The position numbers and the translations under genes are program-made. From Bacillota bacterium (GTDB taxonomy: Bacteria; Bacillota; Clostridia; Tissierellales; Peptoniphilaceae), in the NCBI GenBank assembly GCA_029003555.1, contig JAQYCE010000060.1:1-49778 (forward strand): 49,778 nt of DNA, read 5' to 3'. This document shows positions 1 through 49,778 of the stretch, in pieces. The first letter of the stretch is position 1. Each line of letters opens with the position of its first letter. The notes under the pieces are model-generated. The model was not told the DNA's origin, searched no databases, and saw nothing but the letters and a program-made list of their open reading frames with translations.

Positions 1-251
1 GAACCGTCGTTTGGAATGGTCCCATGGGGGTCTTCGAGATGGAGGATTTTGCCCAAGGCACCTTTGCAGTAGCTAAGGCCCTGGCCGAATGCCCGGGCGT
101 CACCATTGTCGGTGGGGGAGACTCCGCTTCTGCTGTCGAGAAGGCAGGCTATAAGGACAAGATTACCCACGTTTCCACCGGTGGTGGGGCTTCCCTGGAA
201 TTTTTAGAAGGAAAGGTCCTGCCCGGCATTGCTGCCATTAGCGATCGATAA
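1..251 (+). CDS. pgk: Phosphoglycerate kinase, C-terminal part (truncated by window start)
   Basis: Frame opens before the window ([12 protein letters not shown]...FAVAKALAE...[22 protein letters not shown]), typical PGK C-terminus; followed by tpiA and eno. Confidence 0.97.
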
Positions 252-260
252 GGAGGATGT

Positions 261-1016
261 ATGAGAAAACCACTGATTGCCGGAAACTGGAAAATGAATA
301 AAACGCCCTACCAGGCGGGTCTCTTAATCCAGGAGATTAAAAAAATGGACCTGGATGGGGAAGTGGAGGCCTTGGTCTGTGTGCCCTCTATCGACATTCC
401 CTCCGTCCGGGAGACCATGGAAGGCTCTTCCCTCCGTTTGGGCGCCGAGAACTTCTTCTATGAGGAAGAGGGGGCCTATACCGGAGAGGTCTCCGGTCCC
501 ATGCTCAAAGACTATGAGGTGGAATACATCATCATCGGCCACTCCGAACGTCGGACCATTTTCAAAGAAGATGACGCCATGATCCAAAAGAAGGTCAAGG
601 CGGCCCTGGACCAAGGCTTCAAGCCCATCCTCTGTGTGGGAGAGAGCCTGGAGGAAAGGGAGGCCGGTTTGGCCGAAAAGAAGGTAGCCGGACAACTTGC
701 TGCCGACTTCCAGGGACTGGATGAGGGCGATTTTGAAAAGATCGTTATCGCCTATGAACCCATCTGGGCCATCGGGACCGGGAAGACCGCTTCTTCGGAT
801 GACGCCGAGGAAATGTGTGCCTTTATCCGGAAGGAAATCACCAAGTCCTTCGGAGAAAAAGCGGGACAAGCGGTCCGGATCCAATATGGCGGGTCGGTAA
901 AGCCGGGCAATGTGAAGGAAATTATGAGCCGGGAGAATATTGATGGGGCTTTGGTTGGCGGAGCCAGCTTGGAAGCCGAGTCTTTTGCCCAGCTCGTGAA
1001 CTATAAGAAAAACTAA
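261..1016 (+). CDS. tpiA: Triosephosphate isomerase
   Basis: MRKPLIAGNWKMNK, IIGHSERR, AYEPIWAIGTG, QYGGSVKPGN motifs; AGGAGG RBS. Confidence 0.98.
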   Translation: MRKPLIAGNWKMNKTPYQAGLLIQEIKKMDLDGEVEALVCVPSIDIPSVRETMEGSSLRLGAENFFYEEEGAYTGEVSGPMLKDYEVEYIIIGHSERRTIFKEDDAMIQKKVKAALDQGFKPILCVGESLEEREAGLAEKKVAGQLAADFQGLDEGDFEKIVIAYEPIWAIGTGKTASSDDAEEMCAFIRKEITKSFGEKAGQAVRIQYGGSVKPGNVKEIMSRENIDGALVGGASLEAESFAQLVNYKKN

Positions 1017-2336
<1,320 letters not shown>

Positions 2337-2349
2337 GCAAGATAAGCAG

Positions 2350-2392
2350 GAAAGAGGGGAAAGGGCGTGAGTCCTTCCCCCTCTTTTTTCTT
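2350..2392 (+). terminator. Intrinsic terminator after eno
   Basis: aaagaggggaaagg / ccttccccctctttttt hairpin followed by T-run. Confidence 0.8.
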
Positions 2393-2538
2393 TCTCTGAA
2401 AAAGGCTTTCCTTCTTTTATAAATTCCGATTTTCCCCCTTTAGTCAAGCGGGAAAATGGGCATTCTTTGCCAAGAAAAGAGGAGCTGGGATAAGCCGGTA
2501 AAGGAAAACCTTTCAGATGGTCGAATCTTCCCGGTAAT

Positions 2539-2550
2539 AATGGTAAAATA
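2539..2550 (+). promoter_or_regulatory. Extended -10 type promoter element upstream of glgC
   Basis: aaTGGTAAAATA upstream of the glgC start, after the eno terminator; no convincing -35. Confidence 0.5.
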
Positions 2551-2583
2551 AGAAAAGATGATTGACCTGGATTGGAGGATCTT

Positions 2584-3723
2584 ATGAGAAATCAGAACCA
2601 AATCTGTGCCATGCTCCTGGCCGGCGGCCAGGGGTCCCGGTTGAAAGACCTGACCAAAGATACGCCCAAACCTGCGGTTCCTTTCGGGGGAAAATATCGG
2701 ATTATCGACTTTGCTCTGTCGAATGCCACCCACTCGGAAATCAGAGACATCGGCGTCCTCACCCAATACAAGCCCTATAAGCTCAATGAGCATATCGGGA
2801 TCGGGGATGCCTGGGATTATGACCGGACCAAGGGAGGCCTCCGCATGCTCTCACCCTACTACAATGAGGAGGGAGGACGCTGGTATGAAGGGACGGCCAA
2901 TGCTATCTATGAGAATATTGATTTCCTGGACCGGATCGATCCCCAGTACGTTCTGATCCTATCGGCCGACCATATCTACAAAATGGACTATAACGACCTC
3001 CTCCTTCTCCATAAGAAGAAGGGGGCGGAGTGCACAATTGCCGTTATGGAAGTGCCTTGGGACGAGGCTTCCCGCTTCGGGATTATGAATGCGGATGAGT
3101 CCGGCCGGATCATCGAGTTTGAAGAAAAGCCGGAAAAGCCCAAGTCCAACCTGGCCGCCATGGGAATTTATATGTTCAACTGGCCCACCCTCCGTCGCCA
3201 ACTGATCCGGGATTATAACGATAAAAATTCTTCCTACGATTTCGGAAAGGATATCATTCCCCACATGTTGGCGGAAGACCTTCCCCTCTATGCCTACCGC
3301 TTTGACGGCTATTGGAAGGATGTGGGGACTGTCAAATCCTATTGGGAAGCCAACCTGGAGATGATCGACCCGGACAACGGGTTGGATATTTATGATAAAT
3401 CCTGGCAGATCTACACCTCGGCAAAAAACCTCCCTCCCCATTATCTGGGCAAGGATTCCAAGGTGACCAATTCCCTGGTTAATGAGGCCTGCAACATCTT
3501 AGGCCAGGTCGAGCATTCTGTTCTCTTTGCCAATGTCACGGTGGAGGAAGGAGCCCTGGTCAAGGACTCCGTCATCCTTTCCGACTGCGTCATTAAGAAA
3601 AATGCCAAGGTCAGCCGTGTTGTCATGAACGAGGGAGAAACCATTGAAGAAGGGCTTGAGATCGGAAGCGATGATCCCTCTTCGGTCTACCTTGTTTCAG
3701 ATGGCAAGGTCAACAAAGAATAG
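2584..3723 (+). CDS. glgC: Glucose-1-phosphate adenylyltransferase, GlgC subunit
   Basis: [39 protein letters not shown]; start at MRNQ after ggaggatctt. Confidence 0.96.
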
Positions 3724-3732
3724 GAGGCCAAG

Positions 3733-4863
3733 ATGAAAAATTGCAGTGGAATTATTTTAAGCCCGGGGAACAATGAGGATTTTGGCCCCCTGGTTAAGAC
3801 CCGCCCTGACTATATGATCCCCTTCGGTGCCCGCTACCGGATTATCGATTTTTGTCTGTCCAACATGGCCAACTTCAATGTTTCCCACGTCATGCTTTAT
3901 GCGGGATCTAATATCCGTTCCACCATCGACCATATTTCCGACGGTTCCGACTGGGAGCTCAACCGGAGGTCAAACGGTCTTTTGATCAATCCACGGGTGG
4001 AAAACTCCCAGACCGGCAAGCACTCCGATGTTGAAACCTTCTTTGCCTCCCTGCCTTTTTATGAGAACATGGCCCATGAAAACCTCTATATCGAGAACCC
4101 CATGGCCATTTCCAAAGTCAACCTTCAGGAAGCCTACAACACTTTTACGGAGGGGGACTACGATATCCTCATCCTCTATTCCGAGGAAAATGACAAGGAC
4201 GGCCGTTACGACGGGATGAACAAGCTGATTTTGGACGAAAATGGCCGGCTGATCAATATCGGCTACAACCTGGGAACCAACCCCAAGATCGAGCTCCAAA
4301 TCGGTCGTTACTTCATCAAAAATAAGGTCTTCATTAATCTGGTCAAGGATGCCATGGAAAAGGGAAATGCCAATACCCTGATCCAAGCGGTTCTGAATAA
4401 CAAGACCCGGCTCAAGATCGGGACCTATAAGGTGGAATCCAAGCTTTTCTATATCCACGATATTGATAGTTACTACCATGCCAATATGGCCCTTTTGGAT
4501 GCGGAATCCTACCGAGAGGTCTTCCATAAAAACGGAATGGTTTATACTAAGTCCAAGGATGAGCCCTCCACCCTCTATACGGAAACCGCCAAAATGTCCA
4601 ATTCCCTGGTGGCCAACGGCTGCATCATTGAGGGGGAAGTGGAGAATTCCGTCCTCTTCCGTGGGGTCCACATCCACAAAAACGCCATTATCCGGAATTG
4701 CATTATTAACCAAGGGACGGAAATCGAGGAGAATGCCGTCTGCGTCAACACCATCACCGACAAGAATGCCGTGGTGGGGTCCGGCGTTACCGTAGCCGGG
4801 TCGGTCAATAATCCCTATGTGATTGGGAAGGACCAGGTCATCACCAATCCCGGTCTGGTCTAA
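3733..4863 (+). CDS. glgD: Glucose-1-phosphate adenylyltransferase, GlgD subunit
   Basis: GlgC paralogue with degenerate N-terminal motif (IILSPGNNEDFGPLVKTRPDYMIPFGARYRIIDFCLSN), directly after glgC. Confidence 0.93.
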   Translation: MKNCSGIILSPGNNEDFGPLVKTRPDYMIPFGARYRIIDFCLSNMANFNVSHVMLYAGSNIRSTIDHISDGSDWELNRRSNGLLINPRVENSQTGKHSDVETFFASLPFYENMAHENLYIENPMAISKVNLQEAYNTFTEGDYDILILYSEENDKDGRYDGMNKLILDENGRLINIGYNLGTNPKIELQIGRYFIKNKVFINLVKDAMEKGNANTLIQAVLNNKTRLKIGTYKVESKLFYIHDIDSYYHANMALLDAESYREVFHKNGMVYTKSKDEPSTLYTETAKMSNSLVANGCIIEGEVENSVLFRGVHIHKNAIIRNCIINQGTEIEENAVCVNTITDKNAVVGSGVTVAGSVNNPYVIGKDQVITNPGLV

Positions 4864-4935
4864 CGGGTGAAGGGCTGACAATGAAGATCCGGTCCCGGTT
4901 GAATGACCGGGGCGGTTTGAAGTGAAGGAGGAAGC

Positions 4936-6363
4936 TTGAATATATTATATGTGGCAGCGGAGGCAACACCTTTTATAAAAACCGGGGGTCTGGCGGATGT
5001 CGCCGGATCCTTGCCCCAGGCCCTGGCTAAGCTGGGCCAGGATGTCCGGGTCTGCCTTCCCCTCCATGGAAAAATCCCGGAGAAATTTACACAAGATTTA
5101 AAAAAGCTCACCGACTTTTACGTCGATATCGGTTGGAAACATGAGTATTGCGGGGTATACGAGCTGGTTGCCGAGGGAGTAACTTTCTACTTCCTGGACA
5201 ACAAGTATTACTTTAACCGGCCCAGCCTCTATGGCCAGTTTGATGATGGAGAAAGGTATATTTTCTTCGCCAAGGCGGCTGCCCGTCTGCCCAGGATTTT
5301 GGATTGGCCGGTGGATGTCATCCATGCCAATGACTGGCATTCCGGCTTGGTCCCTGTCTTTGTCAACGACTATCGGACGGGGGATGCCTTTTATAAAGAC
5401 GTCAAGACGGTCCTGACCATCCACAACCTCAAGTACCAGGGCCAGTTTGCCATGGACCTTTTCTATTGGACCAATCTCAATGGGTTCTATGCTTCCGACT
5501 ATGACCTGAAGTATTATGACACCATCAATTTCCTCAAAGGTGGGATCGTCCATGCGAATAAGGTAAATACCGTTTCGCCCACCTATGCTGAGGAAATCCA
5601 CTACCCCTTCTTTTCGGAGGGGATGGAGAATGTCATCAATGCCTATGCCTCTAAGATTTCCGGCATTTTGAACGGAATTGATACGGATCATTGGAATCCG
5701 GAAAAAGACCCCCACATCGCAGCCAATTATTCCATCAGTAATCTGGAGGGAAAGAAGACCTGTAAGAAGGCCCTCCAGGAGCTTTGTGGCCTTCCGGTCC
5801 GTCCGGATGTCCCTCTCTTTGCCATGGTCTCCCGCTTGACGGCCATGAAGGGTCTGGACCTGGTCCGCTATATCATGGATGAATTCCTCCAGGAGGACGT
5901 CCAGTTTGTGGTCCTGGGGACAGGGGATGAGACCTATGAAGAGATGTTCCGCTACTTTGCCCATAAGTACCCGGACAAGTGCGCTGCCCACATCTATTAT
6001 TCGGATAAAGAAGCCAACCAGATCTATGCAGGAGCTGATCTATTCCTCATGCCTTCGGTCTCCGAGCCCTGCGGCCTCTCCCAGATGATTGCCATGCGGT
6101 ATGGAACAGTACCCCTGGTCCGTGAAGCCGGCGGCCTCATGGACTCGGTGGACGCCTACAATAAATATGAGAAAACCGGGGAAGGCTTCCGCTTTGCCCA
6201 CGTCAATGCCCATGAACTCCTTTCCGCCATGCGAAGTGCCGTGGAAGTTTATGCGAAAAAGCCCGATGACTTCCGTATGCTCATGACGAATGGGATGAAG
6301 AAGGATTTGTCATGGAAAGCATCCAGTAAGGAATATTTAAAGCTCTATGAATCGCTCTGGTAA
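4936..6363 (+). CDS. glgA: Glycogen synthase (GT5), TTG start
   Basis: NILYVAAEATPFIKTGGLADVAGSLPQAL, HANDWHSGLVPVF, PSVSEPCGLSQMIAMRYGT motifs; ggagg RBS before TTG. Confidence 0.97.
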   Translation: MNILYVAAEATPFIKTGGLADVAGSLPQALAKLGQDVRVCLPLHGKIPEKFTQDLKKLTDFYVDIGWKHEYCGVYELVAEGVTFYFLDNKYYFNRPSLYGQFDDGERYIFFAKAAARLPRILDWPVDVIHANDWHSGLVPVFVNDYRTGDAFYKDVKTVLTIHNLKYQGQFAMDLFYWTNLNGFYASDYDLKYYDTINFLKGGIVHANKVNTVSPTYAEEIHYPFFSEGMENVINAYASKISGILNGIDTDHWNPEKDPHIAANYSISNLEGKKTCKKALQELCGLPVRPDVPLFAMVSRLTAMKGLDLVRYIMDEFLQEDVQFVVLGTGDETYEEMFRYFAHKYPDKCAAHIYYSDKEANQIYAGADLFLMPSVSEPCGLSQMIAMRYGTVPLVREAGGLMDSVDAYNKYEKTGEGFRFAHVNAHELLSAMRSAVEVYAKKPDDFRMLMTNGMKKDLSWKASSKEYLKLYESLW

Positions 6364-8335
6364 AATTTCCTGGACCAATCATACCCTCCCCAGGGAGGAC
6401 CTATTGAATGAAAGAGGATGGCTGGACGAATTGGAGGAAGAGGCCCAGACCCAAAGCTTGGGCTTAGACTACCGAAAGGACCGGTCCATCTTCCGGGTAT
6501 GGGCACCTCAACGGGAGGAAGTCCTCCTCCATCTCTACCGGAATAGGGAGGATCGGGAGGGCTTCTGCCTTCCTATGGAGAAAGCTGGAGGAATCTTCCA
6601 GGTCCGGGTGGACGAGGATCTTGACGGCTTCTATTACACCTACCGGGTTGGGGACCAGGAGGTGACCGACCCCTATTCTCTGTCGGCCTCCCTCAATTCC
6701 CGTCGCACAGCCATTGTCAACATGGAAGGGACCAACCCGCCGGGCTTTTCCTCTTCTTCTTTTGTTGACACTCCACCCGACCAAGCCATTATCTACGAGG
6801 TCCATGTGGGGGACTTCACCTTTGACCGGACTTCCGGGGTTAAGCTTGCCGGAAAATTTTTGGGGATGGTGGAGGAGGGGAGGAAATACCACTTCACCTC
6901 CACCGGCCTGGACCACCTTAAGAAGCTGGGGATCACCCATGTCCACCTCATGCCCATCAACGACTTCATTTCTGTGGATGAGGATCCGGAGTCCTTTGGT
7001 CGAGAGGATAATTATAATTGGGGCTATGATCCGGAGCTCTATAATGTGCCGGAGGGGTCCTATGCCAGCCGACCGGATGATCCCAAGTCCAGGATTCAAG
7101 ACTGCAAGGCTATGATCCAGGCTTTTCATGAGGCGGGGATCGGGGTGATTATGGATGTGGTCTATAACCACACCTGGAAGTCCTACGATTCCAACCTCAA
7201 CATCCTGGCCCCGGGCTATTATTACCGGTCCAGCCACGGCCTTTTCACCAACGGGTCGGGTGTGGGAAACGAGCTGGCCTCCGAAAGGATCATGGTTCGA
7301 AAGCTGATCATCGACTCCCTCCTTTTCTGGCAGAGGGAATACAAGGTGGATGGCTTCCGCTTTGACCTCATGGCCCTGACTGACCGGGACACCATTGATC
7401 TTGCCCTTGCCCGTCTCCGAGAGGTTAATCCCAATGTCTTAGTTTATGGGGAACCCTGGACGGGTGGACCCTCCGGCCTGGATTTTGAAGACCAGGTTCG
7501 CTGGTCGGGTCAGGTGGGGAAGGGCTTTGCCCTTTTCAATGAGGTTTTTCGCCAGATGGTCAAGGGGGACAATGATGGTCCGGGCAAGGGGTTTATCCAG
7601 GGTGCGGTCGGAAACAAAGAAGTCCTGACCAACGGCCTCCTGGGCTCCATCCGGACCGACTCCATGGATGGGGGAGTTAGGGACCCTATTGAATCCATTA
7701 ACTACTTCAATGCCCATGACAACCTGATCCTGGAGGATAAACTTTCTTTGACCAACCCGGATGGAGAATTAAATGATCCCATGACCCGGCTGGCTTTTGG
7801 CCTTCTTCTTACTGCCCAGGGAATCCCCTTTTTCCATGCCGGCAATGAATTCCGCCGGTCCAAGGCGATGAGCCCCAATTCTTATAACGCTCCTTACTCG
7901 ATTAATGCAGTGAATTGGTCCCTTAAACTCAAGCACCGATCCCTTTACCACTATGTCCGTGATTTGATTCAAATCCGCAAGGACTTCCCGGTCTTTCGAT
8001 TGGCCAGCGGTCGGGCAGTCCGGGATAGGGTTGAGATTATTGACCCTCAAAACGAGAATATGATCAGCCTGGTTTACCAGGTTGATGAAGGCAATCACCG
8101 GGACTATCTTCTGGTGGTCCACCACAATGGATGGAAAGGCGGGCTTATGCCCACTTCCGGCCTCTTCCGGGCCCTGAAGGCCTATCGACTTTCCATCCAA
8201 AGAATCTTCGACCCCAAGGGTAGGGTGGCTTGTAACCGGGTAGAAGGAGGGGAGTCAGACTTGCCCTATATCCATGTTCAACCCCTATCCACCACTATTT
8301 TTTCCATTAAAAAAGGAGGATCCTATGGATTATAA
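6347..8335 (+). CDS. pulA: Type I pullulanase (glycogen/starch debranching enzyme, GH13)
   Basis: YNWGYDP motif, VIMDVVYNHT, GFRFDLMAL, VLVYGEPW motifs; overlaps glgA end. Confidence 0.9.
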   Translation: MNRSGKISWTNHTLPREDLLNERGWLDELEEEAQTQSLGLDYRKDRSIFRVWAPQREEVLLHLYRNREDREGFCLPMEKAGGIFQVRVDEDLDGFYYTYRVGDQEVTDPYSLSASLNSRRTAIVNMEGTNPPGFSSSSFVDTPPDQAIIYEVHVGDFTFDRTSGVKLAGKFLGMVEEGRKYHFTSTGLDHLKKLGITHVHLMPINDFISVDEDPESFGREDNYNWGYDPELYNVPEGSYASRPDDPKSRIQDCKAMIQAFHEAGIGVIMDVVYNHTWKSYDSNLNILAPGYYYRSSHGLFTNGSGVGNELASERIMVRKLIIDSLLFWQREYKVDGFRFDLMALTDRDTIDLALARLREVNPNVLVYGEPWTGGPSGLDFEDQVRWSGQVGKGFALFNEVFRQMVKGDNDGPGKGFIQGAVGNKEVLTNGLLGSIRTDSMDGGVRDPIESINYFNAHDNLILEDKLSLTNPDGELNDPMTRLAFGLLLTAQGIPFFHAGNEFRRSKAMSPNSYNAPYSINAVNWSLKLKHRSLYHYVRDLIQIRKDFPVFRLASGRAVRDRVEIIDPQNENMISLVYQVDEGNHRDYLLVVHHNGWKGGLMPTSGLFRALKAYRLSIQRIFDPKGRVACNRVEGGESDLPYIHVQPLSTTIFSIKKGGSYGL

Positions 8336-10019
8336 AAATGTCTACCGGGCCTGGTTAGAGGACCCGGCCATTGATGAGGCTTCCAAGGAAGAGCTTAGGG
8401 CCCTGGAAGGAAATGAAGAGGAAATCAAGGACCGCTTCTATGCTCCCCTTGCCTTTGGAACCGCAGGCCTTCGGGGAAAGCTGGGCGCAGGGATCAATCG
8501 GATGAATATGTATACCGTTGGAGCTGCTTGCGAGGGCCTGGCCCGCTTTATCGAGAGCCAGGGACAGGATGCCAAGGACAGGGGCGTTTCCATCGCCTAT
8601 GATGTCCGTCATTTTTCCAAGGAGTTTTCCATCCTGTCTGCGGAGATTTTAGCGGCTCATGGCATCCATGTTTATATTCATACCGAATGCCAACCGACCC
8701 CCCTCCTTTCCTATACGGTTCGGAAGACGGATTCCTTCGCCGGCATTATGGTGACAGCCTCCCACAACCCCAAGGAGTACAACGGCTATAAAGTCTATAA
8801 CTATGAGGGGTCCCAGATCCTGGATGACTGGGCCAAGGCCATTGAATCGGAAATCGGTCTAGTGATTTCCTATGGGGATATCAAGCGCCTAGCCTACGAA
8901 GAGGGCAAGGAGCAGGGTCTGATCGAGGAGATTTCTCAGGACCTGATCGAAGACTATATCCAGGACATCCTGGAATTGCCCATCCACGACCAATCCATCG
9001 ATAAGAGCATTAAGATTGTCTATTCCCCCCTCAATGGAGCCGGAAATAAGCTGGTCCGCCGGATCTTTAAGGAAAGAGGATTTAACAATATCCATATCGT
9101 CAAGGAGCAGGAGAATCCCGATCCCGATTTCACCACCATCGGTTATCCCAACCCTGAGGATCCCAAGGCCTTTGCCCTTTCAGAGAAGCTGGGCAAGGAA
9201 GTGGGGGCCGACCTCCTCTTTGCCACCGACCCGGACTCCGACCGGTGTGCCTTGGAAGTCCGAAATCCGGAAGGAGACTTTGTCTTCTTTGATGGGAATA
9301 AGGTAGGGGCCCTGATTGGCTACTACATTATTTCTGAGCGTCAGGCCAAGGGGACTTTGCCGGAGAATGGGGCGGTGCTCAAGTCCATTGTTACCGGAGA
9401 CCTCCTGGCGGCCATTGCTGAGGATTATGGGGTGGAGTGCTTTGAGGTCCTCACCGGTTTTAAGAACATAGCGGCCCCTGTCAATGAATGGGATGAGACC
9501 GGAGAATTTGAATACTTGTATGGATTTGAAGAATCCATTGGCTACAATCCCAGCAAATTTGTCCGGGATAAGGACGCCGTCTCTTCGGCCATGATGATTG
9601 CGGAGATGGCCGCCTTCTACCGGGCCCAGGGCAAGAGTCTGATTGATGTCCTGGATGAACTCTATGAGGAATATGGTTACTACAATAACCGGCTCAAATC
9701 CACCGTCCTGGAAGGGATCGATGGGAAAGAAAAAATCAACCGGATCATGGAAGAATTCCGAGCCAACCCCTTGGAGAAGATTGCGGACATGACCCTGGAT
9801 GAAGTCATTGACTACGAAAGGGATGATACAGGCCTGCCCAAGTCCAACGTTCTCCGCTATTTCTATGATGACGGGTCCTGGTATGCCATCCGTCCTTCCG
9901 GAACAGAGCCCAAGATCAAGGTCTATATGTACTCAGTAGGGGACGACCTGGAGGATTCGGAAAGAAAGCTGACGGCTTTTGAAAATGCCACGGATGATGT
10001 TTTCGCCTCTGTCCAATAA
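8325..10019 (+). CDS. pgcA: Phospho-sugar mutase (alpha-phosphoglucomutase family)
   Basis: GTAGLRGKLGAG, TASHNPKEYNGYKVY, ATDPDSDRCALEV, IRPSGTEPKIKVY motifs; start MDYKN after aaaggagg. Confidence 0.93.
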   Translation: MDYKNVYRAWLEDPAIDEASKEELRALEGNEEEIKDRFYAPLAFGTAGLRGKLGAGINRMNMYTVGAACEGLARFIESQGQDAKDRGVSIAYDVRHFSKEFSILSAEILAAHGIHVYIHTECQPTPLLSYTVRKTDSFAGIMVTASHNPKEYNGYKVYNYEGSQILDDWAKAIESEIGLVISYGDIKRLAYEEGKEQGLIEEISQDLIEDYIQDILELPIHDQSIDKSIKIVYSPLNGAGNKLVRRIFKERGFNNIHIVKEQENPDPDFTTIGYPNPEDPKAFALSEKLGKEVGADLLFATDPDSDRCALEVRNPEGDFVFFDGNKVGALIGYYIISERQAKGTLPENGAVLKSIVTGDLLAAIAEDYGVECFEVLTGFKNIAAPVNEWDETGEFEYLYGFEESIGYNPSKFVRDKDAVSSAMMIAEMAAFYRAQGKSLIDVLDELYEEYGYYNNRLKSTVLEGIDGKEKINRIMEEFRANPLEKIADMTLDEVIDYERDDTGLPKSNVLRYFYDDGSWYAIRPSGTEPKIKVYMYSVGDDLEDSERKLTAFENATDDVFASVQ

Positions 10020-10033
10020 AGCCTTTCTTGAAG

Positions 10034-10062
10034 GGCCCTGCCTTTTCGGCAGGGCTTTTTTT
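10034..10062 (+). terminator. Intrinsic terminator after phosphoglucomutase
   Basis: gccctgccttttcggcagggcttttttt hairpin plus T-run. Confidence 0.9.
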
Positions 10063-10119
10063 AGTCAAAATTTCTCCACACCGCCTATGCTATAATTGGC
10101 CTAAAAGAGAGGAGGATTT

Positions 10120-10623
10120 ATGGATAAAGTTTTCGACTTGCTGGAGCAAGTCTTTTTTAAGAACCTCTTTGGAGAAATCAACCTTTATATCATTTTATCC
10201 ACGGTCATCAAGTTCGTCTTCGTCATCATTGTTTTGGCCTTTATCGCTCGAATTGTGAAGATGATTTCCATGGATATTCGCTCATCCTATACCAAACCCG
10301 AGTCAGACAACCCCTACCTCCGCTTTCTAGGGGATCCGGCTATGGTGAATTTTCCGGTCCGAGATGAGTATTATTTGACCGATAATACCCGGATCGGACG
10401 GGCGGATGACAACAACGTCATCCTCAAGGACCGAACCATCTCCAAACACCAGGCTGTTTTTATCCAAGAAGGCCGAAACTTTCTGATTGACGACCTTGGA
10501 GCCACCAACCCCACCATGGTCAATGGTCAGGTGGTGGACCAACCCATGCCTTTACAAGACCGGGACATCATCCGCCTGGGCCAGTTGGACTTTATGTTCA
10601 TGGAAGGAAGTGACCATGAATAA
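10120..10623 (+). CDS. Membrane-anchored FHA-domain protein
   Basis: N-terminal TM segment, then FHA core TRIGRADDNNVILKDRTISKHQAVFIQEGRNFLIDDLGATNPTMVNG. Confidence 0.9.
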   Translation: MDKVFDLLEQVFFKNLFGEINLYIILSTVIKFVFVIIVLAFIARIVKMISMDIRSSYTKPESDNPYLRFLGDPAMVNFPVRDEYYLTDNTRIGRADDNNVILKDRTISKHQAVFIQEGRNFLIDDLGATNPTMVNGQVVDQPMPLQDRDIIRLGQLDFMFMEGSDHE

Positions 10624-11902
10624 ATTACATCTTTGGGAGGAAAAGCAAGAAGATAACCGTCCGGTACAGAGTCACCATAAGGGGATACTGGGCCTTTTAA
10701 TCACCTTCCAGGTTCTTGCCCTGGCTCTGGCCTTCCTCTTTCACATCCAAGACCTGTCCGTTGACTCCCTCTTTTTCGCCGGGGGCTTAATCCTGACTTC
10801 CTCGATTTCCATTATCATCATCCAGAAGGTTTCCACCGGAGATCCCTATCCCCTGATGATCGTCAATATGATTTTTTCCATCGGCATTATTATGATTTAT
10901 CGAATCCGGCCGGACCTGGGAGTTAAGCAGATGGTCATTTACCTCATGGCTCTGATCGCCTATTTTTCAGTCTATTTCATTTTGAAGGTGGGTCAGCGCT
11001 TTTGGGAAGGAAAGATTATTTTTTACTATGGGGTGACCCTCTTGCTCTTTGTCCTTACCTTGGTTTTGGGGGAGTTTTTACATGGGGCCAAGAACTGGAT
11101 TACCATCGGAGGGATCCAGGTCCAACCTTCGGAATTTGCCAAAATTCCCTTTGCTTTTTTTGTCGCCTCCTGGTTTAAACGCTATGATGAGTTCCAAACC
11201 TCTCTACTAAGAAAGCTCTCCTTGACCCTGGCCACTTTCCTCCTGATCGGCCTTTTCTTCCTCCAAAAAGAGCTAGGCACGGCGGTTGTCTTTTTTGCCG
11301 TCCTTTTAGTCGCCCAGCTGGCTTATGAGAAGAATTCCTGGATTCCCTTCATGAACCTGTTTCTGGCCGTGGCCGGCCTTTATGTGGCCTACCGAATCTT
11401 CCCCTATATCCAAGACCGGTTCGCCATTTGGAGGGACCCTTGGGCGGATTATAACAACAAGGGCTACCAGGTCATCCAGGCTGCCTTTGCCCTAGCTGCC
11501 GGCTCCTTCTTTGGGACCGGGGTAGGACTGGGTCAACCCGGACGGGTCCCCCTGGGTCATTCCGACTTTATCTTTGCTTCTGTTGTCGAGGAGTTCGGGT
11601 CCATGATGGGCATCTGCCTCATCCTTCTTTTTGTTATCCTCCTTTACCGGGGCTTTAAAACCGCTATGAACCAGGAGAGGGACTTTTACTCAGCCCTGGC
11701 CCTTTGTGTGGTGGTCATCTTTGCCGCCCAAGCCTTTATCATGTTTGCCGGCACCATGAAGCTAATCCCGCTGACGGGAATCACCATCCCCTTCCTCACC
11801 TATGGGGGGTCCTCCCTGGTGTCTTCCTTTGCTCTCCTAGCTGCCCTCCAGGTCGCGTCTGAGGATTTGATGGGAATGGAGGCCTCTTATGAAACGGTCT
11901 AG
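10616..11902 (+). CDS. SEDS-family peptidoglycan glycosyltransferase (FtsW/RodA)
   Basis: GAKNWITIGGIQVQPSEFAKI, LGTAVVFFAVLL, TYGGSSL motifs; start MNKLHLW overlaps FHA ORF end by 8 nt. Confidence 0.94.
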   Translation: MNKLHLWEEKQEDNRPVQSHHKGILGLLITFQVLALALAFLFHIQDLSVDSLFFAGGLILTSSISIIIIQKVSTGDPYPLMIVNMIFSIGIIMIYRIRPDLGVKQMVIYLMALIAYFSVYFILKVGQRFWEGKIIFYYGVTLLLFVLTLVLGEFLHGAKNWITIGGIQVQPSEFAKIPFAFFVASWFKRYDEFQTSLLRKLSLTLATFLLIGLFFLQKELGTAVVFFAVLLVAQLAYEKNSWIPFMNLFLAVAGLYVAYRIFPYIQDRFAIWRDPWADYNNKGYQVIQAAFALAAGSFFGTGVGLGQPGRVPLGHSDFIFASVVEEFGSMMGICLILLFVILLYRGFKTAMNQERDFYSALALCVVVIFAAQAFIMFAGTMKLIPLTGITIPFLTYGGSSLVSSFALLAALQVASEDLMGMEASYETV

Positions 11903-13280
11903 AAACCGGATGCTGGTCCTTTTTTCCATCTTGATGGTGGCCTTTTTAGGCCTGGCCCTCTATCTCACCTATTTTGAGGTCATAAAAGCCCCGGCCCTCC
12001 GGGCCCACAACCTCAACCCCAGAAACTGGGTCGATGAATCCCAATTCGGACGGGGAAAGTTCCTGGACCGAAATAGTCAGGTCCTGGTGGACCGGGTCAA
12101 GGAGGAAGATGGGACCTATACCCGCTATTCTAAGTATCCCGCCCTTTATGCCCACTTGATCGGCTACAATTCCGACACCTATGGAAAGTCCGGGTTGGAA
12201 AAGGCTTTAAATGGAAGCTTGCTCAACCTGGGTCAGGACAACCCTATTGCTGAACTCCGGGGTAAGGTCCTGAATGAAGGGGCGGGAAATGATGTTCAAC
12301 TGACCATCGACCATGACTTACAGGCCTATACCTACAAGCTTCTCAAGGGGAAAAAGGGTGCAGCCGTTGCCATCAACCCCCAGACGGGTGAAGTTCTGGC
12401 CATGGTTTCTGTCCCCTCTTTTGACCCCAACAAGGTGGATTCCTCATGGAATGACCTCCTGGAGACGGAGGGAGATGTCCTGGTCAACCGGGCCATAAAC
12501 GGTCGCTACACTCCGGGCTCCGTTTTGAAGGCAGTTTCCGCTATGGCCCTCCTGGATGCCGGGAAGGCGGAAAGCTATGAGGACAAGGGGAAGACCGTCG
12601 TATCCGGATATGCTATTGAAAATTACCAGGGAAAGGCTTATGGAGAAATTGGACTGCGAGAGGCTTTGATTCACTCTTCCAACACCTATTTTGCCGATCT
12701 TTCTCAGAAGGCAGGGCCGGAAGCCTTTGGTCGTGTCTTTGACAACTTTAACTTCAACAAGGAAATTCCTTTTGACCTGAAGGTCACCTCCTCAAGGGCG
12801 CCCTTTAAAAGCGGAATGGATCCCACCCTCCTTGCCGCCAACTCCTTTGGCCAGGGGGAAATCACCCTATCACCCCTCCATTTGGCCATGGCCTATGGGG
12901 CTATCGCCAATGAGGGGGTTATGATGGCTCCCACACTCGTCAAGTCCATCATCTCGCCCAACGGGGGCGTCCTTCGGGATTCGAAAAGTAAGGTTCTCCA
13001 GGAGCTGGATAAGGACCATGCCCGGATGGTGGCGGATTATCTCCACGATACGGCCCAGGCCAATGGTGCTCAGGACCAGGTTTCCGTTCCCATGGCCGGG
13101 AAGTCCGGTACGGCACAGATTGCCGGTGGATCCACCAATGCCCTTTATTGCGCCTTTGCCCCTATGGACAAGCCCTCCATTGCCATCTGTCTGGTCCTTG
13201 AAGATGATGGCCGGATGGGCTATCAGGCCGCCCAACCCCTGGTTCTATCCATGCTTAATTATTGGTTTTCTCACCAATAA
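11889..13280 (+). CDS. Penicillin-binding protein, transpeptidase domain (class B / PbpA-like)
   Basis: Single TM; SxxK in GSVLK, SSN motif (HSSNTYF), KSGTAQ motif. Confidence 0.93.
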   Translation: MKRSRNRMLVLFSILMVAFLGLALYLTYFEVIKAPALRAHNLNPRNWVDESQFGRGKFLDRNSQVLVDRVKEEDGTYTRYSKYPALYAHLIGYNSDTYGKSGLEKALNGSLLNLGQDNPIAELRGKVLNEGAGNDVQLTIDHDLQAYTYKLLKGKKGAAVAINPQTGEVLAMVSVPSFDPNKVDSSWNDLLETEGDVLVNRAINGRYTPGSVLKAVSAMALLDAGKAESYEDKGKTVVSGYAIENYQGKAYGEIGLREALIHSSNTYFADLSQKAGPEAFGRVFDNFNFNKEIPFDLKVTSSRAPFKSGMDPTLLAANSFGQGEITLSPLHLAMAYGAIANEGVMMAPTLVKSIISPNGGVLRDSKSKVLQELDKDHARMVADYLHDTAQANGAQDQVSVPMAGKSGTAQIAGGSTNALYCAFAPMDKPSIAICLVLEDDGRMGYQAAQPLVLSMLNYWFSHQ

Positions 13281-13295
13281 GTCTTTTTAACCCAT

Positions 13296-13338
13296 TAAAA
13301 AATCGGATCCGGGAAGTTTCCCGGGTCCGATTTTTTCT
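13296..13338. terminator. Bidirectional intrinsic terminator between convergent PBP and NAD kinase genes
   Basis: aaaaaatcggatccgggaa-gttt-cccgggtccgattttttc: near-perfect inverted repeat with A-run and T-run. Confidence 0.9.
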
Positions 13339-13345
13339 TTCAGGA

Positions 13346-14149
13346 TTATATTAATTTGTCCTTAAGGTTGTACCAATACCAATTGGAATTAAAGAGAATC
13401 CGGTGGATCTTTTTACCGGTTTGTCGGAAGGTGATTTTTTTTAATCCCAGGAAGTGTTCCTCCATCCCATCCGTAACCAGGAGGGCCTTGTCTTTTTCAT
13501 CCGGGGGAAAGGAAACCTCCGTCTCTGCCGATGAAGGGAGGACGATAGAGGAGGGGAGGGCCTCGTAGGTCTTAGACCGAAGCTGGTTTAAGGGGGTGAT
13601 CTGGTATCCTTTGAGCGTTTGGTAGAGGATGGACCCTCCCGCGGATAAGTTGTAAGCTGTGGACCCGGAGGGGGTGGAGACGATCAGGCCATCCCCGGCC
13701 AGGTGGAGGAGGGGAACCTGGTCAACGGATAGGCTAAAATGGACTGTCTTCCTCTTGGGCGACTGGACGGAGAATTCGTTGACACACCAACGTCGGTAGG
13801 TCCAGGAAGAGGTCTCCACCTCAGCTTCTACAAGGAGGAGTTCATCCATGTGATAGTCGCCCTCGACCAGCTTCTTCAGGTTTTTATCTAAGCTATCCAG
13901 GTCGGATTCCTGGAAAAATCCTAAAGTTCCTGTATTGATCCCACAAAAGGGAATGGTGGAAAACTGGGACTTATGGACGGCATGAAGGAAGGTTCCATCT
14001 CCACCAATGACGAGGTTGTAGTCGGCGTGGTCCAGGTAAACCGGACTGATGCGAAATCCTTGGGGAACTAAGTAATTGACAATGTGGTCCCGGATGGCGA
14101 GAGCGGGCGGGCTGGGTTTTATGAAAAGATTGATAATTTTCGTCATCAT
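13346..14149 (-). CDS. nadK: NAD kinase
   Basis: YNLVIGGDGTFLHAVHKS, INTGTLGFF, STPSGSTAYNLSAGG motifs. Confidence 0.95.
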   Translation of the reverse strand: MMTKIINLFIKPSPPALAIRDHIVNYLVPQGFRISPVYLDHADYNLVIGGDGTFLHAVHKSQFSTIPFCGINTGTLGFFQESDLDSLDKNLKKLVEGDYHMDELLLVEAEVETSSWTYRRWCVNEFSVQSPKRKTVHFSLSVDQVPLLHLAGDGLIVSTPSGSTAYNLSAGGSILYQTLKGYQITPLNQLRSKTYEALPSSIVLPSSAETEVSFPPDEKDKALLVTDGMEEHFLGLKKITFRQTGKKIHRILFNSNWYWYNLKDKLI

Positions 14150-14232
14150 GGAAACTCCTTTAGAAAAATGGCTTGAGACAATCGATGGATCAAGCTTCTT
14201 TACCTATTCTATACTACTTCTTCATGAAGAAC

Positions 14233-14261
14233 TTGTGAAAGTCTTTTCCGCTTGCTATAAT
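14233..14261 (+). promoter_or_regulatory. Sigma-A type promoter upstream of GH25 gene
   Basis: TTGTGA-N17-TATAAT. Confidence 0.7.
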
Positions 14262-14383
14262 ATTTCTGTAAACGTCTTGTAACCTTTTGAAGAGCCATTA
14301 TGTATCCTGCTCTTTAACCGGTATATTAAAGATTGCCACTGCTGTTTGAGCAGGCGATCATGCATAGAAAAAAGGAAGGTGCC

Positions 14384-15865
14384 ATGAATAAGAATTTGAC
14401 ACGTTTTGCTACAGGGGGTCTTGCCTTGCTTGTCCTCCTCAGTTCTCCTTTTTCCACCGTCCGAGCTACGGATGGAGATAGGGAAGGCTCGTCACAAGGA
14501 ATTTACCAGACCTTACTCTTGGATGATTCACAAGAAAGTGACCTGGAATCCGGAGAAGATATGGACATTGCCGAACCGGCCAATCCGGAGGCCCAGTCAA
14601 GTCCACAAAAAAAAGATCATGAAAAATTAACAGAAAAGACGGAGGAGAAAAAAAGCAAATCCAACCCCCTCCATCCCACTAATCCCCAGGCCATCCGGTC
14701 TTTCTCAACGAATAAGTCCGGCCAGCTTTCCCAGGCTTGGTCCCTAGAAAGGTCTCGGGAACCGGGAAGAGTCAACACCAAGCGTGAGGAATATAAGAAT
14801 CCTAAGGGCCAGGTAGTCAAAAAGGGCAATGCTTATACATACCAGGAAGGGTCCAAGACCCGTCTGGCCCGCAATGCCTGGGTTAAGTCGGGAGGAAAGT
14901 CCTACTTTGCCGATCCCAATGGAAACCTATATACCAATACACTTCTGGAAGTCGAGGGCAAAACCTATTACTTTGGCCCCCAGGCCTACAGCCTGTCCGG
15001 AATTGTCAATGTTAACGGAAAGTCCTATTTTTTTGACGGAGAGAACGGTAATGCCATGATTCGAGAAGCCCGGACCCTAACTCGGGGAGGGACGACCTAT
15101 ATTATCGATAGCGATTTTACGGTTTCCAAGGATGAGCATATCTCCTCAGGACAAGACACCAACAGACAAGGAGAATTGGAGCTTATCCCCAAGTATAATG
15201 ATGATGGGGGTATGCTTGTTATCGATATTTCCAAATACCAGAGGCCTGCAGATATCGACTATGATCTTTTGTGCCAAAATATTACAGGGGTCATCCTCCG
15301 GGTAGCCCACTCCTGGCAGAACCGGGAGGTCCTTGCCCCCAATGAAGATCCCACTTTTGCCACCCATTATGAGGAGTTTCGAAAGAGGGGAATTCCGGTC
15401 GGCTGCTATTATTTTTCCACAGCTGTAACCTATGATGAAGGGGTCCAGGAAGCGATTAAAACGATGGAAATCCTGGGAAATCGCAAGCTCCAGCTTCCGG
15501 TTTACTGGGATACGGAAGATGAGTACAAGCAGAGAAAAATTCCCAGAGACCAATTGACCCAGGCAGGAAAGGGCTTTTTAGAAACCCTGGCCAACCGAGG
15601 CTATGTGGTTGGGGTCTACGCTTCTTCTTCCTGGCTCAAGCACCATCTCAATATGGAGGAACTTCAGGACTATGAAACCTGGGTGGCCCACTATGGTCGG
15701 ACCAGGGACGGGAAGAGCGTGAAAATCCAACGCCCCAACTACAACCGGTCCTATCAGATTTGGCAGTTTGAGAGCCGGGGACGGGTGCCGGGTTATAAAT
15801 ATAACCTGGATGTCAACTGGATGTACAAGGATTATCCTAAAATGATCGGAAACCATCCCAAATAA
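14384..15865 (+). CDS. Secreted GH25 lysozyme with N-terminal cell-wall-binding-type repeats
   Basis: Signal peptide MNKNLTRFATGGLALLVLLSSPFSTVRA; repeats such as NGKSYFFDGENGNA / GGKSYFADPNGNLY; GH25 core MLVIDISKYQ...YWDTED...YQIWQFESRG. Confidence 0.9.
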   Translation: MNKNLTRFATGGLALLVLLSSPFSTVRATDGDREGSSQGIYQTLLLDDSQESDLESGEDMDIAEPANPEAQSSPQKKDHEKLTEKTEEKKSKSNPLHPTNPQAIRSFSTNKSGQLSQAWSLERSREPGRVNTKREEYKNPKGQVVKKGNAYTYQEGSKTRLARNAWVKSGGKSYFADPNGNLYTNTLLEVEGKTYYFGPQAYSLSGIVNVNGKSYFFDGENGNAMIREARTLTRGGTTYIIDSDFTVSKDEHISSGQDTNRQGELELIPKYNDDGGMLVIDISKYQRPADIDYDLLCQNITGVILRVAHSWQNREVLAPNEDPTFATHYEEFRKRGIPVGCYYFSTAVTYDEGVQEAIKTMEILGNRKLQLPVYWDTEDEYKQRKIPRDQLTQAGKGFLETLANRGYVVGVYASSSWLKHHLNMEELQDYETWVAHYGRTRDGKSVKIQRPNYNRSYQIWQFESRGRVPGYKYNLDVNWMYKDYPKMIGNHPK

Positions 15866-15887
15866 ACAAAATAGGGCCTGGAAATGT

Positions 15888-15916
15888 TTGCAAGATCTTG
15901 AGCTTTTTGCTATACT
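15888..15916 (+). promoter_or_regulatory. Sigma-A promoter of ncRNA
   Basis: TTGCAA-N17-TATACT, intergenic, no ORF downstream before a terminator. Confidence 0.75.
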
Positions 15917-15921
15917 AAAGA

Positions 15922-16127
15922 TGTCCTTGATGTTGCCCGAACATTAAACCTACGCCGCTTATAAGGGATTGCGGAGTTTATCCTTCAATGACACGCCTCC
16001 TTCGAGTGGACTTCTGCGATGGATAACAGCGAACCCACCTTCACAAACAGAAGGTATTAAATTATTAGGGATCAAGGATCAACATACTCAATGTTGTGCA
16101 CCCGGCCGAAAGGCCGGGTGTTTTTTT
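15922..16127 (+). ncRNA. ssrS: Structured non-coding RNA, candidate 6S RNA (SsrS)
   Basis: About 205 nt intergenic transcript unit with its own promoter and intrinsic terminator; ends close by TCCTTGAT (15924-15931) pairing with ATCAAGGA (16071-16078); long interrupted-hairpin layout. The 6S identity is inferred, not confirmed by a covariance model. Confidence 0.6.
16099..16127 (+). terminator. Intrinsic terminator of ncRNA
   Basis: CACCCGGCC-GAAA-GGCCGGGTG-TTTTTTT. Confidence 0.95.
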
Positions 16128-16162
16128 ATCAAATCATTATTGTTGATATAATCCTTGAAAAA

Positions 16163-16184
16163 TTTGGGTATAGTTTGGGTATAG
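16163..16184 (+). repeat. Exact tandem duplication of TTTGGGTATAG upstream of YtxH gene
   Basis: tttgggtatag|tttgggtatag read directly. Confidence 0.95.
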
Positions 16185-16236
16185 ATAGATAATAGTTACA
16201 AAGAAAAATGTATCTCACTTTTATAAGGAGGAAACT

Positions 16237-16722
16237 ATGGGAATTGTTGATTACATTGAAGCAAAAAACAGGGAAAGAGTCATGAAAGCACGCGTTGAGG
16301 ATGCCTCAAAAATCGGTATCGGAGTCCTCATGGGTCTGGCTATCGGCAGTGCTGCCGGCGTTCTTTTCGCCCCTAAGTCCGGTCAGGAAACCCGCGAAGA
16401 CCTGGCAAAGATGGCCCAGGAAACGACGGAAAAGGTCAAGGCCAGCGCCCAGGATGCCATGGATAAAGCGGCTGAATACCGTAACGAACTTCAATCCAAG
16501 GTGACCGCTATTGGTCCCGCTATTGAATCCGGCCTCTCCGCTGCTCAGAAGTCTTTAGACGAGAATGAGAAGGAAATTAAGGAGAAGGTAGAAAAGACGG
16601 TTGATGACGCCAAAGAAGCCGCCGAGGGAGTGAAAGACTCAGCCAAGGACACCGCCAAGAAGACCGGCGAAGCTGCTAAGAAAGAGTATAAAAAAGAGGA
16701 AGAGAAGAACAATAACAAATAA
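16237..16722 (+). CDS. YtxH-domain (gas-vesicle-like / general stress) protein
   Basis: VLMGLAIGSAAGVLFAPKSGQETREDL followed by a long Lys/Glu/Ala helical tail. Confidence 0.9.
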   Translation: MGIVDYIEAKNRERVMKARVEDASKIGIGVLMGLAIGSAAGVLFAPKSGQETREDLAKMAQETTEKVKASAQDAMDKAAEYRNELQSKVTAIGPAIESGLSAAQKSLDENEKEIKEKVEKTVDDAKEAAEGVKDSAKDTAKKTGEAAKKEYKKEEEKNNNK

Positions 16723-16733
16723 GGAGGAGGAAC

Positions 16734-17198
16734 ATGCCAGGAAACGAAATGATGTTTTCCGTTTCTCTAAACGGACTCTTACTCGCCGTCCTCATCGTCG
16801 TTGCTATTGTCGCTCTCGTCTACCTCATCAAAGTCTTAGCTAAGGCTTCCAAAGCGGTTGATGCCGTTAGTGAGCTATTAGAGAAAAATAAGGAAGAGCT
16901 TGATGCGGCATTAAAAACCATTCCCACCATTACCGGAAAGACGGACCAGGCCCTGGGTCAGGTATCCAAGATTCTCGACCAATCTTCACCGGACATCGTT
17001 GATACCATCAGCGGGGCAAAGGACACTGTCATCAGCGTCTCTCGCCTAACCACTGATGCAGCGGATACGGTGGAATACCTGGCAGCGACAGCCATTGACA
17101 CCGCAGATTCTTTATCCTCCGGTGTCACCAAGACCAACTCCACCTTGGGCTATGTTCGTGAAATCGCAAAGATTGTTAAAGATGTGATAGGACGTTAG
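16734..17198 (+). CDS. DUF948-like (YtxG-like) membrane protein
   Basis: N-terminal TM then long heptad-like helix (KASKAVDAVSELLEKNKEELDAALKTIPTITGKTDQALGQVSKIL). Confidence 0.75.
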   Translation: MPGNEMMFSVSLNGLLLAVLIVVAIVALVYLIKVLAKASKAVDAVSELLEKNKEELDAALKTIPTITGKTDQALGQVSKILDQSSPDIVDTISGAKDTVISVSRLTTDAADTVEYLAATAIDTADSLSSGVTKTNSTLGYVREIAKIVKDVIGR

Positions 17199-17209
17199 TT
17201 GATAAGACC

Positions 17210-17240
17210 GAAAAAGCCATCCTTGCGATGGCTTTTTCTT
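17210..17240 (+). terminator. Intrinsic terminator
   Basis: gaaaaagccatccttgcgatggctttttctt. Confidence 0.85.
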
Positions 17241-17282
17241 TGCTGACAAGAGCCCAATATTAGAATGGGTTTGCGATCTAGG

Positions 17283-17308
17283 CTTGTTAACGTTTTTATG
17301 GTAAAATA
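17283..17308 (+). promoter_or_regulatory. cre-like operator overlapping extended -10 (CTTGTTAACGTTTTTATGGTAAAATA)
   Basis: 22/26 identical to the element at 23199-23224; central CG, TG..A ends; TATGGTAAAAT extended -10. Confidence 0.5.
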
Positions 17309-17350
17309 TAGGTGATTCCTGAAACTATTTTTTTTGAATGGAGTGCTCGC

Positions 17351-18361
17351 ATGGGACAACCTACCATTAAAGATGTGGCAAAAATTGCCGGGGTATCAAT
17401 TTCGACGGTTTCACGGGTGATGAACAAGTCCAAGCCCGTCAGCCCGGAAGCCCAAAAAAAAGTGGAAGATGCTATTGATAAACTCGGCTTCAAGCCGAAT
17501 GAGCTTGCCCGGAGTTTGGTCATGAAAAAGTCCAACTCCATTGGCATCCTGATCAAAGACATCGGCATTGACTACATGGCCCAAATGGTCCGCGGTGCGG
17601 AAGAAATCGGCCGTATGTACAAGTACGATATCCTTCTAACCTCCAGCTATGGCGATTTGGACTTGGAGAAGAAGGCTGTGGATTTCCTTTACCGTAAACA
17701 GGTCGAGGGGATCATCTTGGTGACCGAAAAAATTGATCCGGAGATTATTATAAAGATTCGCGATTACCAGATTCCCTATATGCTTCTGGACCGCTATTAC
17801 CAATCCAAGGAGACCCATACGGTTGCTATCGATTACAAGAGTGCGATGAAAGAGATAGCAGATCACGTTTGCCGGCTTGGCAACAAAAAAATTGCCTATC
17901 TCCACGGGAACAACACCTATGAATTCGCCCAGGAAAAACTGGCCGGTTATGAAGAAGCTATGGCCGACCATGGCCTGGAGACTTATACGATTATGGCCGG
18001 GGATACGACCAATGAAGCCGGTTACCAGGCCATGAAAAAGTTCTACGAAGAAAAGAAGGACCTGGTTGATGACCTGGACTGCCTCATGTGTCAGAGCGAC
18101 CAATTGGCTTTTGGTGTCCTATCCTACTGCTATGACCATGGGATCAACGTGCCCAATGATCTCCAGGTAACAGGCATTGGTGGGTCCAATTTTACGCAAA
18201 TTATCCGTCCCAAGCTGACAACCATCCAGGAGCCCTATTATGATATGGGGGCTGTTGCTATGCGGATGTTGACCAAGATCCTTCAAAATAAGGAAAGCAT
18301 CACGGAGCCCATTCGTTTACCGGTTCAAATCCTCGATGGTCAATCGACAAAGAAGCGCTAA
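17351..18361 (+). CDS. ccpA: LacI-family transcriptional regulator, CcpA-like
   Basis: TIKDVAKIAGVSISTVSRVMNKSKPVSPEAQKKVEDAIDKLGFKPNELARSL HTH; adjacent to HPr and EI genes and YtxGH-like genes. Confidence 0.7.
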   Translation: MGQPTIKDVAKIAGVSISTVSRVMNKSKPVSPEAQKKVEDAIDKLGFKPNELARSLVMKKSNSIGILIKDIGIDYMAQMVRGAEEIGRMYKYDILLTSSYGDLDLEKKAVDFLYRKQVEGIILVTEKIDPEIIIKIRDYQIPYMLLDRYYQSKETHTVAIDYKSAMKEIADHVCRLGNKKIAYLHGNNTYEFAQEKLAGYEEAMADHGLETYTIMAGDTTNEAGYQAMKKFYEEKKDLVDDLDCLMCQSDQLAFGVLSYCYDHGINVPNDLQVTGIGGSNFTQIIRPKLTTIQEPYYDMGAVAMRMLTKILQNKESITEPIRLPVQILDGQSTKKR

Positions 18362-18426
18362 ATTTTTGAGGAAATTTCACGATAACAGGTCATCTAAGAA
18401 GGCATTTGCTAATAAGGAGGTCATTT

Positions 18427-18687
18427 ATGGCAGAGAAAAAAGTTACCGTTACCAATGAAACCGGGCTTCACGCCCGTCCGGCCGCAGCCCTTGTCCAGTT
18501 TGTCAAGAACATCCCCGGCGATGTGGAGCTGGTGAAAGATGGAAAGGTAGCCAATGCCAAATCCATTTTTAACGTCATGAGCCTGGGGATTTCAAAGGGA
18601 ACGGAAATCCTCGTCCGTGTGACGGGTGAGAATGAAGAAGAATACGTGGACCGGGTGGTGGATTTCATCCAAAGCCTGACCGAATAA
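18427..18687 (+). CDS. ptsH: Phosphocarrier protein HPr
   Basis: NETGLHARPAAALVQF (His15) and KSIFNVMSLGIS (Ser46) motifs. Confidence 0.96.
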   Translation: MAEKKVTVTNETGLHARPAAALVQFVKNIPGDVELVKDGKVANAKSIFNVMSLGISKGTEILVRVTGENEEEYVDRVVDFIQSLTE

Positions 18688-18705
18688 GTAAGGATAAAAG
18701 GATAG

Positions 18706-18737
18706 AAAGGGGGCACCATCCGGTCCCCCTTTTTTAT
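18706..18737 (+). terminator. Intrinsic terminator between HPr and EI genes
   Basis: aaagggggcaccatccggtcccccttttttat. Confidence 0.7.
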
Positions 18738-18768
18738 TTCTCTTTCACCAGGAAAGGAAAAGTGGAAT

Positions 18769-20475
18769 ATGCTCAAAGAACTGAAAGGCCTGACCGCCTC
18801 GCCCGGCATTGCCATGGGCCCGGCAAAAATTTATTCGAAAGTGGACTTGACTATTACAAAAGAAATGGGAGAAGGGGGGGCGGAAAAAGAGTTGGAGAGG
18901 CTGAAATCCGCCTTTGATGCCTACCTGGAAAAGCTCAGGAATACGGAATCCGATAACGAAGTCCAGGCTTCTGTCACCCAGGCCCATATAGAACTCCTTT
19001 CAGATCCTTACTTCATTGAAACCGCCTCCGGTCTGGTCCAAGATGAGGAGGTCAGCGCTTCCTGGGCTCTCCGTGAAACGGCCAGCCAGATGGCGGCGAT
19101 GATGGAATCCCTGGATGATCCCTACCTGCGGGAAAGGGGGGCGGACTATAGGGACATCGGTCAAAACCTTCTCTATATCCTGGAAGGTGTGGACGGTGGA
19201 GACCTTTCACAGCTTGAAGAAAACTGCATTATCATCTCATCGGAACTCACCCCCTCGGATACTTCCACCATGGGCCGGGACCATGTTTTGGGCTTTGCCA
19301 ATGACCTGGGCGGGAAGACCTCCCATGTAGCCATCATCGCCCAAACCCTGGATATTCCGGCCCTTGTCGGCATGAAGACAGTAAGTCAGGAGGTAAAGGA
19401 CGGGGATGATTTGATTCTGGATGCCGACCAGGGCCTCCTCCTGGTTAATCCGGATGAGGAAACCAAAGAGAGTTATCGTAAGAAAATCCTTGACCGGGAG
19501 GAGGAGAGAACTCGCTTGGAAAAGGTCAAGGATAAGGCGGCCATCACCAAGGACGGAAAGAAAATTGAGGTTGTCTGCAATGTCGGCAATTTGGAGGACT
19601 TGAAGGAAGGGCTAAAAAGAGGGGCCGATGGAGTTGGTCTCTTCCGGACGGAATTCCTATACATGGAAAATGACCATTTCCCCAGCGAGGAAGAGCAATT
19701 TCAGGTCTACCGGGCAGCGGCTTCACGCCTGAGTCAGTCCCCCCTCCTTATTCGGACCCTGGATATTGGGGGAGATAAGTCCCTTTCCTACTTTGACTTT
19801 CCCAAGGAGGACAACCCCTTCTTAGGTTGGCGGGCCCTGCGGATTTCCTTTGACCTCCCGGATGTCTTCGAGGCCCAGGTTAGGGCCATCCTCCGGGCAT
19901 CGGTCTTTGGCAATGTCAAACTCTTTTTACCCATGGTGGTTTCTGTGGATGAAATCCTGGAGGCTCAGAACCGGATCGCCTCGATAAAAGATGACCTCCG
20001 CCAAGAGGGAATTCCTTTTAATGAGGAGATGGAGGTAGGAATCATGATCGAGACTCCGGCTTCGGTCCTGATTGCGGATGACCTGGCCCGGCATTGCGAC
20101 TTCTTCTCCATTGGGACCAACGACCTGACCCAGTACATTCTTGCTGCCGACCGGGGGAATGACAAGGTTGCCGGCATCTATAATTCCTACCAACCCTCGG
20201 TCCTTCGGGCCATAAAAAAAGTCATCGATGCGGCCCATGGGGCGGGCAAGTGGTGCGGCATGTGCGGAGGATTTGCTTCCGACCACCGGGCCACTTATAT
20301 GCTTCTTGGTATGGGGCTGGATGAGTTTTCTGTCGTGGGTTCCCAGGTGGCCAAGGTCAAGGACCTGGTCCTTGGTGCCCGGCTTGACGCCGCCCAAGCC
20401 TTTGCTCAAGAGATACTGGCTGCCGACCGACTGGATGAGGTGGAGAAGCTGATTGCTGAAAACCCGGTCCAGTAA
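18769..20475 (+). CDS. ptsI: PTS enzyme I (phosphoenolpyruvate-protein phosphotransferase)
   Basis: LGGKTSHVAIIAQTL, GVGLFRTEFLYM, FFSIGTNDLTQY, GMCGG motifs. Confidence 0.97.
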   Translation: MLKELKGLTASPGIAMGPAKIYSKVDLTITKEMGEGGAEKELERLKSAFDAYLEKLRNTESDNEVQASVTQAHIELLSDPYFIETASGLVQDEEVSASWALRETASQMAAMMESLDDPYLRERGADYRDIGQNLLYILEGVDGGDLSQLEENCIIISSELTPSDTSTMGRDHVLGFANDLGGKTSHVAIIAQTLDIPALVGMKTVSQEVKDGDDLILDADQGLLLVNPDEETKESYRKKILDREEERTRLEKVKDKAAITKDGKKIEVVCNVGNLEDLKEGLKRGADGVGLFRTEFLYMENDHFPSEEEQFQVYRAAASRLSQSPLLIRTLDIGGDKSLSYFDFPKEDNPFLGWRALRISFDLPDVFEAQVRAILRASVFGNVKLFLPMVVSVDEILEAQNRIASIKDDLRQEGIPFNEEMEVGIMIETPASVLIADDLARHCDFFSIGTNDLTQYILAADRGNDKVAGIYNSYQPSVLRAIKKVIDAAHGAGKWCGMCGGFASDHRATYMLLGMGLDEFSVVGSQVAKVKDLVLGARLDAAQAFAQEILAADRLDEVEKLIAENPVQ

Positions 20476-20501
20476 GAACATTTGAAAGTTTCTTTGAAAG
20501 A

Positions 20502-20529
20502 TTGAAGAAATCTCCTTCTTCGTTACAAT
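20502..20529 (+). promoter_or_regulatory. Putative promoter TTGAAG-N16-TACAAT upstream of znuA
   Basis: Hexamers and spacing read directly. Confidence 0.5.
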
Positions 20530-20548
20530 AGAAGAAAAGAATCAATCG

Positions 20549-20583
20549 GAATGAGGAAGCTCTGGCTTCCTCATTCTTTGTCT
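20549..20583 (+). terminator. Hairpin with T-rich tail between ptsI and znuA (terminator or leader attenuator)
   Basis: GAATGAGGAAGC-tctg-GCTTCCTCATTC then tttgtcttt. Confidence 0.7.
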
Positions 20584-20590
20584 TTAAGAC

Positions 20591-20602
20591 ATTTGATCAA
20601 AT
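20591..20602. promoter_or_regulatory. Perfect 12-bp palindrome ATTTGATCAAAT upstream of znuA
   Basis: Read directly; 30 nt before znuA start. Confidence 0.35.
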
Positions 20603-20631
20603 TATCTAATGAAAAAAGAAGGAGAAATAGA

Positions 20632-21675
20632 ATGCGAAGAAAAATGATTTTACCCTTATTGCTTGTTTTTTCCCTTGCCCTTGTTCTTGTTGGATGTGGG
20701 AAGAAGACAGACCAAGCTTCAGAAAATTCCGGAGAGAGGGGATCCCAACGGAAGGTCTATGTGACCACACCGGCCCTCTATGATTTTGCCCGGATGATTG
20801 GTGGGGAAAAAGTTGAGGTGGAAAACCTGGTCCAGGGAGGGGGGGACCTCCACCACTGGGAACCCAGTCCGGACTTGATCCGGAAGATCAACCAGGCCGA
20901 TCTTTTCTTGATCAACGGTGCGGGCCTGGAGGGATGGTTGGACAAACTCAGTGCTTCTCTGGAGCCCACCCTCAAGTTGGTGGATACCAGCCAAGGCATT
21001 GATATTATCATGGCTGACCATGATCACGATGAGGACCATGACGAGGACCATGACGAGGACCACGACCACGACAAGGATCATGATCATGATCATGATGTGG
21101 ATCATGACCATGGTGAGGACCATGACCACGGTGGAAAGGATCCCCATTTCTGGACCTCTCTTAAGGCAGGAAGAATCCAGGCGAAAAATGTCTACCAGGC
21201 CTTAGTTGACCTGGATCCTGAGAACAAGGATTATTTTAAGGACCAATGGGACAAGCTGGAGAAGATCTTCCAGGAATTGGACGACAAGTATGCCAAGGCA
21301 TTGGCCGGAAAAGAAGGGAAGACCCTGATTGTTCCCCACCTGGCCTTTTCTTACCTTTGCCGGGACTATGGCTTCCAACAGGTGGGCCTCCAGGGCCATC
21401 ACGCGGATGGTCAGCTTTCCGCAGGAAAAATCCGACAAATTGTTGACTTAGCGACATCCCAGGGCATTACCACTATCTTCTATGAGGGCTTTGGGGACGA
21501 CTCAGCCGCCCAGAACCTGGCCATGGAGATTGCCGGAAAAGCTCTCCCTTTATACACGATTGAAAGCATTGATGATAAGGAGAGGGAAAAGGGAGAAAAT
21601 TATTTTACCCTTATGGAAAAGAATTTGGAGTCCATTGTTCAATCTTTTGAAGGAGAAAGTGGAGACGGGGAATAA
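20632..21675 (+). CDS. znuA: Zinc/manganese ABC transporter substrate-binding lipoprotein with Asp/His-rich loop
   Basis: Lipobox LVLVGCGKK; HHWEPSPDLIRKINQADLFLINGAGLEGW; DHDHDEDHDEDHDEDHDHDKDHDHDHD loop; start MRRKMIL with GGAG RBS. Confidence 0.93.
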   Translation: MRRKMILPLLLVFSLALVLVGCGKKTDQASENSGERGSQRKVYVTTPALYDFARMIGGEKVEVENLVQGGGDLHHWEPSPDLIRKINQADLFLINGAGLEGWLDKLSASLEPTLKLVDTSQGIDIIMADHDHDEDHDEDHDEDHDHDKDHDHDHDVDHDHGEDHDHGGKDPHFWTSLKAGRIQAKNVYQALVDLDPENKDYFKDQWDKLEKIFQELDDKYAKALAGKEGKTLIVPHLAFSYLCRDYGFQQVGLQGHHADGQLSAGKIRQIVDLATSQGITTIFYEGFGDDSAAQNLAMEIAGKALPLYTIESIDDKEREKGENYFTLMEKNLESIVQSFEGESGDGE

Positions 21676-22352
21676 TGAAGAACCAGCCGATCTACCAAAT
21701 AAAGGATCTTTCTTTTTCCTATGAATCAGGCCCGGTCCTCCGTGGGATTAGTCTGGAGATTCACCAAGGGGACTATGTGGGCATTCTTGGAGAAAATGGG
21801 GGAGGGAAGTCCACCCTCCTCCGAATTTTGGCCGGAGAACTTCGTCCGGACGAGGGTCAGATCCTCGTGTTCGGGAAAAGATCTTTTACCAGGGAGATTA
21901 GGAAAGCTATTGGTTATGTTCCCCAAGTGGATCCAGCCAACCAGTCGGCCTTTCCCATTTCCTGCGAGGAGATGGTGGGTCTGGGACTCACGGGGGAAAT
22001 TTTCCCCCGCTTCTACCGGACCCGGGGAGAAAAGGAGCAAATTGCCTACTCCCTTCACCACCTGGGTATGGAGGACTTCGCGAAGATCAACTTCCATGAC
22101 TTATCCGGGGGCCAAAAACAAAGGATCCTAATTGCCAAGGCCCTGGTCAAGGAACCCAAGGTCCTCCTCCTGGATGAGCCCACGGTAGGGGTGGATGAGG
22201 CCCATAAGAAAGTTCTTTTTGACATCCTGGACCATATGAACCGGGTTCATGACATGACGGTGATCATGGTGACCCATGAAACCGCCCTGGGCAAGTCCCA
22301 TTGGGGGAAGACCTATGAGATCTCTGACCATAGACTGGAGTTGTCATGCTGA
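21675..22352 (+). CDS. znuC: Zinc/manganese ABC transporter ATP-binding protein
   Basis: Walker A GENGGGKSTLL, signature LSGGQKQR, Walker B VLLLDEPTVGVD. Confidence 0.95.
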   Translation: MKNQPIYQIKDLSFSYESGPVLRGISLEIHQGDYVGILGENGGGKSTLLRILAGELRPDEGQILVFGKRSFTREIRKAIGYVPQVDPANQSAFPISCEEMVGLGLTGEIFPRFYRTRGEKEQIAYSLHHLGMEDFAKINFHDLSGGQKQRILIAKALVKEPKVLLLDEPTVGVDEAHKKVLFDILDHMNRVHDMTVIMVTHETALGKSHWGKTYEISDHRLELSC

Positions 22353-23161
22353 GTTATGCCTTTATGCAAAGAGCATTGGCGGTTGGCCTCCTTCTCGGCT
22401 TGACCATCCCCATGATGGGGGTGGTGGTCGTTAACCGGCGGACATCGACCATTGGAGATGCCCTGGCCCACAGCTCCCTGGCAGGAATCGGCCTGGGTTT
22501 AGTCTTGGGCATTGCCCCTATTTACGGGGCCATCCTTATGACCCTGGTCGGAGCCTTTGCCATCGAAGGCCTCCGGCGAAAATTTCCGAAAAACGGAGAC
22601 CTGGCCACGGCTATGGTTCTTTCCCTAGGGGTTGGCCTGGCTTCTCTCTTTACCGACTGGGTCCCCATGGGGGCGAATATGGAGTCCTATCTCTTCGGAT
22701 CCATTGTCTCCAGTTCCACTCAGGATGTCCTGATCGTTGCGGCCCTCTCCCTGGTCATCAGCCTTTCTTTTGTCCTTTTTTATGGGCCCTTAGCTTTTCT
22801 TAGCCTGGATCCGGTGGGGGCCAGGATTTCCGGCCTTCCGGCAGAGGGGATCGATTCTTTTTTCACCTTTCTTTTAGCCCTGACTATTGCCGTCGCCTCC
22901 AAGACCATTGGCGTCCTCATGGTCTCCTCCCTCCTCATCCTCCCGGTGGCTACGGCTATGGTCACCTGCCATTCCTATGGATCTGCCGTCCGTCGGTCGA
23001 TCCTCTGGGGGATGGTCATGGTCCTCTCCGGTCTGACCCTTTCCTACTACTTTTCCTTAAAGCCCGGTGGAGCCATCGTCCTGATCGGTGTTTTTATCTT
23101 TTTACTCAACCTGGCTATCCGGTCTTTTCGGCAAAAGCGTAATCGGACTCAAGATGGGTAA
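22346..23161 (+). CDS. znuB: Zinc/manganese ABC transporter permease (ABC-3 family)
   Basis: Polytopic; VVVNRRTSTIGDALAHSSLAGIGLG, TIGVLMVSSLLILPVATAMV motifs. Confidence 0.94.
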   Translation: MLSYAFMQRALAVGLLLGLTIPMMGVVVVNRRTSTIGDALAHSSLAGIGLGLVLGIAPIYGAILMTLVGAFAIEGLRRKFPKNGDLATAMVLSLGVGLASLFTDWVPMGANMESYLFGSIVSSSTQDVLIVAALSLVISLSFVLFYGPLAFLSLDPVGARISGLPAEGIDSFFTFLLALTIAVASKTIGVLMVSSLLILPVATAMVTCHSYGSAVRRSILWGMVMVLSGLTLSYYFSLKPGGAIVLIGVFIFLLNLAIRSFRQKRNRTQDG

Positions 23162-23198
23162 TTTTACAAATTCTTGAAAGAAATCAAAGAGTCTTTTT

Positions 23199-23224
23199 CT
23201 TGAAAACGGTTCTATGGTAAAATA
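23199..23224 (+). promoter_or_regulatory. cre-like/extended -10 element upstream of yitT homologue (CTTGAAAACGGTTCTATGGTAAAATA)
   Basis: 22/26 match to 17283-17308. Confidence 0.5.
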
Positions 23225-23313
23225 GAAATCAGGCTGATTTCCCCTGAGAAGTCAGGCCCGATTTCTTGCTGATTATGAACAAATTTGAAGAGAATAAGAG
23301 GGAGGGAAATCTT

Positions 23314-24204
23314 GTGCAGGCGACCCTAAAAAAATTATCATTAATTTTTCTTGGTTCATTTATCATGTCCTTGGGGGCAACCTATTTTTATGTCCCCTAT
23401 AACCTGGCTGCCGGCGGAGTATCCGGCCTATCCATCATCATCAACCAGATCTTTCCCTTCCTGCCGGTTGGTTTACTGATGAACCTGGGCAATGTTCTTT
23501 TCTTTGTCATTGGTCTAATATGCCTGGACAGGTCATTCGGCGTCTACACCCTCTTCGGCGCTTTTTCCTATTCTCTTCCTGTTTTTTTTATGGAAAGATA
23601 TTTCATGCCGTCCCAACCCCTGACGGATTCTCCCATCATTGCCTTAATCATTGGGGCCACCCTTTATGGGATCGGTTTGACCTTTGTCTTTCTCCAAAAC
23701 GCCTCCACCGGGGGGACGGATATCGTCACAAAAATCCTCAATGTTCATTTCGGGATTTCCTACTCGACCGGCTTCCTGATTTCCGATGGAGTGGTCGTCC
23801 TTTTATCCGGCATTTTTATTTCGGTCAATGAGGCCCTCTATGCGGTCGTGGCTATCATGGTCCAATCTGCGATCCTGGATTATGCCATCACCGGTTTGGA
23901 CCGGCGGATGGTCCTGAATATCATCACAAAAAAACAGGATGAGGTTTGCGCCTTTATCATGCAAGACCTGAAGAGGGGGGTTACCCTTCTTTCCAGCCGG
24001 GGCGGTTTTACCAAGAAAGAAAAAGAGACGATTGTTACCATCGTCCGGAAGCAGGAGTATGCGAAGATAAAGACCCTGGTGGAAAGAATCGACCCCACTG
24101 CCTTTTTCTACGTTTATAGCGCCAGTGAAGTCATGGGAGAGGGATTTACCTTTCCCAAGACCAAACAGGTGGACAAGCTCGTAGAAAACATAATGGAAGA
24201 CTAG
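23314..24204 (+). CDS. YitT family membrane protein (DUF161/DUF2179)
   Basis: YFYVPYNLAAGGVSGLSIIINQ, GGTDIVTKILN, C-terminal RGVTLLSSRGGFTKKEKETIVTIV; GTG start preferred (preceded by gagggagg), ORF open from 23266. Confidence 0.9.
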   Translation: MQATLKKLSLIFLGSFIMSLGATYFYVPYNLAAGGVSGLSIIINQIFPFLPVGLLMNLGNVLFFVIGLICLDRSFGVYTLFGAFSYSLPVFFMERYFMPSQPLTDSPIIALIIGATLYGIGLTFVFLQNASTGGTDIVTKILNVHFGISYSTGFLISDGVVVLLSGIFISVNEALYAVVAIMVQSAILDYAITGLDRRMVLNIITKKQDEVCAFIMQDLKRGVTLLSSRGGFTKKEKETIVTIVRKQEYAKIKTLVERIDPTAFFYVYSASEVMGEGFTFPKTKQVDKLVENIMED

Positions 24205-24214
24205 GGAGTTAAAC

Positions 24215-25054
24215 ATGGAACTTGGAAAACGCCAATACTTAAAAATTGAACGGATCCGGCCCATAGGGGCAATCTTAGAAGGAAACATCCTTTTGCCCAA
24301 AAAAGAATGTCCGGAAGATGCCCGAGTTGGCCAGGCCCTGGATGTTTACTTATATACGGATAGTGAGGACCGACCCATCGCAACAACCAGAGAGGTCATG
24401 ATTGAATTGGGTGGTCTGGCGATACTGGAGGTGGTGGACACAGCCCGAATCGGAGCCTTTCTCCACTGGGGCCTGCCCAAAGATCTCTTCCTTCCACGAA
24501 ATGAAATCATAGGTAAACTGAAAAAGGAGGACCTGGTCCTGGTTGCCTGCTATTTGGACAGAGAAGGTCGTCTAGCAGCGACCATGAAAGTGAATTCTTA
24601 TTTCCAACCGGCCAGGGGATTGAAGGAAAACGATCAGGTCCAAGCCAAGGTCTATGCGAAAAATAGGGACTACGGGTCTTTCTGCCTGGTCGAGGGAAAG
24701 TACAATGGTCTGATTCCCACCGATAAGACGGAAGGAATTTTACAAATTGGTGAAGAAGTAACCTGCCGGGTAACCCATGTGAAAGAAGACGGGAAGGTGG
24801 ACCTATCCATGAAAACTCGGGCCTACCAGAGGTTGGATGAGGATGCCCGAACTATCTACCAAACCCTTTCGGCCAACCACGGCTTCCTCCGCATCAATGA
24901 CAAGTCCTCTCCTGCGGATATCAAGCTCCTCTTCGGTATGTCCAAGGCCCAATTTAAGCGGTCTGTTGGACGTCTCCTGAAAACAGGGGCTGTTCAATTC
25001 GAAGGAGACGGCTTATCCATCAAGCCATCGAAGGATCAAGATGACAAGCGGTAA
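24215..25054 (+). CDS. cvfB: S1-like RNA-binding protein, CvfB family
   Basis: Tandem S1-like domains and C-terminal winged helix (GFLRINDKSSPADIKLLFGMSKAQFKRSVGRLLKTG). Confidence 0.85.
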   Translation: MELGKRQYLKIERIRPIGAILEGNILLPKKECPEDARVGQALDVYLYTDSEDRPIATTREVMIELGGLAILEVVDTARIGAFLHWGLPKDLFLPRNEIIGKLKKEDLVLVACYLDREGRLAATMKVNSYFQPARGLKENDQVQAKVYAKNRDYGSFCLVEGKYNGLIPTDKTEGILQIGEEVTCRVTHVKEDGKVDLSMKTRAYQRLDEDARTIYQTLSANHGFLRINDKSSPADIKLLFGMSKAQFKRSVGRLLKTGAVQFEGDGLSIKPSKDQDDKR

Positions 25055-25105
25055 TTATATAGAGCTCGACCGGATGGAAGGAAATCTTGAAGGAGAGGCG
25101 ATTCT

Positions 25106-26560
25106 CACCCATCCGTCTTCCGGTATTTTTCGAAAATTTCAGCCATAGCCCGCCCTTCCGGCCATGAGGAGGCTCTGGGCAAGGCCCTGGTCGCCATGGG
25201 CAGGGAATTGGGATGCCGGGCCTTTTCGGATGATTATGGAAATATCATTATTGAAGCAGACGCCGGGCCGGGAAGGGAGGAGGACCCCTTCCTGATCCTC
25301 CAGGCTCATATGGACATGGTCTGCCGACGGGGATCCGGAGCCAACCGAGATCCGGCCTGTTATGGCGTGGACTGGTTTTTGGAGGACGGATGGATTCGAG
25401 CCAGGGAGACCAGCCTGGGCGCCGATAACGGAATTGGCCTTGCCACAGCCCTGGCTTTTATTTCCGAGGAAAAGGACCGCCCCGGGACCCGGCTCATCTT
25501 CACTAAGGAAGAGGAAGTGGGAATGGATGGGGCCAAGGCACTGGATCCTGATTTTTTATCCGGCGATTTCCTGATTAACCTTGATAGCGAGCAGGAAGGG
25601 ACCGCCGTTGACGCCAGCCCGGGTTCGGTTCTTGGCCACTTCCAATTGGACCTGGAACGGGATCCCCTTCCTGAGGGCTGGTCCCTGGCCCGGATCGAAT
25701 TAGGCGGCCTCCGCGGAGGTCACTCCGGCATTTCCATCCTGGATATTCATACCAATGCGATCAAGTCCATGGCCGAGCTCCTACGGAAGCTTCCGGAAGA
25801 CCTGGACTCTCGACTGGTCTCGATAAAAGCCGGTCTTGCGCCGAATGCCATCCCTGATTACGCTCTGGCCTTGGTCGCTTTTCCGGAGGGAAGAGAAAAT
25901 GCCTTCCGGGAGAGCCTGGAAGAGGTGGGAGGGAAAATGAAAGAAGCCCTCCTCAAGAGTGACCCGGATGTATTTATCACCATGACCCCTTCTTCCGAGC
26001 GAATTGACCCCCTCAGGAAAATGGTCAGTCAAAGGGTCCTCTCCCTCCTGGAATCCCTTCCTCACGGGATCCAAGACCTCTCGGAGGATAAAAGTCAGGC
26101 GGTGACGTCCACCAACCTTGCCTTGGTCGATACCAGTCATGAGGCCTTGACCTTTACCATTCTCTCCCGGTCCCTGTCATACACCCTTTTGGAAGAACTC
26201 AATGGAAGGATTCAGGAAATCAGCCGGGTCTTCCAGGCTTACGGAGACTTTCATTTGCTATATCCTGTGTGGGAATCCAAAGAAGACTCTTTACTCCGCA
26301 AGGCCTACCGGAAAGCCTATATGACGCTTTTTGGACAAGAGGTCAAAGTGCAGACCGTCCATACGGGACTGGAAGCCGGTATCTTTGCCAAGAAAAACCC
26401 GGATCTGGATATTCTCTCCATGGGGCCGACTATTGAACAGGCCCATACCCCCTTTGAACGATTGGATGCCCAATCCTGCCTCCGAAACTTCGATCTTCTC
26501 CGAGAATTGGTCAAAGAAATTTCATCAGGGGCTAGGGAAGAGGAGAGGGAAAGTGTATAA
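25106..26560 (+). CDS. pepD: Aminoacyl-histidine dipeptidase (PepD, M20 family); start codon unresolved
   Basis: QAHMDMVCRRG, TSLGADNGIGLATALA, FTKEEEVGMDGA, INLDSEQEG, GGHSGISI motifs. Conserved N-terminus SVFRYFSKISAIARPSGHEE is in the same frame upstream of the first ATG (25196), but that frame opens only at 25091 with no ATG/GTG/TTG. Confidence 0.85.
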   Translation, partial: HPSVFRYFSKISAIARPSGHEEALGKALVAMGRELGCRAFSDDYGNIIIEADAGPGREEDPFLILQAHMDMVCRRGSGANRDPACYGVDWFLEDGWIRARETSLGADNGIGLATALAFISEEKDRPGTRLIFTKEEEVGMDGAKALDPDFLSGDFLINLDSEQEGTAVDASPGSVLGHFQLDLERDPLPEGWSLARIELGGLRGGHSGISILDIHTNAIKSMAELLRKLPEDLDSRLVSIKAGLAPNAIPDYALALVAFPEGRENAFRESLEEVGGKMKEALLKSDPDVFITMTPSSERIDPLRKMVSQRVLSLLESLPHGIQDLSEDKSQAVTSTNLALVDTSHEALTFTILSRSLSYTLLEELNGRIQEISRVFQAYGDFHLLYPVWESKEDSLLRKAYRKAYMTLFGQEVKVQTVHTGLEAGIFAKKNPDLDILSMGPTIEQAHTPFERLDAQSCLRNFDLLRELVKEISSGAREEERESV

Positions 26561-26600
26561 TGGGGGAAAGCGATGACTTTAATTTTTGATGGAGGAGACT

Positions 26601-26972
26601 ATGACCGATAACAGCCAAAATGACCGTATCCAAGCGGATGAACATGGCCATGATTGCCAGTGTGGACACGATCATCATGACCACCAGAAGGAAAGCCTTT
26701 TATTGACCCTAGAGGACGATAGCCAGGTTGAATGTGAAGTTTTAGCCATTTATCCCCTGGAAGATAAGGAATATATTGCCCTCCTGGCAGTGGATGATGA
26801 AGACGGAAAAGTCTTGCTCTACGAATATCAAGAATCGCCGAACTCGGACGAAGTCGAATTAACGATGATTGAATCCGAGGAAGAATTTACCCGTGCTGCC
26901 GATGAATTCACCCGCCTGATGGATGAGGAAGAATTAGAGGCGGATGATTGGGAAGACGAGGATTTTGAGTAA
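26601..26972 (+). CDS. DUF1292 protein with His/Cys-rich N-terminus
   Basis: HGHDCQCGHDHHDH N-terminus, LTLEDDSQVECEVLAIYPLEDKEYIAL, acidic C-terminus. Confidence 0.85.
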   Translation: MTDNSQNDRIQADEHGHDCQCGHDHHDHQKESLLLTLEDDSQVECEVLAIYPLEDKEYIALLAVDDEDGKVLLYEYQESPNSDEVELTMIESEEEFTRAADEFTRLMDEEELEADDWEDEDFE

Positions 26973-27033
26973 GTCCTGGCCCGGACAATATTGTAACCAA
27001 TGAAAAGAAGGAATAAATAGAAAGAGGGTAGAC

Positions 27034-27453
27034 ATGCTGACATTTGTTTTAGGACCATCCGGATCCGGAAAAACCAACTATCTGATTCAGGAAGCGAATG
27101 CTGAAAAGCGATCCGGCAATGGAAATATTGTCTTCATCGACTCCGATAATGCACAGATTTTCTCCCTGGACCATGACGTTCGCCTAATTGATGCCCATGA
27201 ATTTGGGATCGATAACCTGGATCTATTGGAAGGCTTTTTAGCCGGTATCGTTGCTTCTGACTATGATATTGAGAAGCTCTATCTGGATGGTCTTTATGAT
27301 TTAATCGATTTTTCGGATAAGATCCATGACCTGATTCCCCGCTTCCGCCAACTTGCGGATAAGAACAATGTTCAGATTTATATGGGTTTAGCCCTGAAGA
27401 AGGAAGATTTCCCGGTGGATGCCGATCTTCAATTTGTGGAGCTGGACGACTAA
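27034..27453 (+). CDS. Small P-loop NTPase-like protein
   Basis: MLTFVLGPSGSGKTNYLIQEA (Walker A); no wider family recognised with confidence. Confidence 0.65.
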   Translation: MLTFVLGPSGSGKTNYLIQEANAEKRSGNGNIVFIDSDNAQIFSLDHDVRLIDAHEFGIDNLDLLEGFLAGIVASDYDIEKLYLDGLYDLIDFSDKIHDLIPRFRQLADKNNVQIYMGLALKKEDFPVDADLQFVELDD

Positions 27454-27468
27454 GTTTCAAGCAAGCGA

Positions 27469-27500
27469 AGCGGCGCTTCCTCCGGAAGCGCTGTTTTTTT
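27469..27500 (+). terminator. Intrinsic terminator
   Basis: gcggcgcttcctccggaagcgctgttttttt. Confidence 0.85.
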
Positions 27501-27559
27501 ACCCTTTTTCTATTCGCTCATTTGGGTTAGTAGAAAAGGAAAGGGAAGGAGACGGGGAA

Positions 27560-28522
27560 ATGCGTGAAATTGAAATTGGACCGAATGATGGGGGACAGCG
27601 CCTGGATCGCTTCCTTTCCAAATATCTGCCCAAAGCATCCCCATCTTTCCTTCAAAAGCAGGTCAGGAAAAAGAAGATTAAGGTGAACAAGCAGAGGGCA
27701 AGAGCGGAGCAAATGATCGAGACGGGGGACCGGATCCAATTTTATCTCTATGAGGAGGTCCTTCAACCTTTGGAAGAGGAAGTTAGGTCCGCTCGGTCAA
27801 GAATTTCGCTTTCCATCCTCTATGAGGATGACCATATCTGTATTATTGACAAGCCGGCCGGCCTCCTTTCCCATGCCGCTTCGAAAAAGGATTACGGGAA
27901 TAACCTGGTCGATGCCCTTGAAGCCTACCTGATCGATAAGGGGGACTATGTCCCTCGCCTGGAGCACTCTTTCCGACCCGCCCTGGCCAACCGCCTGGAT
28001 TTTAATACAGCAGGCCTGGTTATTGGCCTGAAGAGCCATAGAGGAGCCCTGGCCATCAATAGGGCACTTTCCGAAGGAAGGATTGACAAGTACTACAAGG
28101 CCTATTGCCATGGTTTTATGGAAGGTCATTTTACTATCGACCGACCCCTGAAAAAGCAGGGACAGACCATGGCGCTTTCTCCGGAGGGTCAGGAGGCCAT
28201 CACGGAGGTTGAAGTCTTGGAAGGCCATCCGGATTGGTCTTACATCCAAGTCCGCCTCCGGACCGGACGATACCACCAAATTCGAGCCCACCTGGCCTCC
28301 ATCGGTCACCCCCTGGTCGGGGACCGACGATACGGAAAAAAGGGAAGTGGGGCCTTTTCCCACCAACTCCTTCTTTCTTCCGGCCTGGTTTTCCATGAGA
28401 TTGAGGGGATGGATGAACTGGAGGGGCTGAAAGTTTTTTCCAACCAGAGGGCTGAATTTGATAGACTGAAGCTAGCGGTTGATCGAGCATTCCAAAATGA
28501 AAGGGGGATCCATGGCTGTTAA
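27560..28522 (+). CDS. RluC/RluD-family pseudouridine synthase
   Basis: S4 domain then YEDDHICIIDKPAGLLSHA, NRLDFNTAGLVIGLKS, RTGRYHQIRAHLASIGHPLVGDRRYG. Confidence 0.93.
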   Translation: MREIEIGPNDGGQRLDRFLSKYLPKASPSFLQKQVRKKKIKVNKQRARAEQMIETGDRIQFYLYEEVLQPLEEEVRSARSRISLSILYEDDHICIIDKPAGLLSHAASKKDYGNNLVDALEAYLIDKGDYVPRLEHSFRPALANRLDFNTAGLVIGLKSHRGALAINRALSEGRIDKYYKAYCHGFMEGHFTIDRPLKKQGQTMALSPEGQEAITEVEVLEGHPDWSYIQVRLRTGRYHQIRAHLASIGHPLVGDRRYGKKGSGAFSHQLLLSSGLVFHEIEGMDELEGLKVFSNQRAEFDRLKLAVDRAFQNERGIHGC

Positions 28523-29204
28523 AATTCTTTTGGTTGAAGATGAAGAAGCCATCCGGAAGTTCACAAGGATCAATTTAGAACAGGAAGGATGGAAAATCTA
28601 TGAGGCGGAAAGCGGGGAGGAAGGATTGGAGCTAGCCCGCCGGGTAGAGCCGGACCTGGCTATCCTGGACCTTATGCTTCCCGGCATTTCCGGTTATGAA
28701 GTTTGTGAAACCCTTCGCCGTGAAAGGCCGAAAATCGGAATTATCATGCTTACGGCAAAAAGCCAGGATGTGGACCGGATTCTGGGCTTGGAGAAGGGGA
28801 CGGACGACTACATGATCAAGCCCTTTAACCCCCATGAGCTTGTCCTCCGGATCCAGTCCCTGATTCGCAGGTTGGACATCGATACGGGTGAAGAAGAGTT
28901 GAGGATTGAGCAAGGTCCCTTTGTTCTTGACCTGGAAGCCAGAACGCTTTATAAAGAGGGTCGGGAAATTGACTTAACCCCAACAGAGCTGTCCATCATC
29001 AAGCTCTTCTTCGAGGAGTCGGGCAAGGCCTTAAGCCGGGATTCCATCCTGTCCGCCATCTGGGGAGAAGACTATAATGGGGAGACCAAAATTGTCGATG
29101 TCAATGTGCGAAGAATTCGGGCTAAGGTGGAAGAAAATCCGGCCAAGCCTGTCTATTTAGAAACTGTATGGGGAGTGGGATACCGGTGGAAGAAGATCAA
29201 GTAA
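28512..29204 (+). CDS. OmpR-family response regulator
   Basis: KILLVEDEEAIRKF, LAILDLMLPGISGYEV, C-terminal winged helix IVDVNVRRIRAKVEENPAKPVYLETVWGVGYRWK. Confidence 0.95.
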   Translation: MAVKILLVEDEEAIRKFTRINLEQEGWKIYEAESGEEGLELARRVEPDLAILDLMLPGISGYEVCETLRRERPKIGIIMLTAKSQDVDRILGLEKGTDDYMIKPFNPHELVLRIQSLIRRLDIDTGEEELRIEQGPFVLDLEARTLYKEGREIDLTPTELSIIKLFFEESGKALSRDSILSAIWGEDYNGETKIVDVNVRRIRAKVEENPAKPVYLETVWGVGYRWKKIK

Positions 29205-30643
29205 AAATCGAATCCAGGGCGAAGGATTTTCGGCGAAATACCCATACGGTGACGGATACTATTTCCTTTCGAGTAATGGGTCTTTTTGCCGTGGTCATTT
29301 TTTTAGTCATCTTGGTTTTTGAGCTCTTTTACCTCCACTCGACCAAGTCCTATTATTATGAGAATGTCGCAGCCACCCTTTCCACTCAAGCCAACTATAA
29401 CTCTGACCTTTTTCTGACCTATCTATCCAACCAGGACTTGAATGCCGTCGTTACTGAAAATAAAAACCAGTTTTACCGGTCCAATGCTTCTCAGGTACAG
29501 ATTCTTTCGAATTCCGGCAAGGTGCTGTTTGACTCCATTGCCTCCAAGCAATTGGGGACGGTTTTGGAGACCTCGGATGTGAAGGAGGCCCAGGAAAACC
29601 GGACCGGCCATCTGGTTTATACGCCATCCTACACCGATGAGCCCGTGATGTCCCTCTCTCAACCCCTTTGGAACCAGACCAACCAGGTGGGAATCCTGCG
29701 TTTGACCACCTCTTTGGATCCGGTGAATTCCATGATCAACCAGAGGGTCCTCCTTTCCCTGGTTTTTGCGGTCTTTGCCCTTATCCTGGGTGTCACCATT
29801 TCCTTCTTTGTTTCCGCTTCGATTTTAAAGCCCATTAAAAATTTAACCCGGGTGGCCAACAAGTTGGCCGATGGTCAGTTGGACGTTCGAGCGGATGAGG
29901 ACAACATGGGGGAAATTGGGGACTTGGCTCGGACCATGAATATTATGTCGGACAACCTCCAGGAGAAAGACAAGCTCAAGAACGACTTCATCTCCTCCAT
30001 ATCCCATGAGCTAAGGACCCCCATGACCTCCATTAAAGGATGGTCCATCACCCTTCAGACCCCGGGGATCAGCCAGGAAATCCAGGAAGAAGGATTAAAG
30101 ATTATTGAGAAGGAATCCGAGCGTCTTTCCGCCATGGTAGAGGATCTCTTGGATTTTTCCCGCTTTTCTTCCGGACGGATCAAACTGTCCAAGACGGAAA
30201 TTGACCTGGTTGACGTGGCCAACCACCTTATTTCCCAGGTCCGTCCAAGGACCCAGGAAAAGAAGATTGATGTGGTTTACCGCTACAGCTCTAACGTCAT
30301 TCCTATCATGGCTGATGAAAACCGGATTAAGCAGATGTTCCTTAACGTCCTGGATAATGCCATCAAGTTCACGAATGAGGGGGGGACCATTTTCTTTGAG
30401 ATTCAGGAAGAAGATAACATGGTTACTGCCTCGATTACCGATACCGGGATCGGGATTTCTGAAGAAGAAATCCACCTGGTGACCGAGAAGTTTTGGAAGG
30501 GATCTTCCACCCATTCCCATTCCGGCCTGGGCCTTTCCATTTGCGAAGAGATTGCTAAAGCCCACGGAGGCTCATTAACCATTAAGTCAAAGCTGGGGGC
30601 AGGGACAACGGTCACCATGGTCCTGCCGGTTTCCCTGGTCTAG
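29186..30643 (+). CDS. Sensor histidine kinase (HAMP, HisKA, HATPase)
   Basis: TM segments, HAMP, DFISSISHELRTPMTSIKGW H-box, N/G boxes; GTG start at 29186 proposed (ORF open from 29168). Confidence 0.94.
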   Translation: MEEDQVKIESRAKDFRRNTHTVTDTISFRVMGLFAVVIFLVILVFELFYLHSTKSYYYENVAATLSTQANYNSDLFLTYLSNQDLNAVVTENKNQFYRSNASQVQILSNSGKVLFDSIASKQLGTVLETSDVKEAQENRTGHLVYTPSYTDEPVMSLSQPLWNQTNQVGILRLTTSLDPVNSMINQRVLLSLVFAVFALILGVTISFFVSASILKPIKNLTRVANKLADGQLDVRADEDNMGEIGDLARTMNIMSDNLQEKDKLKNDFISSISHELRTPMTSIKGWSITLQTPGISQEIQEEGLKIIEKESERLSAMVEDLLDFSRFSSGRIKLSKTEIDLVDVANHLISQVRPRTQEKKIDVVYRYSSNVIPIMADENRIKQMFLNVLDNAIKFTNEGGTIFFEIQEEDNMVTASITDTGIGISEEEIHLVTEKFWKGSSTHSHSGLGLSICEEIAKAHGGSLTIKSKLGAGTTVTMVLPVSLV

Positions 30644-30653
30644 GAGGATCTTT

Positions 30654-32186
30654 ATGCGCCATTCTTTTTCTCGTTCAATAATGAAAGGGACAATCCTGGT
30701 CCTTCTTTTTTGTCTCTTCCTGACCGCCTGTAGTTCAGGATCCGGTGACTCAAACACGGTCACCTTGGATACCATTGAAGCCCCTAAAAACCAAGATCTT
30801 CCCTTAATCGGCCTCTGGCGGATATCGAAAATCCTCCCGTCCGGCTCGCAGAATGGGGTGAAGCTTGCTTTCAAGGAAGATGATACCTTTTGCCTGACTC
30901 CCCAGCTGGTGGCGATCAAGGATTACATCACCAATAAACCAACCTTTTCAGCCAAGTTTGTTCGCTTGGATGATTATCTGAAGAGCCGTCTAATCAATAT
31001 ATCCGCCAAGGAACTGAAGGCAGAGGAAGCCACGATATTGATGATTCGTGACTCCGATGTTTTTTCCCTGGACTTGGTCGAACTCAGTGATGGTCGAGTT
31101 TTCTTTATCTATGATTCCACCCTCTACTTCCTGACCAAAGAAAGCAACCAGGTTCCCCAGAAAATGGTAGAGAACTATTTGAAATTTTCTGCGGTCAAGG
31201 AGGTCAAGCAGCCTGGATTGGCAACCAAGAACCTCCGCATGAGCCTGGTCGGCGTCCGTGAGACGGTGGAAACCGATGATGGAGAGCCGGTGGATTCTTA
31301 TTCGACCTACATGATTTTTGATGACCCCAAGAGCGAAAAGCCGATTATCTCGAAAACCACGGGGCTTTTTACTGTGGATAGTGAAAACCAGGCCTATATC
31401 CTGGCCTATGAGCCCTCCCGAATCAACCCCCAAACCAAGCTCCGACAGGGTAAATTTCTTTATTACTCCGCATCCGATCCGGACAGGAAAAAGGCGGAGG
31501 TTCTCATGGATCAGAACGCCCGCCAAGTGACCTATTTGGGAAATAACATGGTCTCTTTTTCCAGGAAGAATCCTGCAGCAAAAAAGGAAGCCCCCCGGAA
31601 GTATGAGCTACGTCGCCTGGATGACCTGGTGGTTCCTCTTTCCCTTTCCGTTAAAGACATTGCCCCTTTGAGCGAGGTCCAGGCCTTTAAGGAGCAGATT
31701 CAAACCCAGAAGTCCTTCACTGACCCCCAGGGATTGATCAAAGACAATGATGAAGAAACGGATCTTTATAACATCGGAGTCATCCGGGAAACCGTCAACT
31801 GGTCCTTTGTCACCTCCAAGTTTTGGAAGGTGGGGGAGCGCTATGTCAGCGCCCTGATCCCTATCAACTTAACCACAGACCTTCCTATCTTCGAAACCAG
31901 CAAGAACCCGGTATCCTGGTCCAAGGTTACTACACGATTTACCGGGGTCCAAACCGCCTCGTCACCTCCGGACCAGGACCTGATTTTAGTAAAAACAGAG
32001 GATGAACTCCATTATTTTCACCTTTCTCAGGGATCTCTGGACCCCCAATCCGCCGTGTCCATACAGCTCAAGTCGGATTCCTCGGTGGTCTCCATTGCCC
32101 ACTATAGCGGAGATGCGGCTTCCATCATTCGGGACCAATTCCTCCACCAGCGCCTGTCACAGCCCCAAATCATTTACAATAATTAA
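30654..32186 (+). CDS. Uncharacterised lipoprotein downstream of the two-component system
   Basis: MKGTILVLLFCLFLTACSSGSG lipobox; no recognised domain. Confidence 0.75.
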   Translation: MRHSFSRSIMKGTILVLLFCLFLTACSSGSGDSNTVTLDTIEAPKNQDLPLIGLWRISKILPSGSQNGVKLAFKEDDTFCLTPQLVAIKDYITNKPTFSAKFVRLDDYLKSRLINISAKELKAEEATILMIRDSDVFSLDLVELSDGRVFFIYDSTLYFLTKESNQVPQKMVENYLKFSAVKEVKQPGLATKNLRMSLVGVRETVETDDGEPVDSYSTYMIFDDPKSEKPIISKTTGLFTVDSENQAYILAYEPSRINPQTKLRQGKFLYYSASDPDRKKAEVLMDQNARQVTYLGNNMVSFSRKNPAAKKEAPRKYELRRLDDLVVPLSLSVKDIAPLSEVQAFKEQIQTQKSFTDPQGLIKDNDEETDLYNIGVIRETVNWSFVTSKFWKVGERYVSALIPINLTTDLPIFETSKNPVSWSKVTTRFTGVQTASSPPDQDLILVKTEDELHYFHLSQGSLDPQSAVSIQLKSDSSVVSIAHYSGDAASIIRDQFLHQRLSQPQIIYNN

Positions 32187-32500
32187 TTATGTTTTTTATG
32201 ATTTGCCAGAAAGTCCTCTTCCATTTGCCCGGGGGAGGGCTTTTTTCGGATCAAGACTTCCTTTTGCCTATGGCTACATTTTTTAATGGCCGACTCCAGC
32301 CTCATGGCGGTGGACCGTGAGGAGAAGGACCATGAGGCTACTAGACGGACCGGCCTTCGGGACCGGGTGTACTTAGCCCCCCGCCCCTCCTGGTGGAGGC
32401 GGACCCGGTCTTCAAGGGACCGGGCGTAGCCGGTGTAATAGGTCCCATCGGAACATCTCAGAATATAGGTGGTAAAAGTCTTTTCTTCATTCGACATCAT
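32183..32500 (-). CDS. GIY-YIG nuclease-domain protein (UPF0213-like)
   Basis: TYILRCSDGTYYTGYARSLEDRVRLHQEGRGAKYTRSRRPVRLV. Confidence 0.93.
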   Translation of the reverse strand: MMSNEEKTFTTYILRCSDGTYYTGYARSLEDRVRLHQEGRGAKYTRSRRPVRLVASWSFSSRSTAMRLESAIKKCSHRQKEVLIRKKPSPGQMEEDFLANHKKHN

Positions 32501-33128
32501 GGCCCTCCATCTCCAGCTTAGCCTTCATGGCTTGGAGGACCAAACCGGAGGGAAAACCCCTTCGGACCAGGGCCTGGTAGGTCCGGTTAAAGTCCTTAGG
32601 GTCGGAAAGATTTCGCCGGCCATATTTCCTTTCAAGGAGGCTTATAATATTTTCCCGCTCCCGGTCTTCATCCAACCCATCTAAAGCGGCCTTGATTAGG
32701 TCAGGGGAGACCCCCTTTTGGCGGAGCATGGCAAAGATTTTTCTTTTTGACCAGGACTTGGTCCGGGCCTTTTCCTGGGCATAGCGGCCGGCATAGCGGG
32801 CATCATCAACCAGGCCTCGTTTTTCAAGCCAGGCCAGGACATCCCGGCGGACCTCTTTGCGGATGCCTTCTCGAACCAGCTTCTGGTCGATTTCGAAAGC
32901 GGTCCTCGGCTGGTAAAGGGCGAAGTTTTCCCCTCGGTAACGGGCCAGGTTTCTCTGGTCTTCATCCTCCATGAAGTCATGGATTTCCGGGGATATGGAA
33001 TGGCCCTTATGGAGGGCCAGCTTGATGTAGCTTTCATAGGAGAGGTGGAAGATTTCCCCGTTGGAGATTTGGTAGACAAACCAGTTTTTCTTCTCATCGT
33101 ATTCAATTTTTTCGATTCTCATGGTCAT
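32487..33128 (-). CDS. recX: Regulatory protein RecX
   Basis: LEKRGLVDDARYAGRYAQEKARTKSWSKRKIFAMLRQKGVSPDLIKAAL repeats. Confidence 0.88.
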   Translation of the reverse strand: MTMRIEKIEYDEKKNWFVYQISNGEIFHLSYESYIKLALHKGHSISPEIHDFMEDEDQRNLARYRGENFALYQPRTAFEIDQKLVREGIRKEVRRDVLAWLEKRGLVDDARYAGRYAQEKARTKSWSKRKIFAMLRQKGVSPDLIKAALDGLDEDRERENIISLLERKYGRRNLSDPKDFNRTYQALVRRGFPSGLVLQAMKAKLEMEGHDVE

Positions 33129-33280
33129 TGTCTATCCTTTCATCTCATCCCACCGTTTGTCCTTTTTCATGGCTTACTTTATGATACACTAAAAAAACGG
33201 TTTATACGGCAGGTCCGGCGGGATGACAGATCTTTGAAACAACATAGTCCCTTATCGGACGCAAAAAAGGAGGAAAGCAA

Positions 33281-33505
33281 ATGGCTGAGATTAAATATGA
33301 CTTAGTGGAGCGACTGGGTGTTTTAAGCACCGATGCCAAAGGATGGACCAAGGAACTCAACCTGGTCTCTTGGAATGAACGCCCGGCCAAATATGATATG
33401 CGGTCCTGGAACCCCGACCATACACGGATGTCCAAAGGCATCACCTTCAGTGAAGATGAGGCCCAGGTCCTCCTCACCATCCTCCAGGATGAATTCAAAA
33501 ATTAA
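33281..33505 (+). CDS. YdbC/PC4-family seryl-tRNA-like ssDNA-binding protein
   Basis: KYDLVERLGVLSTDAKGWTKELNLVSWNERPAKYDMRSWNPDHTRMSKGITFSEDEAQVLLTIL. Confidence 0.85.
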   Translation: MAEIKYDLVERLGVLSTDAKGWTKELNLVSWNERPAKYDMRSWNPDHTRMSKGITFSEDEAQVLLTILQDEFKN

Positions 33506-33530
33506 AGAGAGAAAAGAAAGCAGGTAGAGG

Positions 33531-34082
33531 ATGAAGGAGAAGGAGATCAAGATCATCGGTCATGATAAGGAAGCTCTGATTCAAGCCCTTCTAAACAAAG
33601 GGGCGATTGACCAGGGGGAAGAAGACCAGACCAATATCCGGATTTCTTCCTCCAACCATCCGGTTCCCGACCATGCTTATTTGCGGCTGAGAAAGGTGGT
33701 CAAAAGGGGGGAGACCCTCCCCCTGGAATTCACCTATAAAGAAAGATTGGAGGGGTACGGGGCCCGAATCAACGAAGAGACCACGGTTCATATTCAGCCG
33801 GAAGAAGGAGACCTTCTACTCAGTCTCCTCGACCACTTGGGCTATGACATCCGAGAGGAAGGCCATAAAATTCGTCACACCTTTCTTTATAAAGACTTCC
33901 GGGTTGAGTTTGACCAATGGGATGCCCAAACCCTCTCTTATCCCTATATTGAAGTTGAAGGGCCCTCGGTAGAAGCCCTGGACCGGTTTTTGAAGGAGTT
34001 TTCCATCCCTTCTTGCCAGGTGACGACCAAATCCATCGGTGAGCTGAGGGAGGAGGAGAGGGAGAAAGGCCCCCGTCCTTAA
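33531..34082 (+). CDS. CYTH-domain protein (class IV adenylate cyclase / ThTPase-like fold)
   Basis: N-terminal EKEIKI, DHAYLRLRKV, LEFTYKERLEG, FRVEFDQW..PYIEVEGP. Confidence 0.82.
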   Translation: MKEKEIKIIGHDKEALIQALLNKGAIDQGEEDQTNIRISSSNHPVPDHAYLRLRKVVKRGETLPLEFTYKERLEGYGARINEETTVHIQPEEGDLLLSLLDHLGYDIREEGHKIRHTFLYKDFRVEFDQWDAQTLSYPYIEVEGPSVEALDRFLKEFSIPSCQVTTKSIGELREEEREKGPRP

Positions 34083-34092
34083 CCGCATTTCA

Positions 34093-34121
34093 TTGACAAG
34101 AAAGCCGGCAAATCCTATAAT
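34093..34121 (+). promoter_or_regulatory. Consensus sigma-A promoter of greA
   Basis: TTGACA-N17-TATAAT, perfect hexamers and spacing. Confidence 0.9.
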
Positions 34122-34127
34122 CGAGCT

Positions 34128-34156
34128 AGCAGGAGTGGACTCCTGCTCTATTTTTT
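34128..34156 (+). terminator. Terminator-like hairpin in greA leader
   Basis: AGCAGGAGT-GG-ACTCCTGCT-CTA-TTTTTT immediately downstream of the -10. Confidence 0.75.
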
Positions 34157-34168
34157 AAGGAGTATAAC

Positions 34169-34648
34169 ATGGATCAACAAAAAAACATCATTACCCGTCA
34201 GGGCTATGAGGAGCTGAAAAACAAGCTCAACTATCTGAAAACGGTGGAAAGACCTAAGGTGACTGAAAAGATCAAGGTGGCCAGAGGCTTTGGCGACCTG
34301 TCTGAAAATGCGGAATACGATGCGGCCAAAGAAGAGCAGGCCAAATTGGAAGGGGAGATCCAGGAAATTGAAAGCATCCTGGAACGGTCCGAAATCTTCG
34401 ACAAGGATCCCGCCAGCAATACCGGGGAGATTACCTTGGGTTCGGAAGTGGTCGTCTTGGACAAGGAGTTCGATGAGGAGCTGACTATGACCATTAAAGG
34501 GGTCACTGAGGCCAATCCCCGTTCCAATATCATCTCCTTGGAATCCCCCTTGGGTAAGGCCCTCCTGGGTCATCGTGAGGGAGAAACGGTCCTCGTAGAG
34601 GCTCCTGTTGGAAAGATTGAATATAAGATTTTGAAGGTGTTGAGTTAA
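34169..34648 (+). CDS. greA: Transcription elongation factor GreA
   Basis: ITRQGYEELKNKLNYLKTVERPKV, ARGFGDLSENAEYDAAKEEQ motifs. Confidence 0.97.
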   Translation: MDQQKNIITRQGYEELKNKLNYLKTVERPKVTEKIKVARGFGDLSENAEYDAAKEEQAKLEGEIQEIESILERSEIFDKDPASNTGEITLGSEVVVLDKEFDEELTMTIKGVTEANPRSNIISLESPLGKALLGHREGETVLVEAPVGKIEYKILKVLS

Positions 34649-34697
34649 CCGCCCCGTTTCAGCTAGGGGCTAGGATGTTTTTATGAAAGGAGCGGCC

Positions 34698-36614
34698 ATG
34701 GCCAGGAAAGACCTTACCGATAACGAGCTGATCAGGATCCGGATTGATAAGCTCAATCAATTAAAAAAAGAAAACAAAAATCCCCATGAAATCACCAAGT
34801 TTACGGTGACTGCCCACAATGATGACCTGGTGGACCGTTTTGAAGACTATGAGGGGAAAGAAGTCACCATTGCCGGCCGGATCCTGGCCAAAAGGGGACA
34901 TGGTAAGATTTCCTTCATGGATGTCCAGGATGGCTTTGGTAAGATCCAAATCATCGCCCGTTTTAATGAAATGGACGATTTTTCCGTCATTGACCTTTTG
35001 GATATCGGGGACATCATCGGCGTCTCCGGTCTGGTCGTGGAGTCGGACCGGGGGGAGAAATCCATCGCGGCAAAGACCATCACCCTCCTGACCAAGTCCA
35101 TCCTACCTCTCCCGGAAAAATTCCATGGTTTGAAGGATCCGGACCTCCGTTACCGCCAGCGCTATGTTGACCTGGTCATGAATCCGGAAGTCAAAGATGT
35201 CTTCCTCAAGCGGTCGGTCATCATCTCCTCCATTCGTGAATTCCTGGATGGCCGGGGATTCTTGGAGGTAGAAACTCCTATTCTTAACACGATTGTCGGG
35301 GGAGCCAATGCCCGCCCCTTTATCACCCACCACAACAGCCTGAACATCGACATGTACCTCCGGATTGCCAATGAGCTCTATCTTAAACGCCTGATCGTTG
35401 GCGGCTTTGACCGGGTCTATGAGATGGGTCGGATGTTCCGGAATGAGGGCATGGATGCCACCCATAACCCGGAATACACCGCCATGGAGCTCTACCAGGC
35501 CTATACGGACTATGAAGGGATGATGGAGATCACAGAAAATATGATCGCCTATGTCTGTGAAAAGATCCATGGGACGACCAAAATCGACTATCAGGGCGTG
35601 GAAGTGGACTTCAAGCCGCCCTGGAAGCGGATCACCATGACCCAGGCGGTCAAGGAATACGCCGGGATTGATTTTTCCCAGGTCCGTGATGACCAGGAAG
35701 CCAGAGCTCTGGCGGACCGGCATGAGATACCCTATGAAAAAACAGATGGTTGGGGGAAGATCCTCTCCCGCTTCTTTGATGAGTATGCTGAAGATAAGAT
35801 GGTCCAACCGACCTTTGTCTATGAGTATCCGGTAGAGATCTCTCCCTTAGCCAAGCGGTCTCCCCAGGATCCGGAAATGACGGAGCGCTTTGAAGCCTTT
35901 GTCTGCGGTTGGGAAATCGCCAATGCCTTCTCCGAACTCAATGACGCCCAGGACCAGCACCAGCGCTTCCTACACCAGGTGGAGCTCCGGGAGAGCGGGG
36001 ATGATGAGGCGGGCATGATGGATGAAGACTTCATCAACGCCTTGGAGATCGGGCTTCCCCCCACAGGTGGTCTGGGAATCGGGATCGACCGGATGATCAT
36101 GGTCCTGACCAACCAGTCCTCCATTCGTGACGTTCTTCTTTTCCCAACCATGAAGCCTCTGGGGCTGGGAAATGGGGGAAAGAAGGAAGAGGATCCATCA
36201 GAAGGCCTGGATATTCCCTATCTCAAGGCCGAAGACCTTGATTTTTCCAAGGTGCAAATAGAACCTCTCTTTGAAGATATGGTGGACTTTGATACTTTCT
36301 CCAAGATGGACCTCCGTGTTGTCAAGGTCAAGGACTGCCAGGAAGTGCCCAAGAGCAAGAAGCTCCTCCTCTTCCAATTGGATGATGGAAGTCAAGAGGG
36401 AAGGACAATCTTGAGCGGAATCCGGGATAATTATGCCCCAGAGGACCTGGTAGGCAAGACCCTCCTGGCCATCTGCAACATCCCTCCCCGAAAGATGATG
36501 GGGGTGGACTCCGAGGGTATGCTTCTTTCGGCCATTCATGAGGAAGAAGGGGAAGAAAAGCTCCACCTCATCATGTTGGATCCCAGGATCCCGGCAGGTG
36601 CCAAACTCTATTAA
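34698..36614 (+). CDS. lysS: Lysyl-tRNA synthetase (class II) with C-terminal Trbp111/EMAP-II-type tRNA-binding domain
   Basis: LysRS motifs [50 protein letters not shown]; then about 110 aa [34 protein letters not shown]...[11 protein letters not shown]...[19 protein letters not shown]. Confidence 0.95.
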
Positions 36615-36625
36615 TAATGATGTGG

Positions 36626-36688
36626 CTCTTTCTCCGGCGGGTGAGGGATCAAGGCTTAGCCGCCGGAGAAAGAGTTGAGTTTTCTTTT
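36626..36688 (+). terminator. Long inverted repeat / terminator after lysS
   Basis: CTCTTTCTCCGGCGG (36626-36640) perfect complement of CCGCCGGAGAAAGAG (36660-36674), then ttgagttttctttt. Confidence 0.75.
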
Positions 36689-36776
36689 GAAAACAAGTAC
36701 CATAGAAAAGGCACACTAGAGGACGGGGTCTTTTTTGAAAAGCCCAAGCTAAACCGCCGGATGATAAGGGGGATGG

Positions 36777-37619
36777 ATGATAATCTACACGGATACAGCT
36801 TCAGATATGACCAAAAAAGATGCAGAAATCCGCGGTCTTTCCCTTTTTGATATCGGTGTTGACTTTCCGGACGGGGCCTTCTCCTTCCAGGTTGAAGAGG
36901 ACAAGGACCGGTTTTTCCGTCGCTTGGAAGAATCCGGAATGGCTAAAACCTCTTCTCCTTCCATCGGATCCATGATCCGGGTTTTTGAGGAAGGAAAGAA
37001 GGCGGGAGAAGAAATCGTCTATATCACCATGTCCTCCTTTCTCTCCTCAACCTATGAGACAGCTCTCCAAGCCAAGGAAATTGTCGGTTATGGGGGAATC
37101 TATGTTGTCGACTCCCATATGGTTTGCAAGGGCCAGGCCCTGATGGCCGAATGGGCTGTGAAGATGAAAGAAGAGGGAAAGTCCTGCCAGGAGATCGTCG
37201 ACTGGGTGACAAAGCGTAGGGACGACTTCCGTTATATGGGAACTTTCATGGGCCTGGACCACCTGGTCAAGGGTGGACGGCTGCCTGCTGCCGTTGGTTT
37301 GGCAGGAAAGATGCTCAACATTAAGCCGGTTATCTCCATGGATGGGGGAATTCTGGGCCTTTATGGAAAGGCTCGCGGAATCCGGGCATCCATCAAGAAG
37401 ATTCTTGACCGCTATCATTCGGAAGAACTAGATCCGGACTTTCCGGTCTATTTCATCTACACCTATCCCGGGGAAGAGGGAAAAGAATTTATCGACTATG
37501 CCCAAACTCTTTTGGGGGACCACAGGGGTGAAATTGCCCAGATGGGCCCGGTCGTCGGTACCCATATCGGTCCGGGATGCTTCGGACTGGCCTACGTTGT
37601 CCGCCATCAGGAGGAATAG
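36777..37619 (+). CDS. DegV-family fatty-acid-binding protein
   Basis: IIYTDTASDMTKKDAEIRGL, ITMSSFLSSTYETALQAKE, KGGRLPAAVGLAGKMLNIKPVISMDGGILG. Confidence 0.93.
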   Translation: MIIYTDTASDMTKKDAEIRGLSLFDIGVDFPDGAFSFQVEEDKDRFFRRLEESGMAKTSSPSIGSMIRVFEEGKKAGEEIVYITMSSFLSSTYETALQAKEIVGYGGIYVVDSHMVCKGQALMAEWAVKMKEEGKSCQEIVDWVTKRRDDFRYMGTFMGLDHLVKGGRLPAAVGLAGKMLNIKPVISMDGGILGLYGKARGIRASIKKILDRYHSEELDPDFPVYFIYTYPGEEGKEFIDYAQTLLGDHRGEIAQMGPVVGTHIGPGCFGLAYVVRHQEE

Positions 37620-37659
37620 GCCACCTATGTAATGCAGTAAAAAAACTTGTGAAATCCAC

Positions 37660-37688
37660 TTGCATTCCACCGACTCACCTGTTATACT
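37660..37688 (+). promoter_or_regulatory. Promoter of tRNA array
   Basis: TTGCAT-N17-TATACT. Confidence 0.7.
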
Positions 37689-37765
37689 ATGTAAGTCACT
37701 GTGATGGAGGTCCGGTGTAGGAGACCCTCGCTTGAGGGCCTTTCTATTCTAACAGCGTCCAGTAT

Positions 37766-37838
37766 GCCTTGTTAGCTCAGCTGGTAGAGCGCGCGGCTGT
37801 TAACCGCGTTGTCGTAGGTTCGAGTCCTACACAAGGCG
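37766..37838 (+). tRNA. tRNA-Asn (GTT)
   Basis: Cloverleaf GCCTTGT...ACAAGGC, anticodon loop ctGTTaa, no encoded CCA. Confidence 0.97.
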
Positions 37839-37841
37839 TTT

Positions 37842-37928
37842 GCCGGGGTGGCGGAATTGGCAGACGCAAGGGACTTAAAATCCCTCGATCTGGATAAGAT
37901 CGTACCGGTTCGACCCCGGTCCTCGGCA
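37842..37928 (+). tRNA. tRNA-Leu (TAA)
   Basis: Class II tRNA with long variable arm, anticodon TAA. Confidence 0.96.
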
Positions 37929-37945
37929 TCTGCAGTTCTTAAATG

Positions 37946-38017
37946 CGCGGGGTGGAGAAGAGGTATCTCGTCGGGCTCATAACCCGGAGGCCGCAGGTTC
38001 GAATCCTGCCCCCGCAA
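37946..38017 (+). tRNA. Initiator tRNA-fMet (CAT)
   Basis: C1xA72 mismatch, GGG/CCC anticodon stem pairs, A11:U24. Confidence 0.95.
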
Positions 38018-38051
38018 TCATCTCCGCCACCGAAATTACTTTAATATCTCT

Positions 38052-38125
38052 GGCGGAGTAGCTCAGCTGGCTAGAGCATTCGGTTCATACCCGAAGTGTC
38101 AGGGGTTCAAGTCCCTTCTCCGCTA
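38052..38125 (+). tRNA. Elongator tRNA-Met (CAT)
   Basis: GGCGGAG...CTCCGCTA, anticodon CAT. Confidence 0.92.
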
Positions 38126-38130
38126 TTTAA

Positions 38131-38202
38131 GGCCCTATGGTCAAGCGGTTAAGACATCGCCCTCTCACGGCGGTATCCCGGGTTCGAATCCCGGTAGGGT
38201 CA
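38131..38202 (+). tRNA. tRNA-Glu (CTC)
   Basis: GGCCCTA...TAGGGTC, anticodon loop ctCTCac. Confidence 0.95.
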
Positions 38203-38214
38203 TTGGTCACATTT

Positions 38215-38289
38215 GGCCCGGTAGTTCAGTCGGTTTAGAATGCCAGCCTGTCACGCTGGAGGTCGTGGGTTCGAGTCCCATCCGGGTCG
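38215..38289 (+). tRNA. tRNA-Asp (GTC)
   Basis: GGCCCGG...CCGGGTC G, anticodon loop ctGTCac. Confidence 0.96.
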
Positions 38290-38299
38290 TTTTCAATAA

Positions 38300-38381
38300 G
38301 GGCGAGTACCGAAGTGGCCAAACGGGACGGACTGTAAATCCGTTAGCTTAGCTTTCAGTGGTTCGAATCCGCTCTCGCCCA
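38300..38381 (+). tRNA. tRNA-Tyr (GTA)
   Basis: Class II tRNA, GGGCGAG...CTCGCCC, anticodon GTA. Confidence 0.95.
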
Positions 38382-38390
38382 ATTTAATAT

Positions 38391-38462
38391 GCGGCAGTGG
38401 CTCAGAGGTAGAGCATCGCCTTGCCAAGGCGAGGGTCGCGGGTTCGAATCCCGTCTGCCGCT
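38391..38462 (+). tRNA. tRNA-Gly (GCC)
   Basis: GCGGCAG...CTGCCGC, anticodon GCC. Confidence 0.96.
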
Positions 38463-38467
38463 TATAC

Positions 38468-38496
38468 TTGAAATAAGTGTCAGTCTATCCTATAAT
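38468..38496 (+). promoter_or_regulatory. Internal promoter in tRNA array
   Basis: TTGAAA-N17-TATAAT in the 80-nt spacer between tRNA-Gly(GCC) and tRNA-Gly(TCC). Confidence 0.75.
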
Positions 38497-38542
38497 GTAA
38501 CAAGGCTAGGCCACCACTTACAAAGCAGTCTCTTCCGCCTAT

Positions 38543-38613
38543 GCGGGTGTAGCTCAGTGGTAGAGCTCCAGCCTTCCAAGCTGGCTACGAGGGTTCGATT
38601 CCCTTCACCCGCT
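38543..38613 (+). tRNA. tRNA-Gly (TCC)
   Basis: GCGGGTG...CACCCGC, anticodon TCC. Confidence 0.96.
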
Positions 38614-38632
38614 TGTTTAGAAAAATTGATAT

Positions 38633-38706
38633 GTGCCATTAGCTCAGCTGGATAGAGCGTCTGGCTACGGACCAGAAGGCCTGGGGTTCGAATCCTCAAT
38701 GGCACG
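38633..38706 (+). tRNA. tRNA-Arg (ACG)
   Basis: GTGCCAT...ATGGCAC, anticodon ACG. Confidence 0.96.
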
Positions 38707-38709
38707 TAA

Positions 38710-38739
38710 ACCGCCTGTATTTACAGGCGGTTTTTTTTT
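38710..38739 (+). terminator. Intrinsic terminator of tRNA array
   Basis: aaccgcctgtatttacaggcggttttttttt. Confidence 0.95.
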
Positions 38740-38844
38740 AAGAAAAAAGCCGGGATTCTTTCCGATTTCGCCCAGACAAAGTCGGATTTTTTGATATACT
38801 ATTAAATACCGTAATAAAAGCATTTTCATGGAAGGAGGGAGACA

Positions 38845-39570
38845 ATGCTTGATCGATTAGAAGATCTTGAAGAAAGCTTGGAATATCAATTTCTTTTTGA
38901 AAGTGATAGCGATTCCATCCACCTCCTCCTCTCCATGATGGATTTGGACCATCCCTCTTCCAACCTCCAGCCGCGCTATGTCCTGATGAAGGCCATCAAC
39001 ACCTCTCTCTTCCGGGCCCTTGCGGACCGGAAGGACCGGTATTTTATCATGCGGTCTATCCAAAAGCTTATCAATGACGATGTCCACCGTTTTGAGCTGG
39101 CCATCTGCTTGAAGGCCTATCCCTTGGGAAGGGAAGAGTCCATGGATTGGGTGGATAAGCTGGAAAGGGTAGCCTTGGAGACCTACACCCCCCAAGAGCT
39201 CAAGCACCAGCGGATCCTCTTCCAAACGGCAAAAAACGGCCCGGCTATGGCGGTAAAGAGCCAACTTTATCACTGGCTGAAAGTTCAAACCAATAATTAT
39301 AAGGACCTCTACCGTTTCTGTAATGTCTTTAGCCAGAAAGTGGTCAAGGGAAAGATCTACCAGGTCAACCACCACCTGGACCGTCAGATTGTCCTGGATT
39401 TTGACCATCTTTCCCAATTGACCTCGGAAGAGTCCATTTTAACTATAAAAGATCTTAATTTTATTTACCGAAAATTCCGTCAGTACCTGGCTTCCAATGC
39501 CTGTCGGATTTATAAAGACAATATCTGGAACGGGATCAATGATGCCGTTCTGGAAAGGTATATGCGGTGA
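38845..39570 (+). CDS. Uncharacterised protein, translationally coupled to ruvC
   Basis: 241-aa ORF with RBS (ggaggga), TATACT-type -10 upstream, stop overlaps the ruvC GTG start; no family recognised. Confidence 0.8.
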   Translation: MLDRLEDLEESLEYQFLFESDSDSIHLLLSMMDLDHPSSNLQPRYVLMKAINTSLFRALADRKDRYFIMRSIQKLINDDVHRFELAICLKAYPLGREESMDWVDKLERVALETYTPQELKHQRILFQTAKNGPAMAVKSQLYHWLKVQTNNYKDLYRFCNVFSQKVVKGKIYQVNHHLDRQIVLDFDHLSQLTSEESILTIKDLNFIYRKFRQYLASNACRIYKDNIWNGINDAVLERYMR

Positions 39571-40061
39571 TCCTTCTGGGTATCGATCCGGGCCTAGCCT
39601 TAGTGGGTTATGGTGTTATCCGGATGGAAGGGGGAAAGATTACCCCCCTGGAATACGGCTGCATCGAAACCCTGGCCGGAACCCCTCTGCCGGAGCGTTT
39701 GCAAATTATCGACCGGGAAATGGGAAAGCTGATCGATGAATACGAGCCGGACCAGATGGCCTTTGAAGAACTCTTTTATTATCGAAATAAGACGACCATC
39801 ATTTCCGTGGCTCAGGCCCGGGGAGTGGAAATCCTGGCCGGGGTAAAAAGGGGATTGCCCATTTACGAATTCACCCCTCCACAAATCAAACAGGCCATTA
39901 CCGGCTATGGACGGGCGGATAAACTTCAAATCCAGCGGTCCATCCAGGCCCTACTCGGCCTGACGGAACTTCCCAAGCCGGATGATGCAGCGGATGGATT
40001 GGCGGTCGCCATGACCCTGGCGTTTTCCCAGCGTTTCAGAGAAGAATATCGAATGGAGTAG
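39567..40061 (+). CDS. ruvC: Crossover junction endodeoxyribonuclease RuvC
   Basis: ILLGIDPGLALVGYGVI, FEELFYYRNKTTIISVAQARGV, DDAADGLAVAMT; GTG start. Confidence 0.96.
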   Translation: MILLGIDPGLALVGYGVIRMEGGKITPLEYGCIETLAGTPLPERLQIIDREMGKLIDEYEPDQMAFEELFYYRNKTTIISVAQARGVEILAGVKRGLPIYEFTPPQIKQAITGYGRADKLQIQRSIQALLGLTELPKPDDAADGLAVAMTLAFSQRFREEYRME

Positions 40062-40063
40062 GC

Positions 40064-40657
40064 ATGATTTCTTACATCAAAGGCGAGGTCACCTATCTGG
40101 ACGAAGAGGGCCTGGTCATCGAAAACAACGGAATGGGTTACCAGCTTGCGGCATCTGTTCAATCGATGTCGCATTTTCGTGTGGGGGAAAGCTACAAAAT
40201 CTATACCGTCCAGGTGGTTCGGGAGGACGACATCAGCTTGTACGGTTTTTATGAGGAAGAAGAAAGGACCCTCTTCCTCCTCCTCAACCGGGTTTCCACC
40301 ATCGGCCCTAAGGTTGCCCTCTCCATCCTCTCCGCCTTGACGGTGGATGCCGTGGTGGGAGCCATCCTCAACAACGACCCCAAGACCCTGGCCCGGGCTC
40401 CCGGGGTAGGGACTAAAACGGCTTCCCGGATTATTTTGGAGCTGGTGGACCGGGTCAAAAAATTGGGTTACCAGGTCCGGCCGGAAGAAGCCCGGCCATC
40501 GGCCGATCCCGGCGATTCCCAAAACTACCAGGTGGCCATCCAGGCCCTCCTCAACCTGGGCTATGCCCGCAATGAGGCGGAACATGCCCTTAGGGATTGG
40601 AATCCTGAGGAAGCCTTGGAAGAAGGAATCCGCCACGCCCTCCGTCGTCTTTCCTAG
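40064..40657 (+). CDS. ruvA: Holliday junction branch migration protein RuvA
   Basis: MISYIKGEVTYLDEEGLVIENNGMGYQL, LLNRVSTIGPKVALSILS, GVGTKTASRIILEL. Confidence 0.96.
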   Translation: MISYIKGEVTYLDEEGLVIENNGMGYQLAASVQSMSHFRVGESYKIYTVQVVREDDISLYGFYEEEERTLFLLLNRVSTIGPKVALSILSALTVDAVVGAILNNDPKTLARAPGVGTKTASRIILELVDRVKKLGYQVRPEEARPSADPGDSQNYQVAIQALLNLGYARNEAEHALRDWNPEEALEEGIRHALRRLS

Positions 40658-40688
40658 AAGATAGGCGATTTATTGGAAAGGAGGAAAG

Positions 40689-41777
40689 ATGCCTGAAAGA
40701 AATGGCCACCGGATTGTGGGACCCGGCCTGAGCAAAGAAGAAGTTCCCTTTGAGGGGTCCATTCGTCCCCGCTGGCTCAATGAATATATTGGACAAAAAA
40801 AGAATAAGGAACAGTTAAAAATCTACATCGACGCCGCCCTGAAAAGAGGTGAGGCTCTGGACCATATCCTTTTGGCAGGCCCTCCGGGTCTAGGGAAAAC
40901 CACCCTGGCCACCATTATATCCAATGAGATGGGGGCCAATATCAAGATTACCTCGGGTCCTGCCATCTCCAAGCAGGGGGACCTGGCCTCCATCCTGACC
41001 AACCTCCAGCCGGGAGATATCCTCTTTATCGACGAAATTCACAGGATCAACCGGAATGTGGAGGAAGTCCTCTACCCGGCGATGGAGGATTATGCCCTTG
41101 ACCTCATGGTCGGGAAGGGGACCATGGCCCAGAGCCTCCGCCTGGACTTGTCCCCCTTCACCCTAATTGGAGCCACTACTAGGGCCGGCATGCTGTCTTC
41201 CCCTCTACGGGACCGCTTTGGGGTCCTCATGTCCCTCCAACTCTACGACAGTGAGGACCTGGCCCAAATCGTCAGCCGGTCGGCTTCCCTTTTAGGGGTG
41301 GAAATGGACCCGGATTCGGCCCATGAGATCGGCCTCCGGTCCAGGGGAACTCCCCGAGTGGCTAACCGCCTCCTCCGCCGGATCCGGGACTATGCCCAGG
41401 TCAAGGGGGACGGTCGAATCACCCTGGACCTAACCCGGAAGGCCCTGGAAATGCTGGAGGTGGACCGGCTGGGCCTGGATAAAAACGATGAAAAGATCAT
41501 AAGAATCCTGGCCTCCCATTTTGGGGGAGGGCCTGTGGGCATTGACACCATGGCGGCCTCCGCCAATATGGAGGCGGGGACGATTGAAGAAGTCATTGAA
41601 CCCTACCTCCTTCAAATCGGCTTTTTGGTCCGGTCGGCTCGCGGCCGGATGTTGACGGCCAAGGCCTATGACCACTACGGTCTTCCCAGGCCCGACCATA
41701 TCGGCAAGCCGGGAGACGGGGAAAAGCTCCCGGAAGAAGAGGGCCAGGTGGAAATGGATATTCTTGAAGAGGAATGA
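40689..41777 (+). CDS. ruvB: Holliday junction branch migration ATPase RuvB
   Basis: [57 protein letters not shown]. Confidence 0.98.
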
Positions 41778-41789
41778 GAAAGAAGTTTT

Positions 41790-43959
<2,170 letters not shown>

Positions 43960-43966
43960 GCCCTCC

Positions 43967-43996
43967 TTGCCAGGGACTCGTTTCTTTGGATATAAT
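43967..43996 (+). promoter_or_regulatory. Promoter upstream of yajC
   Basis: TTGCCA-N18-TATAAT. Confidence 0.65.
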
Positions 43997-44064
43997 AGAG
44001 GCGTTGAAGAAAAATAGAGACGAAAGACTTTTCGTATATCATGTAAAACTAAAGGAGAATCAAT

Positions 44065-44466
44065 ATGCCCCAAGGTAGCCAATCCATTTTAATGTTTGTC
44101 GGAATGATCGCCATCTTCTACTTCTTAGTCCTCCGTCCCCAGAAAAAGAAGGCCCAGGAAGCCCAGAAAATGAAGGACGGAATGAAAACCGGAGACACCA
44201 TTGTCACTATTGGCGGGATCCGGGGACAGGTGAGTCGGATTACTGAGGACTCTTTCTTTATCAAAACCGGTCAGGATGGCCAGGAGATTGAGTTCTTAAA
44301 ACAGGCCCTTTCCTACATCGTAAAGCCGGTGGCCGGATTCGACGCGGACAAGGCGGAAGAAGACGAGAGAACCAATGCCGACCGCTTGGCCAGGGAAGAG
44401 GAAGAAGCTTCCTTCAACCGGGGTTTGGATGATCCGGAAGAGGATCGTGGAGATAGCGACCTTTAA
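44065..44466 (+). CDS. yajC: Preprotein translocase subunit YajC
   Basis: MIAIFYFLVLRPQKKKAQEAQKMKDGMKTGDTIVTIGGIRG. Confidence 0.94.
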   Translation: MPQGSQSILMFVGMIAIFYFLVLRPQKKKAQEAQKMKDGMKTGDTIVTIGGIRGQVSRITEDSFFIKTGQDGQEIEFLKQALSYIVKPVAGFDADKAEEDERTNADRLAREEEEASFNRGLDDPEEDRGDSDL

Positions 44467-44486
44467 GAAGTAGATAGAATTGACCT

Positions 44487-44518
44487 AGAGGCGGAGGATT
44501 CCGTCTCTATTCTTTTTC
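44487..44518 (+). terminator. Probable weak terminator after yajC
   Basis: agaggcgga-ggat-tccgtctct then attcttttt. Confidence 0.55.
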
Positions 44519-44530
44519 AGAGGAGGAAAT

Positions 44531-46375
44531 GTGGCAGATTGGTATATTAAGAATCATCGTCAAGAAGCAAAACGCTTGAAAGAGGAAACCGGCATGTCAA
44601 GCTTGGCTTCCCTTCTTCTGGCCAATCGGGGGATTCGGACCTATGAAGAAGCCAAGACCTATTTCTCTCCGGACCTTTCGGGTCTACATGATCCCTATCT
44701 TTTCAAACAAATGGAATTGGCGGTCTCCGCCATCATGGACACCCTGTCCTCAGGGCTCCCCATTCGGATCATCGGCGACTATGACCAGGACGGGGTGGCC
44801 GCCACAACCATCCTGGTCAAGGGCCTCCGTTCTCTCGCCCAAGAGATGGGGGAGGACCCCTTCCGGGCGGTCTCCTATGCCATCCCCGACCGGATCACCG
44901 ATGGCTACGGGATCAACCGCCGTCTGGTGGACCAGGCCAAGGAGGAGGGGGTAGCCCTGATCATCACCTGTGATAACGGAATTGCCGCCTTCGATGCTTT
45001 GGACCACGCCCGGGAAGTGGGGATTCCGGTGGTTATCACCGACCACCACCAGATCGAGGAAGTCGAGGAGGGGGGAGAGGTCCGAGAGAAGGTTCCACCC
45101 TGCCTGGCCTTCCTCAACCCCCATTCCAAAGAGTCCGGCTATCCCTTTCCTGACCTCTGTGGAGCCGGGGTAGCCTTTAAGCTCATCCAAGCCATTTACC
45201 AGGGATTGGGCGAGGACCCTGACCGGATCCGTCCCCTCCTTGCCTATGCCTGCTTGGGGACCATCTGCGACGTGGTCCCTATTCAAGGGGAAAATCGGGT
45301 CTTGGCCAGCCTGGGGCTTGACGTCATCAACGAAAGTCCGGACCCCGGCATCTCCGCCCTCCTCCGCCATAACAGCTGGGATAAGGAGGTGGACACCTAC
45401 GTCGTAGGCTTCATCATCGGTCCTGCCATCAACTCCTCCGGACGGCTCATGACGGCCCGGCTGGGGGTGGAGCTCTTCCTGGAAGAGGACCCGGACACCA
45501 TCGATGCCTATGCGGAGGAGCTCGTTGCCCTCAACAACGAGCGGAAGGAGATGACTCGGGCTGGGGTGGAAAAGGCCACCGACCTGGTCAGGAGTCAAAA
45601 GGACTTGGATCAGGTCCTGGTCCTCTACCTCCCGGAAGTCCATGAATCCCTCTGTGGTCTGATTGCCGGACGGATCAAGGACCTCTTCTACCGACCCTGC
45701 CTGGTCTTCACGGATGCTGAAGAAGCCGGGGAGGGGGAGGCCCTGGTCAAGGGGTCCGGCCGGTCCATTGAGGCTTATAATATTTTTGAGGCCCTGGACC
45801 GTCACCGGGAGGATTATGTGGCTTTTGGGGGCCATGCCATGGCTTGCGGAATGAGCCTTTATAAGAAGGACCTGGACCGGATGAGGAAGATTTGGAACCA
45901 AGAAGCCGGCCTGGGTCCAGAGGACCTCACCCCCCGGATCGGCCTGGATGCGGCCCTCCCCCTGTCCATGGTCAAGGCCCCTGTCATGCGGATTTTGGAC
46001 CATATGGCCCCTTTCGGAGTAAATAATCCCAAGCCCATCTTTGGGGCAAAAAATCTCAACGTCAGGCAGTTCCGCCTGGTCGGAAAGAATAAGACCGTTC
46101 TTCAAGTCCGCTTCGAAGACCAGGGAACATTCGTTAACGGCGTTCTTTTTCAGGCAGACGAAAAACTCAAGAGCCTGGACCAGGAGGGGCCGGAAGGGGC
46201 CATTGATGACCTCCTTGCCGGAAAGGACCTTCCGGTCACCTTTGATATTTGCTACCAGCCGGGCTGGAATGAGTTCCAAGGGAAGAAGACCATCCAGATC
46301 AAGCTGGTGGACATCCGGTTCAGCCGGGGCTTTTCCCGCTCATCAACCATGAGATATGGTAAAATGAATAGATAA
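44531..46375 (+). CDS. recJ: Single-stranded-DNA-specific exonuclease RecJ
   Basis: RIIGDYDQDGVAATTILVKGL, VVITDHHQ, DLCGAGVAFKL, GRSIEAYNIFEAL, FGGHAMACGMSL; GTG start. Confidence 0.95.
   Translation: MADWYIKNHRQEAKRLKEETGMSSLASLLLANRGIRTYEEAKTYFSPDLSGLHDPYLFKQMELAVSAIMDTLSSGLPIRIIGDYDQDGVAATTILVKGLRSLAQEMGEDPFRAVSYAIPDRITDGYGINRRLVDQAKEEGVALIITCDNGIAAFDALDHAREVGIPVVITDHHQIEEVEEGGEVREKVPPCLAFLNPHSKESGYPFPDLCGAGVAFKLIQAIYQGLGEDPDRIRPLLAYACLGTICDVVPIQGENRVLASLGLDVINESPDPGISALLRHNSWDKEVDTYVVGFIIGPAINSSGRLMTARLGVELFLEEDPDTIDAYAEELVALNNERKEMTRAGVEKATDLVRSQKDLDQVLVLYLPEVHESLCGLIAGRIKDLFYRPCLVFTDAEEAGEGEALVKGSGRSIEAYNIFEALDRHREDYVAFGGHAMACGMSLYKKDLDRMRKIWNQEAGLGPEDLTPRIGLDAALPLSMVKAPVMRILDHMAPFGVNNPKPIFGAKNLNVRQFRLVGKNKTVLQVRFEDQGTFVNGVLFQADEKLKSLDQEGPEGAIDDLLAGKDLPVTFDICYQPGWNEFQGKKTIQIKLVDIRFSRGFSRSSTMRYGKMNR
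46355..46365 (+). promoter_or_regulatory. Extended -10 element (TATGGTAAAAT) at recJ 3' end, candidate relA promoter
   Basis: Same extended -10 as at 2539, 17297 and 23213. Confidence 0.4.
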
Positions 46376-46448
46376 TTCCACATCCATTCCTTTCCGTGTC
46401 CTGACCATCCCGGGCATGGGGAGTCGTCCATAGGAGAAAGGAGGGACT

Positions 46449-48641
46449 ATGACTATCGACAGCTTGATTGAAAAAATCCAAACCTATAACCCGGATTGCA
46501 ATGAGGTGCTGATTCGCAAGGCCTATGCCTATGCCGACCAAGCCCATTCGGGCCAGGTCCGGAATTCCGGCGAGCCCTATATTACCCACCCTCTCCATGT
46601 GGCCTATATTTTGGCGGAGCTCAAGATGGATGACCCTACCATCTGCGGAGGCCTTCTCCACGACGTCTTGGAGGATACGGAGATCAGCTATGAGCAGATG
46701 GAGGCCGATTTCGGGTCAGAAATCACCACCCTGGTCGATGGGGTGACAAAGCTGAAGAAGATTGCCTCCCGGTCAAAAATCGACAACCAGGTGGATAACT
46801 ACCGGAAGATGGTGATGGCCATGGCCAACGACATCCGGGTGGTCATCATCAAACTGGCTGACCGCCTTCACAACCTCCGGACCCTGGATTATAAGGAAAG
46901 GCCCAAGCAGATTGAAAAGGCCAAGGAAACCATAGAAATCTACGTTCCCATTGCCCACCGTTTGGGGATCTTTGCCATCAAGTCGGAGCTGGAGGACCTC
47001 TGCCTCAAGTACCTGGATCCCCAGGCCTATTATGAGATAGCAGAACTTGTAGACAAGAAGCTGGAAGATCGGAAAGAGGAAATCGAACGGATTGAGGACA
47101 TGCTGAGCCAGAAGTTGGATGAACTGGGCATGACCTATGAAATCACCGGCCGGCCGAAAACCCTCTACTCCATATATAAGAAGATGTACAAGCAGGACAA
47201 GTCCTTTAACGAGATCTTCGACATCACGGCCATCCGGGTGATCGTGGATACCGTGTCCGATTGTTATTCAGTATTAGGCGTGGTCCATACCCTCTGGAAG
47301 CCCATCCCCAAGCGCTTCATGGACTATATCGCCATGCCCAAGCAGAATATGTACCAATCCCTCCACACTACGGTCATCGGCCAGGACGGTCAGGTTTTTG
47401 AAGTCCAGATCCGGACCTGGGAGATGCACCGGACGGCGGAGTTCGGGATTGCGGCCCATTGGCAGTACAAGGAAGGGGCCAAGAAGAAATCCGAATTCGA
47501 TGAAAAACTCACCTGGGTCCGTCAGCTCATGGAATGGCAGAAGACTACCACGGATTCCCAGGAGTTTTTGGAAACCCTGAAAGGGGACTTCTTCTCCGAT
47601 GAAGTCTATGTCTTTTCACCCAGAGGGGATGTGATCGAGCTGCCCAGAGGGTCCACCCCCATCGATTTTGCCTACCGGATCCACTCGGATGTGGGCAATG
47701 CCTGCGTGGGGGCCAAGATCGATGGCAAGCTCCTCCCCTTGGATACCCGGCTTGAAAACGGTAATATTGTTGAAGTCATTACCTCGAAGAATTCAGCCGG
47801 CCCCTCCAGGGATTGGCTGGATATTGTCCAGTCCTCAGGCGCCCGGTCCAAAATCCGTCAGTTCTTTAAACGGGCCAACCGGGATGAGCACATCGAAAAT
47901 GGTCGAGACATGATTATCCAGGAAGTCAAGAAGGATGGTTATCCGACCAAAAAGGTCATCACCCCGGAAGCCCTGGAGAAGCTGGTGGACCGGATGTCCT
48001 ACTCCTCTCCGGATGACCTTTTGGCAGCGGTCGGCTTTGGGACCCAGTCCCTTGCCGCCATTGTCTCCCGCCTGGAAGACATCTACGATAAGGCCCAGAA
48101 GAGGAAGGAATTGGAGGCCATGGCGGAAGGCGCCCTGGCTCAAGCGGACCGGGAAAAGGCCCACACTAGCGACCATGAAGGCCAGGAGAAATCCAATGCG
48201 GTTTCCGTGGTGGGCGAGGGGACGGATAATTTAGAAGTCAAGTTTGCCCAGTGCTGCTCACCGGTTCCCGGCGATGATATCGTCGGCTACATCACCCGGG
48301 GACACGGGATCACCGTCCACCGGAAGTCCTGTCCCAACATCCGGTCCAACCAATCGCCGGAGAGGCTGATCGAACTCGAGTGGAACAAGATCAACCAGAC
48401 CACCTTTGATGCCTCCCTGACCATAGAAGCCATGAATGTGTCCGGCTATGTCGCTGACCTGGCCCAGCTCATCGTCCAAATGGATATGGAGATGAACGGG
48501 ATCGAGGCCCGGTCTCGGGAGGATTCCACAGTCATCATCAAGCTGACTGTCCGGGTGGAGGATAAGGACCGGATGGAGGTCCTGATCCGGAAGATTCGGG
48601 AAATGGAACCGACTCTGGCCGTCTACCGGGTCCGGCATTAA
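46449..48641 (+). CDS. relA: Bifunctional (p)ppGpp synthetase/hydrolase, RelA/SpoT family
   Basis: HD domain HPLHVAYILAELKMDDPTICGGLLHDVLEDT, synthetase domain, TGS VYVFSPRGDVIELPRGSTPIDFAYRIHSDVG, ACT domain. Confidence 0.97.
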   Translation: MTIDSLIEKIQTYNPDCNEVLIRKAYAYADQAHSGQVRNSGEPYITHPLHVAYILAELKMDDPTICGGLLHDVLEDTEISYEQMEADFGSEITTLVDGVTKLKKIASRSKIDNQVDNYRKMVMAMANDIRVVIIKLADRLHNLRTLDYKERPKQIEKAKETIEIYVPIAHRLGIFAIKSELEDLCLKYLDPQAYYEIAELVDKKLEDRKEEIERIEDMLSQKLDELGMTYEITGRPKTLYSIYKKMYKQDKSFNEIFDITAIRVIVDTVSDCYSVLGVVHTLWKPIPKRFMDYIAMPKQNMYQSLHTTVIGQDGQVFEVQIRTWEMHRTAEFGIAAHWQYKEGAKKKSEFDEKLTWVRQLMEWQKTTTDSQEFLETLKGDFFSDEVYVFSPRGDVIELPRGSTPIDFAYRIHSDVGNACVGAKIDGKLLPLDTRLENGNIVEVITSKNSAGPSRDWLDIVQSSGARSKIRQFFKRANRDEHIENGRDMIIQEVKKDGYPTKKVITPEALEKLVDRMSYSSPDDLLAAVGFGTQSLAAIVSRLEDIYDKAQKRKELEAMAEGALAQADREKAHTSDHEGQEKSNAVSVVGEGTDNLEVKFAQCCSPVPGDDIVGYITRGHGITVHRKSCPNIRSNQSPERLIELEWNKINQTTFDASLTIEAMNVSGYVADLAQLIVQMDMEMNGIEARSREDSTVIIKLTVRVEDKDRMEVLIRKIREMEPTLAVYRVRH

Positions 48642-48660
48642 AGCGGAAAGGAAAGTTCCC

Positions 48661-49323
48661 ATGAGGATTGAATGCTTCACCACCATGGCAACGGAAAATA
48701 TCTATCTTTTGACCGATCCGGCGGAAAAACGGGCGGTCATCATCGATCCCGGCGCCCCTTCTCTTTCTTTGGAGGACCGGGTCCGGGATGAAGGCCTGAC
48801 CATTGAAGGTATTTTACTGACCCATGGCCACGCCGACCATTTTGGAGGAGCCGACCACTATCGGACCCTCTATGGGGCCCCTATTTGGGCCAGTGAAAAA
48901 GAGAGAGACCTCCTTTTGGATCCGAACATGAATGTCTCCCTGGCCTTTATGGGCAGAGCCCAGAGCCTGACCTGCGACCACTATTTCAAGGAAGGGGACC
49001 GGGTCACTTCTTTTGACCTGGAGGTCCTGGAGACCCCCGGACACACCGGAGGTTCCGTCTGCTTCCGGGGTCAGGACTTTCTCTTTACCGGGGATACCCT
49101 CTTTCAGGGATCCTGTGGACGCTGGGACCTTCCAACAGGGGGGATGCACACCCTCTTCCGTTCTCTGGGGAGGTTGTTTCGCCTGGAAGGGGACTACCGG
49201 ATTCTTCCGGGACATGGTCCGGAGACCCGATTATCCATTGAAAAAGCCACATCGCCTATTATGGACTATGTGATTATGCAAGAAGACCGTGATCGCAAGC
49301 AAGGGAAAGAAAAGGAGTCGTGA
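48661..49323 (+). CDS. MBL-fold hydrolase (YcbL/glyoxalase II-like)
   Basis: ILLTHGHADHFGG, ETPGHTGGSVCF, LFTGDTLFQGSCGRWD, LPGHGPET motifs. Confidence 0.94.
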   Translation: MRIECFTTMATENIYLLTDPAEKRAVIIDPGAPSLSLEDRVRDEGLTIEGILLTHGHADHFGGADHYRTLYGAPIWASEKERDLLLDPNMNVSLAFMGRAQSLTCDHYFKEGDRVTSFDLEVLETPGHTGGSVCFRGQDFLFTGDTLFQGSCGRWDLPTGGMHTLFRSLGRLFRLEGDYRILPGHGPETRLSIEKATSPIMDYVIMQEDRDRKQGKEKES

Positions 49324-49778
49324 TGGAAACACTAAAGGGATTAAAAAGGACCCATTATTGTGGGGACCTTCGTTTAGAAGACCAGGGAAAAGAAGTGATC
49401 CTCATGGGCTGGGCCAACAAGACCCGGGACCTGGGCGCCCTCTCTTTTATTGACCTTAGGGATAAGACGGGGATCAGTCAGCTGGTTTTCAATAAAGAGG
49501 AGAATGAGGCCCTCTATAATAAGTCCAAGGAAGTCCACCAGGAATACGTCCTGGCGGCCAGGGGGGTCGTCCGGGAAAGGTCCTCCAAGAACCCTGACCT
49601 CTCGACAGGAGAGGTGGAAGTGGAGTGTTCGGAGCTTCGGATTTTGGATGTCGCCAAAACCCCGCCGATCTACATCAAAGATGATGATAATGCCAGCGAA
49701 GAAATTCGCTTAAAATACCGGTATTTGGACCTCCGCAAGCCCAGGATGCAAGAGATGCTGACCAAGCGGGCGGAAATC
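49323..49778 (+). CDS. aspS: Aspartyl-tRNA synthetase, N-terminal part (truncated by window end)
   Basis: METLKGLKRTHYCGDLRLEDQGKEVILMGWANKTRDLGALSFIDLRDKTGISQLVF...LKYRYLDLRKPRMQEML; missing from the ORF track because there is no stop in the window; ATGA overlap with MBL gene. Confidence 0.95.
   Translation, partial: METLKGLKRTHYCGDLRLEDQGKEVILMGWANKTRDLGALSFIDLRDKTGISQLVFNKEENEALYNKSKEVHQEYVLAARGVVRERSSKNPDLSTGEVEVECSELRILDVAKTPPIYIKDDDNASEEIRLKYRYLDLRKPRMQEMLTKRAEI

Follow-up and report, generated by a model that had tools for sequence, protein, structure and literature searches.

The greA locus in Kallipyga

The window analysed here, which is the whole 49,778-nt contig JAQYCE010000060.1, is part of a 1.33-Mb Kallipyga genome whose nearest named relatives are K. 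massiliensis and K. gabonensis (GreA identity of 99 and 96 per cent). On one strand it carries a CYTH-domain gene, greA with its promoter and leader, and lysS (Table 1); greA codes for a rescue factor of RNA polymerase. A strong promoter was looked for in the 34-base gap between greA and lysS and none was found, and the two genes are probably carried on one transcript. Likewise, no terminator was found between the CYTH-domain gene and the greA promoter. The greA–lysS gap itself holds a stem, GCCCCGTTTCAGCTAGGGGC then TAGGATGTTTTTATG (34651–34670), which is present in K. massiliensis and missing from K. gabonensis, and ten tRNA genes form an array further downstream (37766–38706).

Table 1 Features of the greA region and of a second promoter–hairpin unit in Kallipyga (window positions, unless a locus is given)
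Feature	Position	Strand	Basis and remarks
CYTH-domain gene	33531..34082	+	Open reading frames, domain match; stop 10 bases before the -35 box
Sigma-A promoter of greA, TTGACA-N17-TATAAT	34093..34121	+	-35 TTGACA 34093–34098, spacer 17, -10 TATAAT 34116–34121; 12/12 match; kept in both other Kallipyga genomes
Terminator-like hairpin AGCAGGAG-UGGA-CUCCUGCU	34128..34147	+	Fold; invariant in 3 species; first base coincides with predicted +1
U-tract CUAUUUUUU	34148..34156	+	Predicted 3′ end of a ~28–30-nt RNA; U-run retained in relatives
Shine–Dalgarno (SD) sequence AAGGAG of greA	34157..34162	+	Complementary to hairpin 3′ arm (ACUCCU)
greA, 159 aa	34169..34648	+	ATG at 34169; GreA by PF03449 + PF01272
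lysS	34683..36614	+	34 bases 3′ of greA stop
Y-family polymerase promoter–hairpin	L095 (G000:C53:8517-8545), L205, L249	- (L095)	Adjoins SD

A consensus promoter opens into a hairpin

The promoter sequence and position given in the initial annotation were correct, and its estimate of the transcription start (about 34127–34129) agrees with A34128, the start predicted from the usual promoter spacing. This is the sole site matching the consensus at all 12 positions between 31 and 37 kb and one of only four across the 1.33-Mb genome, the other three being located upstream of the genes for ribosomal proteins L34 and L32 (read from their first codons) and of a Y-family polymerase gene.

The 9-bp perfect hairpin noted earlier at this start exists as an exact inverted repeat, AGCAGGAGT-GG-ACTCCTGCT (9+2+9), but a 2-base loop cannot close, and the stem in the RNA is therefore 8 bp long and capped by a UGGA tetraloop. 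At -12.6 kcal/mol, this fold is more stable than that of any of 200 shuffled versions of the 30-nt RNA. A U-run after the hairpin and an SD just beyond it had also been described; both are present, but CUA (34148–34150) separates the stem from the six U residues (34151–34156) that run up to the SD. Because of this separation the hairpin is a borderline terminator by the classical d'Aubenton Carafa score, which in our coding ranges from -20.9 to +8.1 depending on the stem boundary, with -0.6 for the full 20-base stem; summing T positions alone gives -10.9. Most other intergenic terminators of the window have longer stems joined directly to the U-run, next to which the greA hairpin looks weaker. 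If it terminates at all, it is probably leaky, which fits its position ahead of the housekeeping gene lysS, as a terminator there would need to leak. The hairpin is not a dispersed repeat, since no further copies were found at up to three mismatches in three Kallipyga genomes.

Conservation of the leader

Within Kallipyga, 34 of the 35 bases from TATAAT to AAGGAG are invariant in three genomes, compared with just 12 of 58 four-fold sites of greA in the same genomes. At the greA four-fold rate, the binomial probability of such invariance is approximately 1e-22, a value that is better taken to mean 'strongly constrained' than as precise. The UGGA loop and the CUA spacer are invariant as well, which exceeds what pairing alone would need. 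Because the leader is nearly invariant and no pair varies, covariation is absent inside the genus.

To the family level, greA leaders were surveyed in 130 genomes of Peptoniphilaceae by an automatic rule (promoter matching at least 9 of 12 positions; stem of at least 5 pairs and at most -4 kcal/mol; U-rich tail), with the start codons of the relatives' greA genes set by a simple rule. A hairpin with a U-run lies 3′ of the promoter in 48 of 94 promoter-bearing leaders, against 0.74 expected from dinucleotide shuffles. As the number of genomes per genus is unequal, we also counted by genus, which gave 17 of 32 against 0.28 expected; this is the safer figure, because the shuffles leave relatedness within a genus in place. 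Genera g7 and g17 are additionally positive under the other (terminator) score. About half of the genera with a greA promoter are without hairpin and U-run, and no hairpin was found in genera in which greA sits behind an upstream open frame and has no promoter (g24 above all).

The stems themselves differ: GCAGGAG/CUCCUGC in g1, which is Kallipyga, GCAGGU/ACCUGC in g23, GGACCCG/CGGGUCC in g3, GCGAAAG/CUUUCGC in g18 and g31, AGGCG/CGCCU in g13 and g22, and GCAGGC/GCCUGC in g59. A GCAGG core is common to g1, g35, g23 and g59, and the pair next to it is A-U in g1, U-A in g23 and C-G in g59. The initial annotation had named two points for comparison with relatives, the order of promoter, hairpin and ribosome-binding site and compensatory changes. 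The order is retained in the 17 genera, with differing stems; a varied pair is seen across g1, g23 and g59, and none inside Kallipyga. Alignments of the leaders made with MAFFT were left out of the pair counts, because they misplace stems of differing spacing.

The distance of the stem from the start varies too, from +1 to about +35 across genera. By predicted start, the stem stands at the 5′ end in Kallipyga and in g23 (within a few bases of +1) and not in most other genera, where it begins at +7 to +35 with the U-run still attached. The common element is therefore a stem with a U-run and not a 5′-terminal stem. When 118 genomes of the class were searched for the minimal, AGCAGG-type leader pattern, the window itself was the sole match. 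Among more distant Clostridia, hairpin and U-run follow the promoter in 2 of 13 cases at the order level and in 3 of 27, which makes the arrangement mainly a family feature.

Two other sequence blocks were observed in greA leaders. Leaders of g5, g8, g13 and g22 (L167, L156, L162, L120 and others) share a block like TTAGACTTTTA in the interval between start site and terminator, which may be a second element in the family's longer greA leaders. In Oscillospiraceae (L052, L054, L056, L057, L062, L063, L067, L075, L078, L081 and L085), a consensus promoter is followed by a block resembling CCCATTTCTTTATTATAATGTAT and then by a G+C-rich stem without terminator form.

Specificity among strong promoters

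Specificity was assessed in the first 80 bases after promoters matching at least 11 of 12 positions in the three Kallipyga genomes (n = 80). A stem with a U-run follows the greA promoter in all three genomes and none of the 77 other strong promoters. Across the loci fetched from relatives, 46 of 78 greA promoters have hairpin and U-run against 1 of 35 other promoters, and this lone positive lies inside a greA leader, further upstream.

Two further structures behind strong Kallipyga promoters were seen. A perfect or near-perfect promoter of the Y-family DNA polymerase gene (415 aa) runs into a long hairpin at +1, TTCTCATAAACAGGAAG-TTCAT-CTTCTTGTTTATGAGAA, which has paired arm changes in K. gabonensis and no U-run, and which is an operator or an RNA structure. 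In all three genomes (L192, L227 and L257), TTAGCACTC-N9-GAGTGATAA directly 3′ of a strong promoter resembles a CIRCE operator.

A probable leaky terminator ahead of greA and lysS

The analysis establishes the sequence and the fold, and that the order of promoter, hairpin, U-run and SD is conserved. We consider it probable that hairpin and U-tract act as an intrinsic terminator, leaky and close to the promoter, by which transcription of greA and lysS is set. In the course of events that we infer, polymerase would start at about A34128, the first 20 bases would fold on leaving the enzyme, and polymerase would slow on reaching the U-tract, around +24 to +29, so that either an RNA of about 29 nt would be released or transcription would read through into greA and lysS. 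As it is located after the greA promoter, the hairpin acts on greA's own RNA; this earlier claim is now well supported, the order being kept with differing stems in relatives. The mutually exclusive antiterminator of classical attenuators is missing here, because, with the stem starting at +1, nothing is transcribed before it that could form one, and the sole alternative pairing that we found, with the SD, lies downstream of the release point. Any read-through would therefore either be constant or depend on polymerase, its speed and its factors (GreA, NusA, NusG). That stem and U-run are kept while stem sequence and distance from +1 vary argues for termination over a protective 5′ stem or a protein operator.

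The main rival is a 5′-stabilizing hairpin. Firmicutes mRNAs are known to carry such hairpins as stems at their very 5′ ends, immediately upstream of the SD, and the greA stem of Kallipyga, which begins at the predicted +1, resembles them in both respects; it would block 5′-end-dependent decay of the greA–lysS mRNA, with the U-run serving as a ribosome-friendly stretch. The Y-family polymerase promoter, which likewise feeds a +1 hairpin by the SD, there without a U-run, and the U-rich sequence before the SD in relatives that have no hairpin (g20) are consistent with this reading. Against it, the greA stem carries a U-run and in most relatives is not 5′-terminal, the U-run moving with the stem to its more distant positions, and the combination of hairpin and U-run is far commoner than in dinucleotide-matched shuffled leaders. 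We regard stabilization as unlikely.

Much less probable is that the hairpin terminates the upstream CYTH-domain gene and merely overlaps the greA start. That gene is on the same strand, stops 46 bases short of the hairpin and has no other terminator, and the hairpin would act on its transcripts as well; but the hairpin lies 3′ of the greA promoter, so that greA would be affected too, and several g22 genomes retain the downstream terminator while having a separate one upstream of the greA promoter. Least probable is a pyrC-like start-site switch, in which starts within the 5′ arm would free ACUCCU to pair with AGGAGU of the SD and full-length starts would keep the SD open. The six-pair complementarity is retained in three Kallipyga species, and an RNA without the 5′ arm, and only such an RNA, has the SD paired in its fold (-7.4 kcal/mol). 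However, g23 and g35, whose stems are related, lack the complementarity, and this leader is not known to have heterogeneous start sites.

Comparison with known greA leaders

The greA leader of E. coli is described as having an intrinsic terminator and giving short RNAs, GraL (Potrykus 2010, cited in PMC2965389; Dylewski 2019, PMC6829880). GreA raises GraL termination in vivo, in cis and through its catalytic function, but not in vitro; 18–19 nt precede the terminator, and the response is weaker when these are scrambled or the stem arms exchanged, so that the full effect requires both the 18 nt and the arm sequences (PMC6829880). Self-limitation by E. coli GreA requires the leader in cis and probably an accessory factor (PMC6829880). 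The Kallipyga leader shares with GraL a terminator between the greA promoter and the SD (here by sequence and fold, with a borderline score), the expectation of short RNAs and a cis effect on greA. It differs in that GraL has RNA ahead of its terminator, whereas the Kallipyga hairpin begins at the predicted +1; as the 18 nt are missing, feedback by GreA cannot be assumed here by simple analogy.

The greA/rnk family ranks seventh among families with premature terminators, Clostridia included, and a clear antiterminator is reported in each of its clusters (Naville & Gautheret 2010, PMC2965389). Compared by description, those leaders of bacilli and Clostridia are alike in placing a premature terminator before greA in Firmicutes, but they have an antiterminator, which cannot form upstream of the Kallipyga stem. 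The Rfam greA leader model (RF01769) has no match in the Kallipyga genome and, among 14 control genomes, was positive in E. coli only; it is not among the matches at E ≤ 10 in 34000–34400, and scanning the window against Rfam at gathering score, and this interval at E ≤ 10, returned tRNAs and chance matches only. The view that this leader is arranged independently of that of E. coli is supported to the extent that the Rfam model finds nothing here.

The general arrangement has thus been described before, in E. coli and other bacteria, and the Kallipyga leader is a minimal form of it. By analogy with E. coli, GreA feedback would be the likeliest signal for the proposed terminator, a suggestion that we make tentatively. 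It is somewhat more doubtful that the leader works as an attenuator without an RNA sensor, in which the leader RNA would be the terminator and nothing else, read-through would report the state of polymerase and its secondary-channel factors, and GreA would tune how much of itself and of LysS is made. Control at the greA leader would also take in lysyl-tRNA synthetase. A leader reduced to little more than its terminator, of a kind kept in about half of the genera of the family, offers a smaller test object, and it allows one to ask whether a terminator alone can read GreA.
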